DNA of 64,000 nucleotides from Gammaproteobacteria bacterium (lineage in GTDB: Bacteria; Pseudomonadota; Gammaproteobacteria; Pseudomonadales; Pseudohongiellaceae): assembly GCA_030682575.1 (NCBI GenBank), contig JAUXNX010000031.1, forward strand, positions 1-64,000, in the 5' to 3' direction. Position 1 is the first letter of the stretch. Each line of letters begins with the position of its first letter. Shown one piece after another: positions 1-64,000 of this stretch. The translations under genes were made by a program, and so were the position numbers. The notes beneath the pieces are model-generated. The model had not been told where the DNA came from. It ran no database searches and was given only the letters and a program-made list of their open reading frames with translations.

Positions 1-90
1 GGTGTCTCGTTCGTGGACCGTCGGCCGCCAGGGACGGCGGACGACGAGCCCCCATGGATGGGTTCACGGCGTGTCCACGAACGAGACACC
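1..90 (-). repeat. Palindromic repeat with conserved core, copy 1
   Basis: Perfect 18-bp inverted arms lie at 1-18 and 73-90 around a 54-nt loop (19-72). Read on the minus strand the loop begins ACGCCGTGAACCCATCCATG and closely matches the loops at 55740-55793 and 60531-60584. It differs from the 55740 copy at three positions, two of which compensate each other within a hairpin. The arm sequence is unrelated to the arms of the other copies. The element starts at the window edge, so the arm may extend further and its outer boundary cannot be seen. It lies downstream of rdgC. Confidence 0.9.
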
Positions 91-126
91 CCGCATCCCA
101 CGCCTCGCCCTACGGAGCACTACACA

Positions 127-1035
127 TTACGCTTCGGTCAACCCACCAAACGCGGCAAGGAAGGACTTCAGGAAGCGGGACACTTCCATCGTCATGATGG
201 CGAAATCCTGATCGAACTGCTGCACCTCGCTTTCTGCATCCGCCTCCTGCGCCCGCTCAAGAATCATGTCTTCGAACCTCAGGCGCGTGATGGTTAGATC
301 TGCGGCAATTACACAGCTCAGCGTGTCATTCCAGATAACACCCAGCTTCTTCACCTGCTTGCCCGCATCCAGATGCGCCTTGATCTCCTCACTGCCCAGG
401 TCCTGCCCCTTGCAGCGGATCACATTGCTGTCCTCCAGCGGGTTGAACAGCTCACAGTCCTGATTGATGACGAACTGCTCTGTTGCCTTCTGCTTCACCA
501 GCCAACGGGTCATGACATCGCTCGGCGCGTGCTGCACATCGGGCAATGCGATGGGCAGCGAGCCGAGGCTGTCGCGCAACAGCACCGACAGATCTTCAGC
601 AACGCTGGCACTGCTGGTGTTGATGATCAACAGGTTGTCTTTCAGTGCCAGATAGGCGTGAATTCTGCGTGTGCGGGAAAAGGCTCGTGGCAACAGCGCC
701 GCAATGACATCGTCCTTGAGCTGCGCCTTTTCCTTGCGCGTGATCTTGCGGGCCTGTTTCTGTTCGATCTCCGCTACTTTCTCGGCAAGCACATCATTGA
801 CGACAGACGCTGGCAGCAGCTTCTCGTCCTTGCGCGCGCAGAACATGATGTAGTCGCCAACAACATGGGTCAGCGCCTCGTGTTCACCACCGATGGGGCT
901 CACCCAACCGGCGCGGGTGCGATCGAATGTGGTACCGGAACGAAAGGCGTGCTCGGCAAGTTTTTCTTCGAGTTCGACAGCAGTCAGATCAATCGGTTTG
1001 GTGAAGCGATAGAAGCGTATGTTTTTGAACCACAT
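127..1035 (-). CDS. rdgC: Recombination-associated protein RdgC
   Basis: The 302-residue protein opens with MWFKNIRFYRFTKPIDL, the hallmark N-terminus of RdgC, and has the usual family length. RdgC is a nucleoid-associated DNA-binding protein that forms a ring-shaped dimer on duplex DNA and restrains RecA-dependent recombination in the cytoplasm. The conserved HAFRSGTTFDRTRAGWVSPI stretch follows near residue 30, and the C-terminus keeps the MxMEVSRFLKSFLAAFGG segment. It is a single-gene unit reading away from the secreted-protein pair. No truncation or frameshift is visible. Identification is by sequence recall of the family. Confidence 0.95.
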   Translation of the reverse strand: MWFKNIRFYRFTKPIDLTAVELEEKLAEHAFRSGTTFDRTRAGWVSPIGGEHEALTHVVGDYIMFCARKDEKLLPASVVNDVLAEKVAEIEQKQARKITRKEKAQLKDDVIAALLPRAFSRTRRIHAYLALKDNLLIINTSSASVAEDLSVLLRDSLGSLPIALPDVQHAPSDVMTRWLVKQKATEQFVINQDCELFNPLEDSNVIRCKGQDLGSEEIKAHLDAGKQVKKLGVIWNDTLSCVIAADLTITRLRFEDMILERAQEADAESEVQQFDQDFAIMTMEVSRFLKSFLAAFGGLTEA

Positions 1036-1199
1036 GAGGGAGTTCCAGCAAGATCAGTATCGGTGTAAGACATTCTCGGCGAGGATTGAAAGTCAGGGGC
1101 TGCAATTCTACTGCAATGCCCTGCTTGCGGCATACCACCGGACACAACCAATTCCCACTCTGGTGACGGCACCCTATACGGGACAGCGGGCAGAAGTCG

Positions 1200-1682
1200 C
1201 TATTGTGGATTCCACTTCAGCCATTCGTCAGCGAAGTATTTCACGCACTCCGATGCCACGAGCTGCTCATTGAATTGCGCGAGTTCGGTGGCGGAAATGT
1301 CGCCACTCTCCCACTGCAGGTAATGCGCTCCGACAGAATTCATCAGCCAATACTCGATCTTCGCTGTATAGGCAACCAACGCTCCTGCCGTTGCTGCCTG
1401 CACTCTGCACACCAAGTAGTCCTTCGACGCCACTCGGCGAGGCGCACCGACAGTCTCCAGCCCGGCCTCGAAAAAGCGCTGGGTATTCAATCGGAATTCC
1501 TGACGATCCTGCGGCAATTCAATCCAGTTGCCAATTTCCACATAGGCATCAAAGCGATCAATGCCGGACAGGGAAATGCCATTGCCCCGCGGGAAAACCT
1601 GCGCCTGGGACAACGTGGATTGCAGGAAGAAAAGACACAGGCAGCCGACCAAAGCACAGATTCTTGCAAGGGACTTCGACAA
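1200..1682 (-). CDS. Secreted protein of unknown function, tandem paralog A
   Basis: A 160-residue protein with a Sec signal peptide: Lys/Arg near the start, a hydrophobic run LVGCLCLFFLQST and likely cleavage after SQAQ, leaving a mature protein of about 130 residues. I do not recognise a family. The mature part begins VFPRGNGISLSGIDRFDAYV and contains two conserved cysteines (near LVCRVQAA and ASECVKYF) that could form a periplasmic disulfide. The C-terminus is ADEWLKWNPQ. Its neighbour at 1781-2272 is a close paralog, roughly three quarters identical by eye, so this is a tandem duplication. Both genes have their own gap upstream. Confidence 0.8.
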   Translation of the reverse strand: MSKSLARICALVGCLCLFFLQSTLSQAQVFPRGNGISLSGIDRFDAYVEIGNWIELPQDRQEFRLNTQRFFEAGLETVGAPRRVASKDYLVCRVQAATAGALVAYTAKIEYWLMNSVGAHYLQWESGDISATELAQFNEQLVASECVKYFADEWLKWNPQ

Positions 1683-1780
1683 ATTTGCCTCCAGATCGTG
1701 GCCACCACCATGGGACCACGGAAAAATATTGCATCTGAGAATGCGAAAGCGTTACCGCGGATGCACACCAACAGGAACCG

Positions 1781-2272
1781 CTATTGCGGATTCCACTTCA
1801 ACCATTCGTCGGCGAAGTATTTCACGCATTCTGTCGCCACCAACTGTTCATTGAACTGCGCAGGCTCGGCGGTAGCAATTTCGCCACTCTCCCACAGCAG
1901 GTAATGCGGACCGACAGAATTCCTGAGCCAGTATTCAATTTCAGCACTGTATGCAACCACCCCTCCGACCATGGCCGCCTGCACTCTGCAAATCAGATAA
2001 TCCTTGGCGGCAACACGGCGAGGCGATCCCGCTGCCGCCAGTCCCGCCTCGAAAAGACGCTGGGTATTCAACCGGAACTCCTGACGATCCTGTGACATGC
2101 CAGTCCAGTTGCTGATCCCCACATAAGCATCAAAGCGATCAATGCCGGACAGGGAAATGCCATTGCCCCGCGGGAAAACCTGCGCCCGGGACGACATGGA
2201 CAGTATGAGGAAAAGGAACAGGCAACCAGCCAGGGTGCAGTTGCGCGCAAAGGACTTCGTCAATTCAACCAC
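1781..2272 (-). CDS. Secreted protein of unknown function, tandem paralog B
   Basis: A 163-residue protein, paralog of the gene at 1200-1682. The signal peptide (AGCLFLFLILSMSSRAQ) is diverged, while the first 20 mature residues, the two cysteines (LICRVQAA, ATECVKYF) and the C-terminus FADEWLKWNPQ are the same. Divergence is concentrated in the middle (residues about 50-80 and 120-135). The pattern fits duplication followed by retention of both copies, since neither has a stop or frameshift. The function is unknown. Export to the periplasm or outside the cell is inferred from the signal peptide. Confidence 0.8.
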   Translation of the reverse strand: MVELTKSFARNCTLAGCLFLFLILSMSSRAQVFPRGNGISLSGIDRFDAYVGISNWTGMSQDRQEFRLNTQRLFEAGLAAAGSPRRVAAKDYLICRVQAAMVGGVVAYSAEIEYWLRNSVGPHYLLWESGEIATAEPAQFNEQLVATECVKYFADEWLKWNPQ

Positions 2273-2424
2273 CTGATTGTGGACAGCCCTTGGGTGCCCG
2301 CAGAAAGAATAATTTTTTTATCACCACTTTACGGCGGGGAATTCTGCTCTGTTTTGGACGGAATTGCACTATGCACATCCCTTCCGTCAGCGCAGCTCAT
2401 GACCGCCTGATCCTGTGACTTGTT

Positions 2425-3261
2425 TCAGCAGGCGAGTGAGCCCAGCGTGACACGGTCATTAGCGTTCAGATCCTTGAGCGTTCTCACCTCCTGAAAACCA
2501 CATTGCTCCAGCAACGCTGCCACCGCCGGACCCTGTGTCCATCCATGCTCCAGCAGGAGCCAACCACCAGGTTTGAGATGATCAGGCGCTGCCATGCAGA
2601 TGGCACGAATGTCGGCGAGGCCATTATCTAATGCTGTCAATGCTGTGGCAGGTTCAAAGCGCAGATCCCCCTGCGACAGATGTGGATCATCGGGATCAAT
2701 ATAAGGGGGATTGCTGACAATCAAGTCGAACTGACCGGAGGGCAAAGCGTTGCACCAGTTGCCCCGATGGAACTCCACATTCTGAATGCCAAGCCGGGTG
2801 GCATTGTCACTGGCCACTATCAGCGCATCGATACTAGTGTCTGTGGCAATGAGCCGCCAACCGGGTCGCTCTGCGGCCAGAGCCAGAGCAATGGCACCAC
2901 TGCCGGTGCCGAGATCGGCGACGCGCATTACTCCGGCAAGTGACAGGGCAGCTTCTACCAGCAACTCGGTTTCCGGGCGAGGAATCAGCACATGACGATT
3001 GACATGCAGGGTCAGCGTCCAGAAGTCTCGAGTGCCGAGAATATACGCCATCGGTTCACCGAGCACACGGCGCTCCAGCAGGGAATCAAAACAGGAATGC
3101 TCGGAGGGACTCAGCAGGCGTTCGGGCCAGGAATACAGATGACTGCGGGGTTTGTCCAGCGCGCGGGACAACAACAACTCGGCATCCACCTGCACCGTGT
3201 CGCTGCCAGCGAGCGCATGACTGGCCATGCGCAATGCCTGCTTGATGGTGATCGCTGTCAT
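2425..3261 (-). CDS. prmC: Peptide chain release factor glutamine N5-methyltransferase PrmC (HemK)
   Basis: A 278-residue SAM-dependent methyltransferase. The N-terminal helical domain (about 1-85) recognises release factors. The Rossmann domain shows motif I VADLGTGSGAIALALA (about residue 115) and the catalytic NPPY motif in IVSNPPYIDPDDPHL (about residue 185), which binds the target glutamine. PrmC methylates the glutamine of the GGQ loop of RF1 and RF2. It lies 17 bp downstream of prfA, its substrate's gene, in the order hemA-prfA-prmC common in gammaproteobacteria. The length is normal and the three genes are likely co-transcribed. Confidence 0.95.
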   Translation of the reverse strand: MTAITIKQALRMASHALAGSDTVQVDAELLLSRALDKPRSHLYSWPERLLSPSEHSCFDSLLERRVLGEPMAYILGTRDFWTLTLHVNRHVLIPRPETELLVEAALSLAGVMRVADLGTGSGAIALALAAERPGWRLIATDTSIDALIVASDNATRLGIQNVEFHRGNWCNALPSGQFDLIVSNPPYIDPDDPHLSQGDLRFEPATALTALDNGLADIRAICMAAPDHLKPGGWLLLEHGWTQGPAVAALLEQCGFQEVRTLKDLNANDRVTLGSLAC

Positions 3262-3278
3262 GAATCACCCTGCAGCAA

Positions 3279-4364
3279 TCAAGACTCCGCCAGCTCGGCG
3301 AGCAGATCGGCCTGATGCTCATTGATGAGTGGTTGAATCACGGAATCCAGCGCACCTTCCATCACCTCGCCCAGCTTGTAGACGGTCAGGTTGATGCGAT
3401 GATCCGTCACGCGGCCCTGCGGATAATTGTAGGTGCGTATGCGCTCGGAGCGATCGCCGGTACCGACGAGCTTGCGACGCGTGTCGGAGACTTCCTGCGC
3501 CGCAGCCTGCTGCGCCTGATCGTTGAGCTTGGCGTGCAGCAGTGACATCGCGCGCGAGCGATTCTTGTGCTGTGAACGTTCGTCCTGGCACTCCACCACG
3601 ATGCCGGTAGGAATGTGAGTGAGGCGAATCGCGGAGTCCGTCTTGTTGACGTGCTGACCACCAGCACCGCTGGAGCGGTAGGTATCAATCCGCAGATCCG
3701 CCTTGTTGATCTCGATCTCCGCGAGTTCATCCATCGCGGGCATTACTGCAACGGTACAGGCAGAAGTGTGGATGCGTCCCTGAGTTTCAGTTTCCGGCAC
3801 ACGCTGCACGCGGTGGGCACCGGACTCGAATTTCAGGTGGCCATAGACATTCCTGCCCTCGATGCGCGTGATGATTTCCTTGTAGCCACCGTGTTCACCG
3901 GGACGCTCGCTGAGAATTTCCAGTTTCCAACCCTGCACTTCGGCATAGCGCGAGTACATGCGGAACAAATCGCCGGAGAAGATCGCTGCCTCATCACCAC
4001 CGGTGCCGGCTCGTACTTCCAGGAAGATGTTGCAGCTGTCTTTCTCATCCTTGGGCAGCAACAGTTTCTGCAGTTCCAGTTCCTGCTCCTCAAGACCGGC
4101 TTCAATGGTTCTGACTTCTTCATCTGCCATCTCGCGAATGTCGATGTCGGCATCCTTCTGCATTTCCCGCGCCTGCTTCAATTGGTTCTGCACGGTCTGG
4201 AACTGCATGAAAGCCTTCACAACGGGCTCGATCTCGGCGAACTCCTTCGAGAGCGTGCGAAAGCGATCCTGATTGGAGATTACTTCACCATCGCTGAGCA
4301 ATGCTTCCAGCTCTTCGTAGCGGTCCTGGAGGTTGGCGAGTTTGTTGAATATCGATTCTTTCAT
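3279..4364 (-). CDS. prfA: Peptide chain release factor 1
   Basis: A 361-residue class I release factor that reads UAA and UAG. The GGQ loop that triggers peptidyl-tRNA hydrolysis is seen in [17 protein letters not shown] (about residue 234). The N-terminal coiled-coil region and the C-terminal domain are complete, and the length matches the family. The start codon overlaps the hemA stop by 4 bp (4361-4364), so translational coupling is likely. prmC follows 17 bp later and modifies this protein. Confidence 0.97.
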
Positions 4365-5761
4365 GATTGCGGTGTTTCTCTTGCTGATTCTTCGGACTGC
4401 TGGATATTCTCTTTATCATTCTGTTCTGTGCTTTTATAAGCGACGGGGCCAGAACTCTGATCCAACTCATATAACTCGCGGGTCAGCAACAAAAGATCGT
4501 CTCGTCCGTCTGCGCTCGCCTTCTTCATCTGTACGCTGGGCGAGTGGATCAGCTTGTTGGTCAGCGAGCGGGCGAGCGACTCCAGTGTCTCGGGTGCCGG
4601 GTCGCCCTTTTCAAGAGCGCGCAGGGCTTTTTCCACTTCCCGATTGCGAATCTGTTCGGCCTTCTCGCGGAATGCGCGCAGCGTGTTTACCGCATTGAGC
4701 GAACGCATCTGACGGATGTAGTCCTGCACACCCCTCTCAATGATGGAACTGGCCTGGGCTGCTGCCTCGGTCCGACTCTTCACACTGTCTTCGATTACAT
4801 CGCGAATATCGTCAATGCTGTACAGGTAGGCATCCGCAATCTCACCCACCTGAGGCTCAATGTCGCGAGGCACAGCCAGGTCGACCAGCAGCATTGGCTT
4901 GTGGCGACGCTTCTTGATTGCGCTTTCTACCGCGCCTTTGCCCAGCAGGGGCAATTGACTGTTGGTCGACGACACCACGATGTCGGCCTTGATCAGTTGC
5001 TCGGGAATCTCGGAGAGCAACACGCCTGCGGCGCCGAACTTTTCTCCCAGCTCCACTGCGTTCTCGAGAGTGCGGTTCGCAATCACAATGTTGCGCAGCC
5101 CCTTGTCCGTGAGATGCCGGGCCACCAGCTCGATGGTACGTCCCGCGCCAATCAGCAGGGCATTGAGGCTCGGCAGATCGGAAAATATCTGTTCGGCAAG
5201 ACTGACCGCTGCATAAGCGACGGAGACGGGATTCTCGCCAATGGCTGTATCGGTACGCACCTGTTTGGCTATCGAGAATGCTTCCTGGAAGGCACGCCCC
5301 AGGTTACCACCGATCACGCCCATGTCCTTGGAGACGGCATAGGCGGACTTGATCTGACCCAGAATCTGCGGCTCGCCCAGCACCATGGAGTCCAGTCCGC
5401 AGGCTACTCGCATCAGGTGCCGCAACACATCATCACGCCAATGAAAATAGCTGCAACGGCGCAACTCTTCTTCGTTCAGTCCGTGGTACTGACCGAGCCA
5501 GGAAATCAGCCGCTGTTCCTGTTCACGCAGCAGACCAGCAGGCAACTCGACATCGGGATCAACGGCAGAGCTGTCCCCCAGATTGATCTGGGCATAGAGT
5601 TCCGTGCGGTTGCAGGTGGAGACAATCACCAGTTCCTCCAGGCCGTCGAGAGCCGTGGCGCGCCGAATCGCATCAGCCACTTTCTCTGGAGGAAAGGCCA
5701 CCTGCTCGCGAAAATCGACATTCGCGGTGTTGTGATTGATACCGAGCAGAACCAACGCCAT
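4361..5761 (-). CDS. hemA: Glutamyl-tRNA reductase
   Basis: A 466-residue HemA, the NADPH-dependent enzyme that reduces glutamyl-tRNA(Glu) to glutamate-1-semialdehyde, the first step of C5-pathway heme synthesis. The nucleophile is Cys50 in [10 protein letters not shown]. The substrate-recognition segment [17 protein letters not shown] is at the N-terminus, and the NADPH fold follows around residues 190-330 ([17 protein letters not shown]). It is about 45 residues longer than the E. coli enzyme: the C-terminus carries a polar Glu/Gln/Ser-rich tail, probably disordered. It heads the hemA-prfA-prmC operon and is divergent from the TPR lipoprotein. Confidence 0.96.
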
Positions 5762-5898
5762 AGGAACCCTTGCAGAACACCATCATCGACCACCCCGGTT
5801 TACGGGTATGTACGGGTGCGAAAAAGCTGGCCATATTACTAAATAACCAGGGTATACCCCAACAAGATAATTCGCGCGCTGCAGGCTGCCAACTGGAT

Positions 5899-5928
5899 TT
5901 GTTATCCTCGAGACAATACGGGTACACT
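5899..5928 (+). promoter_or_regulatory. Candidate sigma70 promoter for the TPR-lolB-ispE genes
   Basis: TTGTTA at 5899-5904 and TACACT at 5923-5928 are separated by 18 bp, in the 174-bp gap between the divergent hemA and TPR genes. The predicted start of transcription would fall at about 5935, next to the ATG at 5936. This is a visual match only. Confidence 0.4.
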
Positions 5929-5935
5929 GGCTCGC

Positions 5936-7684
5936 ATGAATACACTCTCATCTACAGCATTGTTAATGGCTCTATCCCTGACCCTTGCCGCCTGTCAGAC
6001 AATGATCACACCGAGCGAGGAAATCGAGGAAACCCAGACGCCATCGGTGGCACAACGAGCACCAGCGCCGGAGCCAATTGTCTACGGCAATTTCACTCCC
6101 GATCAGCTTAACCGTGTCATCCTCAATGAACTGGGAGGGCAGCGCGGCTACCTGCCAGACGCGACACAGGACTATTACTCCCTGGCCATGGAGACTCAGG
6201 ATCTTGGGGTCATCCGTCGAGCCAGCCAGTTCGCCTCTGCCCTTGGCGACACCGAGGCCATGATAGAGCTGGGCAGGCTCTGGATCGATAAAGCCCCGAA
6301 TTCGGTAGAGCCTCACATTATCCTGAGCTATCAGCTGCTGGAAAGCGGTCGCCTGGCCGAGGCGATGAGCCACATGCGCAGAGTTCTCGAGCTTGGGGGC
6401 AATATCGATTTCACGGCCGTCACCGGCCGCACCGAGACGCTCTCTGCCACTCAGCGCGAGGGGGTTATTGCCGGAGTGCGTGAGTTGCGCGTCGACTATC
6501 CCGACAATCGCTCTCTGCACTATGCCTTGATCCAGCTTCTGGAACAGAGCGAGTTACCCAACCCAGCAATGGAAGAGTTGACCTCGTTCCGCAATCGCTA
6601 TGGCAATTCAGCGCGTGTCCTCCTGCTCGAAGCACAGCTGTTGTTGCAGATGGGTCAACTGGAGAAATCAATCGCAGTGCTCGCCAACGGCATTGATGAC
6701 TATCCCGACAATCGCCTGATACGCTTCAACTACGCCAGAGTGCTGGTGCAAACCGGAGATCTGACGAACGCCAGACAACAGTTCGGCATTCTGGCCGAAA
6801 TGTCTCCCGACGATTACGAAACACTTTATTCCATGGCGCTCCTTGATCTGGAGCTCAACTCCCTGAGCAATGCCAAACGGACGCTCACGCGCCTGCTTGG
6901 TGTCAACTACCGTATCAATGATGCCCACTTCTATCTGGGCTACGTCGGCGAAAACGAGCGCAATTTCCGCGAGGCAATCGAGCACTACAAACAAGTGCGC
7001 CTCGACTCCAACAATTTTGTTGCTGCTCAGCGCCAGGCCATTCGTCTGATGATAGAAGAGGAGAGTTTTGACGAGGCGCATAGCTGGGCTATCACCGTCT
7101 CCGAGGGCAACCCGCGACTGCAGGTCCTGCTGGCCACTGTGGAAACCGATGCTCTGATGGCTGAAGGGCACCTCGAGCGCGCGCGTAATCTGCTTGATCA
7201 AACCATTGCCCGATACCCCGGCGATACTGACCTGCTGTTTGCACGCTCACTGGTCAGTGAACGTCTGGGCGATATGGTTGCCGCCGAAGCAGACCTGCGC
7301 ATCATCATTGACCTGCAACCTGAGAATGCCCGCGCCCTGAACCACCTGGGCTACACCCTGGCGGACCGCACGGATCGCCACGAGGAAGCGCTCGCATTGC
7401 TGGAAAGAGCGATAGCCATCTCCCCCGACGATCCCGCCATCATCGACAGCCTGGCCTGGGCCCAGTACAAGGTTGGCCTTTACGAAGAAGCGTTGACAAA
7501 CCTGCAACGCGCCTATGCTGTATTCCCCGATCATGAGGTGGCTTCTCATCTTGGCGAAGTCCTGTGGATGATGGGGCGTCGCAGCGAAGCCAACAAGGTC
7601 TGGGACGACGCCCTTCGCGAGCGTCCCGACAGTGATCTGCTCAAGAATGTTATCGAGCGCTTTCGCAACGGCACGGACAGTTGA
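5936..7684 (+). CDS. TPR-repeat outer-membrane lipoprotein
   Basis: A 582-residue protein with a lipoprotein signal peptide: the hydrophobic run LLMALSLTLAAC ends in a lipobox with Cys20, and the next residue is Gln, which favours sorting to the outer membrane. The rest is a run of tetratricopeptide repeats, clearest in the C-terminal half (for example NARALNHLGYTLADRTDRHE and DDPAIIDSLAWAQYKVGLYE). TPR lipoproteins of this size sit next to lolB in Pseudomonas and relatives. The role is probably scaffolding at the outer membrane, but the partners are unknown. There is no obvious Shine-Dalgarno sequence before the ATG. It overlaps lolB. Confidence 0.85.
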   Translation: MNTLSSTALLMALSLTLAACQTMITPSEEIEETQTPSVAQRAPAPEPIVYGNFTPDQLNRVILNELGGQRGYLPDATQDYYSLAMETQDLGVIRRASQFASALGDTEAMIELGRLWIDKAPNSVEPHIILSYQLLESGRLAEAMSHMRRVLELGGNIDFTAVTGRTETLSATQREGVIAGVRELRVDYPDNRSLHYALIQLLEQSELPNPAMEELTSFRNRYGNSARVLLLEAQLLLQMGQLEKSIAVLANGIDDYPDNRLIRFNYARVLVQTGDLTNARQQFGILAEMSPDDYETLYSMALLDLELNSLSNAKRTLTRLLGVNYRINDAHFYLGYVGENERNFREAIEHYKQVRLDSNNFVAAQRQAIRLMIEEESFDEAHSWAITVSEGNPRLQVLLATVETDALMAEGHLERARNLLDQTIARYPGDTDLLFARSLVSERLGDMVAAEADLRIIIDLQPENARALNHLGYTLADRTDRHEEALALLERAIAISPDDPAIIDSLAWAQYKVGLYEEALTNLQRAYAVFPDHEVASHLGEVLWMMGRRSEANKVWDDALRERPDSDLLKNVIERFRNGTDS

Positions 7685-8286
7685 CGGTGACCCTTCATAA
7701 ACCATTCCTGATATTGGTACTGCCGCTGACCCTGGCTGCCTGCGTCGGCCCCGCCCGCATGGATGCCCCCGTCAATGACGACTGGCGTGAGCGCAGCGAG
7801 GTGCTGGAGGCCCTGACTCTGTGGGAATTCACCGGCCGCATTGGCGTGCGGGATGATCGGGAGTCCCATTCCTCGCGCATTCGTTGGCGGCAACGTGGCG
7901 AGGAATACACGATCAACCTGTGGGGAACCCTCAACGCGGGCGCCACCGAGATTTCAGGTGTGCCAGGGCATGTCGTGCTGCTGCAGGAAGGCGAAACACC
8001 CCTCACTGCAGATTCCCCTGAACAGCTCGTCTATGAACAATTGGGTTATGAGCTACCCGTGTCGCAACTCAGTTATTGGATCAAGGGCATCCCCGCACCC
8101 GGGGAGAGCAGCGCGCCTGCTTTCAATGCAGAGAACCATCTGGTAAGTCTGGAGCAGTCCGGCTGGCAGGTGCAGTACCTTGGCTATACCAACTACGAAA
8201 CCGAATCGTTGCCCACGCGCATCCGCATGGAGAAGGCGCCACTGCGTCTGGACTTCGTGCGCCTGGACTGGACGCTGCAACCCTGA
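7681..8286 (+). CDS. lolB: Outer-membrane lipoprotein receptor LolB
   Basis: About 201 residues, with a lipoprotein signal peptide (FLILVLPLTLAAC). LolB accepts lipoproteins from the periplasmic carrier LolA and inserts them in the outer membrane. The LolB-like features are LWEFTGRIGVRDDRESHSSR and the SQLSYWIKGIPAPGE segment. The start is either TTG at 7681, overlapping the stop codon of the TPR gene, or GTG at 7687; neither has a strong ribosome-binding site, so translational coupling is likely. The position immediately before ispE is the classic gammaproteobacterial arrangement and supports the call. Confidence 0.9.
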   Translation: MTVTLHKPFLILVLPLTLAACVGPARMDAPVNDDWRERSEVLEALTLWEFTGRIGVRDDRESHSSRIRWRQRGEEYTINLWGTLNAGATEISGVPGHVVLLQEGETPLTADSPEQLVYEQLGYELPVSQLSYWIKGIPAPGESSAPAFNAENHLVSLEQSGWQVQYLGYTNYETESLPTRIRMEKAPLRLDFVRLDWTLQP

Positions 8287-8312
8287 ACCAGATCTCCAGG
8301 ACTGCGCCACTC

Positions 8313-9161
8313 ATGACCGACTCCCTGACCCTGAAATCCCCAGCCAAGCTGAACCTCTTTCTTCATATCACCGGGCGCCGCGCCGACGGCTACCATGAAC
8401 TGCAGACGCTGTTCCAGATCATCGACTATTGCGATGTCCTGCACGTTGTCACCACTGACAGCACCGATGAGCAAAAAGACGCTCTCATCCTGCAATGCGA
8501 CAACCCTGCACTGACCGGCGACGACAACCTCATCCTGCGGGCTGCCCGGGCATTGCGCAACCACACAGGCTGCACGTCTGGCGCCAGCATCACTCTCGAG
8601 AAGCACATTCCAATGGGAGCGGGCCTGGGCGGTGGCAGCTCGAACGCAGCCACCACTCTTGTGGCATTGAATCAGCTGTGGCGTACTGGACTGGATGTTG
8701 CAGCGTTGTGTGACATCGGTGTGCGTCTGGGCGCCGATGTGCCGCTCTTTGTGAGGGGCGAATCAGCCTGGGCAGAAGGCATCGGAGAAATCCTTACCCC
8801 TGTCGATTTACCACCCAAAATCTATGCGGTGATCACCCCGAATTGCCACGTTTCCACAGAAGCCATTTTTTCCAATCAGCAATTGACACGGAACACGACT
8901 GCCATCAAAATGGCCGCCTTTCTGGATGGGCAGACCAGAAATGACTGCGAAAACATCGTCAGACGGCTCTATCCGCCGGTCGATGAGGCACTGAACTGGC
9001 TGAATCAACACGCCCCCGCCAGGATGACAGGAACCGGTGCCAGCGTGTTCGCAGCCTTCGACAGGGAAGATGAAGCACTGGATGTGGTCAGCCGAATTCC
9101 AGTCGACATGAAAGGGTTTGTCGCCAAGGGACTGCAGCGCAGCGCGCTGTCTGGCACTTGA
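8313..9161 (+). CDS. ispE: 4-diphosphocytidyl-2-C-methyl-D-erythritol kinase
   Basis: A 282-residue GHMP kinase that phosphorylates CDP-ME at the 2-position in the MEP isoprenoid pathway. The N-terminal SPAKLNLFLHITGRRADGYH segment and the ATP-binding motif PMGAGLGGGSSNAATTL (about residue 95) are intact. The start at 8313 (MTDSLTLKSPAKLN) was chosen over a longer in-frame reading because it fits the family N-terminus and follows lolB by 26 bp. Together with dxs and ispA at 45-48 kb, the window holds three isoprenoid genes. Confidence 0.95.
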   Translation: MTDSLTLKSPAKLNLFLHITGRRADGYHELQTLFQIIDYCDVLHVVTTDSTDEQKDALILQCDNPALTGDDNLILRAARALRNHTGCTSGASITLEKHIPMGAGLGGGSSNAATTLVALNQLWRTGLDVAALCDIGVRLGADVPLFVRGESAWAEGIGEILTPVDLPPKIYAVITPNCHVSTEAIFSNQQLTRNTTAIKMAAFLDGQTRNDCENIVRRLYPPVDEALNWLNQHAPARMTGTGASVFAAFDREDEALDVVSRIPVDMKGFVAKGLQRSALSGT

Positions 9162-9195
9162 ACTGACCGGGCTAGCAGAAGCCGAAAAGATTTTT

Positions 9196-9271
9196 TGGGG
9201 TGTCGCCAAGTTGGTAAGGCACAAGGTTTTGATCCTTGCATTCGTTGGTTCGAGTCCAGCCACCCCAGCCA
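9196..9271 (+). tRNA. tRNA-Gln (TTG)
   Basis: A 76-nt cloverleaf. The acceptor stem is TGGGGTG (9196-9202) with CACCCCA (9261-9267), followed by G73 and an encoded CCA. The anticodon stem CAAGG/CCTTG encloses the loop TTTTGAT with anticodon TTG at 9229-9231. The T arm is GTTGG-TTCGAGT-CCAGC. The weak U1-A72 first pair is typical of glutamine tRNAs. It sits between ispE and prs, the usual place in Pseudomonas-like genomes. Confidence 0.97.
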
Positions 9272-9414
9272 TTTTAGAGATCGTCCATCAGGGCGGGTAC
9301 GCCTCGGCCTGATCCCACATTAAACCCAGACAGACTGCCGGATTGCCTATCTTAAGCCTGACGAAAAAACATCTCAGAACTTATTCGAAGCAGCCTCCCA
9401 AAGGGTCGGAACTC

Positions 9415-10365
9415 ATGGCTAACAATTTGATGGTATTCGCAGGCAATGCGAATCCAGCACTGGCAGACAAGATTGCCAAACACATCGGCATCCCTCTTGG
9501 TGATGCCACCATCGGCAAGTTCAGTGATGGTGAAGTGACTGTCGAGATCAAGGAGAACGTGCGCGGCAAGGATGTCTTCATCATCCAGCCAACCTGTGCA
9601 CCGACCAACGACAGCCTGATGGAATTGTTGCTCATGGCAGACGCCATGCACCGCGCCTCCGCCAACCGTATTACCGCTGTGATCCCCTATTTTGGTTATG
9701 CCCGTCAGGATCGCCGCGTGCGCTCTGCCCGTGTTGCCATCAGCGCCAAGGTGGTTGCCGACATGATTGTGGCCGTGGGTGTACACCGGGTATTGACCGT
9801 TGACCTGCACGCCGAACAAATCCAGGGTTTCTTCAGCATTCCCGTCGATAACGTCTATGGCTCGCCGCTACTGACTGACGATATCGAAAGACAGCATTAC
9901 GAAAACCTGATTGTGGTTTCTCCTGACGTCGGCGGTGTGGTTCGCGCCCGCGCAGTGGCAAAGCAATTGAATGTGGATCTGGCGATCATCGACAAGCGCC
10001 GCCCCCAGGCCAACGAAGCCCAGGTGATGCACATCATCGGCGAAGTCGCAGGGCGCACCTGTCTGATCGTGGACGACATGGTCGACACCGCAGGCACGTT
10101 ATGCAAGGCAGCCGCAGCATTGAAGGAGCACGGAGCGGCACGAGTCGTCGCGTACTCCACCCATGCCGTACTGTCAGGAAATGCCTACCAGAACATCATG
10201 ACCTCTGAACTCGACTCACTGGTTGTCACCGACACCATTCCATTGAGCGAAGAGTTCACCAAGTGCAAGAAAGTCCGCCAGCTCAGCATGGCGAAACTGC
10301 TCGCGGAATCCATACGCCGCGTCAGCAACGAAGAATCCATCAGCGCGATGTTTGATAACACCTGA
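9415..10365 (+). CDS. prs: Ribose-phosphate pyrophosphokinase (PRPP synthetase)
   Basis: A 316-residue enzyme making PRPP from ribose-5-phosphate and ATP, feeding purine, pyrimidine, NAD, histidine and tryptophan synthesis. The motif [14 protein letters not shown] (ATP/flexible-loop region) and the PRPP-binding loop [12 protein letters not shown] are intact. The start at 9415 ([20 protein letters not shown]) matches the family length; a longer in-frame reading from 9343 would add 24 unrelated residues. The preceding sequence AAGGGTCGGA may serve as a weak ribosome-binding site. A terminator follows at 10439-10506. Confidence 0.96.
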
Positions 10366-10402
10366 TCAGGTTGATCCCTGCAGGTTTGACAGAGCACTGA
10401 GG

Positions 10403-10433
10403 TTGTTGGGGATTTCATTGAAATCCCCAACAA
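10403..10433. repeat. Perfect 13-bp hairpin downstream of prs
   Basis: TTGTTGGGGATTT (10403-10415) is the exact reverse complement of AAATCCCCAACAA (10421-10433), with loop CATTG. No T tract follows on either strand, so by itself it is not a normal intrinsic terminator. It precedes the prs terminator and may protect the 3' end or form part of the rplY leader. Confidence 0.7.
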
Positions 10434-10438
10434 GTACG

Positions 10439-10506
10439 AAAGACCCGAATCTAGTGCCGCGATCTGCCCTGGCAAATTGCGGCGATATGCTTCAGGGTCT
10501 TTTTTT
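10439..10506 (+). terminator. Intrinsic terminator between prs and rplY
   Basis: AAAGACCC (10439-10446) pairs with GGGTCTTT (10495-10502), enclosing CCCTG/CAGGG as an inner pair, and is followed by a run of seven T. The wide loop is unusual, so this could also be a leader attenuator of rplY. Confidence 0.6.
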
Positions 10507-10583
10507 AACGCTGTGCCGGGCTGGTCGCAAGCCCTGTACAGTTTCGACGATGTTGAGAAACATCACTGAACCGGAGAAATAAA

Positions 10584-11207
10584 ATGTCCAACGATTTCGA
10601 GCTTAACGCTACAGTCAGAACGGATCTGGGGAAAGGTGCGAGCCGCCGCCTGCGCCGTTTGGCTGACCTTGTTCCAGCCATCATATATGGCGAAAGCAAA
10701 GAGCCTGTCTGCATCAATATCCCGCACAAGGATATTCTGAAGGCGGTCTCCAACGAGGCTTTCTTCTCACACATCATCACTCTGGTGGTGGGCAAGAAGA
10801 AGGAGCAGGTTGTTATCAAGGCGCTGCAGCGCCACCCTGCAAAACCACGCATCATGCACGCCGACTTCCAGCGCGTCAGCGCAGACCACGCCATCACCGT
10901 TGCCGTACCACTGCACTTCATCAATGAAGAAAAATGCAAGGGCGTCAAGCTTGGCGGCGGCAGCATCATCAAGGCCATGAACGAACTGAACATCAGCTGT
11001 CTGCCAAAGGACCTGCCTGAGTTCATCGAAGTTGACATGGCCGATGTGGGCGTTGGTGAGGCTATCCACATTTCCCAGATCAAGCTGCCGAAGGGCGTCA
11101 CCAGTGTCGACCTGACTCATGGTCACGATGCTGACAACTCTGTTGTGAGCGTTCTGGCACCTCGTGGTGGCGCTGCCACTGAAGGCGAAGGCGAAGCAAG
11201 CGCCTGA
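10584..11207 (+). CDS. rplY: Large ribosomal subunit protein bL25 (CTC form)
   Basis: A 207-residue bL25/Ctc-type protein. The N-terminal domain (about 1-92, starting [20 protein letters not shown]) binds 5S rRNA. The C-terminal TL5-like beta domain (about 95-190) is absent from the 94-residue E. coli L25 but usual in Pseudomonas and many other bacteria. The tail is Ala/Glu/Gly rich. It lies between prs and pth in the conserved order prs-rplY-pth-ychF. Confidence 0.95.
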
Positions 11208-11243
11208 TCTCACCCCCTGCTGTAGCGCTGCGGACCGTAGACT

Positions 11244-11834
11244 ATGCAAGGCAATGAGCTGAAACTGATTGTGGGCCTGGGAAATCCGGGCCCGCAGTAT
11301 CGCCATAACCGCCATAACGTGGGCGCCTGGCTCGTTTCCCGTCTGGCGAAAGACGCCAACAGCGAACTGCGCAACGAAAGCAAATTTTTTGGTGAAACAG
11401 GACGCATCACGCTGGCTGGCGCAGATGTGCGGCTGCTCTTTCCCACGACTTTCATGAATCGCAGCGGACAGTCTGTCGCTGCATTCTGCAATTACTTCGA
11501 TATCGCCCCCGAGAACATGCTGGTGGCTTACGACGAAATCGATTTCGACGTGGGCACGACACGATACAAGCACGGCGGTGGTCACGGCGGTCACAACGGC
11601 ATTCGCGATATCATCAGCGCACTCGGTGACAAGCGCGATTTCTACCGGCTGCGAATTGGCGTCGGGCATCCCGGCAACAAGGCACTGGTGGCCAACTACG
11701 TCCTGAGCGATCCCTCAAGGACAGAAACGGAAATCATCGATGCCGACATTGATCTGGCGATCCGCACACTGCCTCACGCAGTGAGAGGCAACTGGCAGAC
11801 GGCCATGCACGAACTGCACACCAAACCGGTCTGA
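11244..11834 (+). CDS. pth: Peptidyl-tRNA hydrolase
   Basis: A 196-residue Pth that cleaves peptidyl-tRNA released from stalled ribosomes, recycling tRNA. The GLGNPGPQYRHNRHNVGAWL motif contains the substrate-binding Asn and the catalytic His. TTFMNRSGQSVA and the catalytic Asp in VAYDEIDFDVGTTR are also present, as is GGGHGGHNGIRDI. The start is 36 bp after rplY, and ychF follows in the same direction. Confidence 0.96.
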   Translation: MQGNELKLIVGLGNPGPQYRHNRHNVGAWLVSRLAKDANSELRNESKFFGETGRITLAGADVRLLFPTTFMNRSGQSVAAFCNYFDIAPENMLVAYDEIDFDVGTTRYKHGGGHGGHNGIRDIISALGDKRDFYRLRIGVGHPGNKALVANYVLSDPSRTETEIIDADIDLAIRTLPHAVRGNWQTAMHELHTKPV

Positions 11835-11902
11835 AGACAGGGCCGTGGCAGACAACGAATCACGATATCGCCGCGAAATGAGCGGCACAAGGAATACAGA
11901 TC

Positions 11903-12994
11903 ATGGGTTTCAAATGCGGCATCGTAGGTCTTCCCAATGTGGGCAAATCGACCCTTTTCAATGCACTCACAAAAGCAGGAATCGCCGCGGAGAATTTTCC
12001 GTTCTGCACGATTGAGCCCAATTCCGGCCTCGTACCGATGCCCGACCCGCGTCTCGATAAACTGGCCGAGATCGTGCAGCCACAGAAGATCATTCCGACC
12101 ACAATGGAATTCGTGGACATCGCCGGCCTGGTGGCCGGTGCATCCAAAGGCGAAGGTCTTGGTAATCAATTCCTTGCCAACATCCGCGAGACAGACGCAA
12201 TCGCTCACGTTGTGCGCTGCTTCGAAGACACCAACATCATTCACGTGGCCGATCGCATCAACCCCGCCGCTGACATCGAAGTCATCAACACTGAACTCGC
12301 GCTGGCCGATCTGGAAACTCTGGAGAAAGCCCTGCACCGCGTCACCAAAGTAGCAAGAAGCGGGGACAAGGATGCCGCCAGACAGCAGGCACTTTTCGAG
12401 CGTGTGCGCGCTCATCTCAACGAAGCGAAACCTGTGCGTACCCTGAATCTCGGCAAGGACGAACTGGCCGATCTGTACAGCCTCCACCTGTTGACGGTAA
12501 AACCCACGATGTACATAGCCAACGTCGATGAAAATGGCTTCGAGAACAACCCTTACCTGAATCAGGTGATCGAGATTGCGAAATCCGAAGGTTCTTCAGT
12601 GGTGCCTATCTGCAACAAGCTGGAGTCCGAAATTGCCGAGCTTGATGACGCGGAGAAGATTGAGTTTTTGCAAGACCTGGGCATGGAAGAGCCCGGCCTT
12701 GATCGCGTGATTCGCGCCGGATACGCACTGCTCGGCCTGCAGACATATTTCACCGCAGGCGTGAAGGAAGTGCGTGCATGGACCGTGAAAGTGGGAGCCA
12801 CGGCACCACAGGCAGCGGGTGTGATTCACACTGACTTCGAGAAGGGATTCATTCGCGCCGAGGTCATGAGCTATGAGGACTTCGTGCAGTACAAGGGTGA
12901 ACAGGGCGCGAAAGACGCTGGCAAGTGGCGTCTGGAGGGTAAGGAATACATCGTCAAGGACGGCGATGTGGTGCACTTCCGGTTCAATGTCTGA
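11903..12994 (+). CDS. ychF: Ribosome-binding ATPase YchF
   Basis: A 363-residue OBG-family P-loop protein. The G1 motif is [14 protein letters not shown]. The G4-equivalent NVDE in [10 protein letters not shown] replaces the usual NKxD, which is why YchF prefers ATP over GTP. A helical insert follows, and a C-terminal TGS domain (about 280-363, ending [15 protein letters not shown]). YchF (OLA1 type) binds ribosomes and takes part in stress responses. It is the last gene of the prs-rplY-pth-ychF block. Confidence 0.96.
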
Positions 12995-13085
12995 GGGTTG
13001 ACAAAAGCAGTCTGAATGGCCAGAATTCGCATCCTTCAAACGGCCAGGCGACAGTATCTGACCGGTGCGAACTTGATAGTTTCAT

Positions 13086-13162
13086 GGCTATGTAGCTCAG
13101 TTGGTTAGAGCGCAGCATTCATAATGCTGATGTCCGTGGTTCAAATCCACGCATAGCTACCA
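13086..13162 (+). tRNA. tRNA-Met (CAT), elongator type
   Basis: A 77-nt cloverleaf with acceptor GGCTATG (13086-13092) against CATAGCT (13152-13158), then A73 and an encoded CCA. The anticodon stem CAGCA/TGCTG encloses TTCATAA with anticodon CAT. The GGCTA start resembles the elongator tRNA-Met of gammaproteobacteria rather than tRNA-Ile2 or the initiator. Position 72 is T, giving a G1-U72 wobble where G-C is usual. Confidence 0.93.
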
Positions 13163-13165
13163 TAC

Positions 13166-13203
13166 AAACAAGGGCTTACCGCAGGGTAGGCCCTTTTTGT
13201 TTG
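13166..13203 (+). terminator. Intrinsic terminator after tRNA-Met
   Basis: AAGGGCTTACC pairs with GGTAGGCCCTT around a GCAG loop and is followed by TTTTGTTT, directly after the tRNA. Confidence 0.85.
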
Positions 13204-13577
13204 CTCCACGACAGCATGAAGTTCTCAGCAAGTGCAAAAGTTGATTTCCATCAAGGCGTGAAGTATTAGTGCCGCCTATTCTTCCCATCCGAAGTCCCAC
13301 CAGAGTCCAATGCCTACCCTGCAGTTCATGGCCCCAACCACCTTGGTGGATGTCTTATGTCTACGGGATCTTTTTTGCAGGAATTTTCGTGTAGCACACG
13401 ATTGTCGGCGATCCCATCGGAGCGATGGTAACTCCGGCTACAGTTCGGAGCCCCATCTGCATATCCATGTGCTCAACGCAACTTGCCGGTGACAACTCCG
13501 CCAAGCGGAGAATCTCTGGCGCTCACTCTCAACGGCACTTACCCTGTGTGCAACTGTCGAATCGAGGTTCCAGCATC
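13204..13577. other. Gap with no recognised gene
   Basis: About 375 bp between the tRNA-Met terminator and the flavodoxin-fold gene. I see only short readings without a ribosome-binding site, and a few short hairpins such as CCAACCACCTTGGTGG near 13333. A promoter for the downstream gene presumably lies here, but no convincing -35/-10 pair stands out. Confidence 0.5.
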
Positions 13578-14165
13578 ATGAGTAAACGCATTTTGATAAT
13601 TCAGGGGCACCCGGACGCAAGCGCACGGCATTTGAATCATGCTCTGGCCGACGCTTATAGCCAAGGCGCGCTCAGCGCGGGTCATGAAATACACATGATC
13701 ACAGTGAGCGAGTTGGATTTCCCAATGCTGCGTTCACAGCAGGATTGGGAGCATGGCGAGGTGCCACCTGCACTGAAACCCGCGCAGGAGGATATTCTCT
13801 GGGCTGAACATCTGGTGCTGTTTTTTCCATTATGGCTGGGAGAGATGCCAGCAATGCTCAAGGCGTTTCTGGAACAAGTGGCGCGTCCCGGATTTGCATT
13901 CAAGTATGCAGACAACAATCCTTTTGGCATAAAGGGCTTGACGGGGCGAAGTGCGCGCATCGTCGTCACCATGGGGATGCCTTCCCTGGTCTATAAATGG
14001 TTTTTCCGCGCCCACAGCCTCAAGGCGCTCAAGCGTAACATTCTGGGTTTCATCGGTATCGCACCGATCCGTCAGACGGTAATCGGCATGGTTGGCAATT
14101 TGCAGCCAGCGGATGCGGAGAAGCTGGTAAGGCAATTACGCAAACTGGGAGAGGGAGGTCTGTAA
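13578..14165 (+). CDS. NAD(P)H dehydrogenase (quinone)-like flavodoxin-fold protein
   Basis: A 195-residue flavoprotein of the NQO1/MdaB/KefF-type flavodoxin-2 family. The FMN/FAD phosphate-binding start is ILIIQGHPDASARHLNHALA. VLFFPLWLGEMPAMLKAFLEQVARPGFAF is the typical flavin-ring and dimer segment. Such enzymes carry out two-electron reduction of quinones in the cytoplasm. The start ATG at 13578 was chosen because the family motif begins two residues later; the longer reading from 13425 adds unrelated sequence. It is a single gene convergent with the phytochrome operon, and the physiological substrate is unknown. Confidence 0.85.
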   Translation: MSKRILIIQGHPDASARHLNHALADAYSQGALSAGHEIHMITVSELDFPMLRSQQDWEHGEVPPALKPAQEDILWAEHLVLFFPLWLGEMPAMLKAFLEQVARPGFAFKYADNNPFGIKGLTGRSARIVVTMGMPSLVYKWFFRAHSLKALKRNILGFIGIAPIRQTVIGMVGNLQPADAEKLVRQLRKLGEGGL

Positions 14166-14193
14166 AGATAGACCAGATTGAAAAAGTACTGGC

Positions 14194-16197
14194 CTACCGT
14201 GCCCTGTCTCCCAAAGGCATGATATCAGTATCGTAAAAGCGCCAAGCGTTTCTACCACTGCGCTTTACTTCGTACAGCGCGGCATCCGCCTTTTCCATCA
14301 ACTCCTGCGGCTCCGCTGCATGTTCAGGAAAAAGAGCAATACCGAGACTGGCGCCAATCTGCACTTCTGCTTCCTCCAATCGGAAAGGGTTGTGTAACTC
14401 CTCAATAATGCGACTAGCAACGTTTCTCACTTCATCCAGATGAACGAAGTGGTAAAGAATTACCGCAAACTCATCACCGCCAAATCTTGCCACGACGTCG
14501 CGCCCGCGCACCAGTTTCTTCAGGCGCTCACCTACCTGTATCAGCAATTCATCGCCAGCAGCGTGACCCCAGGTGTCATTGACGGGTTTGAATTTATCCA
14601 GATCCAGCATGAATACGGCAACAATCCGCACTTTCGACTTGCTGACCTGAATCGCATTCTTCAGCTCATTTTCAAACATGGTCCGGTTTGCCAGCCCGGT
14701 CAAGCCATCCTGCAACGCCAATTGTTCAAGCTCGGTTCTCTCCAGATGATCTATCAATACTTCGCGCAAGCGAGCTGCCGATTCCAGTTCAGTCTCCTGC
14801 CACTCGAAACTCCTGCCAACCACTAGTTCAGACCATTTGTCGAAAGACTTTCTTGGCGTGAATTCTTGCGCTTCACAATTTCCAGAGGCGGAGTTCCGGT
14901 CATTACCAGCCCATTGCACATCCTCTTTCTGCTCATTCCTGCAGAACACCACGAACCCGCGCTTGCCGAGTGGAATGTACAACATCCCGCTGGCATGCTT
15001 GACCAGTGATTCTTGCATCTGCAATTCTCTCGCAATCCTGCTGGTATGAAACACCTCCTGATCATCGAGTTGTGCCAGCCATTTGTTCAGAACCGCCAGG
15101 GCATCAATTCTCGCAACAACGCCATAGCGCAAATCCTGACCATCCACGTTGAACCAGATGCCGTCAGCTGCAAATACTTTGAGCAATTGTGTTGCATAGA
15201 CGTTGAAGCTAGCGGACAGGCTCGCATTCATTCTCAGTGCTGCGAGGATCGTTGACTTGACGGCAAAGAATTCAGAGCGACTCCGTTCGGCTTCCAATGC
15301 CATCAGGCCTGACATTTGCAGAGAGACTGTTCTGGCCAACTCCTCGCACAGGAAGCGGCGTCTGAATCCAATTGGCGCAAGTTGCAGATGGTGGCACGCC
15401 ACCATGCCCCAGAGGTTTCCTGCAACCTTGATCGACACACTGAAGGAAGTCCGTGCACCGATATTCTGCAGGTACTGAATGTGCACAGGGTGAACAGCGC
15501 GCAACTGGGAGTAGGTCAAATCCAGCGCTCCGACTTCATCTGCAGCGACAATGTTCACATCGGATGCCGTGACATCCACGATAATGCGCTGCATATTGAC
15601 GGCATAAAGTCGGCGTGCGTTCTCGGGTATATCAGCGGCAGGAAAATGCAGCCCCAGGAATCCCTGCACGCCAGGTTTATTCTGTTCGTCGATGACCTTG
15701 CCGTGCCAATCCGGCATGAACTTGTACAGCATGACACGATCAAATCCCGTGATCCTGGCAATACTCTGCATCAGCAAACGGGCCGCACCATCCGGCGTAT
15801 CCATGGCGGCGAGCCTTTGCAGGAATCTGAGCCTGTCGCTGTGTTCGTACACCGCTTCATCGGATCGGGTTTCAATCTCGACAATGATGAAGGGACCACG
15901 TGGATGGCTCGAAATGACAACCGGCGTGTCATTCAACACGGACTCCGTGATTGTTGGCAGATACAGCTCGGGGTCATCCTCTGCAGCTGCCATCGAAATA
16001 TCATTGGAGTGGAAGAAATCCGACCAGTGATTGCCGATCAGATCCTTGACGTCTCGCATCAGAAAAATGCTCGCGTTCTCTGAACAGGCGGCGATCCTGT
16101 CAGTGGTCCGGTCGATGGCCAGCAAAGCACCGCAAGGCTGAATTTTCCCGATCAAATGCAGCTCAGCTGTCTTGCAGTCATTAATCAGAACGGTCAT
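14194..16197 (-). CDS. Bacteriophytochrome with C-terminal diguanylate cyclase (PAS-GAF-PHY-GGDEF)
   Basis: A 667-residue red/far-red photoreceptor. The N-terminal PAS holds the expected biliverdin-attachment Cys8 in NDCKTAELHLIG. The GAF domain has PAADIP (residues 186-191, Asp189), His239 in HPVHIQYL and the WGMVACHH pair (269-270), all of which contact the bilin. The PHY tongue shows TPRKSF. The output domain has an intact GGDEF (RFGGDEFAVIL, about residue 585) with an I-site RGRD five residues upstream, so it should make c-di-GMP and be product inhibited. Unusually, IQPHG reads IQPCG (Cys22). The start overlaps the heme oxygenase gene by 17 bp, so pigment supply and apoprotein are co-translated. 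Confidence 0.93.
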   Translation of the reverse strand: MTVLINDCKTAELHLIGKIQPCGALLAIDRTTDRIAACSENASIFLMRDVKDLIGNHWSDFFHSNDISMAAAEDDPELYLPTITESVLNDTPVVISSHPRGPFIIVEIETRSDEAVYEHSDRLRFLQRLAAMDTPDGAARLLMQSIARITGFDRVMLYKFMPDWHGKVIDEQNKPGVQGFLGLHFPAADIPENARRLYAVNMQRIIVDVTASDVNIVAADEVGALDLTYSQLRAVHPVHIQYLQNIGARTSFSVSIKVAGNLWGMVACHHLQLAPIGFRRRFLCEELARTVSLQMSGLMALEAERSRSEFFAVKSTILAALRMNASLSASFNVYATQLLKVFAADGIWFNVDGQDLRYGVVARIDALAVLNKWLAQLDDQEVFHTSRIARELQMQESLVKHASGMLYIPLGKRGFVVFCRNEQKEDVQWAGNDRNSASGNCEAQEFTPRKSFDKWSELVVGRSFEWQETELESAARLREVLIDHLERTELEQLALQDGLTGLANRTMFENELKNAIQVSKSKVRIVAVFMLDLDKFKPVNDTWGHAAGDELLIQVGERLKKLVRGRDVVARFGGDEFAVILYHFVHLDEVRNVASRIIEELHNPFRLEEAEVQIGASLGIALFPEHAAEPQELMEKADAALYEVKRSGRNAWRFYDTDIMPLGDRAR

Positions 16198-16789
16198 GTA
16201 TCACCTTGGAAAACACCCCGAGAAAAACATCAAAGGTTTGAATGGTCGACCGGAGTGCCTGTTGCGCCTCCCGACTATCACCATCAAGCTGTGCAAGCAT
16301 GGCCAGAAATGCTGACCAATGTTCTGCGGCGTGTCGCTGCAGATGCCAGAAGCTGAATGCCTTGTCACAGAGTTCAGGCAGGGTTTTTTCGAGCCGACTG
16401 GCAATGAATATACCCCCCTGTGACGATCCTTCAAGAACGTAACGCGCCCCCAGATAACTGCCGATGCTGTCAACGCAGATCGGACTGATTGAGCTGTCTT
16501 CTTGTGCATTCACCCCCAGTTGTTGTAAATCATGGTCGAGTGCAGGCACTTTGCAGGTATATGGAGAAAACCCGGGATGTAACCCGCTCTTCTCAAAACT
16601 CGCCAGTGCAGGCTCGATCAGGCTGAAGCATTGTCGCAGCAAGCACAGAACCTGGACGTATTCGGTTAATGACATTCCGGGAGAGAGCAATCGCTTCAAG
16701 GAGGGATGCTGATCCAGCGCCTGGTGCCTGTCTCTGGATGAACTGGCCAGTCTTTGATGTAGTGATGTCGGGGTCAGTTTCGCGTTCAT
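16181..16789 (-). CDS. bphO: Biliverdin-producing heme oxygenase
   Basis: A 202-residue bacterial heme oxygenase. The likely proximal heme ligand is His22 in SRDRHQALDQHP. The distal-helix segment is YVLEGSSQGGIFIA (about residue 120), whose glycines bend over the heme. The enzyme opens heme to biliverdin, the chromophore of the phytochrome encoded directly downstream (17-bp overlap). The start is taken at MNAKLTPTSLHQRL; an in-frame ATG nine codons upstream (16816) is an alternative. The gene is divergent from the sulfurtransferase across about 280 bp with no certain promoter. Confidence 0.9.
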   Translation of the reverse strand: MNAKLTPTSLHQRLASSSRDRHQALDQHPSLKRLLSPGMSLTEYVQVLCLLRQCFSLIEPALASFEKSGLHPGFSPYTCKVPALDHDLQQLGVNAQEDSSISPICVDSIGSYLGARYVLEGSSQGGIFIASRLEKTLPELCDKAFSFWHLQRHAAEHWSAFLAMLAQLDGDSREAQQALRSTIQTFDVFLGVFSKVIHDRSD

Positions 16790-17069
16790 GGAATGGGTAC
16801 TTACAATGAATAACATTGTCGCATGTCAGGGTCTCGGACTCGAGCCTGTCGCAGACCATGATACCCGCGCCTACCCGGATTGGACACATCCATGGCTCGG
16901 TTGCATGGTTTCAATTGTCGCTGCGATACCAGCAGCAGCGGCATCAAGACGTGCCAACCCTCACTTTTTGAGGCCGATCTGCATAAATCTGGGTGCCGCG
17001 CTATACATGCCGGATTCAATATGTATAAATTTCTCTGAATTCCAACCCCGACGCAGGAGATTCCCAGCC

Positions 17070-17936
17070 ATGTCATCAATCCAACTTCCCGGCGCCCTCG
17101 TCACTGCCGACTGGCTCAGTGCAACCCTTGTATCCTCGCCCTCCAACTTGATCGTACTGGATGCCAGTTGGCACATGCCTGCCACTGGACGGGATGGCGA
17201 AGAGGAATGGCGCAACGAACGCATTCCCGGCGCGGGATTCTTCGACTTCGACAGGCGTATCTGTGATCGCGATTCCAGTTTGCCGCACATGTTGCCGGAC
17301 GCGGAGCTGTTCACCACAGAGCTGCGCCGGTTGGGAGTCAACAGTGACAGCGCCATCGTCGTCTATGACAGCCTCGGCATTGTCTCTGCTCCCCGCGCCT
17401 GGTGGATGTTGCACGCCATGGGGCACCGTCACTGCGCCGTGCTCGATGGCGGTTTGCCCGCATGGAAACAAGCCGGTCATGAGATAGACAGCAGCGAGCC
17501 GGATGAAAACGTGCGCTCCGGCAACTTTGCAGCCAATCGCCAATCGACACTGGTGAGCGATTGGCGCGAAGTATTGCTCGCGACCACAGGGGAGCACGTC
17601 AGCATTCTTGATGCCCGCTCCGCAGATCGCTTCTACGCACGCGCCCCAGAGCCAAGGCCCGGACTGCGCGGCGGCCACATGCCAGGAGCGCGCAACCTGC
17701 CCTTCGATACCTTGACCAACAAGGGCTTCATGCGGTCCGTACCGGAACTGCAGCAGGCGCTGGCAGAACGGGTTCCGCAATCCAATCGCATCATCGCGAG
17801 CTGTGGCTCGGGTGTGACCGCGTGCGTGATTGCGTTCGCCGCCCATCTGGCTGGCCATGACGACGTTGCCGTGTACGACGGCGCGTGGGCGGAATGGGGC
17901 GCAGGTGACAGCCTTCCGGTCGTCACTACCGACTGA
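17070..17936 (+). CDS. sseA: 3-mercaptopyruvate sulfurtransferase (SseA-type rhodanese)
   Basis: A 288-residue protein with two rhodanese domains: an inactive N-terminal one (about 10-140) and a catalytic C-terminal one. The active loop is CGSGVTA, with nucleophile Cys245. CGSGVT rather than CRxGx[RT] is the signature separating mercaptopyruvate sulfurtransferases from thiosulfate sulfurtransferases. It transfers sulfur from 3-mercaptopyruvate to acceptors such as cyanide or thiols. The start at 17070 is preceded by CAGGAGA at good spacing; an in-frame extension upstream lacks a ribosome-binding site and family similarity. Confidence 0.92.
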   Translation: MSSIQLPGALVTADWLSATLVSSPSNLIVLDASWHMPATGRDGEEEWRNERIPGAGFFDFDRRICDRDSSLPHMLPDAELFTTELRRLGVNSDSAIVVYDSLGIVSAPRAWWMLHAMGHRHCAVLDGGLPAWKQAGHEIDSSEPDENVRSGNFAANRQSTLVSDWREVLLATTGEHVSILDARSADRFYARAPEPRPGLRGGHMPGARNLPFDTLTNKGFMRSVPELQQALAERVPQSNRIIASCGSGVTACVIAFAAHLAGHDDVAVYDGAWAEWGAGDSLPVVTTD

Positions 17937-17994
17937 CAACCTCGGAGTAAATTCCGTATACTTGCCAGTCCAGCAATTTTCGAAAAGACGTACC

Positions 17995-18744
17995 ATGACC
18001 ACAGACAACACCGAGCAGCCGCAGTCTGTAATAGACACCACCAAGCCAGAGAACAAGCCGCCCAAAGGCAGCTTCCTCGCCAATCTCGCATTCAACATCA
18101 TCATCCCTGTGTTGATCCTCAGCCGACTCAGCGGCGAAGACAGCCTCGGCCCGGCGCTGAGCATCGTCTTCGCGCTCTCCTTTCCTATCGGCTACGGTCT
18201 GTGGGACCTGCGCCAGTCCGGCAAGATCAACCCGTTCTCGATTCTGGGCATTGTCAGCGTATTCCTGACCGGCGGCATCAGCCTGCTGCAACTCGACCCC
18301 AAGTACATCGCCATCAAGGAGGCCGCTATCCCCGCATGTATCGGACTGGCAGTGCTGTTTACCCAGCGCACGCGCTTTCCGCTGGTAAAGACGCTGATCC
18401 TCAATGCGCAACTCGTGCGTGTCGATGCCCTGTACGCCGCACTCGCCAGCAATGGCAAGACGGCGCTGTTCGAGAAACGCCTGGCGCAGGCCTCACTTAT
18501 TGTCGCGGGCTCATTCTTCGTGTCGTCAGTGTTGAATTACGTGCTGGCTAAGGTGATTCTCGTGAGCCCACCGGGTACGACGGAATTCAGTGAAGAGCTG
18601 GGCAGAATGACAGCACTGAGTTATCCGGTCATAGCACTGCCGAGCATGGTGATTCTGATGCTGGCGATCTGGTATGTGTTCTCGCAGGTGAAGAAACTGA
18701 CGGGAGAAAGTCTGGAGACGTTTCTGGTAGATCAGGAGAAGTAG
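17995..18744 (+). CDS. VC0807-like multi-pass inner-membrane protein
   Basis: A 249-residue membrane protein with about six hydrophobic segments (for example FNIIIPVLILSRL, ALSIVFALSFPIGYGLWDL and PSMVILMLAIWYVFSQV) and a hydrophilic N-terminus rich in Thr, Pro and Lys. It resembles the VC0807 family, whose function is unknown. The QLDPKYIAIKEAAIPACIGLAV and LFEKRLAQAS segments lie between membrane helices. The start at 17995 removes an unrelated in-frame extension that overlaps sseA. It is 58 bp after sseA on the same strand. Confidence 0.65.
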   Translation: MTTDNTEQPQSVIDTTKPENKPPKGSFLANLAFNIIIPVLILSRLSGEDSLGPALSIVFALSFPIGYGLWDLRQSGKINPFSILGIVSVFLTGGISLLQLDPKYIAIKEAAIPACIGLAVLFTQRTRFPLVKTLILNAQLVRVDALYAALASNGKTALFEKRLAQASLIVAGSFFVSSVLNYVLAKVILVSPPGTTEFSEELGRMTALSYPVIALPSMVILMLAIWYVFSQVKKLTGESLETFLVDQEK

Positions 18745-18814
18745 GTTCCTCGAGATGAAGTCCGAATTCACGTTTCTGTAACAGTGCCTGTAGCAAAAGA
18801 CTGACACCCGATGC

Positions 18815-19444
18815 TTATTCCACTTTCTTCTCCGCCAGGTTTTCCGGATCTTCCCAATCGCAACGAATCACCTGCAACTCGTTGCGCCATGCCTCGGCAT
18901 CGCCATAGTCGAAGAACTTCTGTTCGCGCTCGTGCATACCTTTGACCCGAATCGCATGCTTGATCGGACACCAGAACTGCTCTGTCCTCGCAAGCACTTC
19001 CCGGGCATAGGCCAGCAAACCGTTGCCATAGCCACAGTAAATACAATTGATCTTCTGAACGGTGTTGAGATACGGCAGGCGATGCCGGTCTAAGACCATA
19101 TAGTCACGTCGAACAACCAACGGCACTTTGTAGATGCGGAAACAGATATTCTGGTAGATCGTGATGGTCAGATCCAAAAGAATTAATGGGAATATCATCC
19201 CATAAATGACCGGAGCAGTGAGGAGGACGCCAAGCGGCGCACTGAGAATATAACGCAGACTGCTGATGCGATGTTTGCGATGCAACCGCTCCACATTACG
19301 ATCGAAAACGGCCTTGCCTCGTTGCAGTGTATAGTTGAACTGCTGCCTCTTGGCTTCCAGAAGACGCTCTATTTCCTCCTCAAGTTCTTGACGCGTTCTT
19401 CGTAACCGCGCCAGCAATTCATCAAACCTCTCCTGTGGTGTCAT
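18815..19444 (-). CDS. Conserved membrane protein of unknown function with N-terminal coiled coil
   Basis: A 209-residue protein. Residues about 1-55 are a charged helical, probably coiled-coil segment (RRTRQELEEEIERLLEAKRQ). A hydrophobic region at about 66-100 could form two membrane helices. The cytoplasmic tail carries CIYCGYGNG, a CxxC-type motif, and a further Cys in EQFWCPIKHA. The spacing could suit a metal site, but no known family is recognised. It stands alone, convergent with the VC0807-like gene. Confidence 0.7.
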   Translation of the reverse strand: MTPQERFDELLARLRRTRQELEEEIERLLEAKRQQFNYTLQRGKAVFDRNVERLHRKHRISSLRYILSAPLGVLLTAPVIYGMIFPLILLDLTITIYQNICFRIYKVPLVVRRDYMVLDRHRLPYLNTVQKINCIYCGYGNGLLAYAREVLARTEQFWCPIKHAIRVKGMHEREQKFFDYGDAEAWRNELQVIRCDWEDPENLAEKKVE

Positions 19445-19549
19445 ATGCTGCGCCGCCTCGTGATCGAACCTGATTTGTCATGCATCGGTTGAAAGTGCTG
19501 GCAAGCGCTGGCGCTGTTCGGGAAACGGAGCGAATGGCAAATCTCTCGA

Positions 19550-20593
19550 TCACGCGGCAAACGCCACCAGATGATCCATCTCGATCCGGATACCGATCAT
19601 CTCGCCCTGCGCGTGCCTGTGATGACTGGGCACCAGACTCTGCACCTGTGAACCGTCGCCGAGCGCCAGCGTATAAAGATACCCGGCCCCTCTGAATGCC
19701 TTGTCGATCACTCGGGCAGTTGTCGGACTGGCATCGTCGTGAATTACATCGTCCGGACGAATCAGAACCGACACTGAACTGCCTTCTGCAAAGCCGTGAA
19801 GTTCATCACCACCCAGCACTCCCAGAGCAGTCTCTACCCGCGCAGAATCGAGCACCTTGCCCTGCAGAAACACACCTTCACCAACGAAGTCGGCCACATA
19901 CGCGCAGGCTGGCTGGTGATAAAGCTCGAACGGTGTGCTCCATTGCAGCAACTGCCCCGCCCTCATCACACCGATCTCATCAGCCATGGCGAACGCTTCG
20001 TACTGATTGTGGCTGACGAGAATCGCGGTGATGCCATCGTGTTTGAGCACGAGACGGATCTCGCGAGCTATCTCCTCGCGCAGCTCCACGTCGAGACTGG
20101 CGAATGGTTCATCGAGCAACAGAATGCGCGGCTTCGGTGCCATGGCTCGCGCCACCGCGACACGCTGTTGCTGTCCGCCGGAAAGACGATGGGGATACGC
20201 GTTCAGCAACTCGCCAATCTTGAGCATCCCGGCCAGTTCCTGCACACGCTTGTGCTTGTCTGCTCTGCTCATCGTGCCGAGACCGAACGCGATGTTCTCG
20301 CTGACCGTCAGATGCGGAAACAATGCGTAATCCTGAAACACCATGCCGACATGGCGCTTCTCTACGGGCAAGCACATCTGCTGGTTGCTGACGGTATGAC
20401 CTGCAATTTTGATCTCGCCGTGCAACGCTTTTTCGAACCCGGCAATCGCGCGCAGCAACGTGGTCTTGCCGCAACCACTCGGGCCGAGCAGGCAGCCGAT
20501 CATGCCCTGTGGCAATTGCAGGTTTATGTCGCGAACGATGACGGTGCCTTCGAGGGCGACCGATACATCTTTGAGTTCAAGTACGTGCGTCAT
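19550..20593 (-). CDS. fbpC: Ferric iron ABC transporter, ATP-binding protein (FbpC type)
   Basis: A 347-residue ABC ATPase. Walker A is GPSGCGKTTLLRAI, the signature motif is LSGGQQQRVAVARAMA, and Walker B is ILLLDEPFASLD. A C-terminal regulatory OB-like domain follows (about 235-347), as in FbpC/AfuC and CysA-type importers. It energises uptake of Fe3+ with the permease and binding protein encoded directly upstream; its start overlaps the permease gene by 17 bp. Substrate assignment rests on the operon, mainly the binding protein. Confidence 0.88.
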   Translation of the reverse strand: MTHVLELKDVSVALEGTVIVRDINLQLPQGMIGCLLGPSGCGKTTLLRAIAGFEKALHGEIKIAGHTVSNQQMCLPVEKRHVGMVFQDYALFPHLTVSENIAFGLGTMSRADKHKRVQELAGMLKIGELLNAYPHRLSGGQQQRVAVARAMAPKPRILLLDEPFASLDVELREEIAREIRLVLKHDGITAILVSHNQYEAFAMADEIGVMRAGQLLQWSTPFELYHQPACAYVADFVGEGVFLQGKVLDSARVETALGVLGGDELHGFAEGSSVSVLIRPDDVIHDDASPTTARVIDKAFRGAGYLYTLALGDGSQVQSLVPSHHRHAQGEMIGIRIEMDHLVAFAA

Positions 20594-22280
20594 GACCGGG
20601 GCGGGACCTGGAGATTGTCTGGCTGAGGATGATAACAGGAATGATACCGGCCAACACGATCATGAGGGCAGTGCTGGAGGCCTCGGCAAGGCGTTCCTGA
20701 TTGGCGAGTTCGTAGGTGCGTATGGCGAGTGTGTTGAAATTGAACGGACGCAGAATGAGCGTAGCGGGCAACTCCTTGAGCACGTCCACGAACACCAGCA
20801 GACTGGCAGTCAGCAGACTGCCGCGCATGATCGGCACGTGCACGCGGCGCAGAATCTGCAGCGGCTTCAATCCCATCGAGCGCCCGACGTCATCCATGGT
20901 CGGTTTGATCTTGCCGAGCCCGGCATCGAGCGTATTCAGTGACACTGGCAGGAAGCGCACGAGGTACGCGAATACGACCGCCACCAGCGTGCCGCTCAAC
21001 AACAGTCCTGTGGCGATATCGAAGTGTTCCCGCATCCAGGCATCGACTGTGTTGTCGAACCACGCAAAGGGGATCAGTACGCCCACCGCAATCACCGTGC
21101 CGGGAATCGCATAACCGAGGCCAAGAATGCGCACCATGCCGCGCGTCGCCAGTGTCGGCCGCAGGCGTTTACTGTAGGTGATGAACAGGCCGAGCAGCAA
21201 TGCAATCACTGCTGTAATGGAGGCGAGTTCCAGACTGTTGAAAAACAGTGTCAGGAAGCTCTCTTTGTCGATCAGATGCCAGGTGTCCACCGCCCACATC
21301 GACAACTGCACAAAAGGAATCACGAACCCGAGCAGCACTGGCAGGATGCAGTAAGTCATCGCTCCCGCGCGTTTCCACCCGGTCAGTTCGATTTGCGGCA
21401 GACGTGTGTATTTGTTGCTGGTGTGATGGTAACGGGCTTTCTGACGCGACCAGTGTTCCGCGAGTATCAGAAACAGAATGAAGATCATCAGCACGGCAGC
21501 AAGCTGGGCCGCTGCGGTAATGCTGCCAAGCCCGAACCAGGTGCGGAAGATTCCCGTGGTGAATGCAGAAATGCCGAAGTACTGCACCGTGCCGTAGTCC
21601 GCCAGCGTCTCCATCAATACCAGCGAGAGCCCGGCAATGATGGCCGGACGCGCCAGTGGAATCGCGACACGGGTAAAGGCCTGGAAGGGAGTGGCGCCAA
21701 GTGTGCGCGAGACTTCCAGCACGCACACGGATTGTTCGATGAATGCCATGCGCGACAGCAGATAGACATAGGGGTACAGCACCAGCGACAACATCACTAC
21801 CGCCCCGTTCAGCGAGCGGATCTGCGGAAACCAGTACTCGCCAAAACGCAGCTCGAAGGTCTCCCGAATCCACAACTGCAGTGGACCGCCGACATCGAGC
21901 ATGCCCGTATAGGTGTAGGCGATGATGTAGGCGGGCATGGCGAGCGGCAGCACCAGTGCCCACTCCAGAATGCGACTGCCGGGAAAGCGGGTCATGGTCA
22001 CAAGCCACGCCGGACCAATGCCCAGCACCAGCACCATCAGACCAACGCCCACCAGCAATGTCAGCGAATGCGTGACGTAGTCGCCCAGCACCGTGTCATA
22101 AAGATGCTGCCAGACGCCATCACTGCTGTTGGTGACCGACGCCAGAATAGTGAGAACCGGCACGCTCAGCAGCAGACACAATAGCAGGATGCCCAGCGTT
22201 GGCAGGCGATTGGAAAATCCGGTTTTCAAAGACGACAAAGCCCCTTCCGGGGCCTTGTCCATAGAGTGACTCATGTACAC
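20577..22280 (-). CDS. fbpB: Ferric iron ABC transporter, fused permease (FbpB type)
   Basis: A 567-residue inner-membrane permease carrying two BPD-type transmembrane domains in one chain, about 12 helices. The EAA-like loops are seen as EVSRTLGATPFQAFTRVAIP (about residue 210) and DVGRSMGLKPLQILRRVHVP (about residue 480), which dock onto the ATPase. The fused design is characteristic of FbpB/SfuB/AfuB iron permeases. The gene overlaps the ATPase gene and lies about 40 bp after the binding-protein gene. Confidence 0.88.
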   Translation of the reverse strand: MYMSHSMDKAPEGALSSLKTGFSNRLPTLGILLLCLLLSVPVLTILASVTNSSDGVWQHLYDTVLGDYVTHSLTLLVGVGLMVLVLGIGPAWLVTMTRFPGSRILEWALVLPLAMPAYIIAYTYTGMLDVGGPLQLWIRETFELRFGEYWFPQIRSLNGAVVMLSLVLYPYVYLLSRMAFIEQSVCVLEVSRTLGATPFQAFTRVAIPLARPAIIAGLSLVLMETLADYGTVQYFGISAFTTGIFRTWFGLGSITAAAQLAAVLMIFILFLILAEHWSRQKARYHHTSNKYTRLPQIELTGWKRAGAMTYCILPVLLGFVIPFVQLSMWAVDTWHLIDKESFLTLFFNSLELASITAVIALLLGLFITYSKRLRPTLATRGMVRILGLGYAIPGTVIAVGVLIPFAWFDNTVDAWMREHFDIATGLLLSGTLVAVVFAYLVRFLPVSLNTLDAGLGKIKPTMDDVGRSMGLKPLQILRRVHVPIMRGSLLTASLLVFVDVLKELPATLILRPFNFNTLAIRTYELANQERLAEASSTALMIVLAGIIPVIILSQTISRSRPGHDART

Positions 22281-22323
22281 ATCTGCTTCAGTGGTGCAGG
22301 CAATTGCGACTGCTGGTAATGGC

Positions 22324-23328
22324 TTACTGCCAACCTGCCCGATCCATCAGGCGCACGGCTTCGGCATTATGAATACCGAGCTGCTCCAGCGCAATGTTGT
22401 CGGCCTTGAACGTGCCCCAGGATTGCAGCACTTCACTGGCCGCTACATCAGAGCGCACCGGGAACTCGTTGTTCACTTCGGCGTACCAGGCCTGTGCCTC
22501 TTCGCCGGCAAGGAACTCCAGCAACTGTACCGCTTCATCGACGTTTCTGGCGGCCCTGGTGACTGCTGCGCCGCTGACATTCATGTGCGCGCCATTGCCG
22601 TTCTGGTCCGGGAAGAACACCGCCACTGCCTGAGCCGCCGTGCGCTCGGCTGCATTGGTGGAGTTGAGCATGCCGCCATAGTAGTAGGTATTGCTGATGG
22701 CGAGCTCGCACTGGCCGGCCGCCACAGCGCTGATCTGTTCACGGTCTCCGCCCTGCGGATTGCGCGCAAAGTTGGCTACCAGGCCAGTGACCCACGCTTC
22801 GGTGGCCGCAACGCCATTGCGACTCACCATGGAAGCGACAAGTGACTGGTTATAGATATTGCTGGATGAGCGCACGCAGATCTTGTTGTCCCACTTCGGA
22901 TCTGCCAGATCGGCATAGGTGGAAAGATCAGCAGGATTCACGCGAGCCTTGTCGTAAATAATGACGCGCGATCGCAACGACAGGCCGAACCAGAAGCCTT
23001 CGGAGTCGCGATATTGCGCTGGAATAATGTCATTGATGGTGGATGATTTCACAGCCTGCAGCACACCAGCCTGCTTGGCGCGGTAGAGACGGCCCACATC
23101 TTCGGCGATCAGCAGATCGGCAGGAGAGTTGGCGCCTTCGAGAGTCAGGCGCTGAATCAGTTCGTCAGCGGCGCCCGTGACCAGATTCACCTTTACACCG
23201 GTGCGTTCGGTAAAGGTGTCCAGAATGGGCTTGATGAGGTTTTCCTGTCTCGCAGAGTAGATGTTCACGTCCGCAAGCGCTGGCATGGAACAAGCCGCCA
23301 GCAATACCAGGCTGAGTTTTCTTACCAT
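22324..23328 (-). CDS. fbpA: Ferric iron ABC transporter, periplasmic binding protein (FbpA type)
   Basis: A 334-residue Fe3+-binding protein. The Sec signal peptide KLSLVLLAACSMPALA precedes DVNIYSARQENLIKPILDTF, the typical mature start of this family. The iron-ligand tyrosine pair falls in ISNTYYYGGML (about residue 205). The start at 23328 (MVRKLSLV) was chosen because an in-frame extension of 21 residues precedes a normal signal peptide. It is the first gene of fbpABC on this strand. A Fur-like site lies about 85 bp upstream. Confidence 0.88.
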   Translation of the reverse strand: MVRKLSLVLLAACSMPALADVNIYSARQENLIKPILDTFTERTGVKVNLVTGAADELIQRLTLEGANSPADLLIAEDVGRLYRAKQAGVLQAVKSSTINDIIPAQYRDSEGFWFGLSLRSRVIIYDKARVNPADLSTYADLADPKWDNKICVRSSSNIYNQSLVASMVSRNGVAATEAWVTGLVANFARNPQGGDREQISAVAAGQCELAISNTYYYGGMLNSTNAAERTAAQAVAVFFPDQNGNGAHMNVSGAAVTRAARNVDEAVQLLEFLAGEEAQAWYAEVNNEFPVRSDVAASEVLQSWGTFKADNIALEQLGIHNAEAVRLMDRAGWQ

Positions 23329-23410
23329 TTGTGACGCTCCTCGGTGTGAAGCCAGCAGGGGCTCAGCCACGGTACACAGGTACCGGAGCACGGCTTCATC
23401 GCGAGAGAGA

Positions 23411-23425
23411 TGATAATCGATCTCA
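23411..23425. promoter_or_regulatory. Candidate Fur box upstream of fbpABC
   Basis: TGATAATCGATCTCA matches the 7-1-7 Fur consensus TGATAATnATTATCA in all seven bases of the left half and four of seven in the right. It lies between fbpA (start 23328) and the convergent-side diguanylate cyclase gene, at a distance suited to repress the iron importer when iron is plentiful. Confidence 0.5.
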
Positions 23426-23472
23426 TTTAGACTTACAATCGGAATTCAGATAACCCGATCGTCAGACAGTCG

Positions 23473-24930
23473 TCAGGCGTCCTGCAGGGAGAGGGTCTCT
23501 TTCTTTGGCACTGCGGGGCTGTCTGCGAAGAATACATAGGCTTCTTTGGCATGCTTGGCGGCATACATGGCCTGGTCAGCCTTGCGCAGCAACTCAGTCG
23601 CATCCATGCCATCGTCCGGTGACAGCGCAATACCAATACTCAGATTGACCAGCAGTTGATTGCCATCCACCTGCATGGGCTTGTGCAGCGACAGCACGAG
23701 CGTCTCGACAACCTGGCGCACTGAGTCCCGGGAAGCGCCATTCAACAGCACAGCAAATTCATCGCCACCGTAACGCGCGATGAGGTCGACCTGACGAAGA
23801 CCTGCCTTGAGACGTCTGGCGATGACCTTCAGCACCTGATCGCCAGCATCGTGACCGTACCGATCATTGATAAGCTTGAAGTCGTTGGTATCAAACATGA
23901 GCAAGGCAAACGGTGTTGGCTGCACAGTGGATGTGGTCGTGCACAGGTTTCTGATACTTATATCGAAGAGTCGACGGTTGGCCACGCCCGTCAGCGTATC
24001 CAGATGGGCGAGTGTATTGAGCGGGCCGATCAGGCGTCTGGTCAGAAAGAAAATTGCCGCCATGCTCAAAACCACACAAGCCAGCATCCAGCGCAGCAGA
24101 TTGCTCTGCACCTGATCGAAGACGGCCATGACTTCCGCCAGTGACTTGCCCAGCACCGCCACTACCTGTATGTCGTCACCACTTTCCAGCTTCACTGTAT
24201 TCATGAGGTATTCATCATTACCGGCAGTGAATGAAAGCGGCACTCCACCAGTAGCATTGAATTGTTCGAGCAATCCGTCATTCACTGCTATAGGGAATGT
24301 AGATGCATGCAGCCACCACGTTCCCGACGCATTGCGGGCAAGGAAGGCATAATTGGCACTGGCATAGCCACCCACGCTCTGCCAGAGTGGATCGCCCATG
24401 GGGAAACCAATGCTCAGAAGAGCGACCGGGTCGGGAGTATTGATGGGGACAGTGATGATCTGGAAAAGAGTTTCACCCTCAAAGTCCATTGGCGCAATCA
24501 TCCGCTGGCGTGCAGACTCCTGCAGAATTACCGGATTAACATTGAAGATCTCTGGCTGATTGGGCAAGAGTGGGCTGGACACAAACGCAAGGACCTTCCT
24601 GTTCATGTCAGTCAGTAACATCACCGCGGCCTGTATCCGGAAACCATGGTTCTCCAGCATGGACTCGATGGCGTGGCGATCCCCTGTCGCAATTGCCTCG
24701 CGCAGGCCGGTATCAGAAGCCAGCACCTGACCTGTCAGTGCCAACTGCCGACTGCGAATCTGTATCAGGTTGTCCAGGATGTTCGAACCCATCTGCAGAT
24801 CCTGCTGCACTTTCTGTCTGCCGATGCGCTCATTGCTAACCGAAAGCACTACGTACGAACCGACCTCGATCAACACAAAGACCAGGATGAAGACATAAAT
24901 GATCTTCCATTCGTACGAGCGGTAATTCAT
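23473..24930 (-). CDS. Membrane diguanylate cyclase with periplasmic sensor domain
   Basis: A 485-residue protein. One membrane helix (IIYVFILVFVLIEVGSYVVL, about 9-30) is followed by a periplasmic sensor of about 240 residues resembling a CHASE4 or double-CACHE fold. A second helix (about 275-295, LLRWMLACVVLSMAAIFFL) leads to a C-terminal GGDEF domain. RYGGDEFAVLL is intact and RQVD forms an I-site five residues upstream, so it should synthesise c-di-GMP with product inhibition. The ligand is unknown. The leader contains a hexanucleotide repeat (24974-25003). It appears to be transcribed alone. Confidence 0.88.
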   Translation of the reverse strand: MNYRSYEWKIIYVFILVFVLIEVGSYVVLSVSNERIGRQKVQQDLQMGSNILDNLIQIRSRQLALTGQVLASDTGLREAIATGDRHAIESMLENHGFRIQAAVMLLTDMNRKVLAFVSSPLLPNQPEIFNVNPVILQESARQRMIAPMDFEGETLFQIITVPINTPDPVALLSIGFPMGDPLWQSVGGYASANYAFLARNASGTWWLHASTFPIAVNDGLLEQFNATGGVPLSFTAGNDEYLMNTVKLESGDDIQVVAVLGKSLAEVMAVFDQVQSNLLRWMLACVVLSMAAIFFLTRRLIGPLNTLAHLDTLTGVANRRLFDISIRNLCTTTSTVQPTPFALLMFDTNDFKLINDRYGHDAGDQVLKVIARRLKAGLRQVDLIARYGGDEFAVLLNGASRDSVRQVVETLVLSLHKPMQVDGNQLLVNLSIGIALSPDDGMDATELLRKADQAMYAAKHAKEAYVFFADSPAVPKKETLSLQDA

Positions 24931-24973
24931 GCATTTCCCTTCAGGAGACGATTTGCTGCTTTTCTATCCAATA

Positions 24974-25003
24974 GCAATCGCAATCGCAATCGCAATCGCA
25001 ATC
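24974..25003. repeat. Simple sequence repeat, five GCAATC units
   Basis: Five perfect tandem copies of GCAATC (GATTGC on the minus strand), 44-73 bp upstream of the diguanylate cyclase start at 24930. On the transcribed strand the array is followed by TATTGGATAGA, which might contain a -10 element. Slippage would change spacing in 6-bp steps. Confidence 0.9.
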
Positions 25004-25051
25004 GAAACTAAACCACACCTGCTCAATAAGCAAGCAGTGCTTTCGTCGCCA

Positions 25052-27262
25052 TCACCGTACCTGATTAACCGGAGAAGGCCCGAATGACGACCAGGTCCCT
25101 CCGTGTCCTTTGCTGTGCGCATCGCCCTGCGACCAGTCACAGACGCCATCTGGAAAGATATCCCTCAGCGCCGCCATCTCTTGCTCAGTAAAACTGACCG
25201 TGTAGTCTGACAGGTCCAATGGCTTGAGTCGGCAACTCACAATGTCGTTGCGAAGCGGTGCACCCGCTACCTGACGCGGTGTCGGGTAAGCACGATAGAG
25301 TTGCTGACACAACCCGTTACCGGCATAGCGTTGTGGCTCTTCAATCCGGATATGCCCACCATCACGGTTGTCCCAGCAGACATCCACCAGCGCAGCTGGC
25401 TTGGCAGCCACGACGGTAGTAGATAAATCAGCACCGGTGCCGGACGCCTGAATACCTGTCAGCCAACGATCCATCTCGGTGAAGAGAATCCCCAGATCAG
25501 GTTGCTCTTGCGTGAATCCCCACGCTCCCCCTACCGCCATCACATGGTTGTCGGCATGACCATTCGCCGCCTCAAGCCTGGCACGCGTGGTGAACTGATG
25601 CACGATCATGTGAATGTCACCATTCGGGCGATCATCGGTGTAACTGCGATAGTCAATCACTGGTGTGGTGGCCAGTCCGGCACCACCAGACAGGATACGA
25701 CCACTGGCGAAAGCCAGGCGCGTGGCGTTCGGGTCTGCCACGTGACGCTCCGGAACATGATTCAAATCGCTGTCGAATCCTCCGATGTCACGATTCAGAG
25801 CTATGAACTGTTCGCTGCTGATCCCACCCCTGTTGAGGACATCAAGACCATACTGCACGCCTCTGTTGTCCAGCGGACGTCGAGCATGCCCCGACACAGG
25901 ATCACTGCCGTAGACGTTGCGGGTATGCTCGTAGACAGTGGCACGCAAGCCATCAGGATTGCTCGGCGTCATCCGCAGACTTTCCAACTCAGGCAAACCA
26001 ACTTCGCCCCCCTGCTGCTCGTCGGCGATTCCTTCCTCATACACCGGATCCATACGTGCGGCACCTTGACTCAGATTAGGGATACTGCCCCACTGTCCAA
26101 ATCCGGAGATTGCCAACTGCTGTTCGGCACTGAATGTGTCAGGCGACACTTCGGTAAAGTAGTGGTGCAGGAGTCGAGCATCTGCCAGCGTGAAGATGGT
26201 GGCCGACGTCACATCGGGAAAACTGGACGAGACAATGATGCCGTCGAAGACACCGGGGTAATTGTCGGCAGTCTGATGGCTTTGATAGGAACCGCCGGAG
26301 GCGCCGGTCGCAATTGTGTAAACCGGCTCACCATAGGTTTCCACGAAGCGTTCCTTCACCATGATGTGAGTTTCGGAAGCCAGCAGGTCATTGCAGTTCT
26401 GACCGAAAACATTGAGAGAGGACGAGATCAGCGCATAGCCCATTTCCAGCAGCCCCTCGCGCAACACCCCTCCCGTCGAATCGCCCTGGCGATACCAGCC
26501 CTGTCTGCAACCTCCGCCATGGGTATAGACCAGTTTGCCGTTCCAGCCCGCGCTATGGGTCCAGGGGTCCGGTTGCGGCTGTGCCGGATCATGCAGCATC
26601 GCCACTTCATAGATGGCGCGATTCACCGTGCCGGTTTCCACACGCACGATGAAGGGCACTTGCCGGCCATCGGGCAAAGCGACCTGATCAAGATCAGCGG
26701 GTCGCGAAGTTGCATCTGTGGGAAATGGTTTGAACTCTCCACCTGTAGTCGAGAGATACACATAGTCGATGCGTGTCGCTACGGAGCAGTGGGAATCAAG
26801 CGGCTCACCAAGTGAGTCCCCGGCAACAGTGGTAAAGGCGTGCGTCTCGCAGAAGAAAGGTTGCTGATGGGGACCGGAAATGATGGGTCCTGTAACGGGG
26901 TAACTGGTGAGCTCGAGTCCCACTGCTGCGCCGGTGTCTCCAACCCACGCCTCCACCAGATTGGAGCCATCCTGCAATCCCTCAATCAGGCCAAGCAGCA
27001 CATACTCTTCTGCCGGGCGAAATCGCGCACTGACATCGGCACCATTCACCGACACTCGGACTGCACCGGCATCCACACCAGGATCAAGTCGCAGGCGCAA
27101 CAACACATTCCCGTCGGTGACCAGCCAGGGCTTGGCGGAGACACTCTCGATTCCAATGCCGGACTCCGTGGTCATCACGTGTTCACCTTCCTGTGGTGAA
27201 CAGGCTGCCAGCATAGCGGCCACAAGCAGGGTTGGCAGGCACTTCCTGAACAGATGATTCAT
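25052..27262 (-). CDS. DUF6351-like lipoprotein, putative alpha/beta hydrolase
   Basis: A 736-residue secreted lipoprotein. The signal peptide LPTLLVAAMLAAC ends in a lipobox with Cys21. The N-terminal part (about 40-130) is a beta domain. The large C-terminal part has alpha/beta-hydrolase features, notably IATGASGGSYQSHQTA (a GxSxG nucleophile motif) and a later HMIVHQFTTRARL. It resembles proteins annotated DUF6351, known from proteobacteria and actinobacteria and likely related to tannase or feruloyl esterase-like enzymes; the substrate is unknown. Many cysteines suggest periplasmic disulfides. It stands alone between divergent and same-strand neighbours. Confidence 0.7.
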   Translation of the reverse strand: MNHLFRKCLPTLLVAAMLAACSPQEGEHVMTTESGIGIESVSAKPWLVTDGNVLLRLRLDPGVDAGAVRVSVNGADVSARFRPAEEYVLLGLIEGLQDGSNLVEAWVGDTGAAVGLELTSYPVTGPIISGPHQQPFFCETHAFTTVAGDSLGEPLDSHCSVATRIDYVYLSTTGGEFKPFPTDATSRPADLDQVALPDGRQVPFIVRVETGTVNRAIYEVAMLHDPAQPQPDPWTHSAGWNGKLVYTHGGGCRQGWYRQGDSTGGVLREGLLEMGYALISSSLNVFGQNCNDLLASETHIMVKERFVETYGEPVYTIATGASGGSYQSHQTADNYPGVFDGIIVSSSFPDVTSATIFTLADARLLHHYFTEVSPDTFSAEQQLAISGFGQWGSIPNLSQGAARMDPVYEEGIADEQQGGEVGLPELESLRMTPSNPDGLRATVYEHTRNVYGSDPVSGHARRPLDNRGVQYGLDVLNRGGISSEQFIALNRDIGGFDSDLNHVPERHVADPNATRLAFASGRILSGGAGLATTPVIDYRSYTDDRPNGDIHMIVHQFTTRARLEAANGHADNHVMAVGGAWGFTQEQPDLGILFTEMDRWLTGIQASGTGADLSTTVVAAKPAALVDVCWDNRDGGHIRIEEPQRYAGNGLCQQLYRAYPTPRQVAGAPLRNDIVSCRLKPLDLSDYTVSFTEQEMAALRDIFPDGVCDWSQGDAHSKGHGGTWSSFGPSPVNQVR

Positions 27263-27404
27263 AACGGGCTCCCGCGGTGTTATTGGAATTTTGCCAAGAA
27301 TAGACCAGCGCCTTGATCGGCGCTACCGGCGTGACCGTCCAGCAGTCGCGTTAAACGGCATTTGCTGTAGAATGCCAGCACACCAGACACCAGGGGACAC
27401 CATC

Positions 27405-27926
27405 ATGACAAGAAGTATCGGCCAAACTCGTTACCGCATGTTCATGCCGACCGCTCTGGCGGTGTTAATGCTCGCCGCAGCAAGTTGCAGCGATTCAGAG
27501 ATGACTGCAGTGTCAGAGACAACCGGCCCATCCTACAATACAACCCTGAACATGCGGGACTTCATGAATCTGGTCCTGGAACCTACGGCAGATGTGTTGT
27601 GGGAATCTGCAGGCTGGATCAACAGCATTGAGTCCGGTTATCAGGAGCTCTACCCCACGAACGACCAAGAGTGGGACTACGTGCGCCGTCAGTCCGCAGT
27701 AATTATTGAACTGGGCAATGCACTGGCGCTACCCGGTCGCGCCGTGGACAACGACGCTTGGGTAACCTATGCCAACGGACTAAGCAACGCAGGCATTCTG
27801 GCAATGAATGCGGCAACCGAACAGAATCAGGAAGATTTCTTCCAGGCCGGGGCGCAGTTGTACAGCGTCTGTACAGCGTGCCATCAGGGTTATAACGCTG
27901 AAATCTCAAGATTCGCCAGCAACTGA
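27405..27926 (+). CDS. Cytochrome c'-like lipoprotein
   Basis: A 173-residue protein with a lipoprotein signal (ALAVLMLAAASC, lipobox Cys) and one heme-binding CTACH motif close to the C-terminus (LYSVCTACHQGYNAEI). The heme motif at the end of a helical domain fits a cytochrome c' four-helix bundle. The start at 27405 was chosen for its signal peptide and the preceding CAGGGGA. It is followed after 3 bp by the HupE-like gene and then the membrane-anchor gene, so it likely works with them. Electron partner or gas ligand is unknown. Confidence 0.78.
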   Translation: MTRSIGQTRYRMFMPTALAVLMLAAASCSDSEMTAVSETTGPSYNTTLNMRDFMNLVLEPTADVLWESAGWINSIESGYQELYPTNDQEWDYVRRQSAVIIELGNALALPGRAVDNDAWVTYANGLSNAGILAMNAATEQNQEDFFQAGAQLYSVCTACHQGYNAEISRFASN

Positions 27927-27929
27927 CCG

Positions 27930-28655
27930 GTGTATCCCGTGCGACTTCCAGTCATTGGCAAAACTGCACTAACGACGCTTGCTCTTATGGTGAGCGGTTG
28001 GTTGCTGCTCAGCACCGCCACACACGCTCATACCATCGCAGGCAACGATGCCAATTTTGTGCAGGACATTGATGGTCCCGCGATCCTGCCCTTCATCTAC
28101 CTGGGTGCCAAGCACATGGTCACCGGCTATGATCATCTTCTGTTCCTGTTTGGCGTTGTCTTCTTTCTCTATCGTCCGGTGCATGTCGTGCAATATGTCA
28201 CGCTGTTCGCCATCGGGCACAGCATTACACTGCTCAGTGGTGTACTCGCAAACCTGCAGGTCAACGCCTTTCTGATCGATGCGATCATCGGCCTGTCCAT
28301 CGTCTATAAAGCGTTTGAAAACATGGGTGGTTTCGAGAGGATAAGACGCCTGCGGCCAAACCCGAAAATAGCGGTGTTTGTATTCGGGCTCTTCCACGGC
28401 CTGGGGCTGGCCACGAAACTCCAGGATTTCGATTTGTCCCCAAACGGTCTGGTTACCAATATCGTCAGCTTCAATATCGGCGTTGAAATTGGTCAGATAC
28501 TCGCACTGTCCGCTGTCTTCATAGCACTTGGTATCTGGCGAACCAGCAGTGGTTACCTGCGTCATGCATTCGTCACCAATACTGCGCTGATGAGTGGCGG
28601 GTTTCTGCTCGCCGGATATCAACTGACCGCCTACATCACCACGCCTGTCTATTGA
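27930..28655 (+). CDS. HupE/UreJ-family membrane protein
   Basis: A 241-residue inner-membrane protein of the HupE/UreJ_2 type, with a signal-like first helix and about six more hydrophobic segments. Conserved histidines and acidic residues sit in the membrane helices, for example HMVTGYDHLLFLFGVVFFL, FAIGHSITLL and FGLFHGLGLAT. HupE proteins are linked to nickel or cobalt uptake, but no hydrogenase or urease genes are in this window, so the substrate is open. The start is GTG at 27930 (or a later in-frame GTG at 27939), 3 bp after the cytochrome stop. Confidence 0.8.
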   Translation: MYPVRLPVIGKTALTTLALMVSGWLLLSTATHAHTIAGNDANFVQDIDGPAILPFIYLGAKHMVTGYDHLLFLFGVVFFLYRPVHVVQYVTLFAIGHSITLLSGVLANLQVNAFLIDAIIGLSIVYKAFENMGGFERIRRLRPNPKIAVFVFGLFHGLGLATKLQDFDLSPNGLVTNIVSFNIGVEIGQILALSAVFIALGIWRTSSGYLRHAFVTNTALMSGGFLLAGYQLTAYITTPVY

Positions 28656-28675
28656 GACAGGCCAGGAGTTTCGAG

Positions 28676-29257
28676 ATGCAAGAATCTCATGACAGTGCAA
28701 ACACCACTGCCCCATCAGCGCGACAGCTGATCGTTGGTACGAGCGCAGCACTCGCTGTGGCGCTCGTGGTGCTGTTCACCATAGTGCTCCCCGCAGAATT
28801 TGGCATTGATCCCCTCGGTACCGGTCGGGCGCTCGGCCTTCTGGAATTGGCAGATGCCAGCCAGGGTCCGCTGGAAAAACTGCCCGTGGCTCACAAACGT
28901 GACTACGTTGAGTTCATCCTCGAACCTTTCCAGTCAGTGGAATACAAATATCATCTTCAAGCAGACAGCAGCATGGTCTACTCCTGGCAGGCCACCGGCG
29001 AGCTGGTGTATGACATGCACGCAGACCCCGAAGGGATGGAAGGCGAGGAATTCGTCGAGAGCTTCGACCAGGGCGCAGACAGTAGCGGCTTCGGTACCTA
29101 CCATGCTCCGTTCACCGGCATCCACGGCTGGTTCTGGGAGAACAGAACATTCGAGGTGGTGGTGCTGCGACTGCACAGCTCAGGGTTCTACGAAAACTCG
29201 ATAGTGTTTCGCGATGGCGGCAGCTACGAGCAGGTATTGCGCCCACTGTTCGAGTAA
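28676..29257 (+). CDS. Single-pass transmembrane anchor protein associated with HupE
   Basis: A 193-residue protein with one N-terminal membrane helix (AALAVALVVLFTIVLPAEF, about 27-45) followed by GIDPLGTGRALGLLEL and a periplasmic domain of about 140 residues. The helix plus IDPxGxGRxLGL pattern is that of proteins often annotated transmembrane anchor protein next to HupE genes. The start at 28676 is supported by AGGAG nine bases upstream; an earlier TTG at 28652 overlaps hupE. It contains polar sequence with FTGIHGWFWEN, which may bind a partner. The function is unknown. Confidence 0.75.
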   Translation: MQESHDSANTTAPSARQLIVGTSAALAVALVVLFTIVLPAEFGIDPLGTGRALGLLELADASQGPLEKLPVAHKRDYVEFILEPFQSVEYKYHLQADSSMVYSWQATGELVYDMHADPEGMEGEEFVESFDQGADSSGFGTYHAPFTGIHGWFWENRTFEVVVLRLHSSGFYENSIVFRDGGSYEQVLRPLFE

Positions 29258-29291
29258 CTGCGGCAACAGAGACCATGCAACCTGGCCCATG

Positions 29292-29330
29292 AAAAAAGCC
29301 CGTACTGTTTTCGCAATACGGGCGTTTTCA
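29292..29330. terminator. Intrinsic terminator between convergent genes
   Basis: GCCCGTA (29298-29304) pairs with TACGGGC (29317-29323). A run of A precedes it and GTTTTCATT follows, so it can act in both directions between the anchor gene and the DUF6152 gene. Confidence 0.8.
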
Positions 29331-29364
29331 TTGACTGCAGTCACCTCAGGATGACAATGAAACC

Positions 29365-29808
29365 TTACGGCTCGGCGGGATCGGAACCATCGGTCGGTGC
29401 GCCTGTGCCTGACGAACCCATGAACAGCTTGCGACCATCCGGGAAAGTGATGTCACGGCCATTGCCTCGACAGCTCGGCGTGCACAGACGGTCCTTGCTC
29501 TGGTATCCAGTCACGACAATTTCAGTGCCCAGTTGCAGGGAATCACGATTGATGCCGCGACGCAGCAGAGTATTGGGCGTACCGCCTTCCACCATCCAGG
29601 CCTGCTTGCTGCCATCGTCATTGGTGTGCTCCAGATGAATCCATGAGTGCGGATTGATCCACTCCACGCGGGTAATCGGACCACGCAGTGCTATCGGCAG
29701 GTTCGCATCGAACTCTGCAGAGAACGCATGGTGTGCAGCCGCAGGCGCACTCACTGCCGCCATTGCGCCAGCCGTCGCGATAGATGCTAACAACATCTTG
29801 ATTTTCAT
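29365..29808 (-). CDS. DUF6152-family periplasmic protein
   Basis: A 147-residue exported protein. The signal peptide MLLASIATAGAMAAVSAPAAA is followed by the family start HHAFSAEFDANLPI. The conserved ITRVEWINPHSWIHLE segment, rich in His, Trp and Asn, is a hallmark of DUF6152. The CTPSCRGNGRDITF portion holds two cysteines. Start ATG at 29808 was preferred over GTG at 29817 because of the GGGGTGGAAG ahead of it. The function is unknown. It is downstream of, and probably co-transcribed with, the next gene upstream (29846-30763). Confidence 0.8.
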   Translation of the reverse strand: MKIKMLLASIATAGAMAAVSAPAAAHHAFSAEFDANLPIALRGPITRVEWINPHSWIHLEHTNDDGSKQAWMVEGGTPNTLLRRGINRDSLQLGTEIVVTGYQSKDRLCTPSCRGNGRDITFPDGRKLFMGSSGTGAPTDGSDPAEP

Positions 29809-29845
29809 ATCTTCCACCCCTCTACATTTATCGAATTAATTTGCT

Positions 29846-30763
29846 TCAGCCGTCGATATCCGTACCAAAAAGCTCAGCCTCACGTCCTTTTCTGTACCTT
29901 CCGTACATCAACTCTTCCACAAACTCCACACACTTGAATTGGGGGAGCTCGAAGCCTTCTTCAAGTCTCCGGTATATCGGCATGCTGATCGTCCACGGAC
30001 GTTCGAATATATCCGCATCTTCAATCGTCGCCTCGTACTCCATGACATTCTCGCTGACCAGCGTATATCGCTCTGTCACTTTCAGCTTGTACGTATGATA
30101 GTTTCCGGACCTGTCGAACCAGGTGCGATCATCCAGCCCAGTCACCTCGATCACGAAAGTATCACCATCCCAGTAACCGTAGGACTGACCCATCCACGCA
30201 TCCAGTGGTGGTTCACCCGGATCTTCCAGATAAATATTACGTACCGCTCCCGCAAACGAATAGGCAAAGAAGACAGCGCTGTTACTGTGAAAAATCTGGA
30301 ATGGATGTGGCATGTAGGTGGCCCGTGGTACACCGGGCATGTAGCATTTGATTTCGGGATCAGCAGTCAACCAGTTATCCTGATTGGCTTGTCTCTGCGC
30401 AAGTGCTTCTGGCTTGTAAGGAATAGTACCACCCTCGACTACTCCGAAACTGGCTGGCACAGCACCCACTGCGCCCAGCGCGACAACCTCAGGAGCAGGA
30501 ACGGGCACGAAATCACCGGGCACCATCGCAAAGGCTGCTTTGGCAGGCGCTGCTTCAAGATTATTGTTGGCTGTGCTCAGAACCTGCCAGATACCGTTGA
30601 GATCGGGTTTACCGTCCGGCCCTCTCGGAATATTGCTGGATGTTGCAGCAACAGTTGCGGCAGTCGCACCCCCTGAAGGCTGTGTATCAGCCGGTGAACA
30701 TGCAGCTACTGACATAATGGCTGCAGCTAACAGGTAAATCCTTATTCTTATTGTTTCCGGCAT
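29846..30763 (-). CDS. Lipoprotein of unknown function paired with DUF6152
   Basis: A 305-residue lipoprotein with signal IYLLAAAIMSVAAC (lipobox Cys). The mature part starts with a low-complexity Thr/Ala linker, then IPRGPDGKPDLNGIWQVL, a motif I associate with secreted proteins found beside DUF6152 genes. Further conserved elements are PEIKCYMPGVPRATYMPHPFQI and the GYWDGDTFVIEVTGLDDRTWFD segment. The start at 30763 follows GAGGGGGG, so the longer in-frame reading to 30877 is rejected. The catalytic role is not known. Confidence 0.75.
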   Translation of the reverse strand: MPETIRIRIYLLAAAIMSVAACSPADTQPSGGATAATVAATSSNIPRGPDGKPDLNGIWQVLSTANNNLEAAPAKAAFAMVPGDFVPVPAPEVVALGAVGAVPASFGVVEGGTIPYKPEALAQRQANQDNWLTADPEIKCYMPGVPRATYMPHPFQIFHSNSAVFFAYSFAGAVRNIYLEDPGEPPLDAWMGQSYGYWDGDTFVIEVTGLDDRTWFDRSGNYHTYKLKVTERYTLVSENVMEYEATIEDADIFERPWTISMPIYRRLEEGFELPQFKCVEFVEELMYGRYRKGREAELFGTDIDG

Positions 30764-30877
30764 GTTGCAGCCCCCCTCGAGTCGGGCGATATAAACACTT
30801 ACAAAAATGAGTGTCAAGACATCGGATATACTGTCGGAGACTAGCCGCACGACATAACTAAAACAAGGAACACACAA

Positions 30878-31744
30878 ATGCAGCCTGCCTTTCGTTATCT
30901 TTCATTGATCTTCGTCAGCCTGATAGTCGTTTCCTGCAGTTCAACGTCTTCGCGGATGGATTCAAGCGCCGCAATGATCGACAGTCTGTCCAGACAGGGA
31001 CCACACCAGATTCGCGCCTATATCTCCATGCCGGATGCGCCGGAATATGCCGGCGCTACCATTTACTATCCACTCAACGCCAGCGGCCTGCTCGGCGGAG
31101 TTGCCGTTGCGCCAGGGTTCACAGAGCGGCAACGCCACATCAACTGGTGGGGTTCACGTCTGGCCACTCACGGCTACGCCGTGATCGTGCTGGATACCAA
31201 TGACCCGCGAGACAGACCGGAAGTGCGAGCTGAGGCCTTGATGGCAGCGGTGCGGACATTGCGCGCCGAAGGACAACGCCGAGAGAGCCCGCTCTTCGGC
31301 AGGATTGACAGCAGTCGCATGGCAGTGATGGGGCACTCAATGGGCGGCGGTGGAGCACTGTTGGCAGCGAATGCTTACAGCAACGAACTGTCAGCCGCCA
31401 TTCCCTTCACATCATGGCAGCCTGAAGGAAACTTCAACAACATCACCGTTCCTGCACTCGTCATAGCTGGAGAAGCGGACACCATCGCCCCTGTTGACGT
31501 ACACGCCTGGTCTCACTATCAGAGCATTGCCACCGGAACTCCGAAGGCCTTTCTGGAAATAAAGGAGGGAGATCATTTTGTGGCCAACAATTCCGCAGCC
31601 CACCTGCATGGAATCATGGGTCGCTACGGGATTGCCTGGTTGAGACTGTATATGGACGGAGACGAACGCTATCGCGAATTCTTTACAGCATCCAGACCAT
31701 CAGCGGACTCGGCAGTACTGTCCCGTTATGAGTTCAACGAATAG
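30878..31744 (+). CDS. PETase/cutinase-like polyester hydrolase lipoprotein
   Basis: A 288-residue alpha/beta hydrolase with a lipoprotein signal (SLIVVSC, lipobox Cys20). It aligns by eye along its whole length with bacterial cutinases and Ideonella PETase: GATIYYPLNASG, APGFTERQRHINWWGSRLATHGYAV and FLEIKEGDHFVAN. The catalytic triad is Ser154 (GHSMGG), Asp201 and His233. The oxyanion position is Phe81, and the substrate-clamp Trp180 is kept. The residue after the catalytic His is Phe234, as in ordinary cutinases, where PETase has Ser. The extra PETase disulfide cysteines are absent. It likely hydrolyses ester bonds of polyesters or lipids; PET activity is not implied. Confidence 0.85.
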   Translation: MQPAFRYLSLIFVSLIVVSCSSTSSRMDSSAAMIDSLSRQGPHQIRAYISMPDAPEYAGATIYYPLNASGLLGGVAVAPGFTERQRHINWWGSRLATHGYAVIVLDTNDPRDRPEVRAEALMAAVRTLRAEGQRRESPLFGRIDSSRMAVMGHSMGGGGALLAANAYSNELSAAIPFTSWQPEGNFNNITVPALVIAGEADTIAPVDVHAWSHYQSIATGTPKAFLEIKEGDHFVANNSAAHLHGIMGRYGIAWLRLYMDGDERYREFFTASRPSADSAVLSRYEFNE

Positions 31745-31790
31745 GAACCACGGGCGAAAAGAATAGAGCGGAGAAAACAAGGAATACAAA

Positions 31791-31821
31791 TAAAAAGTGG
31801 CAGCCGGAATTGCGCTGCCAC
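31791..31821 (-). terminator. Intrinsic terminator for the secreted protein at 31857
   Basis: GTGGCAG (31797-31803) pairs with CTGCCAC (31815-31821). On the minus strand the hairpin is followed by TTTTTA, so it terminates transcription from the gene at 31857-32225. Confidence 0.8.
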
Positions 31822-31856
31822 AAGGTCGATTAAACAGTATTCAGGCGTGAATCGCC

Positions 31857-32225
31857 TCAGTTGGATTTTCTGGCGGTGAAGGTGCCGGAGGCCTGGCCGC
31901 CCAGATCCACATTGCCCCTGAGAGAACCGTCTTGTTGCAGAGTGCCCTTGTAGGTAACGTTGCCCAGGTCGCCAACCAGTACGAACTGGAAGTCATTGCC
32001 GGTGGCTGTTCCTTCAAAATCGGTATTGCCGAGCTGGCCGGTGTAGTGGCCGGTGATCTTGCCATCGGCCTCGGCCATGGTGACAGTGGCGTTGCCGGTC
32101 TGCCCCATTATGTCGACGGCAAAAGTCCAGTTGCCACTGACATCAGCGCTGGCGAACTGGGCGCCCAGCAACAAGGTGAAGGCAACGAGAAACCTGGAAA
32201 AACGGGTGACTGTGGTTCTGATCAT
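31857..32225 (-). CDS. Small secreted beta-rich protein
   Basis: A 122-residue protein with a Sec signal peptide (FLVAFTLLLGAQFASA, cleavage before DVSGNW). The mature 95 residues are repetitive in pattern: GNWTFAVDIMGQTGNATVTM, then GKITGHYTGQLGNTDFEG, then a similar GNVTYKGTLQQDGSLRGNV strand pair. This suggests a small lipocalin-like or beta-meander fold. There are no cysteines. The family is not certain and the function is unknown. It stands alone, with a terminator at 31791-31821. Confidence 0.75.
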   Translation of the reverse strand: MIRTTVTRFSRFLVAFTLLLGAQFASADVSGNWTFAVDIMGQTGNATVTMAEADGKITGHYTGQLGNTDFEGTATGNDFQFVLVGDLGNVTYKGTLQQDGSLRGNVDLGGQASGTFTARKSN

Positions 32226-32374
32226 GGTGTAAATACCCCCCGGGGTTTGGCTGGTTGAAATGCGGGTAGAAAGGTAACACGCACCATGTCCCGCTCACCA
32301 GCAATACCTGAAGGCGACTGACCTGCAAATTCAGTCATCTGTCGTATCACATCCCGTTGCCGACGATCCGCCTC

Positions 32375-33586
32375 TCAGGCAAATGGCCCGACTATTTCAT
32401 AGGTGATACCGGGTCCGTTCTCGCTGAAACCAGTCTGCGAGCTGAAATAAAGGCGAGTATATGTGGGATCAAAAGCCGGGCCGCAGAGTTCGGACTCATC
32501 CTGCCCTACCACTTGTACCAGCGGCACCACTCCACCTTCGGGAGTGAGAGCCACCAGTTGGTTGTCGCCACCGTCCTCAGCCACGATCACATCCCCTGCC
32601 GGTGTAATTACCACATTGTCCACACCTTTCAGGATTGGATTGGTGCTGGTGTTGATGTCGTAGAGAATGGTCAATTCGGTAGTCTGGACATTATAGACCC
32701 AAACCCGATTGTCCCCTTTGGTCGTGAAATAGATGCATGAACTGAAGTACGCAATTCCTTCGCCTCCATTGAATGGAGTGGCAACTGGCACTTGTTTCCG
32801 AGTAGGGACTGAAACCGCCGCAGCATCGGATAATGCGTGCCAGTTGACATACGATCTGCCTTCGCGTGTCTGGACTTCTGCCACCTCGAGTATGCCGCTG
32901 CCAATATCCGGCAACTCACGCTCCGGGCGAAATCTGTACAGACAGCCGTCCGGTTCGTCTTCCGTCAGATAAAGATGTCCGTGCAGAACGTCTACCGCGA
33001 CGGCTTCATGCTTGAAAGCCCCAAGTGAGGGACGCACTTGAGCGGGACCTCCTCCGAATGGATCACACTCATAAACGAGGCCCCGATCCTTCTCTTCGCA
33101 CGACAACCAGGTATTCCACGGCGTTGTTCCGCCAGCACAGTTGTCACTGGTATTGTTGAGAATCGAATAGGCATCGACCACATCGCCTCGGGAATTGAAG
33201 CGCAGTGCGCCAACTCCACCACCGCCGAGAGACACCTCGCTGTTGGAGACGTAGATCCAACCCCCATCAGCCGTCGCATAGGTCGCGCCACCATCAGGTT
33301 TATGGTGCCAGATGTACTCTCCATCAAGAAGTGGGCGCTGTCCCGAGATTGCCAATACTCTCGAACGATATCCGGCCGGCAGCATGATACCGTTTTCATC
33401 CGGAGGCAGCAGAGGTCCCAGATTATGCAAACCCGAGAAAGACTGCTGTGTTGCGCGCGTCTGAGCATGAACGCGTGCAGAGGAAAATGCGACCGGACTG
33501 CTCGCAAGCAGGCTGCCACCAGCAAACGCGGCGAGCCCCTTGACCCCAAGACGGATGAACTCCCTGCGTTGTGTATTCAGATCTGA
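32375..33586 (-). CDS. PhoX-like (DUF839) Tat-exported protein
   Basis: A 403-residue protein of the DUF839/PhoX beta-propeller family. The N-terminus has a twin-arginine signal (RREFIRLGVKGLAAFAGGSLL). PhoX proteins are calcium- and iron-dependent phosphatases, but many DUF839 members have no proven activity. Visible propeller elements include PWNTWLSCEEKDRGLVYECD, GAFKHEAVAVDV, YLTEDEPDGCLYRFRP and GGEGIAYFSSCIYFTT; the conserved CEE and HEA motifs correspond to metal-binding positions in PhoX. The start is at 33586 (MSDLNTQRREF). Alkaline phosphatase is a possibility, not shown. Confidence 0.8.
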   Translation of the reverse strand, partial: SDLNTQRREFIRLGVKGLAAFAGGSLLASSPVAFSSARVHAQTRATQQSFSGLHNLGPLLPPDENGIMLPAGYRSRVLAISGQRPLLDGEYIWHHKPDGGATYATADGGWIYVSNSEVSLGGGGVGALRFNSRGDVVDAYSILNNTSDNCAGGTTPWNTWLSCEEKDRGLVYECDPFGGGPAQVRPSLGAFKHEAVAVDVLHGHLYLTEDEPDGCLYRFRPERELPDIGSGILEVAEVQTREGRSYVNWHALSDAAAVSVPTRKQVPVATPFNGGEGIAYFSSCIYFTTKGDNRVWVYNVQTTELTILYDINTSTNPILKGVDNVVITPAGDVIVAEDGGDNQLVALTPEGGVVPLVQVVGQDESELCGPAFDPTYTRLYFSSQTGFSENGPGITYEIVGPFA

Positions 33587-33699
33587 CATCACCAACTCTC
33601 CACGGGATGAAATTCGGACTGGAGAGCAGCCTAGCACCGCTGTGTTGCAGATTCGTTACACCCTTTCGTTATACGCACTGTAAACCCGGTGGACAGAGC

Positions 33700-34374
33700 T
33701 CAACGCGGCAGGTCGAGCTGTGAGCTGTTGACGCGATACCACCCGGCAATGCTGAAACGGTCCCGGCGTGCAGGTTTCACCTCATGCGGAACATCTTCAC
33801 TGAGAAAGACCACCAACGTTCCGAATGCCGGTGTCACCGACAACACACTCTCAACGCCGGACTCGTCGTACATGACCAGTTCACCACCATCGTCGGGCAA
33901 CCAGCCAGGATTGAAATAGGCCACCACCGACAGAACGCGATTGGTGCCATCCTTGAACGGCTGATTCTTGAACGCATCGACATGCTTCTTGTAGAACGCA
34001 CCGGGGCGATAGTGTGCAAAGTGGCTCTCGAATGAAAACAGCCCGAGGAAAAGTCGCTTGTTGAGATGGAGTCGCAGACTGTTGGACCAGTTCAGCCAGT
34101 CACGCTCAACGGCTGTACGGCCTTCAATCCAGCAAATCTCGTCGCGACGGACAAACGGATTGAGAACGTGGTCTGCACTGCGCCCGACACCAGCAGGTGT
34201 AAAGCGTTCGTCGTCAGGAGTTTGCAGTTGGGTCAGAAGAGCAGATGAAAGTGCTATCGGCAGTGCGTTGGGAATCACACTCCAGCCCTGCGACTGGATA
34301 TCACCGGCGATACGCTCGAACAACGGATCATCGCCATCGAAACGACCGGTGTTCGAATCAATTGCCAGAGACAT
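33700..34374 (-). CDS. 2-oxoglutarate/Fe(II) dioxygenase, prolyl-4-hydroxylase (PPHD-like)
   Basis: A 224-residue double-stranded beta-helix oxygenase. The iron facial triad is His131 and Asp133 (KKHVDAF) with His197 (DVPHEV), and Arg206 (RFSIAGWYR) would bind 2-oxoglutarate. It resembles the SM-20/EGL-9 type bacterial prolyl hydroxylases; the Pseudomonas member PPHD hydroxylates EF-Tu, so a translation-factor substrate is plausible but inferred. It is 25 bp upstream of nothing on its 3' side except the PhoX-like gene and follows the RRM gene on the same strand, so the two may be co-expressed. Confidence 0.88.
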   Translation of the reverse strand: MSLAIDSNTGRFDGDDPLFERIAGDIQSQGWSVIPNALPIALSSALLTQLQTPDDERFTPAGVGRSADHVLNPFVRRDEICWIEGRTAVERDWLNWSNSLRLHLNKRLFLGLFSFESHFAHYRPGAFYKKHVDAFKNQPFKDGTNRVLSVVAYFNPGWLPDDGGELVMYDESGVESVLSVTPAFGTLVVFLSEDVPHEVKPARRDRFSIAGWYRVNSSQLDLPR

Positions 34375-34398
34375 CGTGCGGCGCGCTCCAGGTCGCGG

Positions 34399-34791
34399 TC
34401 AGGACTTCTTGCGGAATGTGCGAGCCTTCTTGCTTCCCAGTGGAGTACCATCCTTCTTGATTTTGGGTCGAGAGCCAGTCTCGGCCGGGATGTCCTGCAC
34501 AGCAATGCCCTGCTCTGCCGGGCTTTCCAAAGTTGCATCCTTGCCACCAACCACGGCTTCAGCTTTCTTGACACGCATCTTGCTGCCCCGCACATCCAGG
34601 CCGTTAAGGGCACGAATCGCCGCCTTGGCCTCATGGGGTACAGGCATGTTCGCGAAGCCAAACCCCTTGGAGCCACCTGTCACCTGATCGATGACGATAC
34701 TGCAGGATTGCACTCGACCATGAGCCTCGAACAGTGCCAGAAGCTCCGGCTGAGTGACTTCCCGCGCAAGGTTGCGGATGAGGATTTTCAA
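34399..34791 (-). CDS. RRM-domain RNA-binding protein
   Basis: A 130-residue protein with one RNA-recognition motif. RNP2 is ILIRNL (about residues 3-8) and RNP1 is KGFGFANM (about 43-50). The C-terminal tail is Lys/Arg rich (KKDGTPLGSKKARTFRKKS), giving extra RNA affinity. The start is TTG at 34791, chosen because GGAG lies 8 bases upstream and the RRM begins at once; the longer reading to 34902 adds low-similarity sequence. Such single-RRM proteins in bacteria are often cold or stress related. The target is unknown. Confidence 0.85.
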   Translation of the reverse strand: MKILIRNLAREVTQPELLALFEAHGRVQSCSIVIDQVTGGSKGFGFANMPVPHEAKAAIRALNGLDVRGSKMRVKKAEAVVGGKDATLESPAEQGIAVQDIPAETGSRPKIKKDGTPLGSKKARTFRKKS

Positions 34792-34944
34792 TGCTGTTCT
34801 CCAGAATGCCTGACGGGGACCGACCCGGTTCTCCGGGCGCGGCGGCACAATACTGCAAAACGAGGCCGGAGTCGAACCTCCATGTGCGCTGAAGTCTAAC
34901 AAGGCACGAGGAAATAAGCAGTAGTAGCCTGCCTCCGCCTCCTC

Positions 34945-34950
34945 TATAAT
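34945..34950 (+). promoter_or_regulatory. Candidate -10 element upstream of ybiT
   Basis: A perfect TATAAT at 34945-34950, about 125 bp before the ybiT start, in the gap between the divergent RRM and ybiT genes. The -35 region is weak. A leader of about 115 nt would follow; I see no riboswitch in it. Confidence 0.35.
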
Positions 34951-35075
34951 GCGCGACTTTCGCAGCAGTCGACCAGATATGCCCGCGCAGCATGCGGCAC
35001 CCGACTTCTACGCCACCGCAATGTTACACATCAGAAACCATCCGCAACACTCATCTGTAAAGAACGGACACTACT

Positions 35076-36683
35076 TTGATTACTGCTTCCAATATCACCA
35101 TACAGTTTGGTGCAAAACCGCTTTTCGAGAACGTTTCCCTGCGCTTTGGCAATGGCAATCGCTACGGCCTGATCGGCGCCAACGGCTCCGGCAAGTCCAC
35201 CTTCATGAAGATCCTGAGTGGCGAGATCCAGCCCAGCTCAGGCAATGTCAGTGTGGACGTCGACGAACGCGTGGGTATCCTGCGCCAGAACCAGTTTGCG
35301 TATGAGGATTTCACGGCCATCGATACGGTGATCATGGGCCACGACCGGCTGTGGAAAATCAAGGAAGAGAAGGATCGCATCTACAACCTTCCAGAGATGA
35401 CGGAAGATGACGGCATGCGCGTGGCAGAGCTGGAAATCGAATTTGCAGAACTGGATGGCTACTCTGCTGAAGCCAACGCTGGTGAACTACTGCTGGGACT
35501 TGGCATACCGTTGGAGCAGCACTACGGCCCCATGAGCGCCATCGCACCAGGCTGGAAACTTCGCGTGCTGCTTGCTCAGGCCCTGTTCGCTGATCCGGAC
35601 ATAATGCTGCTGGACGAGCCCACCAACAACCTCGACATCAATGCTATTCGCTGGCTCGAAGGCATTCTCAATCAGCGCGACTGCACCATGATCATCATCT
35701 CACACGACCGTCACTTCCTGAACAGTGTGTGTACGCATATGGTCGATGTGGATTACGGCGAATTACGTCTTTATCCCGGCAACTACGATGACTTCATGAT
35801 CGCGTCCACGCAGGCACGCGAACGTATCCAGGCCGACAACGCCAAGAAGAAAACCCAGATCGCCGATCTGCAGTCTTTCGTGAGCCGCTTCTCCGCCAAC
35901 GCTTCGAAGGCCAAGCAGGCCACCTCCAGAGCGAAGCAGATCGAGAAGATCAAACTGGAAGACCTGAAACCTTCCAGCCGCATCAGTCCCTTTATCCGCT
36001 TCGAGCAGGAGAAGAAACTGCATCGTCTTGCACTGGAAGTGAACAAGCTTTCCCTCGCCTACGATGAGAACAAACTGATACAGAATCTGAGCATGATGAT
36101 CGAAGTCGGTGAACGCGTCGCCATCATCGGACCAAACGGTATCGGCAAGACCACATTGCTGCAGGCACTGACTGGCCACTTCGGCAAGGGTGCAGACGAA
36201 AAGATGTCAGGCACCATCAAATGGTCCGAGAACGCCAACATCGGCTACTACGCACAGGACCATAATCATGAGTTCGCAGACGACATCAATCTGTTCGACT
36301 GGATGAGTCAGTGGGCCAGACCCGGCGACGACGAACAGGACATTCGCGGCATCCTCGGCAAGATGCTGTTCTCCAAGGACGATAGTCTCAAGAAAGTGAA
36401 GGTCATTTCCGGCGGCGAAAAGGGCCGCATGCTGTTCGGCAAGATGATGCTGCAAAGACCGAATATTCTCGTGATGGACGAACCGACCAACCACCTGGAC
36501 ATGGAATCCATCGAAGGCCTCAACCTTGCGCTTGAGAATTATCCTGGCACGCTGATCTTCGTCAGCCATGACCGCGAATTCGTGTCGTCACTGGCCACGC
36601 GTATTCTGGAAATCACCGAAGGCAACATCACCAACTTCAAAGGTGACTACGACGAATACCTGCATCAGCAAGGTGTTGAATAA
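35076..36683 (+). CDS. ybiT: ABC-F ATPase YbiT
   Basis: A 535-residue ABC-F protein with two ATPase domains and no membrane part. Domain 1 has Walker [15 protein letters not shown] and Walker [13 protein letters not shown]. Its signature reads [14 protein letters not shown], as in YbiT. An inter-domain helical linker (about 240-320) precedes domain 2 ([41 protein letters not shown]). ABC-F proteins act at the ribosomal E site on stalled complexes. The start is TTG at 35076, because the family N-terminus [11 protein letters not shown] begins exactly there. It is 8 bp before dbpA, so the two are likely co-transcribed. Confidence 0.92.
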
Positions 36684-36691
36684 GGACTCCG

Positions 36692-38107
36692 ATGACAGAC
36701 GCCTTCACTACACTGAATCTTGCTCCGGAACTGATCGAGAATCTCAACACGCTCGGTTATACCAGCATGACAGAGGTGCAAGCCCAGGCCTTGCCGATTG
36801 CACTGGAAGGCGGCGATCTGATTGCGCAGGCGAAGACCGGCAGTGGCAAGACAGCCGCGTTCGGCATCGCACTGCTCAACAATATCAATCCACGGGACTT
36901 CGGTACGCAGGCATTGGTGCTGTGCCCCACCCGTGAACTGAGTACCCAGGTTGCCACCGAACTGCGACGCCTGGCTCGCTACATGCCCAATATCAAGATC
37001 GTGGTGCTGTGCGGCGGGCAACCACTGGGCCCGCAGATCGGCTCACTGGAACACGGCGCCCACATCATCGTCGGCACACCGGGTCGCCTGAAAGACCATC
37101 TGGAAAAAAAGACACTGGACCTTGTGCGCACCAGAACGCTGGTGCTCGACGAAGCAGATCGCATGCTGGACATGGGCTTTTCCGAAGACATCGACTTCAT
37201 CATCGGACACACTCCGCAGTCACGACAAACGCTGTTGTTCTCCGCCACTTTTCCTGACGATATTGAATCCCTCAGCGCCCGCTATCAACGCAGTGCGCAC
37301 CGCATCACGGTAGACAGTGGTCATACCGGTGCCAGTATCACGCAGCAGTTCTTCAGCTGTGGAGTCGCAGAGAAGGAAGACCTCCGGCATGCCGCCGTGC
37401 TCAAGCTTCTGCAGCACTATCGCCCCGAGTCATGTGTTGTCTTCTGCAATACACGACAAGCGACCGCAGACTGCGCGCGCTACTTGAGCAATGCAGGCCT
37501 CTGCGCGATGCCCTTGCACGGCGAGTTGGAACAGCGCGAACGCGATCAGGTGCTGATCCAGTTCCGCAATGGCAGTTGCCAGGTGCTGGTGGCCACCGAT
37601 GTCGCCGCACGGGGACTGGATATCGAAGACCTGCCCATGGTCATCAATGCCGATCTGCCGCGCGATCTGGAAGTCTATACGCACCGTATCGGGCGCACCG
37701 GCCGGGCAGGCAACACCGGTATGGCGATGAGCGTCTTTTTCGAAAATGAACGCTTCAGGGTTGATGCACTGCGTTCACGCCCCGAAAACGCCGATGCATC
37801 CAATATCCAGCCAATCGCGGTCGTTCCTGCTGATCACTCCAAACTCATGACTCCTGCAAAGCAGACTCTGAGCATCTCTGGTGGCCGCAAGAACAAGATT
37901 CGTCCCGGCGATGTGCTCGGCGCGCTGACAGCTGACGGCGTCATTTCCGGCGACAACATCGGCAGAATAGACATCTTGGAACACGCGAGCTATGTCGCCA
38001 TTGACGCCAAAGTGGTTAAACTGGCGCTGCAACAACTCGACAATCGCAGAATCAAGGGGCAGAAATTCAAGGTTCGTTTGTGTGGGAGCAGCCCCACCCG
38101 CGATTGA
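36692..38107 (+). CDS. dbpA: ATP-dependent RNA helicase DbpA
   Basis: A 471-residue DEAD-box helicase. Motifs seen in order are AKTGSGKT (I), PTRELS (Ia), TPGR (Ib), DEAD (II), SAT (III), ATDVAARGLD (V) and HRIGRTGR (VI). The C-terminal RNA-binding domain (about 390-460: GRKNKIRPGDVLGALTADG) is the one that recognises helix 92 of 23S rRNA, so it acts in large-subunit assembly. The last seven residues, GSSPTRD after VRLC, and the stop are encoded by a REP-like sequence (38081-38106), suggesting the original end was altered by the repeat. Confidence 0.95.
   Translation: MTDAFTTLNLAPELIENLNTLGYTSMTEVQAQALPIALEGGDLIAQAKTGSGKTAAFGIALLNNINPRDFGTQALVLCPTRELSTQVATELRRLARYMPNIKIVVLCGGQPLGPQIGSLEHGAHIIVGTPGRLKDHLEKKTLDLVRTRTLVLDEADRMLDMGFSEDIDFIIGHTPQSRQTLLFSATFPDDIESLSARYQRSAHRITVDSGHTGASITQQFFSCGVAEKEDLRHAAVLKLLQHYRPESCVVFCNTRQATADCARYLSNAGLCAMPLHGELEQRERDQVLIQFRNGSCQVLVATDVAARGLDIEDLPMVINADLPRDLEVYTHRIGRTGRAGNTGMAMSVFFENERFRVDALRSRPENADASNIQPIAVVPADHSKLMTPAKQTLSISGGRKNKIRPGDVLGALTADGVISGDNIGRIDILEHASYVAIDAKVVKLALQQLDNRRIKGQKFKVRLCGSSPTRD
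38081..38106 (+). repeat. REP-like palindromic sequence at the dbpA 3' end
   Basis: TGTGGGAGCAGCCCCACCCG followed by CGATTG matches the Pseudomonas REP pattern (TGTGGGAGC...CCCGCGA). It includes GTGGG/CCCAC inverted arms and overlaps the last codons of dbpA. A similar sequence occurs at 60457-60482. Confidence 0.7.
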
Positions 38108-38133
38108 TCCAAGGCCTCTTGTGGGAATTGAAA

Positions 38134-38727
38134 ATGTCCAAGAGAACGCATTGCGAGCGCTGTCGTAGACCTGAGCAGTTTTGCTACTGCGCCATGATCA
38201 GTCCGCTGGATAATATTTGGTCGGTGCACATCCTGCAGCATCCGCAGGAGAGTCGACACGCTCTCGGCACAGCAAGAATTGCTCATCTCGGGCTCACTCG
38301 CTGCACGCTGACGGCAGGCGAACAATTAGCTGCCGGTGATCCTGCTGACATCGCGCTGATATATCCTGGGCAAGGCAGTCAGCCGCTCTCCATTCTGAAG
38401 GACCAACCTCCGCGCCCATTGCTCTTTCTCGATGCTACCTGGCGCAAGACTCGCCGCATGCTTTTCGAGTCACCTGCACTGGCGACACTGCCGCGTTACG
38501 CCCTGGAGTCACCTCCACTGAGCCGTTACCGCATTCGCAGAGAACCGAGTACTACCGCACTCTCTACGCTGGAGGCCATCGTGTACACTCTTGGTCAACT
38601 CGAAGATGCGCACGAAAGATATGCGCCATTGCTTCAGGTAATGGACAGCCTGATCGAGCAGCACATCGCTTTTATGGGGATAGACACCTTTACGAAGAAC
38701 TACACCTGCAACGACTCAGTTTCCTGA
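38134..38727 (+). CDS. tapT: tRNA-uridine aminocarboxypropyltransferase (DTW domain, TapT-like)
   Basis: A 197-residue DTW-domain protein. The N-terminal cysteines (THCERCRRPEQFCYCAM) form a likely zinc site. The catalytic-type motif is LFLDATWRKTRRML (DxTW). E. coli TapT (YfiP) adds the acp group to U47 in tRNAs using SAM. The start at 38134 (MSKRTHCERC) fits the family; an upstream in-frame start lies inside dbpA and the REP. It lies 26 bp after dbpA on the same strand. Confidence 0.85.
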   Translation: MSKRTHCERCRRPEQFCYCAMISPLDNIWSVHILQHPQESRHALGTARIAHLGLTRCTLTAGEQLAAGDPADIALIYPGQGSQPLSILKDQPPRPLLFLDATWRKTRRMLFESPALATLPRYALESPPLSRYRIRREPSTTALSTLEAIVYTLGQLEDAHERYAPLLQVMDSLIEQHIAFMGIDTFTKNYTCNDSVS

Positions 38728-38948
38728 GATCATCCCAGGCACAGTGTCAGAATTTTTCCTTTTTGTGGCACACAGCGAGACCTTCAAGATCAGCACAGGA
38801 ACCGGTGGTTGAATCCTCGGATGCGACTGAGGTAACCTCCGCCAAAGGACGGTACACGCCGTTTTCGTGCGACTCTGATGGCACAGATCAACAACTGTAA
38901 CTGCCAGACGCTACAGTGACACTCCAGGGATTGAGCGAGAATTCACAG

Positions 38949-41900
38949 ATGAACGTTTTCAACAGCAATTACCGCGCTCTTCAGATCGCAGCGATATACC
39001 TTCTCATAGGCGCGTTGTGGATTCTTTTCAGTGACCTGCTGTTGCTCAGGCTGTTCACAGCCAATGTACCCGATGTCACCCTTACCCTGTACCAGACCTG
39101 GAAGGGCTGGTTCTTTGTTGTAACCACGGCTGCGCTGCTCTTCCTGCTCGTGCGCCGCAGCCACGAAGTCCAGAACCGCACTCTGAACAAACTTTCTTCC
39201 GCAGAGAAGCGTTATCGCGAACTCATCCAGAACGTGCCGGTTGGCATTTACCACACGAACCATGCGGGTCTTTCAGTTTACCTCAATGCCCAGTCGCTGG
39301 AATATCTTGGCATGACCACAACGGGCCAATCCGAGTCAGCACCCCAAAAAAAATGGCTGGAACTCATCCATCCCGATGATCAGGCCCGCGTCATGACTGC
39401 ATGGCAGCAGGCAGTGAGAATGGGCGCGCAGTTTCACGAAGAATACCGAATCTGCATAGGCGAGACCCCGATACGCTGGATAGTGGATGTGGCTCATCCG
39501 GAAACCGACGACGATGGTCGGTTCGTTGGTTATCTCGGCACACTTACCGACATTTCCGATCTGCGAGTGACGCAACAGATCGAACACGAGCTGCACGAGC
39601 GATTGCAGGCAGCCATCGAATCAGCTCATGTCGGGCTGTGGGACCTGAGCCTGCAAACCAATGAGATGTGGTACTCGGAGGAATGGAAACAGCAACTGGG
39701 TTATCGGGGTGACGAAATTGGCAACCGCCTCAGCGAGTGGCAGACACGTCTGCATCCTGATGACGCCGAGCAAGCATCCAGAGCCTTGCAATGGTTCATA
39801 CGACATCCTGATGAAGACCTGCACAGCGAGTTTCGCCTGCGTCACAAGGACGGTGGATATCGCTGGATTCTCTCTCAGGCCAGCATCTTCTACGAAGACG
39901 GCAAGGCCACTCGAATTCTCGGCACCCATACCGACATCACCCGCATAAAAGAGAACGAAAGCAATCTTCGCGAATCGCGCGAACGCGTGCAGCACCTGAT
40001 GGAAGCCAGCCCTACTGTGCTCTACACCATGCGGATTCAAGGCCAGAAAGTCACCCCGAACTGGGTCAGCGATAGCATCACACGCCTTTTCGGCTACAGC
40101 ACCGAAGAGGTACTGCAGCAGCACTGGTGGTCATCCCATCTGCATCCGGAGGATCGCGAATCCGCTATTCAGGAGACCAGGCGCCTCCTCAGTGATGGCA
40201 ACATCCGCCACGATTACCGCTTTTTCGACAAGTCCGGCCAGATGCACTGGATACGTGACACAGTGCGCATGTTCCAGAACGATGACGGCCAGCAGCGTGA
40301 GGCCATCGGCTCTTGGCTGGATATCACTGAGCAGCGCCAGGAAGAAGAAAAAATGCGCCTCTACGCGGCTGCGTTTGACAGTATCAACGAAGGCGTCATC
40401 GTCACCGGTATGGATCTGATTATCCAATCAGTGAACAAGGCAGCCCTGAGTATTTTCGGGTACAGCGAGGAAGAGCTGCTGGGTGCGAAACCTTCCATTT
40501 TCAGCTCAGGGCGTCACACCAGAAAGTTCTTTGCCAGCATGAATGCAGCGTTGCTCGGTACCGGCGCATGGCATGGCGAGATATGGAATCGCCACAAGGA
40601 CGGCACCGTTCAGCCACAGTGGTTGAGTGTCAGTGTTCTGTACAACAACAGCGGAAAACCGGAACGCTATGTAGCGATCTACACTGACATCAGCGACCTG
40701 AAGAAAACAGAAGCCGAACTCAAGTATCTGGCCCATTACGATGCTCTGACAGGACTGCCGAACAGGATTCTGCTCGGTTCGCGCCTGCAGCATGCACTGC
40801 ACACGGCAAGACGTCAAAACACAGGACTGGCTGTACTGTTCATCGATCTTGATGACTTCAAGAGTGTCAACGACAGTATGGGCCACACGATCGGAGACGA
40901 ATTGTTGGTAGCCGTGGCGGGACGACTCGACTCCCGGGTACGCGATCAGGACACCTTGTCACGTCAGGGCGGCGATGAATTCGTATTGCTGGCAGAGCAT
41001 CTGAAATCCCCCGATGAAGCAGGCCTCATTGCCCGCGACCTGCTGAACGTTCTCAAGGGGCCATTCATATTGTCGAACAATGTGCAGGTCTACGCGGAAG
41101 CCTGTATTGGCGTTGCCGTCTATCCGGATAACGGCAGCAACGTGGAAGACCTGATGCGCAATGCCGACACCGCCATGTACAAGGCCAAGAAACAGGGGCG
41201 CAACAAATTCTGTTTCTACGAGGAGGGGATGGGCAGTGCTGTGATCGAGCAACTCGAATTGGAAACTGCCCTGCGTCAGGGGCTGGAGAAGAATGAGTTG
41301 ATGCTGCAGTACCAACCCAAGCTCGATCTGGTCACTGGTGCCATGACCGGTGCAGAAGCTCTGGTGCGCTGGCAGCGCCCTGGTGTGGGCATGGTGCCAC
41401 CTGATCGCTTTATACCGATTGCAGAACGCTCCGGTCTGATCGTTCCCATTGGCGAATGGGTACTGCGCACAGTTTGCCAGCAAATCCGCGCCTGGCTGGA
41501 TGCGGGATACAACCCTCTGAGCATTGCCGTCAATGTCTCTGCACGCCAGTTCCGCGCTGCCGACCTGCACAGACTCATTGTCGATACGCTGCAGGAATTT
41601 GCCGTGCCGCCGGAACTCATTTCGCTCGAAATCACCGAGACAGCCTTGATGGAGAACGCCGAAGAGGTGCGCGAAATCCTTCGCGAAATCAAGGCGCTGG
41701 GCGTTGGCATCGCGCTCGACGACTTCGGCACAGGGTTCTCCAACATGGCCTATCTGTCACGCTTCTCACTGGATGTGCTGAAAATCGACACATCTTTTGT
41801 AGCCGAGATCGACGTTGATCACCACTCACGCAATCTGGTGGACTCCGTGATTGATCTCGCCCACAACCTGAATCTCAGGACAGTGGCCGAGGGGGTGGAA

Positions 41901-42038
41901 ACCGAAGCCCAGTTTGAGTATCTGCAGGAAAAGGGTTGCGATGAAATCCAGGGCTACTACTACAGCAGACCGCTGGATCTGGCGATTTTCTCGGAGTGGC
42001 TCAGGCAAGGGGGCAAACCGCAACCCCCCACTGATTAA
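38949..42038 (+). CDS. Membrane PAS-PAS-PAS-PAS-GGDEF-EAL c-di-GMP protein
   Basis: A 1029-residue protein. Two membrane helices (about 10-60) are followed by a run of PAS domains at about 85-205, 215-335, 345-455 and 465-585, with PAC ends such as RWIVDVAHPETDDDGRFVGYL. The GGDEF domain has RQGGDEFVLL (about residue 672) and an I-site RDQD. The EAL domain has AEALVRW (about 803) and ALDDFGTGFSN, EITET and NVSARQ, so both activities look intact. It could make or break c-di-GMP depending on signals. The start at 38949 (MNVFNSNYR) is likely; a GTG at 38916 is the alternative. The 221-bp gap upstream shows no riboswitch I could verify. Confidence 0.92.
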   Translation: MNVFNSNYRALQIAAIYLLIGALWILFSDLLLLRLFTANVPDVTLTLYQTWKGWFFVVTTAALLFLLVRRSHEVQNRTLNKLSSAEKRYRELIQNVPVGIYHTNHAGLSVYLNAQSLEYLGMTTTGQSESAPQKKWLELIHPDDQARVMTAWQQAVRMGAQFHEEYRICIGETPIRWIVDVAHPETDDDGRFVGYLGTLTDISDLRVTQQIEHELHERLQAAIESAHVGLWDLSLQTNEMWYSEEWKQQLGYRGDEIGNRLSEWQTRLHPDDAEQASRALQWFIRHPDEDLHSEFRLRHKDGGYRWILSQASIFYEDGKATRILGTHTDITRIKENESNLRESRERVQHLMEASPTVLYTMRIQGQKVTPNWVSDSITRLFGYSTEEVLQQHWWSSHLHPEDRESAIQETRRLLSDGNIRHDYRFFDKSGQMHWIRDTVRMFQNDDGQQREAIGSWLDITEQRQEEEKMRLYAAAFDSINEGVIVTGMDLIIQSVNKAALSIFGYSEEELLGAKPSIFSSGRHTRKFFASMNAALLGTGAWHGEIWNRHKDGTVQPQWLSVSVLYNNSGKPERYVAIYTDISDLKKTEAELKYLAHYDALTGLPNRILLGSRLQHALHTARRQNTGLAVLFIDLDDFKSVNDSMGHTIGDELLVAVAGRLDSRVRDQDTLSRQGGDEFVLLAEHLKSPDEAGLIARDLLNVLKGPFILSNNVQVYAEACIGVAVYPDNGSNVEDLMRNADTAMYKAKKQGRNKFCFYEEGMGSAVIEQLELETALRQGLEKNELMLQYQPKLDLVTGAMTGAEALVRWQRPGVGMVPPDRFIPIAERSGLIVPIGEWVLRTVCQQIRAWLDAGYNPLSIAVNVSARQFRAADLHRLIVDTLQEFAVPPELISLEITETALMENAEEVREILREIKALGVGIALDDFGTGFSNMAYLSRFSLDVLKIDTSFVAEIDVDHHSRNLVDSVIDLAHNLNLRTVAEGVETEAQFEYLQEKGCDEIQGYYYSRPLDLAIFSEWLRQGGKPQPPTD

Positions 42039-42043
42039 GGGGC

Positions 42044-42427
42044 CTACATCAGCGATATGATTGCGGCGATACCACCGCCGATCAACAGAATCAGCGTAGG
42101 CAGGATACTGAGGCCAAATCCGAGCGAGCGTGTGCCTGGATCGGATACGTAAGCACGCAGATACACAATACGCCCAACAAGATACACTGCGCCAATACCG
42201 GCGCCCAGGTCCGGCCTGATCCAATATCCGAACAGTACAATCGCGGGAATGAAGATCACCAGCATTTCCAGAGTGTTCTGATGAACCCGGTAGTATCGTT
42301 CAAACACGGGATGCCCGGTAATGGCCGGTGCGGCAACTTTGTACTCCCCCCTTGCCTTGCCTACCAGCAACCCGAATACAAAATACTGCAACAGCGCTAT
42401 CACGATGACGATCGCGACGTATTCCAT
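42044..42427 (-). CDS. MAPEG-family membrane protein
   Basis: A 127-residue four-helix membrane protein of the MAPEG superfamily (glutathione S-transferase/eicosanoid type). The ARGEYKVAAPAITGHPVFERYYRVHQNTLE segment holds the typical E-R-x-x-R-x-x-x-N-x-x-E pattern that binds glutathione. The other helices are hydrophobic (FIPAIVLFGYW, LILLIGGGIAAIIS). Its substrate is unknown; detoxification of hydrophobic electrophiles is the usual proposal. Its 3' end faces that of the PAS-GGDEF-EAL gene, with 5 bp between the stops. Confidence 0.88.
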   Translation of the reverse strand: MEYVAIVIVIALLQYFVFGLLVGKARGEYKVAAPAITGHPVFERYYRVHQNTLEMLVIFIPAIVLFGYWIRPDLGAGIGAVYLVGRIVYLRAYVSDPGTRSLGFGLSILPTLILLIGGGIAAIISLM

Positions 42428-42457
42428 GGTGCTTCTCCCGATAATGGACGTTGACTA

Positions 42458-43279
42458 CTATTCCTGCTTTTCTTCCTGCTTTTGTTGCAAAACCTGTTCC
42501 TGCGTGTTCTTGATGATCTGCTCCAGGTAGGAACTGGATCTAGTCACTTCGTAGCGCTTGAATTTGATGCGTGGATGCTGCTCGCGCATGCGCGAACTCA
42601 GCAGACCATGTGCAGAATGCAACTGTGCATCAGTAATGATGCCGTTGGTGTCACACTCCTTTGCAAGGCGCAGCAGCCTGTCAAAATTCATGATGAAATT
42701 GTCGGTATGTGTTGAACGTATCTGGGTACCATAGAACAACGGTTGAAGATCAGTCCCCTTGCCTGCAAGCACGAGAAAATTGCGCGAGAAAATCTCGAAA
42801 TCACCGGTGGCGAACAAGTGCCACATCTCCATGAATTCGCTTTCCGAATAGGTGTTGTCGCCCTGTGGTCCCTTGCTGGATTGCAGCAGAAGTCCACTGA
42901 TACCACCAAGCTGACGCCGGGTATTGTCAGCAATCTTGAAGAAGGTCTCCTGGCGCGCATTCATTTCCGTTGCGGCAATCGCCATGGTCTGCTTTTCGGA
43001 CTGGATATTGTTGTCGCGCAGTTCGCGATTGTTTTCGGCAAGCACACTCTGCTGAATGAACAGACCAATCACCAACCACAGAAATGCCAGTGGGGCGAAT
43101 GCCCCTTCGAGGAAAGTGCCCATATCACCGATGGGCAGGCTGGCGAACTCACCCCATCCCACGTTACTGGAAATATACAGGGCACCCAGAAACAGCCAGA
43201 CCAGGGTCAGTACAAGGCCATACAGTATTCGCCAGTCCCTGTGATTCTCATCAGTGAGACTTTTGTTCTTCTTGTCCAT
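42458..43279 (-). CDS. Membrane-anchored coiled-coil protein of unknown function
   Basis: A 273-residue protein with two N-terminal membrane helices (ILYGLVLTLVWLFLGALYI, about 18-36, and FAPLAFLWLVIGLFIQQ, about 61-77) and a long cytoplasmic part with a charged helical stretch (NNRELRDNNIQSEKQTMAIAATEMNAR). The C-terminus ends in a Gln/Glu-rich tail (QEQVLQQKQEEKQE). It resembles no family I recognise with confidence. Proteins of this plan occur next to phage-defence or stress genes in some genomes, but nothing here supports that. It stands alone. Confidence 0.65.
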   Translation of the reverse strand: MDKKNKSLTDENHRDWRILYGLVLTLVWLFLGALYISSNVGWGEFASLPIGDMGTFLEGAFAPLAFLWLVIGLFIQQSVLAENNRELRDNNIQSEKQTMAIAATEMNARQETFFKIADNTRRQLGGISGLLLQSSKGPQGDNTYSESEFMEMWHLFATGDFEIFSRNFLVLAGKGTDLQPLFYGTQIRSTHTDNFIMNFDRLLRLAKECDTNGIITDAQLHSAHGLLSSRMREQHPRIKFKRYEVTRSSSYLEQIIKNTQEQVLQQKQEEKQE

Positions 43280-43443
43280 ACAACTTTATTCCGATTACCC
43301 AATTCCCGGCCAACATGTGCAGGCCAAACGCTGCACTTGCCGACACCTTGAAAGCACCGTGCGCGAACGCTGGCTAGGTTACTGCCTGCACTGGAATGGG
43401 TCAACGAATAAGAGGTCTGCGGAAAATTCTGAGGCGATGATTC

Positions 43444-44544
43444 TCAGGATGTTGTGCGGCGGGAGTGATATTCGCGCAGCAGAGTAGCGTTGTCCGCCAG
43501 CAATTCATCAAGTTTTGCACATATGGCCGTGTTGCGAGCTGCATCGGGATCATTGGAGTAACCGGCACTGTAGTGCTGCAACGCCTCGGCAAAATCCGGC
43601 AACCGATTGAAGAAAGTGCTGAGGGTGCGGGTATCTGCCTTGGCGGCATTGATGCCATAACCAAGTTGCTCCAGGCACAGACCGTTGAGCTGCTGCTCAA
43701 ACTGGCCGTGCATGGGAAACGCCAGGTAGGGTTTCTGCAGATAAATGGCCTCGCTCATCAGCGTGAAACCTGCCGTGGCGATAACCGAGCGAGCGGCGGC
43801 CAGGTCTTTCAGAAATCCCATTGTGCTGAAGGCTCTGAACTGCAGATTGTCGTCGACCTGCGCCTTGTTGTAGCCGTAGACCACGAAACGCTCATCGGGA
43901 AACTGCCGCAGCGTTTCAATCAGAGTATCGTAGCCACTGGTGAGATAGACCAGGTGGTAGCCGTTATCAGTCGGGTGCAGCGACTGGACCTCCCAGCGTA
44001 GAATCGGGGGAAACAGGAACGTTCTATCGTTCTTTACCGGGCCCTGAAAAAATGTCGTGGCAAGTGCCACATCAGGTGCAGGCACCATCATGCGTATAAT
44101 GGCCTCGGTGATACGCTGATCACGGCGAAGATGCTTCGGTGCTTCGCAGTGCATATAGCGCATGCGATGCTGGTTATCCAGGCTGATAAGAGGTATCCCA
44201 CGACTCCCCGCTATCCACGCTGTTACCGGCTCGAAATCGGTGATGACGCAATCCGGTTTGAAATCGCTGAACAATGCGCGTACACGACTGATGCTGCGCA
44301 ATCCAGCCGACAAGTACCGCAGGTTATGCAGCAACGTACTCATGACGGCAACCTTGTTGTCCTTGCTGACAATGTGCAAACCACTGATCTGCGTCGCGGG
44401 AAACAACTCGTGCAGCACGCTGTAGCCCCTGTCATAACTGACTATATGCACCTCATGCCCTCTGCCCACAAGGTGTGTCGCCATTTCCTTCGCCCGCGAG
44501 GAGTGGCCCGAGCCTTCTCCCGATACCCCATAAATGATGCGCAT
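43444..44544 (-). CDS. MJ1255/VC2487-family glycosyltransferase
   Basis: A 366-residue GT-B protein. The N-terminus has MRIIYGVSGEGSGHSSRAKE, the glycine-rich acceptor loop of this family. The donor-binding half includes VIATAGFTLMSEAIYLQKPYLAFPMHGQFEQQLNG, the usual nucleotide-sugar segment with an EQ pair. Acceptor and donor are unknown. The longer in-frame reading from 44736 is rejected because the family starts at MRIIYG. It is divergent from xseB across 261 bp that holds the xseB promoter. Confidence 0.85.
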   Translation of the reverse strand: MRIIYGVSGEGSGHSSRAKEMATHLVGRGHEVHIVSYDRGYSVLHELFPATQISGLHIVSKDNKVAVMSTLLHNLRYLSAGLRSISRVRALFSDFKPDCVITDFEPVTAWIAGSRGIPLISLDNQHRMRYMHCEAPKHLRRDQRITEAIIRMMVPAPDVALATTFFQGPVKNDRTFLFPPILRWEVQSLHPTDNGYHLVYLTSGYDTLIETLRQFPDERFVVYGYNKAQVDDNLQFRAFSTMGFLKDLAAARSVIATAGFTLMSEAIYLQKPYLAFPMHGQFEQQLNGLCLEQLGYGINAAKADTRTLSTFFNRLPDFAEALQHYSAGYSNDPDAARNTAICAKLDELLADNATLLREYHSRRTTS

Positions 44545-44670
44545 GTGTGGTTCAATGACCCCTGCCCTGCGGGCACGTATAAGTGGCTGCAAAGTATATA
44601 ACCGGAATGTGACACTTGTGCTCGTGTCTCCTTGCTTTGCCGAGCCGTGCCTGTGCTTTTTGTTGGCAGA

Positions 44671-44692
44671 GTGGCACGGCGTGTCGTGCCAC
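44671..44692. repeat. 8-bp hairpin in the glycosyltransferase-xseB gap
   Basis: GTGGCACG (44671-44678) pairs with CGTGCCAC (44685-44692) around loop GCGTGT. It lies between the two divergent genes, with no T tract on either side. It could be a regulator-binding palindrome or leader structure of the glycosyltransferase transcript; the role is unknown. Confidence 0.6.
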
Positions 44693-44744
44693 CTCCCTCC
44701 CGTCAGCACGAATCGGCACAACCTTGCGATCAGCACCCGCAGCG

Positions 44745-44773
44745 TTGCTATTGCGGAGCAGAAAATTGATAAT
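44745..44773 (+). promoter_or_regulatory. Candidate sigma70 promoter of xseB-ispA
   Basis: TTGCTA (44745-44750) and GATAAT (44768-44773) are separated by exactly 17 bp, about 32 bp before the xseB start. Confidence 0.55.
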
Positions 44774-44805
44774 TGCCCGCCTCCGCGACCCCCGGAAATC
44801 AGCCG

Positions 44806-45063
44806 ATGAGCAAGAAAAAAGACAGCGTTTTCAACTTCGAGGAATCCCTCGCCAATCTGGAAAGCCTCGTATCAGCCATGGAAAACGGCGCGCTCAGCCT
44901 GGAAGAATCCCTGCAGGCCTTCGAGAAAGGCATCCGTCTTACCCGCGAGTGTCAGGCGGCGTTGCAGAAGGCTGAGCAGAAAGTACAGATACTCATTGAC
45001 GAGAATGGCAGTCCTGAATCTGCGAACTTCGGCACGGACAGCGATGACGGTGCCAACCTCTGA
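44806..45063 (+). CDS. xseB: Exodeoxyribonuclease VII small subunit
   Basis: An 85-residue protein with the XseB core FEESLANLESLVSAMENGALSLEESL and the helical EKGIRLTRECQAALQKAEQKV segment. It binds XseA to form exonuclease VII, which degrades single-stranded DNA. The start at 44806 (MSKKKDSVFNF) fits the family; an earlier in-frame start at 44773 lies inside the -10 element. Its stop TGA overlaps the ispA ATG by one base (ATGA type), so the two genes are translationally coupled. Confidence 0.95.
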   Translation: MSKKKDSVFNFEESLANLESLVSAMENGALSLEESLQAFEKGIRLTRECQAALQKAEQKVQILIDENGSPESANFGTDSDDGANL

Positions 45064-45971
45064 TGAACAGTCCTGCCGCCTTTGACCTCGACGCCTTCAT
45101 GGAACAATGCCAGCAGCGCATCCAGTCGGTGCTGACCACTCAACTCGATACTCTCCCCCCGTTGGCCGTCAACCTGCGCAAGGCCATGCAGTATGCCTGT
45201 CTGCAGGGCGGCAAACGGGTGCGTCCTCTGCTTGTCTATGCAGGTTTGCAAGCCTTTGGAGGGCATCAGGCACGGGCCGATGTCGCCGCCTGCGCCATCG
45301 AGTTGATGCACTGTTACTCCCTTGTGCATGATGATCTCCCGGCCATGGATGATGACGACCTGCGGCGCGGCAACCCAACGGTCCACATTGCCTTCAACGA
45401 AGCGACTGCGATCCTTGCCGGAGACGCGCTGCAAAGCCTGGCGTTTCGCTTGCTCAGCGACCCCTCTACGATGGCCGTGAGCGACACCACCCGACTGCGG
45501 ATGATCAACCTGCTGGCCTCTGCCGGCGGCTATGAAGGCATGGTGGCTGGGCAATCCATTGACTTCGATGCCGTGGGCCGCACACTCACACTGACCGAGC
45601 TGGAAACCATGCATCGCCTCAAGACTGGCGCCCTTATCAGTGCCAGTGTACGGCTCGGCGCGATGGCCACGGAGCGGGCCTCCGAGTCGCAACTGGCAGC
45701 GCTGCACCGTTACTCGGAATACATTGGCCTGGCCTTCCAGGTTCAGGATGACATTCTCGATGTGACCAGCGACACCGCCACACTTGGCAAGACACAGGGC
45801 GCGGACGAGGCACTCAACAAACCCACCTACGTGTCACTGCTGGGCCTGGAAGGTGCCAGAACAAAAGCCGCAGAGCTGTGCAACGGCGCAGTCGCAGCGC
45901 TGGACGGTTTTGACCATAACGCCGAGGCGCTGCGGCAGATCGCCCATTACATCGTGGAGCGCCGTCATTGA
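45063..45971 (+). CDS. ispA: (2E,6E)-farnesyl diphosphate synthase
   Basis: A 302-residue polyprenyl synthetase. The first Asp-rich motif is LVHDDLPAMDDDDLRRG and the second is VQDDILD. Bulky residues before the first motif would limit the product to C15. It condenses IPP with DMAPP and GPP to farnesyl-PP for quinones, undecaprenol and hopanoids. It sits between xseB and dxs, the common gammaproteobacterial order; 131 bp separate it from dxs. Confidence 0.96.
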   Translation: MNSPAAFDLDAFMEQCQQRIQSVLTTQLDTLPPLAVNLRKAMQYACLQGGKRVRPLLVYAGLQAFGGHQARADVAACAIELMHCYSLVHDDLPAMDDDDLRRGNPTVHIAFNEATAILAGDALQSLAFRLLSDPSTMAVSDTTRLRMINLLASAGGYEGMVAGQSIDFDAVGRTLTLTELETMHRLKTGALISASVRLGAMATERASESQLAALHRYSEYIGLAFQVQDDILDVTSDTATLGKTQGADEALNKPTYVSLLGLEGARTKAAELCNGAVAALDGFDHNAEALRQIAHYIVERRH

Positions 45972-46101
45972 CGCTCAATACTGGCGAATTGACGGAGACA
46001 GGTCATTACTTTAACGTAGCGCCTACCCTGAAACCGGCCCGCATTCATACAACACCATAGCCCCAAGACCCGCAGCAAAACACAAGAGTACGCATAACCA
46101 G

Positions 46102-48003
46102 ATGCTAGACGAGATCCCTCTCAGCCGCCCGGACACTCCCCTGCTCGATCAGATAGAGAGCCCGGCGGACCTGAAGAACATCGAGCCGGCACAGCTCCAG
46201 GAGCTGGCCCGGGAAGTCCGCAAGTTTCTTCTCTACTCCGTTGGCCAGACCGGCGGGCACTTTGGCGCCGGTCTCGGCGTGGTGGAACTGACCATCGCGC
46301 TGCACTACGTCTTCAATACCCCTCATGACAGGCTCGTCTGGGACGTGGGTCATCAGACCTATCCACACAAGATTCTCACGGGACGTCGCGAGCAGATGCT
46401 GACGATGCGCCAGGCCGGGGGTCTCGCCGCATTTCCGAGTCGTGAAGAGAGCGAGTACGACTGCTTCGGTGTCGGGCACTCCAGCACCTCCATCAGCGCC
46501 GCACTGGGCATGATGATCGCGGCCCGTGAACAGGGCATCGACCGCCACACCGTCGCCATCATCGGTGATGGTGCAATGACGGCGGGAATGGCATTCGAGG
46601 CACTCAACCACGCAGGTGATCTCGATGAAAATTTCCTCGTGATTCTCAACGACAACAACATGTCCATCTCGAAAAATGTAGGTGGGCTGTCGAGCTATTT
46701 CGCCCGCATGTGGGCCAGCCGCCCCTACAACTTCATTCGCACTGGCGGCAAGAAAGTGTTGTCGAAGATTCCTCCTGCATTGAAGGCAGCGCACCGCGCC
46801 GAAGAGTACATGAAAGGAATGGTGTCACCAGGCACGTTGTTCGAGGAAATCGGTTTCAACTACATCGGACTTGTCGATGGTCACGACACCGCCGAACTGA
46901 TCAACATCCTCACCAACATCAAGCAACTGCGAGGACCACAACTGCTGCATATTGTCACGCAGAAGGGCAAAGGCTACTCGGCGTCTGAAAGCGACCCCTT
47001 CGGCATGCATGCAATGAACAAGATCGAGCCGCAGAAGAGCAAACCCGCTCTGCGCAAGGCCGAATCACCAACCTACTCTGCCGTGTTTGGTCAGTGGCTG
47101 TGTGACATGGCGGCACAGGACCCGTTGCTCACTGCCATCACGCCGGCCATGAGTGCCGGCTCCGGCATGGACAAATTCGCCGAAGAATTTCCGAAACAGT
47201 TTCACGATGTCGCCATTGCCGAACAGCATGCTGTGACGCTGGCCGCAGGCATGGCATGTGATGGCTTGAAACCGGTGGTGGCAATCTATTCGACATTCCT
47301 GCAACGCGCCTACGACCAACTGATTCACGATGTGGCTTTGCAGAATCTCGACGTGCTCTTTGCCATCGACCGCGCAGGATTGGTCGGTGAAGACGGCCCT
47401 ACGCACGCGGGGAGTTTCGATCTCAGTTTCCTGCGCTGCATTCCCAACATGGTCATCATGACGCCGAGCAACGAGAACGAAACACGCCAGATGTTGTACA
47501 CAGGATACCGTCATCGCGGACCCGTAGCGGTGCGCTATCCTCGCGGCAAGGGGCCCGGTGTCGCCATTCAGCAACACATGGAGTTGCTGCCTATCGGCAA
47601 GGGAGTGGTGCGCAGAAAGGGTCACACTGTCGCTATCCTCGCCTTCGGGAGCCTCGTCAATACCGCACTGGAGACAGCGGAACTTGTCGATGCCACTGTC
47701 GTGGACATGCGCTTCGTTAAACCATTGGACGAAGCATTGATTGGCGAGATGGCCACACGCCATCAACTGCTGGTCACGCTGGAAGAGAACACAGTGAAAG
47801 GAGGAGCGGGAGCAGCAGTCAACGAATTCCTGCTGCGCGAGGATTACCGCATTCCAGTGCTCAATCTGGGTCTGCCAGACGAATTCCTCAGTCACGGCAA
47901 AGTGCCGGACATGCTGGCCAAGGCAGGATTGGACAGAGACTCCATAGCCACGTCCATTCGCGCGAAATTGCAGAAGTGCAAGATTCAGTCACAAGCTGTG
48001 TGA
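46102..48003 (+). CDS. dxs: 1-deoxy-D-xylulose-5-phosphate synthase
   Basis: A 633-residue thiamine diphosphate enzyme that makes DXP from pyruvate and glyceraldehyde-3-phosphate, the first step of the MEP pathway. The ThDP-binding motif is [31 protein letters not shown]-type: GDG (about residue 154) through NDNN (about 183). Also seen are the catalytic His in [10 protein letters not shown], and [15 protein letters not shown] in the pyrimidine domain. The full transketolase-like length is present. It feeds ispE (8313) and ispA (45063). Confidence 0.97.
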
Positions 48004-48057
48004 AGATCATTTCGGGGATTCCTGATTGCATTTCCTGATCGCAGGCCGGACCCGCGA

Positions 48058-48086
48058 TTGACTCATATCGGGCCAGTGCGTAGACT
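48058..48086 (+). promoter_or_regulatory. Sigma70 promoter of the B12 regulon
   Basis: TTGACT (48058-48063) and TAGACT (48081-48086) are spaced by 17 bp. A transcript would begin near 48093, about 50 nt before the cobalamin riboswitch. Confidence 0.6.
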
Positions 48087-48141
48087 GCGCGCATTGTTGC
48101 CTGAGCGGATTTTTTCCGCGGCCACAATACTGATTAGTTGT

Positions 48142-48283
48142 CATGGTGCCCGCCTGTCGCATTCTCTGGAACGCAATGGTCGGGATAATTGGGAAGCTGG
48201 TTCAATGCCAGCGCTGCCCCCGCAACGGTAAGCGATACGAGCGTGCAAACGCTTTCCCCGCAAGCCCGATACCAGCCTGACGA
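48142..48283 (+). promoter_or_regulatory. Cobalamin riboswitch upstream of btuB
   Basis: The region holds the cobalamin riboswitch core GCTGCCCCCGCAACGGTAAG (near 48213) and the B12-box-like AAGCCCGATACCAGCCTGAC (near 48262), with flanking paired elements GGGAAGCTGG/CCAGC. It lies 130 bp upstream of btuB and should shut off expression when adenosyl- or methylcobalamin is bound. A possible terminator (CCGGA/TCCGG at 48337-48352, then six T at 48359-48364) could be the expression platform. Confidence 0.93.
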
Positions 48284-48412
48284 CGAGTTACTACTGAGAT
48301 GAAGCGGAGGGCTCCATCGGTGGTCGGTTCAGTCGTCCGGAAATGTCTCCGGCGTCGATTTTTTCCTGCCGCTCCCCTCCCTCATGAAACTTATTTCATT
48401 GAGGACTTGTAA

Positions 48413-50299
48413 ATGAATCACCGTAAACTTCTGGCAATTGCCTGCTCTGCAGGTGCCACGCTATCTCCTTTTTATTCACTGCATGCACAGACAGGCAATT
48501 CTGGACCCAGCACCAATGGGCTGGAGGAGATTGTTGTTATCTCCAGCCGCATCGAGACACCACTGCGGCAGATCGGTACATCCGTTTCTGTGCTCAATGC
48601 TGACGACATTCAGAGCAAGGGCAATTCGTCTCTGCTGGACATTCTGCGCACCATGCCCTCTGTCGCTGTCAGCAACACTGGCGGCTCCGGCCAGGTGAGC
48701 ACATTGCGTATTCGTGGTGAGGAAGGCTATCGCACTCTGGTGTTGCTGGACGGCATGAAATTGTCCGACCCGAGCGTCACGCAGGTACAACCACAGCTGG
48801 AGCATTTGCTCAGCAGTGGCATTGAGCGTGTGGAAATTCTGCGCGGTCCGCAGGGTTTGAGCTATGGCGCCGATGCTGGCGGCGTGGTGAACATCAGTAC
48901 ACGTCAGAGCAGCACCGAGTTACGTTCACACATTGATGTGATGTCCGGGGCATTTGACACACAGCAGTTGAGTGGCAACATCAGCGGCGGCTCCGAGCGT
49001 GCAGATTTCTTTCTGTCCGGCACTCGCTATGAAACTGACGGCTTCAACACTCGCAGCACCGATACGGTGCTTGCCGACGATGATGGGTACGACAACACAT
49101 CCCTGCACGCCAGAGTGGGTTTCAATGTCAGCGCGAATTTGCGACTGGAAGCTGTGCATCGCGACACTGCCGGCGACTCGGCATACGACGGTTGCTTCAA
49201 CCCAGTCACGTTCACCACGATCCATGACTGTGATGCCAGTTTCGAACAGCAGGCGTCGCGCCTCTCAGCTACATATCAGACCAACTACGGCACGCATGCC
49301 ATGGCATACGCAACGACAGAAACCGAACGCGAATATTTCGCTCTGGGTTCTTCAAGCTATGGTTCCAGCGGGGAACTGACCCGTCTGGAATACATCGGCA
49401 ATATCACGGCTCATGACAACTTCAATTTCGTCTATGGCATCGATCTGGAAGAGGAAGACAACAACGGCGAGACGCGGGACCAGCTCGGCTACTACGCGGA
49501 ATATCTCAGCACTTTCTCCGAGAATTTCTTCGTCACTGCCGGTGTACGTCGGGACGACAACGACGACTTCGGCAAGCACACCAGCTACCGCATCAGCAGT
49601 GCGTACCTCTTCGACCTGAGCAATGATGCCATAGTGAAAGTGCGCGGCAGTCTCGGCACAGGATTTCGCGCACCGAGTCCTTATGAAGCCAGCTATAACC
49701 GCAACCCCTGGGCCAAACCACCGGCATCACTCATCAAATTGACTGAAGAGTCGAGCAAGGGCCATGAACTGGCAGTCGAATACTACACAGATGGAGGGCT
49801 GCATCTGGAAGCCGTGTACTTCGATCAGCAGATTGAAGACGCGATCTATTTCGACTCTGCTACGTACAGTGGCTATCTGCAGGACATCGGCACCAGCACC
49901 TCGGAAGGCATTGAACTGTCCGCCACTGTTCCGCTGCATCAACAGTGGACACTGGAGACCAACTACACCTACAACAAGACCCGCAAGCCCGATGGCACCC
50001 AGCGGCAGTTGCGTCCGAAGAATCTCGCCAATCTGGGCCTCGCCTGGAACAGTGCGGATGATCGCATCAAGGTCAGCGGTTTCTATCGCACCTCCCGCGA
50101 CTCCTCCGACGTTGCTGGCGGCGTGCCGGTGGCATTGAAGGATTATGACGTCATCGACCTGACAGTGAGCTACAACCTCAGCGACCTGATCCATATCTAT
50201 GGCCGCGTGGAGAATCTCGCGGACGAGGACTATGTGGAGGTATTGGGCTACAACACAGCAGGCCGTTCCGCATATGTCGGTGTAAGATTCAACTTCTGA
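48413..50299 (+). CDS. btuB: TonB-dependent vitamin B12 receptor BtuB
   Basis: A 628-residue outer-membrane receptor. A signal peptide (LLAIACSAGATLSPFYSLHAQ) is followed by a TonB box (EEIVVISSR) and a plug domain (about 40-155, with RGEEGYRTLVLLDGMKLSDP and ERVEILRGPQGLSYGADAGGVVNI). The rest is a beta barrel that ends in the terminal aromatic FNF typical of outer-membrane proteins. It imports cobalamin using TonB energy. The upstream cobalamin riboswitch and downstream cob(I)alamin adenosyltransferase and btuF support B12 as substrate. Confidence 0.95.
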   Translation: MNHRKLLAIACSAGATLSPFYSLHAQTGNSGPSTNGLEEIVVISSRIETPLRQIGTSVSVLNADDIQSKGNSSLLDILRTMPSVAVSNTGGSGQVSTLRIRGEEGYRTLVLLDGMKLSDPSVTQVQPQLEHLLSSGIERVEILRGPQGLSYGADAGGVVNISTRQSSTELRSHIDVMSGAFDTQQLSGNISGGSERADFFLSGTRYETDGFNTRSTDTVLADDDGYDNTSLHARVGFNVSANLRLEAVHRDTAGDSAYDGCFNPVTFTTIHDCDASFEQQASRLSATYQTNYGTHAMAYATTETEREYFALGSSSYGSSGELTRLEYIGNITAHDNFNFVYGIDLEEEDNNGETRDQLGYYAEYLSTFSENFFVTAGVRRDDNDDFGKHTSYRISSAYLFDLSNDAIVKVRGSLGTGFRAPSPYEASYNRNPWAKPPASLIKLTEESSKGHELAVEYYTDGGLHLEAVYFDQQIEDAIYFDSATYSGYLQDIGTSTSEGIELSATVPLHQQWTLETNYTYNKTRKPDGTQRQLRPKNLANLGLAWNSADDRIKVSGFYRTSRDSSDVAGGVPVALKDYDVIDLTVSYNLSDLIHIYGRVENLADEDYVEVLGYNTAGRSAYVGVRFNF

Positions 50300-50328
50300 C
50301 ATCGCTATCACTTCACCAGGAGTCGGTC

Positions 50329-50940
50329 ATGACCAACACGCACGTGGACAGACAAGTCCGCCACAAGAAGGCCATGCAGCGCAAGAAGGCCCATATCGAT
50401 GAGCGCATCGCCGCAGCCACCATCGACAAGGGCCTGATCGTGGTGTTGACCGGCAATGGCAAGGGCAAGAGTTCCTCTGCTTTCGGCATGCTCGCCCGCA
50501 GCGTGGGTCACGGCCTGCGCTGCGGCGTTGTGCAGTTCATCAAGGGACAATGGGAGTGCGGCGAGCACCTGCTGTTCAAGGATCATCCGCTGGTGGAGTT
50601 CCATGTCATGAACACGGGCTTCACATGGGAGACCCAGGACCGCGACAAGGACATCGCGGCGGCGAGGGCCACCTGGGCCCATGCAAAAGACCTGCTGAAG
50701 AATCCAGATGTGCAGGTGGTGGTGTTGGACGAACTCACCTACATGTTGACCTATGGTTATCTGGATGCAGAAGAAGTGTTGTCGGCGCTGCGCAATCGCC
50801 CGCTCCATCAGCACGTCATCATCACAGGACGCAACGCCAACGCCGCGTTGATCGAGATGGCTGACACCGTGAGTGAAGTAGTGGACACCAAACACGCTTT
50901 CAACAACGGCATAAAAGTGCAAAAAGGAATCGACTACTAG
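50329..50940 (+). CDS. cobO: Cob(I)yrinic acid a,c-diamide adenosyltransferase
   Basis: A 203-residue CobA/CobO/BtuR-type P-loop enzyme. The Walker A motif is LTGNGKGKSSSAFGML (about residue 40), and the C-terminal VVVLDELTYMLTYGYL holds the Walker B Asp. It adenosylates the corrin cobalt in the last activation step of cobalamin. It lies 29 bp after btuB and would share the riboswitch-controlled transcript. The start is 50329 (MTNTHVDRQVRHKKAM). The gene name cobA is also used for this enzyme. Confidence 0.95.
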   Translation: MTNTHVDRQVRHKKAMQRKKAHIDERIAAATIDKGLIVVLTGNGKGKSSSAFGMLARSVGHGLRCGVVQFIKGQWECGEHLLFKDHPLVEFHVMNTGFTWETQDRDKDIAAARATWAHAKDLLKNPDVQVVVLDELTYMLTYGYLDAEEVLSALRNRPLHQHVIITGRNANAALIEMADTVSEVVDTKHAFNNGIKVQKGIDY

Positions 50941-50960
50941 TCTGCACTTCGAGTGCCGAT

Positions 50961-51142
50961 CTGCGCGGTGGGGAGGCTTCCGTACCGGACACGCCGTGAA
51001 CCCATCCAAGTACCCGTGCGGGCATAAAGGGGCTCGTCGTCCGCCGTCCGACCGCCATGGATGGCGGAAGTGCAGAAAATGCAGGAGCATTTTTCTGCCC
51101 TGGCGGCCGACGGTCCGGCACGGAAGCCTCCCCACCGCGCAG
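50961..51142 (+). repeat. Palindromic repeat with conserved core, copy 2 (expanded)
   Basis: 30-bp arms (50961-50990 and 51113-51142) pair with one mismatch (A against C, that is T/G in one strand). The loop (50991-51112) is 122 nt: it has all core blocks of the 54-nt core, but extra sequence is inserted in the apical loops of both internal hairpins. The arm sequence CTGCGCGGTGGGGAGGCTTC is unlike the arms of the other copies. It lies between the adenosyltransferase gene and btuF. No T tract follows the arms, so it is not an obvious terminator. Confidence 0.9.
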
Positions 51143-51181
51143 CTCTACCATTTGTGGTGCTGGCAGGACTTAGGAAAACAC

Positions 51182-52063
51182 ATGCTTCTGACTCGATTGA
51201 TCTTTACCGCTGCACTTGTATGTTCAACATTCGTTGCCGCCCAACCAATCACAGTGACCGACGACGACAGGCGCAGCATCACGCTTGAGCAGCCGGCGCA
51301 GCGCATCATCAGTCTGGCACCATCGCTGACGGAGTTGCTGTTTGCAGCCGGTGCGGGCGACCAGGTTGTGGGCGTCAGTGAGTACAGTGACTATCCACCG
51401 GAGGCAGCCACCAGATCCATCGTTGGGAGATACGATCTTCTCAACATGGAAGCCATTGTGGCGCTGGGGCCAGACCTCATCGTGGCATGGCGCAGTGGCA
51501 ATCCACGGGCGGGCGTCCAGCGCCTTATTGATCTTGGATTCAATGTCTATGTTGCAGAGCCAACTACCTTGGCCAGCATTGCTGATCATATCGACAGCTT
51601 TGCGTTGCTGGCGGGTACGCAGCAAACCGGAGGCGCCACTTCGCGCTTCTTTCGTGAACGCCTGAATGCACTGAGTGCCGAATTCCAGAATCGTGAGCCG
51701 GTAAGTGTGTTCTATCAAGTGTGGAACGAGCCTCTGATCAGCGTGGGCGGCAACGAACTGATCAACGACATCATCACACTATGTGGTGGCAGCAACATCT
51801 TTGCAGACCTGGGGCTGGCACCGAAAGTGAGCGAAGAAGCCGTGCTGCAACGCAATCCTCAGGTGATCATCGCCAGCGGCATGGACATCTCCCGCCCGGA
51901 GTGGCTGGACGAATGGCTGCGCTGGCCACAACTGCAGGCCGTCGCGAATGGCGACCTCTACTTCATTCCTCCCGACCTGGTACAGCGACACAGCCTGCGT
52001 GTGCTCAGTGGCGCCGAGCAGATGTGCAATCACATCGGCAAGGTTCGCGTTACCGGTCGCTGA
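51182..52063 (+). CDS. btuF: Periplasmic vitamin B12-binding protein BtuF
   Basis: A 293-residue helical-backbone binding protein with a Sec signal peptide (LIFTAALVCSTFVAAQ). The family features are RIISLAPSLTELLFAAGAGDQVVGV near the mature start and the conserved SVFYQVWNEPLISVGG and LINDIITLCGG segments. It passes cobalamin to the BtuCD importer; no btuCD is found in this window. The start at 51182 fits a normal signal peptide. The palindromic repeat separates it from the adenosyltransferase gene. Confidence 0.9.
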   Translation: MLLTRLIFTAALVCSTFVAAQPITVTDDDRRSITLEQPAQRIISLAPSLTELLFAAGAGDQVVGVSEYSDYPPEAATRSIVGRYDLLNMEAIVALGPDLIVAWRSGNPRAGVQRLIDLGFNVYVAEPTTLASIADHIDSFALLAGTQQTGGATSRFFRERLNALSAEFQNREPVSVFYQVWNEPLISVGGNELINDIITLCGGSNIFADLGLAPKVSEEAVLQRNPQVIIASGMDISRPEWLDEWLRWPQLQAVANGDLYFIPPDLVQRHSLRVLSGAEQMCNHIGKVRVTGR

Positions 52064-52241
52064 GTGTCTCAACTGGCGCTACTCGTTAATCAGCATCGAG
52101 CCAAGCCATGATGAGAATAGTTTTCATCTGCAGCATTGCTGAGAGATATGTGCGATGGCGGGGATATCAGACTCTGGAACAAATCGGGACATCTTTGGCT
52201 CTTTTTGCTGTGCAGCGCCGATATTTACTCTGGCTTGAGTC

Positions 52242-52247
52242 TATAAT
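52242..52247 (+). promoter_or_regulatory. Candidate -10 element of the sensor operon
   Basis: A perfect TATAAT at 52242-52247, 30 bp before the start of the binding-protein gene. No good -35 is seen at 16-18 bp spacing, so the promoter may need an activator. Confidence 0.4.
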
Positions 52248-52276
52248 CCAGCCACCTCAATCAGAGCTGGCATTCT

Positions 52277-53338
52277 ATGCAATTGGTCCGACTTGCAACA
52301 TGGATGGTGTGCACTACGTGTTCACTCGGGGCCTCATACGGAAATGGCCAGACACTGCGTATTCTCAACTGGGAGGCATTCCTCTCGGAGGACACCATCA
52401 GCCAATGGGAAGCGCGCACCGGCGCCAGCATTGAGCAAATCTATTTCGACAACGACGAGAATCGCAATTCACTGCTGACTTCCTATGATCAGACCACCAT
52501 CGATCTTGTCGTCATCGACCAGGTGTCCGCTCCCGTGTTTGGCAGGCGTGGTGTACTGCTTCCCGTAAGCGCGTACAGCGGCACTCCCAACCTTAGCCAT
52601 ATTGACCCGCAGTGGAAAGCCCAGTGCGGCGAATACGGTACACCCTACCTTTGGGGCACGATGGGGCTGGCCTATCGCAAGGACATTCTCACCCTGCCAC
52701 CGAGTTCCTGGAGCGCTTTGCTGAACCCGGCACCCGAACTGACGGGACATATCGGACTGCTGGAAGACTACGTAGACACCCTGGCACCTTCCCTGCTCAA
52801 GCGCGGCGCATCAGTCAACACCGCCGATGAATCCCTTTTGGCAGAGGTGTTCGAGGAACTAAGAAGCCTGTTGCCAGCAGTACTGACATTCGAATACCCC
52901 ATCACCTTTGTCGGTAGTTACCCGAATGCTGACGACCTGCATCTGGCCCTTGCCTACAGTGGAGACCAGTACGAACTTAACGACATGAGTGGCGGCGATG
53001 TCTGGGGATACACTATTCCCGAGGAAGGCACCGTATTGTGGATAGACTGCCTGGCCGTTTTGGCGAACTCACCGAACAAGGCCCTGGCCTTCGACTTCAT
53101 CAATTTCATCAATCAACCCGATGTGGCGGCTGCCAATTCGGAGGCTGTATTCGTTGCCACTCCCAATGCCTCGGCCCTGCCCCTGCAATCGACGGCATTC
53201 CGCAGCAACACTCTGATCTACCCGGACGAGGCGACGCTCGCCAAGAGCCAGCACTACGACTTCGCAATGGCCAACGAAAACGTGCGACTGCGCAATCGCA
53301 TCACCAGCTCTCTGGTCAACATCCATGAATCTCAGTAG
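52277..53338 (+). CDS. PotD-like polyamine-binding periplasmic protein (NspS-like sensor)
   Basis: A 353-residue periplasmic binding protein of the spermidine/putrescine (PotD/PotF) type with a signal peptide (first about 22 residues). The mature start TLRILNWEAFLSEDTISQWEA, GTPYLWGTMGLAYRKD, the VLWIDCLAVLANSPNKALAF segment (PotD Trp255/Asp257 region) and FDFINFINQPDVAA all match the family. No ABC transporter genes adjoin it. Instead it overlaps a membrane GGDEF-EAL gene by 14 bp. That layout matches V. cholerae NspS-MbaA, where a PotD-like protein senses norspermidine rather than importing it. Ligand is inferred. Confidence 0.85.
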   Translation: MQLVRLATWMVCTTCSLGASYGNGQTLRILNWEAFLSEDTISQWEARTGASIEQIYFDNDENRNSLLTSYDQTTIDLVVIDQVSAPVFGRRGVLLPVSAYSGTPNLSHIDPQWKAQCGEYGTPYLWGTMGLAYRKDILTLPPSSWSALLNPAPELTGHIGLLEDYVDTLAPSLLKRGASVNTADESLLAEVFEELRSLLPAVLTFEYPITFVGSYPNADDLHLALAYSGDQYELNDMSGGDVWGYTIPEEGTVLWIDCLAVLANSPNKALAFDFINFINQPDVAAANSEAVFVATPNASALPLQSTAFRSNTLIYPDEATLAKSQHYDFAMANENVRLRNRITSSLVNIHESQ

Positions 53339-55679
53339 ACGATCCCTTCTGGTAATTACCCCGGTAATGCTGCTGAGCTTTCTTGTGGCCTCACTGATCG
53401 TGTTCGAGCAGACCCAGAACTTCGTAGAACGTCAGGAACAGAACAGACTCAACTATGCAGTCAGTGAACTTTCCGCCGTGTTCAACCAGTACACTACATT
53501 CACAGACAGCTACCTGCACTCAGTCACAGAGAGTCATGCCTTCCACGAATACCTGCAGGCCAGCGACGAGGCCTACAGCGAACTGGCTCTCGTGCGCAGC
53601 GTGGAAGACAGCCTCCGTACCTTCCGACAGCATCGCTCCAACTATCTCAGTGTTACCATCGCCCGCAACTACCAAAACCCCGAAATCAGCTACTACTTCG
53701 AACTCAGCGACAATCCCTTCAGCACCATTTCTGAACCACTGGCAGACTTCGCCTTCAGCATGTTCGAGCGCACCAGACTGACAAGTTGGGAATATCTGCA
53801 GCCGGAAGGCCAGCGCAACACAATCGTCAAAGCACAACTGGTTGATCGCTACACTTTCTCCAGCCCTCTGCCCAGCCAGCTCGACAACAGCGTTGTGGTG
53901 CAGCTGGCAATCGAGCCCACTGAATTCAATCAACTGCTCGATGAACTCGTTGTGGAAATGAATGCACAGATCAATATCGTGAGTGAGTTGGCGCCAGGCG
54001 ATAGCATCTCCGCCTTTACCAATCTGGGGGAAAATCTATATCTCCAGGCCTTCCTGCCCCGGAATCATCTGCAGGTGCAGATGCGTCCACTGGCAGGCTG
54101 GTTGGCTTTGGTCAGCCTGCTGTTCGCCATTACCGCATCGGTCAGCCTGCATGGGCTGATGCGGCGCTATGTCACGCGCCCGGTATCGCTGCTGGAACAG
54201 GATCTCGCCAATGTGCTGGCAAAGCGTCGCACCACCATTCCGGAGCGTACAACGGAAGACGATGAGATCGGACGCCTGGCTCGCACCTTCCGAACGCTTT
54301 ACGAGGATCTCTCCAATTCTTATAACGAGACCCGGCGCCTGTCACAGCACGACAACCTGACCGGGCTTTACAACCTTGGCTACATTACCGAGATGGTCAG
54401 AAACGCACTGCAGGATGCCCAGGCAGCAAATGAACAGGTCGCGCTGCTCTACCTCGATCTGGACAATTTCAAATTTGTGAACGACAAGTATGGCCATCGC
54501 TTCGGCGATGAATTGCTGCAGGCCTTTGCGAAACTACTGCTTGATGTCACTGCCTCGCAGTCACCACAGATGAAAGGTGATCAGCCTGCACTGATACTTC
54601 CCGGGCGCGTGGCCGGAGACCAGTTCTGCCTTTTTGTCCGGCACCCGCTCGCATTCATCATCACACGCGAAATTGCCACTGAGGTACAGAATCTGCTCGC
54701 TGACGGACTCCCGTTTGCAAATGCACGCTTCCCCGTCACCGTCAGTATCGGCATCGCTGTTTATCCAGAAGACGGGGACTCTGTCAGCCAGTTGCTCTCC
54801 AACGCCGACACGGCGATGTATCAGGCAAAGCTGCAGGGCAAGAACCAGGTGGCCTATTACTCTCCCGCGCTGGCAGACAAGTTGCGCAGACGCCAGGAGC
54901 TGGAGACTGCGCTCAAACAGGTCAATCCCGATGAAGAGTTCAGGCTGGTGTATATGCCCCTGCTGAACGTCAGGACTGACGATCTCGATGGCTTCGAAGT
55001 CCTGCTGCGCTGGGACTCACCCCGCTTTGGCAACGTTGAACCGGACGAATTCGTGCCTATTGCCGAGTCCTGTGGCGTATTTGCCAAGATCGACGAATGG
55101 GTCATCAGTACTGGCTTGTCGAGCTATCCGGCGATTCGGAATTTGCTGGGTCGTGAGTTCAAGATGTCGCTGAATATCTCCTCGGCACAGCTACGATTGA
55201 GCAACCTGACCGAAGTGCTGGATCGCTACGCGAAACGCTTCGGCATCGCGCCGCATTGTATTCAACTGGAGATCACGGAAACGGTGAACATTGAGTACAC
55301 TGCGCACGCGAGCGACTTCCTGAATCGACTGTCGAGTGCTGGTTACGTGCTGGCGCTGGATGACTTTGGCGCCGGCTTTACCTCTTTGCTGCGTCTGGTG
55401 GAATACCCGATCGACATGGTGAAGTTCGACAAGAATTTCATTCAGCAGACACTGAAGCGTGGCAACCGCCAGATTCTGAAACCCCTGGTGGAGTTGTGTC
55501 ATTCCAACGGGATGCTGGTAACGATGGAAGGTGCCGAGTCCCAGGAGGACATCAATCTGCTGCGTACGTTCGATTGTGACTATATTCAGGGCTACTTCCT
55601 CGGCCGCCCGATCTCTCTCCCTGATATGGAAGAAGCCGTCCGCACGTTGCGTCAAAACTCCCAGGCCAGTTTGTTGTAA
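53325..55679 (+). CDS. MbaA-like membrane c-di-GMP enzyme (degenerate GGDEF, EAL)
   Basis: A 784-residue protein with an N-terminal membrane helix (LLVITPVMLLSFLVASLIVF), a periplasmic sensor of about 210 residues, a second helix (about 255-275), a HAMP-like region, then GGDEF and EAL domains. The cyclase signature reads AGDQF (about residue 430) where GGDEF is expected, so cyclase activity is doubtful. The EAL domain keeps the metal and lytic residues NISSAQ, EITET, DDFGAG and K(F)D, though EAL itself is EVL (about 558). It is translationally coupled to the PotD-like gene (14-bp overlap), so it likely responds to that protein. Confidence 0.87.
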   Translation: MNLSRRSLLVITPVMLLSFLVASLIVFEQTQNFVERQEQNRLNYAVSELSAVFNQYTTFTDSYLHSVTESHAFHEYLQASDEAYSELALVRSVEDSLRTFRQHRSNYLSVTIARNYQNPEISYYFELSDNPFSTISEPLADFAFSMFERTRLTSWEYLQPEGQRNTIVKAQLVDRYTFSSPLPSQLDNSVVVQLAIEPTEFNQLLDELVVEMNAQINIVSELAPGDSISAFTNLGENLYLQAFLPRNHLQVQMRPLAGWLALVSLLFAITASVSLHGLMRRYVTRPVSLLEQDLANVLAKRRTTIPERTTEDDEIGRLARTFRTLYEDLSNSYNETRRLSQHDNLTGLYNLGYITEMVRNALQDAQAANEQVALLYLDLDNFKFVNDKYGHRFGDELLQAFAKLLLDVTASQSPQMKGDQPALILPGRVAGDQFCLFVRHPLAFIITREIATEVQNLLADGLPFANARFPVTVSIGIAVYPEDGDSVSQLLSNADTAMYQAKLQGKNQVAYYSPALADKLRRRQELETALKQVNPDEEFRLVYMPLLNVRTDDLDGFEVLLRWDSPRFGNVEPDEFVPIAESCGVFAKIDEWVISTGLSSYPAIRNLLGREFKMSLNISSAQLRLSNLTEVLDRYAKRFGIAPHCIQLEITETVNIEYTAHASDFLNRLSSAGYVLALDDFGAGFTSLLRLVEYPIDMVKFDKNFIQQTLKRGNRQILKPLVELCHSNGMLVTMEGAESQEDINLLRTFDCDYIQGYFLGRPISLPDMEEAVRTLRQNSQASLL

Positions 55680-55707
55680 CTCACTTCTTTCATTCACTCT
55701 GTAGCTC

Positions 55708-55825
55708 GAGCCGGAGTTGCGGGTTGAGGACGGCAGGACACGCCGTGAACCCATCCATGGGGGCTCGTCATCCGCCATCCCTGGCGGCTGACGGTCCTGC
55801 CGTCCTCAACCCGCAACTCCGGCTC
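55708..55825 (+). repeat. Palindromic repeat with conserved core, copy 3
   Basis: Perfect 32-bp arms (55708-55739 and 55794-55825) surround the 54-nt core at 55740-55793. The core begins ACGCCGTGAACCCATCCATG and folds into two hairpins: CCCAT/ATGGG and CGTCA-CCGCCA/TGGCGG-TGACG. The arm GAGCCGGAGTTGCGGGTTGA is unlike those of the other copies. It lies downstream of the GGDEF-EAL gene and about 250 bp from the ribA stop. There is no T tract next to the arms. The rest of the gap, 55826-56072, has a REP-like site (55985-56010) and no gene. Confidence 0.95.
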
Positions 55826-55984
55826 TGGCTTCAGTGGTGCGTCCCGGATTCATCATCCTCCCTGCGTCAATGATGTCGCCGTCTTGTTTCGGACTTCAGT
55901 GATGTGTTCTGAACTCGCCACTGCGTTGGGATTCATGTGGCATCTATCGCCAGCAGGATGGCTCATACAGTCGGTGAACAAATC

Positions 55985-56010
55985 CTGCAGGAGCTTGCTT
56001 GCAAGCGAAG
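55985..56010 (+). repeat. REP-like sequence downstream of ribA
   Basis: CTGCAGGAGCTTGCTTGCAA followed by GCGAAG. It has the REP-type arrangement (AGGAGC...GCGA) with GCTTGC/GCAAGC inverted arms, close to Pseudomonas REPs that read GGAGCGAGCTTGCTCGCGA. Confidence 0.55.
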
Positions 56011-56072
56011 TACACCCACTGAAGTTAGCGACGTGCTTGTGAGGGGAGGGCCACGGAGTAGTGTTCAAGCTT

Positions 56073-56666
56073 TCAATCGTCGTGGGTCAGGTGGCCCATC
56101 TTGGCTGCTTTTACTTCGAGGTAGGACTTGTTGTGGGTGTTCTCTCCCGTGTGGATGGGCACGCGCTCTGTCACAGGGATGCCCATGGCTTCCAGCGCGG
56201 CAACCTTCGCCGGATTGTTGGTCAAAAGACGCAGCTCCTTCACACCGAAGTGATCGAGCATCGGCCGACAGATCGCATACTCACGCCCGTCCGCCAGAAA
56301 GCCCAACTGCACGTTGGCTTCCACCGTATCCGCGCCCGCATCCTGCAATGCATACGCCTTGATCTTGTTGAGCAGGCCGATACCTCGCCCTTCCTGGCGC
56401 AAATAGAGAATCAAACCACGCCCCTCTTTTGCGATTTGCTGCATCGCGTACTGCAACTGCGGACCACAGTCGCAACGCAGACTGAACAACGCATCACCCG
56501 TCAGACATTCCGAGTGCACGCGGCACAATACAGGCTCACCGGAATCAAGGTCGCCGATCGCCAGCGCGATGTGTTCCTTGCCCGTCGCAGAGTCTTCGAA
56601 GCCATGGATGGTGAAATCCCCCCACGCTGTCGGCAGGGTCGCGCCTGCCACGAATTTTACTTGCAC
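56073..56666 (-). CDS. ribA: GTP cyclohydrolase II
   Basis: A 197-residue enzyme that opens GTP to 2,5-diamino-6-ribosylamino-4-pyrimidinone phosphate, the first step of riboflavin synthesis. The zinc cysteines are in [14 protein letters not shown], and the RQEGRGIGL motif is intact. Start codon is GTG at 56666. This is the only GTP cyclohydrolase II in the window with all zinc ligands, because the RibA-like half of RibBA (59277) lacks them. It lies 26 bp after pgpA on the same strand. Confidence 0.95.
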
Positions 56667-56692
56667 TCGCCTCTTCCTTTTACTGTGATTCT

Positions 56693-57181
56693 CTAACTGA
56701 AAAAATACGCTGCCACTTGCAGACAGATGCAGGCCATCACACCGGCCAGCACGTCATCGATCATGACGCCAAGGCCCCCATCGACGTGACGATCCAGCCA
56801 ACTGATCGGCCACGGCTTGAGAATGTCAAACAGGCGAAACAATACGAAACCCGCCACGATCCATCCCCAGCCCGCTGGCGCAAGAAACATCGTGATCCAG
56901 TAGCCGACGAATTCGTCCCACACGATACCGCCGTGGTCGTGAACGCCGATGTCCTGCGCGGTCTTTCCACATAGCCACACACCCAGTGCAAACGTCGCCA
57001 GCAAAAACAGCAGGTATACCAACCAGCTCATCGCGGGCAGTAGCAGATACAACGCCACCGCCATCAGTGTGCCAAAGGTGCCCGGCGCCACAGGTACTGC
57101 GCCACTACCGAAACCGAACGCTGCAAAATGTATTGGATTGCGCCAGACAGAGGCCGGTGTCAATTTTGGCATCGCTCCCAT
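56693..57181 (-). CDS. pgpA: Phosphatidylglycerophosphatase A
   Basis: A 162-residue membrane phosphatase that removes the phosphate from phosphatidylglycerophosphate to make phosphatidylglycerol. Membrane segments are [20 protein letters not shown] and [18 protein letters not shown]. The [17 protein letters not shown] motif near residue 85 ([13 protein letters not shown]) and the C-terminal [19 protein letters not shown] acidic motif match the family. Its ATG overlaps the thiL stop (TAATG). The nusB-thiL-pgpA order is standard in gammaproteobacteria. Confidence 0.94.
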
Positions 57182-58230
57182 TACTGTCGCTCCTGAGTCT
57201 GCTGCTGCGTTTCTTTCTGAGTTGAAAAGTGGTTGTAGCCCTGCACGTTCAGCGCAATCTCTTTTCCGTTGCGAAGCCAGTGTATGGGGCCATGGCCGGA
57301 TTCAATCCGGCCAATACATGTCGCGGTGGTATCTGTCGCAAGCAGTTGTTGCTCCAACTCCTGCACTCGCTCTCTGGCCACGGTAAAACACAGTTCGTAA
57401 TCGTCACCGCCACCCAGCGCCAATGACAACCGTGCCGATTCGGAAATCATTGCACGGAACGCATCTGACATCGGCAGCGTCTCTGTGTTGATTGACGCAC
57501 CCACAGTACTGCCCCTCAGAATGTGTTCCAGATCGGAGGCAAGACCGTCGGAAATGTCGATGGCGGCGGACGCGAGCCCTCGCAACGCCATGCCGAATTT
57601 GACACGTGACTCCGGCTGATAGAACGCCGAAACCAAAGCTTCCGCATGAGAGACCGGTAAATCCTGCGGCGAACTTCCCTTCAGTACAGACAGCCCTGCC
57701 GCGGCATCGCCCAGCGTGCCAGTCACGTATACCAGATCACCAGCACTTGCGCCGCTGCGCGTCATGCCAGCATCGACCGGCCGCTGCCCATGTACCTGCA
57801 CACATAGGGTGATCGCGCCGTGCTCGGAATGTGTCGCCGTCAGATCGCCCCCCACCAGCGGGCAGTCATGCGCCTGCGCAACCACTGCAAGCCCGGCAGT
57901 GAAACGCTCCAACCAGTTTTCATCTGCTTTGGGCAAACTCAACGCCAGCGTGAAACACAAAGGCTCTGCACCCATGGCCGCAAGGTCACTCAGATTGACG
58001 AGAAGTGTACGTTGACCAAGCAGGAACGGATCTGCTCCCGGCAGAAAGTGCACACCTTCCTGCAGCAGGTCCATGGAGATGGCGAATTGTTGCAACGGAT
58101 CAGCGGAGAGTAGCGCGCAGTCATCACCTATGCCGAGTGTGACACCCTGTTTTGCAAAAGCCAGCCCCTCCTGATTGAAGTGACGGCGGATGATCTCAAA
58201 CTCGTCGGACGCCAAATCGCGAAGCCTCAA
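57181..58230 (-). CDS. thiL: Thiamine-phosphate kinase
   Basis: About 349 residues, an ATP-dependent kinase converting thiamine phosphate to thiamine pyrophosphate, in the AIRS-like fold. The GIGDDCALL motif near residue 35, the metal-binding VNLSDLAAMGA (about 80), DLVYVTGTLGDAAAGL and the DISDGLASDLEHIL motif are intact. The start is TTG at 58230 or TTG at 58215, since there is no ATG near the family N-terminus (ExFEIIRRHF). It precedes pgpA, with a one-base overlap, and follows nusB on the minus strand. Confidence 0.93.
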   Translation of the reverse strand: MRLRDLASDEFEIIRRHFNQEGLAFAKQGVTLGIGDDCALLSADPLQQFAISMDLLQEGVHFLPGADPFLLGQRTLLVNLSDLAAMGAEPLCFTLALSLPKADENWLERFTAGLAVVAQAHDCPLVGGDLTATHSEHGAITLCVQVHGQRPVDAGMTRSGASAGDLVYVTGTLGDAAAGLSVLKGSSPQDLPVSHAEALVSAFYQPESRVKFGMALRGLASAAIDISDGLASDLEHILRGSTVGASINTETLPMSDAFRAMISESARLSLALGGGDDYELCFTVARERVQELEQQLLATDTTATCIGRIESGHGPIHWLRNGKEIALNVQGYNHFSTQKETQQQTQERQ

Positions 58231-58289
58231 TGCAATGAAAAATCTGGCAGGAGTTCAACGCAAGGAAAGACATGAACGTGCCACGCTTC

Positions 58290-58784
58290 TCAGATTTCCA
58301 GCGTACGAATGGAACGGGCGGCACGATCAAGAATCCCATTGATGTACTTGTGACCATCCGTTGCGCCAAACACTCTGGCCAGTTCCACGCTCTCGTTGAT
58401 AACCACTTTGTAAGGTACATCGATGCGGTACAGCAACTCGTACATACCAAAGCGCAGCAGCGAGAGCTCGACAGGATCAAGCGCAGAGATGTCACGATCC
58501 AGCATCGGTTCGAGCTCGGCATCCAGTTCCTTCACACGCGGTGGAATGGCGGGAAACACTTCATTGAAGTAGGCCCAGTCAATCTTGCCAAGGTAGTAAC
58601 TGCGAAACTCCGCCTGAATGTCGCTGACCGACGCACCGGCGAGCTGCCATTGATACAGTGCCTGCAACACCATGCGCCGCGCCTTCTGCCGATCAGAGAG
58701 TTTCTTTTTCGGACTTTCCGGCTCAGCCATCGTTGACAGCGGCGTTTTGCCCTTCGGCATGGGGGACTCTGACACTGTTTTCAC
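58290..58784 (-). CDS. nusB: Transcription antitermination protein NusB
   Basis: A 164-residue NusB. The helical core is ARRMVLQALYQWQLAGASVSD, and the ELLYRIDVPYKVVINESVELARVFG segment and the C-terminal KYINGILDRAARSIR are standard. It binds boxA RNA with NusE for rRNA antitermination. The start is a GTG placed directly after the ribH stop, with later Met at residues 9 and 19 as alternatives. The N-terminal extension of about 28 residues (lysine, serine and proline rich) is longer than in E. coli NusB. Confidence 0.93.
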   Translation of the reverse strand: MKTVSESPMPKGKTPLSTMAEPESPKKKLSDRQKARRMVLQALYQWQLAGASVSDIQAEFRSYYLGKIDWAYFNEVFPAIPPRVKELDAELEPMLDRDISALDPVELSLLRFGMYELLYRIDVPYKVVINESVELARVFGATDGHKYINGILDRAARSIRTLEI

Positions 58785-59261
58785 CTACGCTCCAAGCTTC
58801 TTGATGACGCTGACCATTTCCATCGCGCTGAGCGCGGCTTCTGCACCCTTGTTACCCGCCTTGGTGCCGGCACGCTCGATGGCCTGCTCGATGGTATCCA
58901 CTGTGAGTACACCGAAGGCTACTGGAATGCTGCTTTCCAGACTGACAACACCCAGACCCTTCACGCATTCACCGGCCACATATTCAAAGTGAGGAGTGCC
59001 ACCACGGATCACCGCACCCAGTGCGATCACGGCGTCATATTTGCCCTTGGCCAGCACGTTGCGAGTCAGCACTGGCAACTCGAAGGCACCTGGCGCCTTG
59101 ACGATGGTGATGTCGCTATCCTTCACGCCGTGACGACGCAGCACATCGAGAGCGCCTTCCAGCAACTTGTCGACAACGAAGCTGTTGAAGCGGGCCACCA
59201 CAATCGCGTAGCGTGCGGAACCGCCGAGAAAATCACCTTCTATGGTCTTGATAGTACTCAT
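58785..59261 (-). CDS. ribH: 6,7-dimethyl-8-ribityllumazine synthase
   Basis: A 158-residue lumazine synthase. The N-terminal [22 protein letters not shown], the GAFELPV and [21 protein letters not shown] motifs (with His) and [21 protein letters not shown] are all present. It condenses the RibB and RibD-derived products to lumazine and assembles into a capsid-like shell. It lies between ribBA and nusB in the rib operon. Confidence 0.96.
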
Positions 59262-59276
59262 CTGTTATTCACCTTT

Positions 59277-60419
59277 TTAATCAGTATTTCGCTGTGTCTG
59301 CAGGAAGGTCTCATCGAAGGGGACAAACTCCACCACTTCAAGATCGAACCCGGAAATCGCATGGAACTTCGCCGGATAACTCAGCAGGCGCATCTTGCCG
59401 ACACCGAGGTCGCGCAGAATCTGCGAGCCCGTGCCGATAGTCAAGTCATGCCCCTTGCGGTTGGCGCGCGGCGCACCGGCTTCCTCACCAAACGCTGCCG
59501 ACAGTGTCTCGTTGATGTCCTCCGCATATTCTGCGCCGGATAGTAACACAGCCACTCCTCGACCTTCCTGTGCGATGCGTGCCAGTGCCGTGCTGAATGA
59601 CCAGCTCGGCCATGCCGGATTCACCACATCGCAGACGTCACGCAGTGTGTTGGCGATGTGCACGCGCACCAGAGTCGGCTGTGCCGGATCCAGCTTGCCC
59701 ATGCTGAAGGCCAGATGTGGACCACCCAGAATGGTGTCGGTAAAGGTATGCAGGATGAACTCGCCATGCTCGGTCTGTACCTGGCGGGATTCCTTGCGAA
59801 CCACCGTGCGCTCGTTGGCGATGCGGTAGTGGATCAGATCAACGATGGTGCCGATCTTGAGGCCGTGTTTCTGCGCGAATATCTCCAGGTCGGGGCGGCG
59901 CGCCATGGTGCCATCATCATTCATGATCTCGACGATCGCCGCCGCTGGCGTGAAGCCTGCGAACCTGGCCAGATCGCACCCGGCTTCCGTATGACCGGCG
60001 CGCTGCAGCACGCCACCGGGCTGGGCCATGATCGGGAATACGTGACCGGGCTGCACGATGTCTTCCGGTTTGGTGTCCCGCGCCACAGCGACCTGAATCG
60101 TGCGGGCGCGGTCAGCAGCGGAGATGCCAGTCGTCACACCCGTTGCGGCCTCGATGGAGGCGGTGAAGTTGGTGTGAAACTGCGTGGCGTTCTTGTTGAC
60201 CATCGGGCGCAGATTGAGGAAATCGCAGCGCTCACGACTGAGCGTGAGGCAGATCAGCCCCCTGGCATTGGTAGCCATGAAGTTGATGTCTTCGGTGCGC
60301 ACGCGCTCGGCGGCAATCACCAAGTCGCCTTCATTTTCGCGATCTTCGTCATCCATGAGGATGACCATACGCCCCTGGCGAATGTCTTCGATGATCTCTT
60401 CTACTGTGTTCAGTTTCAT
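59277..60419 (-). CDS. ribBA: RibBA: 3,4-dihydroxy-2-butanone-4-phosphate synthase with degenerate RibA domain
   Basis: A 380-residue protein. The N-terminal RibB domain (about 1-205) has DDEDRENEGDLVIAAE, the substrate and metal-binding loop, and HTEAGCDLARFAG with the catalytic His. The C-terminal RibA-like domain (about 210-380) keeps HLAFSMG and RIAQEGRGVAVLL but lacks the three zinc cysteines of GTP cyclohydrolase II, so it is probably inactive there. A separate RibA (56073) supplies that step. Such RibBX-type proteins are known in gammaproteobacteria. It lies between ribE and ribH. Confidence 0.92.
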   Translation of the reverse strand: MKLNTVEEIIEDIRQGRMVILMDDEDRENEGDLVIAAERVRTEDINFMATNARGLICLTLSRERCDFLNLRPMVNKNATQFHTNFTASIEAATGVTTGISAADRARTIQVAVARDTKPEDIVQPGHVFPIMAQPGGVLQRAGHTEAGCDLARFAGFTPAAAIVEIMNDDGTMARRPDLEIFAQKHGLKIGTIVDLIHYRIANERTVVRKESRQVQTEHGEFILHTFTDTILGGPHLAFSMGKLDPAQPTLVRVHIANTLRDVCDVVNPAWPSWSFSTALARIAQEGRGVAVLLSGAEYAEDINETLSAAFGEEAGAPRANRKGHDLTIGTGSQILRDLGVGKMRLLSYPAKFHAISGFDLEVVEFVPFDETFLQTQRNTD

Positions 60420-60456
60420 TGTGGGTCAGTCACTCTGTTGCCAGTCAATTTTCATT

Positions 60457-60482
60457 CTGTGGGAGCGGGCCTTGCCCGCGAT
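60457..60482 (+). repeat. REP-like sequence between ribBA and ribE
   Basis: CTGTGGGAGCGGGCCTTGCC followed by CGCGAT is very close to the Pseudomonas REP consensus (TGTGGGAGCGGGCTTGCCCGCGA). The arms GCGGGC/GCCCGC pair. It sits just upstream of the ribBA start codon on the coding strand. Confidence 0.75.
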
Positions 60483-60502
60483 TATGTACTCTATCCGGCG
60501 AT

Positions 60503-60612
60503 CTGCCCGGCCAGTAGTCCTGGGCTGGACACGCCGTGAATACATCCTTGTAGGCTCGTCATCCGCCATCCCTGGCGGCTGACGGTCCAGCCCAGGACTA
60601 CTGGCCGGGCAG
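60503..60612 (+). repeat. Palindromic repeat with conserved core, copy 4
   Basis: Perfect 28-bp arms (60503-60530 and 60585-60612) surround a 54-nt core (60531-60584). The core is the same as in copy 3 except in hairpin 1, which is TACATCCTTGTA instead of CCCATCCATGGG, with two compensating pair changes. The arm CTGCCCGGCCAGTAGTCCTG differs from all other arms. It sits in the gap between ribE and ribBA inside the rib gene cluster, next to a REP-like sequence at 60457-60482 and a small palindrome at 60645-60663. The remaining gap has no gene. Confidence 0.95.
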
Positions 60613-60644
60613 CTCTCGCTTCTGTATCAATTGTGCCATCTGTT

Positions 60645-60663
60645 CGCCATGAATGGCGGAATG
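60645..60663. repeat. Small palindrome CGCCATGAATGGCG
   Basis: CGCCAT/ATGGCG with loop GA, followed by GAA. A close match, CCGCCATGGATGGCGG, occurs inside the loop of the palindromic repeat copy 2 (about 51052-51067). The nearby GAAGCGAGCTTGCTCACGG (60673-60691) is a further REP-like palindrome. Confidence 0.5.
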
Positions 60664-60723
60664 TGCTGGCTGAAGAAGCGAGCTTGCTCACGGATGAAGC
60701 CGGACACCCTCGCGAGCAATTCT

Positions 60724-61392
60724 TCACACAAATCCGTTCTCGGCCAGGAACCCCTTTGTCAGCTTTGCTGCGGCCCCCTCTGCTGTTTCGTCTGCCGCGC
60801 GGTCGCCCTGCATCAGGCGTTCGAGGTAGCGGGCGATCAGGTCCACTTCCAGATTCACCTTCTGGCCCGGGCGGTAGTCCTGGATGATAGTCTGCGCCTG
60901 GGTGTGGGGAATGATGTTGACGCTGAATGTGGCGCCCTTGACGGTGTTGACGGTGAGGCTGGTGCCGTCGATGCAGATCGAGCCTTTCTGGGCGATGTAT
61001 TTCGCCAGTTCGTTCGGCGCGCGGAAATCCATGCGCACGCTGGCACCGTCGGGGCGCCGGTCGATCAGTTCACCGACACCGTCAACGTGACCGCTGACGA
61101 TGTGGCCGCCGAGGCGTTTGGTTGGCGTCAGTGCCTTTTCGAGATTCAGTTTCGCGCCCTTGCTCAGGCCGTGCAATGTCGTCAGTTGCATCGTTTCGTT
61201 GGAGACGTCCGCTTCGAATTGCGAATGACCGAGACGGGTGACAGTCAGGCATACGCCATTGACCGCGATGCTGTCGCCGAGGACCACGTCACTGAAGTCA
61301 AGCACGGGGCTGCTGACGGTCAATCGCCATTCGCCGCCGCGCAGTTGCAGATCGGCAACGGTGCCCAGTGCTTCGATGATGCCTGTAAACAT
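60724..61392 (-). CDS. ribE: Riboflavin synthase alpha chain
   Basis: A 222-residue trimer-forming enzyme that dismutates two 6,7-dimethyl-8-ribityllumazine molecules to riboflavin. The duplicated domains start MFTGIIEALGTVADLQ (1-100) and HIVSGHVDGVGELIDRR (about 101-200); SLTVNTVKGATFSVNIIPHT in the second repeats VCLTVTRLGHSQFEADVSNET in the first. The start at 61392 fits the family; the longer in-frame reading to 61494 overlaps ribD. It lies 19 bp after ribD and is separated from ribBA by the repeat-rich gap 60420-60723. Confidence 0.94.
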   Translation of the reverse strand: MFTGIIEALGTVADLQLRGGEWRLTVSSPVLDFSDVVLGDSIAVNGVCLTVTRLGHSQFEADVSNETMQLTTLHGLSKGAKLNLEKALTPTKRLGGHIVSGHVDGVGELIDRRPDGASVRMDFRAPNELAKYIAQKGSICIDGTSLTVNTVKGATFSVNIIPHTQAQTIIQDYRPGQKVNLEVDLIARYLERLMQGDRAADETAEGAAAKLTKGFLAENGFV

Positions 61393-61411
61393 GTGGTCTC
61401 CTGTGCCTGTG

Positions 61412-62548
61412 TCAGCGGTTGATGAGGCGTGCAGTGATGCGGCAGTCGCCCGCAATGCCCTGCACATCGACAATTTCCAGCCCGACGTGGTCACTCATGT
61501 GCCGCAGCCCGGGCAGATTGAGCAGAGGCAATGCATCACTGCCCAGGAACTTGGCGCCGATGTAAATGATCACTTCGTCCACCAGCCCCGCCTGGATCAT
61601 CGCGCCGCCCAGTGTCGGGCCAGCCTCAAGCAGGACTTCATTGCAACTGAACTCGCTCGACAGCAAGGTCATGGCAGCGCGCAGATCCACGCGTCCGCCC
61701 GGTACGGTTGGCACTTCGCGGATCAGGGCCTTGCTATCCTGAAAGCGGGCGTATTGCTGCAGATGCGGCGCTCCAACGAGGAACAGCACATCACCGGGCA
61801 GGCTGAGAATCTTCGACTCCGGCGGCGTGCGCAAAGAGGAGTCGAGAATGACGCGCAGAGGCTGTCGGGCAGCGGCTTCATTGGCTCTGTCGATGCTGAC
61901 ATCGGCGCCCTGCAATTGCTCGGCACGGACGTTCAGACCAGGGTTATCGCTCAACACGGTATTCACGCCGGTCAAGACAGCGCAGGACTCGGCCCGCAAC
62001 TTCTGCACATCAGCCCGAGCAGCGGGACCGGTAATCCACTGACTCTCGCCGGAGGCCATTGCCGTGCGGCCATCCAGACTCATCGCCAGTTTGCAGCGCA
62101 CGAAAGGCAGGCCCTCATCCATGCGTTTGATGAATCCACGGTTCAGCGTCCGGGCGTCATCTTCCAGCAGAGGCCATGTGACCTTGACGCCAGCATCACG
62201 CAAGGCCTGGGCGCCTTTGCCCGCCACCAGCGGATTTGGGTCGAGCATGGCGAATATCACTTCTGTCACTCCTGCTGTAATCAACGCATCCGTGCAGGGC
62301 GGCGTTCTGCCATGATGGCAGCAGGGCTCCAGCGAAACGTAGGCTGTGGCGCCGCAGGCCAATTCGCCCGCTTCACGCAATGCGACAACTTCGGCATGAG
62401 GCAATCCCGGCTTCTGGTGCCAGCCGGTGCCAACAATCACACCATCCCGCACAATCACGCAACCCACGCGCGGATTGGGCGTCGTCGAATAGACGTTGGT
62501 AGCGGCATTGATCGCCAGGTTCATTAAAGAGACAGCGGTGCTGTTCAT
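61412..62548 (-). CDS. ribD: Bifunctional diaminohydroxyphosphoribosylaminopyrimidine deaminase / reductase
   Basis: A 378-residue two-domain enzyme. The N-terminal deaminase (about 1-150) has HAEVVAL and SLEPCCHHGRTPPCTDAL, the zinc site. The C-terminal NADPH-dependent reductase (about 155-378) starts VRCKLAMSLDGRTAMASGES. It carries out steps two and three of riboflavin synthesis, deamination of the pyrimidine and reduction of the side chain. It lies 17 bp after nrdR and upstream of ribE in the operon. Confidence 0.96.
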   Translation of the reverse strand: MNSTAVSLMNLAINAATNVYSTTPNPRVGCVIVRDGVIVGTGWHQKPGLPHAEVVALREAGELACGATAYVSLEPCCHHGRTPPCTDALITAGVTEVIFAMLDPNPLVAGKGAQALRDAGVKVTWPLLEDDARTLNRGFIKRMDEGLPFVRCKLAMSLDGRTAMASGESQWITGPAARADVQKLRAESCAVLTGVNTVLSDNPGLNVRAEQLQGADVSIDRANEAAARQPLRVILDSSLRTPPESKILSLPGDVLFLVGAPHLQQYARFQDSKALIREVPTVPGGRVDLRAAMTLLSSEFSCNEVLLEAGPTLGGAMIQAGLVDEVIIYIGAKFLGSDALPLLNLPGLRHMSDHVGLEIVDVQGIAGDCRITARLINR

Positions 62549-62565
62549 TGCAGGGATCCGGAGGC

Positions 62566-63021
62566 TCAGTTGTCGTTGGCCAGACGGTCGATTTCGGCGC
62601 GGAACTCGTTCAGATCCTTGAAGCTGCGGTATACCGAGGCGAAGCGCACGAAGGCCACTTCATCGAGTTGGCGCAGCTCTTCCATCACCTGTTCGCCCAC
62701 CATGCGCGAGGGCACTTCGCGCTCGCCAGTGGCGCGCAGGTGATGCTTGATCCGGTTGATGGCCTCATCCACTTTCTCGATGCTGACAGGGCGTTTTTCC
62801 AGCGCCTTGAGCAGGCCCGCATGGAGCTTGTTCTCATCGAAGGGCTCACGATTGCCGTTCTGCTTGACGATGCGCGGCATCACCAACTCGGCGCTCTCGA
62901 AGGTCGTGAAGCGCTCGGCGCAAGTGATGCACTCACGCCTGCGCCGCACTTGATTGCCTTCGGCAACCAGACGCGAGTCAATCACCTTGGTATCGAGCGC
63001 GCTGCAGAATGGGCAATGCAT
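62566..63021 (-). CDS. nrdR: Transcriptional repressor NrdR
   Basis: A 151-residue regulator of ribonucleotide reductase genes. The zinc ribbon is [17 protein letters not shown]...[10 protein letters not shown] (Cys3, Cys6, Cys31 and Cys34). The ATP-cone domain (about 49-140) starts [18 protein letters not shown]. It binds NrdR boxes upstream of nrd genes, and deoxynucleotide pools set its activity through the ATP cone. The glyA-nrdR-ribD order is common in gammaproteobacteria. The glyA stop lies 38 bp before it. Confidence 0.96.
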
Positions 63022-63059
63022 AGGCGATCCTGTGATCCTGGTGAATGGGTGTCAGTGGT

Positions 63060-64000
63060 TCAGCCGTAAACCGGGAAGCGTTCGCACAGCGCGAGCACCT
63101 TGTTCTTCACCTGGCCGATCACAGCCTCGTTCTCGATGTTGTCGAGAACGTCGCAGATCCATTCCGTCAATTGAGTCACTTCTGCTTCCTTGAAACCACG
63201 GCGCGTCACTGCTGGAGAGCCGATGCGCAGACCACTGGTCACGAAGGGCGGACGCGGATCGTTCGGCACAGCGTTCTTGTTGACAGTGATGTTGGCGCGG
63301 CCCAGAGCGGCGTCCGCATCCTTCCCTGTGATGCCCTGCTTCACAAGGCTCAACAGGAACAGGTGATCATCGGTGCCGTTGGACACGATGTCATAGCCGC
63401 GTTTGATGAAGCCATTGGCCATCGCCTGAGCATTCTTCACCACCTGCTGTTGATAGGCCTTGAACTCGGGGCTCATGGCTTCCTTGAAACACACCGCCTT
63501 GGCAGCAATGACGTGCATCAGCGGGCCGCCCTGGCTCTCGGGGAATACGGCGAAGTTCAGTTTCTTTTCCAACTCGGGGTTGGACTTGGCCAAGATCAGG
63601 CCGCCGCGCGGGCCGCCCAGAGTCTTGTGCGTCGTGGAGGTCGTGACGTCTGCGATCTGTACCGGGTTCGGGTACACACCCGCGGCCACCAGACCGGCAA
63701 CGTGGGCCATGTCCACCACAAACCAAGCACCAACCTTGTCGGCGATGTCGCGGAATCGCTGCCAATCCACCACTCGGGAGTAAGCAGAGAAGCCAGCCAT
63801 GATCATCTTTGGTTTGTGCTCCAGCGCCAGTTTCTCAACCTGCTCGTAGTCGATCTCGCCGGTGGCGCTGTTCAGGCCATACTGGATGGCATTGTAGATG
63901 CGACCGGAGAAGCTCACGGCAGCGCCGTGAGTCAGGTGCCCGCCATCGGCCAGGCTCATGCCCAGCACGGTGTCGCCCGGCTTGAGCAGTGCCATGTAAA
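63060..64000 (-). CDS. glyA: Serine hydroxymethyltransferase (partial, 5' end beyond window)
   Basis: About 313 residues of a PLP enzyme expected to be around 417 residues; the N-terminal third lies past the right edge of the window. The PLP-binding lysine is in [35 protein letters not shown] and the [19 protein letters not shown] segment at its visible N-terminal side are typical. It converts serine and THF to glycine and methylene-THF. It is upstream of nrdR in the same direction. Confidence 0.95.

What the first reader, a model, noticed from the sequence alone, without database searches (positions are those of the whole stretch)
55708..55825. A dispersed palindromic element with a constant 54-nt core and copy-specific perfect stems
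Four copies lie in the window (1-90, 50961-51142, 55708-55825, 60503-60612). In three of them the loop is exactly 54 nt and nearly identical. The closing stems are perfect (18+, 32 and 28 bp; 30 bp with one mismatch in copy 2), yet apart from GGAC next to the core the stem sequences are unrelated. Perfect pairing without shared sequence means each copy's two arms are kept identical to one another or were made from one another, for example by template switching, gene conversion or ssDNA hairpin copying. Ordinary REP, MITE and attC elements have constant ends, so the reverse pattern here is unusual. I know of no named family of this design.
Basis: partly seen in the sequence, partly recalled or inferred. 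Interest (0 to 1): 0.88.

Follow-up and report, generated by a model that had tools for sequence, protein, structure and literature searches.

The report
Scattered RNA hairpins with CsrA-like loops
The palindromes belong to a widespread repeat family for which I found no name; its constant part looks like a folded RNA with two docking sites for the global regulator CsrA, on a long stem whose sequence differs from copy to copy while its two sides stay matched.

Summary
On the other strand (minus at copies 2-4) the element is a three-way junction: a copy-specific stem P1 (about 30 bp), hairpins P2 and P3, a conserved UUCAC bulge. Mismatches in P1 are G.U on that strand 167 to 15 in 163 copies, so selection sees one strand, probably RNA. 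Both hairpins tend to end in C[ANGGAN]G, the published high-affinity CsrA/RsmA site: two exact caps in 52 of 55 model-found copies, 159 of 248 pattern-found ones. The two GGAs are mostly 20 nt apart. No Rfam family matches. The family is in 48 of 229 sampled genomes of the class, with up to 123 copies in one. In two genomes young copies sit in TIR-bounded units and share P1: arms are inherited at insertion. Afterwards both arms change together, including double transversions and an indel in both, which suggests arm-to-arm copying. Transcription and CsrA binding are predicted, not shown. Single copies are antisense to neighbouring tandem genes 51 to 19: self-transcribed RNA or ssDNA element rather than mRNA element.

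The parts
1..90 (+). Copy 1: arms 1-18 and 73-90 (cut by the contig start), core 19-72. The structured strand is +.
   Evidence: (model hit 1-90 +, 94.5 bits)
50961..51142 (-). Copy 2: arms 50961-50990 and 51113-51142 (30 bp, 1 mismatch), core 122 nt with an insertion in each hairpin. The structured strand is -.
   Evidence: (model hit 50973-51130 -, 57.4 bits)
55708..55825 (-). Copy 3 (the finding): arms 55708-55739 and 55794-55825 (32 bp perfect), core 55740-55793. The structured strand is -.
   Evidence: (94.6 bits)
55776..55783 (-). Cap of hairpin P3 in copy 3, reads C[AGGGAU]G on the - strand: CsrA/RsmA-type ANGGAN loop on a C-G pair
   Evidence: consensus
55752..55759 (-). Cap of hairpin P2 in copy 3, reads C[AUGGAU]G on the - strand: second ANGGAN loop
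   Evidence: consensus
55745..55749 (-). Conserved UUCAC bulge between the two parts of hairpin P2 (copy 3)
   Evidence: alignment
60503..60612 (-). Copy 4: arms 60503-60530 and 60585-60612 (28 bp perfect), core 60531-60584. The structured strand is -.
   Evidence: (90.8 bits)

Best explanation
A dispersed, mobile, structured RNA element of the window's bacterial class (Gammaproteobacteria by the named genomes that carry it). Read on the minus strand at window 55708-55825 it is: P1 5' arm - GAC - P3 hairpin capped C[ANGGAN]G - A - GCC and a short stem (P2) capped C[ANGGAN]G - UUCAC bulge - GGC - GU - GUC - P1 3' arm. Most likely working: the transcript folds into a three-way junction that presents two high-affinity CsrA/RsmA sites about 20 nt apart, so one CsrA dimer can bridge both. 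Many scattered copies then act as a distributed CsrA-binding load (sponge or local CsrA dock). P1 only holds and protects the junction, so its sequence is free to drift. Its arms stay matched by arm-to-arm templated correction (quasi-palindrome template switching) and by RNA-level selection that tolerates G.U. Copies spread at least in part as passengers of small TIR-bounded units. Shown here by sequence: fold, strand, caps, spread, inherited arms, joint arm change. Inferred: transcription, CsrA binding, the sponge role, the correction mechanism.
For: Strand: non-Watson-Crick pairs in P1 are G.U on the structured strand 167 vs 15 of the opposite kind in 163 copies (own genome 13 vs 1, genome-contig loci 125 vs 10). 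Over all stems of 55 copies fetched by model hits it is 65 vs 6 (a structure model may itself favour G.U). The bias holds for copies sense (83:4) and antisense (115:9) to tandem neighbours. Fold: 91.7% of cells paired vs 60.7% shuffled and at most 42.4% slid; covariation score 0.737 vs 0.162 (108 of the 128 rows). Caps: in the 55 model-found copies the closing pair is C-G in 55 of 55 for each hairpin, and 52 of 55 have two exact CANGGANG caps. In the pattern-found set 246 of 248 have one or two; the same motif is on the other strand in 29 of 248. Published consensus: ANGGAX hexaloop directly on a stem, N and X variable (PMC4005645, passages); SELEX RUACARGGAUGU, bridging of sites 10-63 nt apart, optimum >18 (PMC7652899, passages). 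GGA-to-GGA gap 20 nt in 42 of 55 rows of A2 and 49 of 108 of A1. csrA is in the window's genome and in 39 of 41 genomes with the element. Mobility: 26 of 27 G072 units are 206-210 bp between the same TIRs at mostly different places, and 19 G104 units are bounded by another TIR; orthologous sites are filled or empty.
Against: No transcript or binding data were available; a sigma-70 scan around copy 3 found nothing. Single copies in tandem gene contexts are antisense 51 to 19, so read-through mRNA cannot explain most of them. csrA is nearly as common without the element (33 of 37) and missing in 2 of 41 with it (G106, 88% complete; G233, 98% complete), so co-occurrence says little. In the pattern-found set of 248 copies only 159 have two exact CANGGANG caps, 87 have one and 2 none; many P3 loops lack the A or the N, though GGA lies in or next to the P3 loop in 149 of 151. 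GGAY in P2 was partly fixed by my search patterns; P3 and the 55 model-found copies are the fairer test. The conserved UUCAC bulge and junction are not explained by CsrA. By general knowledge G.T and G.A are also the better tolerated mismatches in ssDNA, so a ssDNA function is not excluded.
Confidence: 0.5

Rival explanations
1. A single-stranded-DNA mobile element: the structured strand folds as ssDNA during replication or transfer and a transposase or nuclease recognises the junction and the GGA loops. The CsrA likeness is chance.
For: Dispersed, patchy, often in inverted pairs (53 of 77 neighbouring pairs divergent) and in tandem arrays (six copies about 227 bp apart in L302), like BIMEs. 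The strand bias does not depend on neighbouring gene direction, single copies are mostly antisense, and weak outer motifs travel with it.
Against: No recurrent neighbour gene (largest cluster reaches 7 of 116 loci). The only Y1 transposase match in the window's genome has no element in its 3.3 kb locus. The carrier units have unrelated TIRs in the two genomes examined, so mobility there probably comes from the carrier. The match to ANGGAN and the C-G closure would be coincidence in two hairpins.
Confidence: 0.27
2. A cis-acting mRNA-end element (terminator, stabiliser or RNase III site) in 3' untranslated regions.
For: Element-bearing intergenic regions are convergent more often than those without (44 of 158 vs 74 of 533); the fold is very stable.
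Against: No terminator-like site with a U-tract at copy 3. The structured strand is antisense to the neighbouring genes in 51 of 70 tandem single cases. A long stem alone would not need two fixed loops and a fixed bulge.
Confidence: 0.1
3. One reading: arms are copied from one another or from the target when the core inserts.
For: Arms of different copies in the window look unrelated while each copy is self-matched.
Against: Dispersed young copies share the same arms; sites without the core show no arm sequence; arms of flank-matched copies in different species differ while pairing is kept.
Confidence: 0.03
4. Pure RNA-level selection with tolerated intermediates keeps P1 paired; no arm-to-arm DNA copying.
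For: Strong G.U bias, one-sided intermediates in G072, and G.A as the second commonest mismatch, through which two of the four G104 double transversions could pass.
Against: 4 of 5 distinct double changes in the young G104 family are transversions that cannot pass through G.U, and one deletion is shared by both arms. This does not bear on whether the RNA binds CsrA.
Confidence: 0.3

Closest known systems
CsrA/RsmA-sequestering RNAs (CsrB, CsrC, RsmX/Y/Z, RsmU)
   Same: ANGGAN-type hairpin loops on C-G pairs, spaced for dimer bridging
   Different: Those are single sRNA genes (recalled) with more GGA sites in the ones described: four in RsmU (PMC7694677, passages), six in RsmX (PMC4005645, passages). 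Here two sites sit in one three-way junction on a long variable stem, in many scattered copies. No Rfam match.
REP/BIME elements with RAYT transposases
   Same: Intergenic, high copy, inverted pairs and arrays, strand-specific hairpin
   Different: REPs are listed with a GT(A/G)G head and a palindrome fixed per strain, next to a rayt gene (PMC2817692, passages). Here the loop region is constant and the stem copy-specific; GTAGAGC is in 8 of 76 genus copies; no copy lies by the one Y1 transposase.
MITEs
   Same: In G072 and G104 the element lies in short TIR-bounded units of about 209 and 359 bp, too short for a transposase gene
   Different: The core is the same in units with unrelated TIRs; it is cargo, not the TIR. 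I saw no clear TIR in the window's genus, only weak outer motifs.
Integron attC sites
   Same: Imperfect palindrome active on one strand (recalled)
   Different: attC has constant ends and a variable loop (recalled); here the reverse. Not tested against attC models.
Beggiatoaceae TAACTGA repeats
   Same: Dispersed intergenic repeats discussed as post-transcriptional signals
   Different: Short direct repeats; their authors judged canonical CsrA binding unlikely (PMC4679880, passages)

Membership tests
CsrA/RsmA-binding RNA | ANGGAN loop directly on a stem, closed by C-G | tested here: met
   C-G closure 55 of 55 in both hairpins; two exact caps in 52 of 55 model-found copies but only 159 of 248 in the pattern-found set, one in 87, none in 2
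CsrA/RsmA-binding RNA | Two sites 10-63 nt apart for dimer bridging | tested here: met
   GGA-to-GGA gap 11-25 nt in the 161 of 163 rows measured, 20 nt in 91; range from PMC7652899
CsrA/RsmA-binding RNA | Transcribed and bound by CsrA | not testable with these tools
   No RNA-seq or binding data on hand
CsrA/RsmA-binding RNA | csrA in the same genomes | tested here: inconclusive
   39 of 41 with the element, 33 of 37 without
REP/RAYT element | Cognate rayt gene flanked by copies | tested here: not met
   One Y1_Tnp match in the window's genome, no copy in its 3.3 kb locus; other genomes not tested
REP/RAYT element | GT(A/G)G head and constant palindrome | tested here: not met
   GTAGAGC in 8 of 76 genus copies; palindrome differs by copy
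MITE | Terminal inverted repeats bounding a dispersed short unit | tested here: met
   In G072 and G104, the two genomes examined for it
MITE | TIR-bounded unit in the window's own genome | tested here: inconclusive
   Only weak outer motifs seen
Known Rfam family | Score above a family's gathering threshold | tested here: not met
   Window and 17 loci of other genomes: only tRNA and cobalamin riboswitch matches. Copy 3 alone at E up to 10: best hit a miRNA hairpin model, 37.5 bits against a threshold of 80

The most novel reading that the evidence does not exclude
A selfish or domesticated genome-wide CsrA sponge: a class-wide mobile RNA whose dispersed copies together set the free CsrA/RsmA pool, so that copy number is a heritable dial on a global regulator. 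Its stems are a natural system in which both arms of each hairpin evolve as one unit by intrastrand copying.
Probability: 0.25. Interest if true: 0.93.

Novelty: new variant of a known kind. Interest (0 to 1): 0.74.

Why it matters
If the CsrA reading holds, some gammaproteobacterial genomes carry tens to over a hundred CsrA-type elements (123 matches in G393) that match no Rfam family and that I saw described in no listing of my eight library searches. Regulon models would then be incomplete, and a mobile repeat could act as a regulator by dosage. Independently of CsrA, the young families make a question directly testable: how fast, and by what mechanism, the two arms of a DNA palindrome copy each other.

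Tried and rejected
Rejected: arms made from the target at insertion (shared arms in young copies). Rejected: arms as pre-existing host hairpins, since orthologous sites without the core show no arms by eye: site 2, 11 relatives without it and 2 unreadable of 13 loci; site 4, 2 filled and 11 without of 13; site 3, 7 without, 1 with a pair, 1 partial at a contig end and 2 rearranged of 11 read. At site 4 the G011 gap keeps element-like flanks and a TGG repeat at the hairpin foot, so it may be a deletion rather than an empty site. Rejected for the window's genome: a RAYT-type REP. Rejected: a recurrent neighbour gene. Blastn of copy 3 against plasmids and phages gave no match. No promoter or terminator was found at copy 3. 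A passing idea of a sigma-54 promoter at GGCAC was dropped by eye, not tested.

Limits. Gene calls come from my own simple ORF scorer, on part of the loci. Rows for A1 required arms of at least 18 bp and a core of at most 56 nt, so P1 pairing is inflated by selection; I aligned 108 of 128. One search lists 30 flank-matched copy pairs, many of them duplicates within Xanthomonas arrays and at least one doubtful. In one search two G072 copies with other arms were set aside, and copies whose core did not begin CGTCAGC or CGTTAGC were not taken. The csrA test used 41 of the genomes with a match. Papers were seen as passages only: PMC9788540, PMC4005645, PMC7694677, PMC7652899, PMC12889724, PMC2817692, PMC4679880. 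PMC9788540 lists 549 Alcanivorax sRNAs, some in several copies; its tables were not readable here, and an Alcanivorax MAG carries the element (L065, L113), so a transcript of it may already be in such a list.

Full report
The arms are 18, 30 (one mismatch), 32 and 28 bp. Copy 1 begins at the first base of its contig, so its arm is cut. The core is 54 nt in copies 1, 3 and 4 and 122 nt in copy 2, which has an extra piece in each hairpin. The window's genome (3.73 Mb, 33 contigs) has 30 matches to the core with up to two mismatches. Six of the 30 lie within 100 bp of a contig end, and two pairs of contig ends look like halves of one element each, so the number of distinct elements is lower.

Which strand matters. 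In 163 copies I compared mismatches inside P1 with a scoring that penalises all mismatches alike. The split holds in the window's genome (13 to 1) and in the loci from genome contigs (125 to 10). Over all stems of 55 copies fetched by model hits it is 65 to 6; a structure model may itself favour G.U. It holds for copies sense (83 to 4) and antisense (115 to 9) to tandem neighbours (there the arm extension treats G.U as neutral, which favours G.U slightly). So structure is maintained on the minus strand at window copies 2-4 and on the plus strand at copy 1, whichever way the flanking genes run.

The fold. On that strand the family is a three-way junction: P1, then P3, then P2, which is split by a UUCAC bulge. 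On an alignment of 108 sequences (of 128 listed) the structure pairs 91.7% of cells against 60.7% when shuffled and at most 42.4% when slid; 30 of 34 pairs have changes on both sides, and the covariation score is 0.737 against 0.162. The number of further pair types does not exceed the shuffles (99 against 101). The alignment was chosen for long arms, so the pairing level of P1 is inflated. The covariance model built from it finds the four window copies and nothing else there; 12 of its 108 rows are from this genome, including copies 3 and 4.

The loops. In the 55 model-found copies both hairpins are closed by C-G in 55 of 55, and 52 of 55 carry two exact CANGGANG caps; both N positions vary. 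Published work defines the high-affinity CsrA/RsmE site as an ANGGAX hexaloop directly on a stem, N and X variable (PMC4005645, passages). It gives the SELEX consensus RUACARGGAUGU, with bridging of two sites 10-63 nt apart and best above 18 (PMC7652899, passages). The gap between the two GGAs is 20 nt in 42 of 55 rows of A2 and in 49 of 108 of A1. In the larger, pattern-found set of 248 copies only 159 have two exact caps, 87 have one and 2 none; on the other strand the motif occurs in 29 of 248. Where a cap is missing, the P3 loop often lacks the A or the N. In one search GGA was in or next to the P3 loop in 149 of 151. P2's GGAY was partly fixed by the patterns that found those copies.

Spread. 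With the model, 48 of 229 sampled genomes of the class have it, the window's own included. In a phylum sample 19 of 249 do, all of them the window's own or of its order or class (the number of other-class genomes is not printed). Three genomes searched more fully have 123, 77 and 50 matches. csrA is in 39 of 41 genomes with the element and 33 of 37 without, which does not discriminate.

Mobility and the origin of the arms. At three orthologous sites in the genus the element is present or absent between species, and sites without the core show no arms by eye. Species G011 has a divergent pair at the finding's site; G009 and G013 have head-to-head palindromes that look like deletions between the two members of a pair. 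Genomes G072 and G104 carry young families. In G072, 26 of 27 units measure 206-210 bp between the same TIRs, at mostly different places. In G104, 19 units of 310-362 bp are bounded by a different TIR. In both, dispersed copies share P1, so arms travel with the element. In 4 of the 32 G104 copies the core lies inverted relative to the flanks, as expected from recombination between the two arms.

How arms stay matched. In G104, setting aside three copies with indels, there are 5 distinct double substitutions that keep pairing and 9 distinct one-sided ones; 4 of the 5 are transversions, which cannot pass through G.U, though two could pass through G.A. Of the three set aside, one has the same deletion in both arms and two have one-sided indels. 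At a one-sided rate near 1% per pair, independent double hits should be far below one (my estimate). G072 gives 44 paired and 24 one-sided differences in 24 copies, with much shared descent and some mosaics. The likeliest cause is arm-to-arm templated correction. RNA-level selection then sets which leftovers survive.

Context. Neighbouring copies within 800 bp are divergent (structured strands pointing apart) in 53, tandem in 14 and convergent in 10 of 77. Single copies between tandem genes are antisense 51 to 19; intergenic regions with copies are convergent more often than those without (44 of 158 against 74 of 533, my own gene caller). No neighbour gene recurs widely (largest cluster reaches 7 of 116 loci). 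This fits an element that supplies its own transcription, or one read as ssDNA, better than an mRNA-end element.

What it is, with confidence. I hold it likely (0.8) that this is one old structured family selected on one strand, fairly likely (0.65) that it acts as RNA, and about even that CsrA/RsmA is its partner. A sponge role is my best guess for function. It works like a CsrA-binding RNA by its anatomy; membership in that kind needs binding data. It is not a REP by the tests made, it rides in MITE-like units in two genomes, and it matches no Rfam family. Searches of the held papers for its sequence returned nothing, and in the listings of the topical searches I saw no description of it.

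Noticed in passing
L302 (G448) 927-2151; L097 (Xanthomonas hortorum) 2495-3350: Arrays of the element: six tandem copies about 227 bp apart in L302, six in alternating orientation about 150 bp apart in L097.
   Followed up: no
contig C17:64521-64560, just past the window (L029, L030): Head-to-head palindrome made of two 5' halves of the core (both strands match), like the rearranged copies of G009 and G013 at site 3.
   Followed up: partly
window 51053-51097; L014, L020, L023, L026: A second repeat (CGCCATGGATGGCGGAAGTGCAGAAAATGCAGGAGCATTTTTCTG) sits inside hairpin P3 of several copies and also alone in a spacer in L020.
   Followed up: no
L007/L011 and L006/L028 (contig ends C22/C24 and C21/C14): Contig ends that look like two sides of one hairpin: the element seems to break the assembly; 6 of 30 matches lie within 100 bp of a contig end.
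   Followed up: partly
L099, L100, L105, L118: Records titled Klebsiella pneumoniae MAG carry the element; L118 shares flank sequence with the lake MAG locus L119, so at least that label is probably wrong.
   Followed up: no
alignment A1, columns 13-15 with 79-81: G.A mismatches cluster at a fixed place in P1, 2-4 pairs outward of the conserved GAC.
   Followed up: no
window 48126-48294: Cobalamin riboswitch (RF00174, 73.7 bits).
   Followed up: no
window 60458-60482 and G010 at site 4: A REP-like repeat (TGTGGGAGCGGGCCTTGCCCGCGAT) lies beside copy 4; G010 has it as an inverted doublet and no element there.
   Followed up: no
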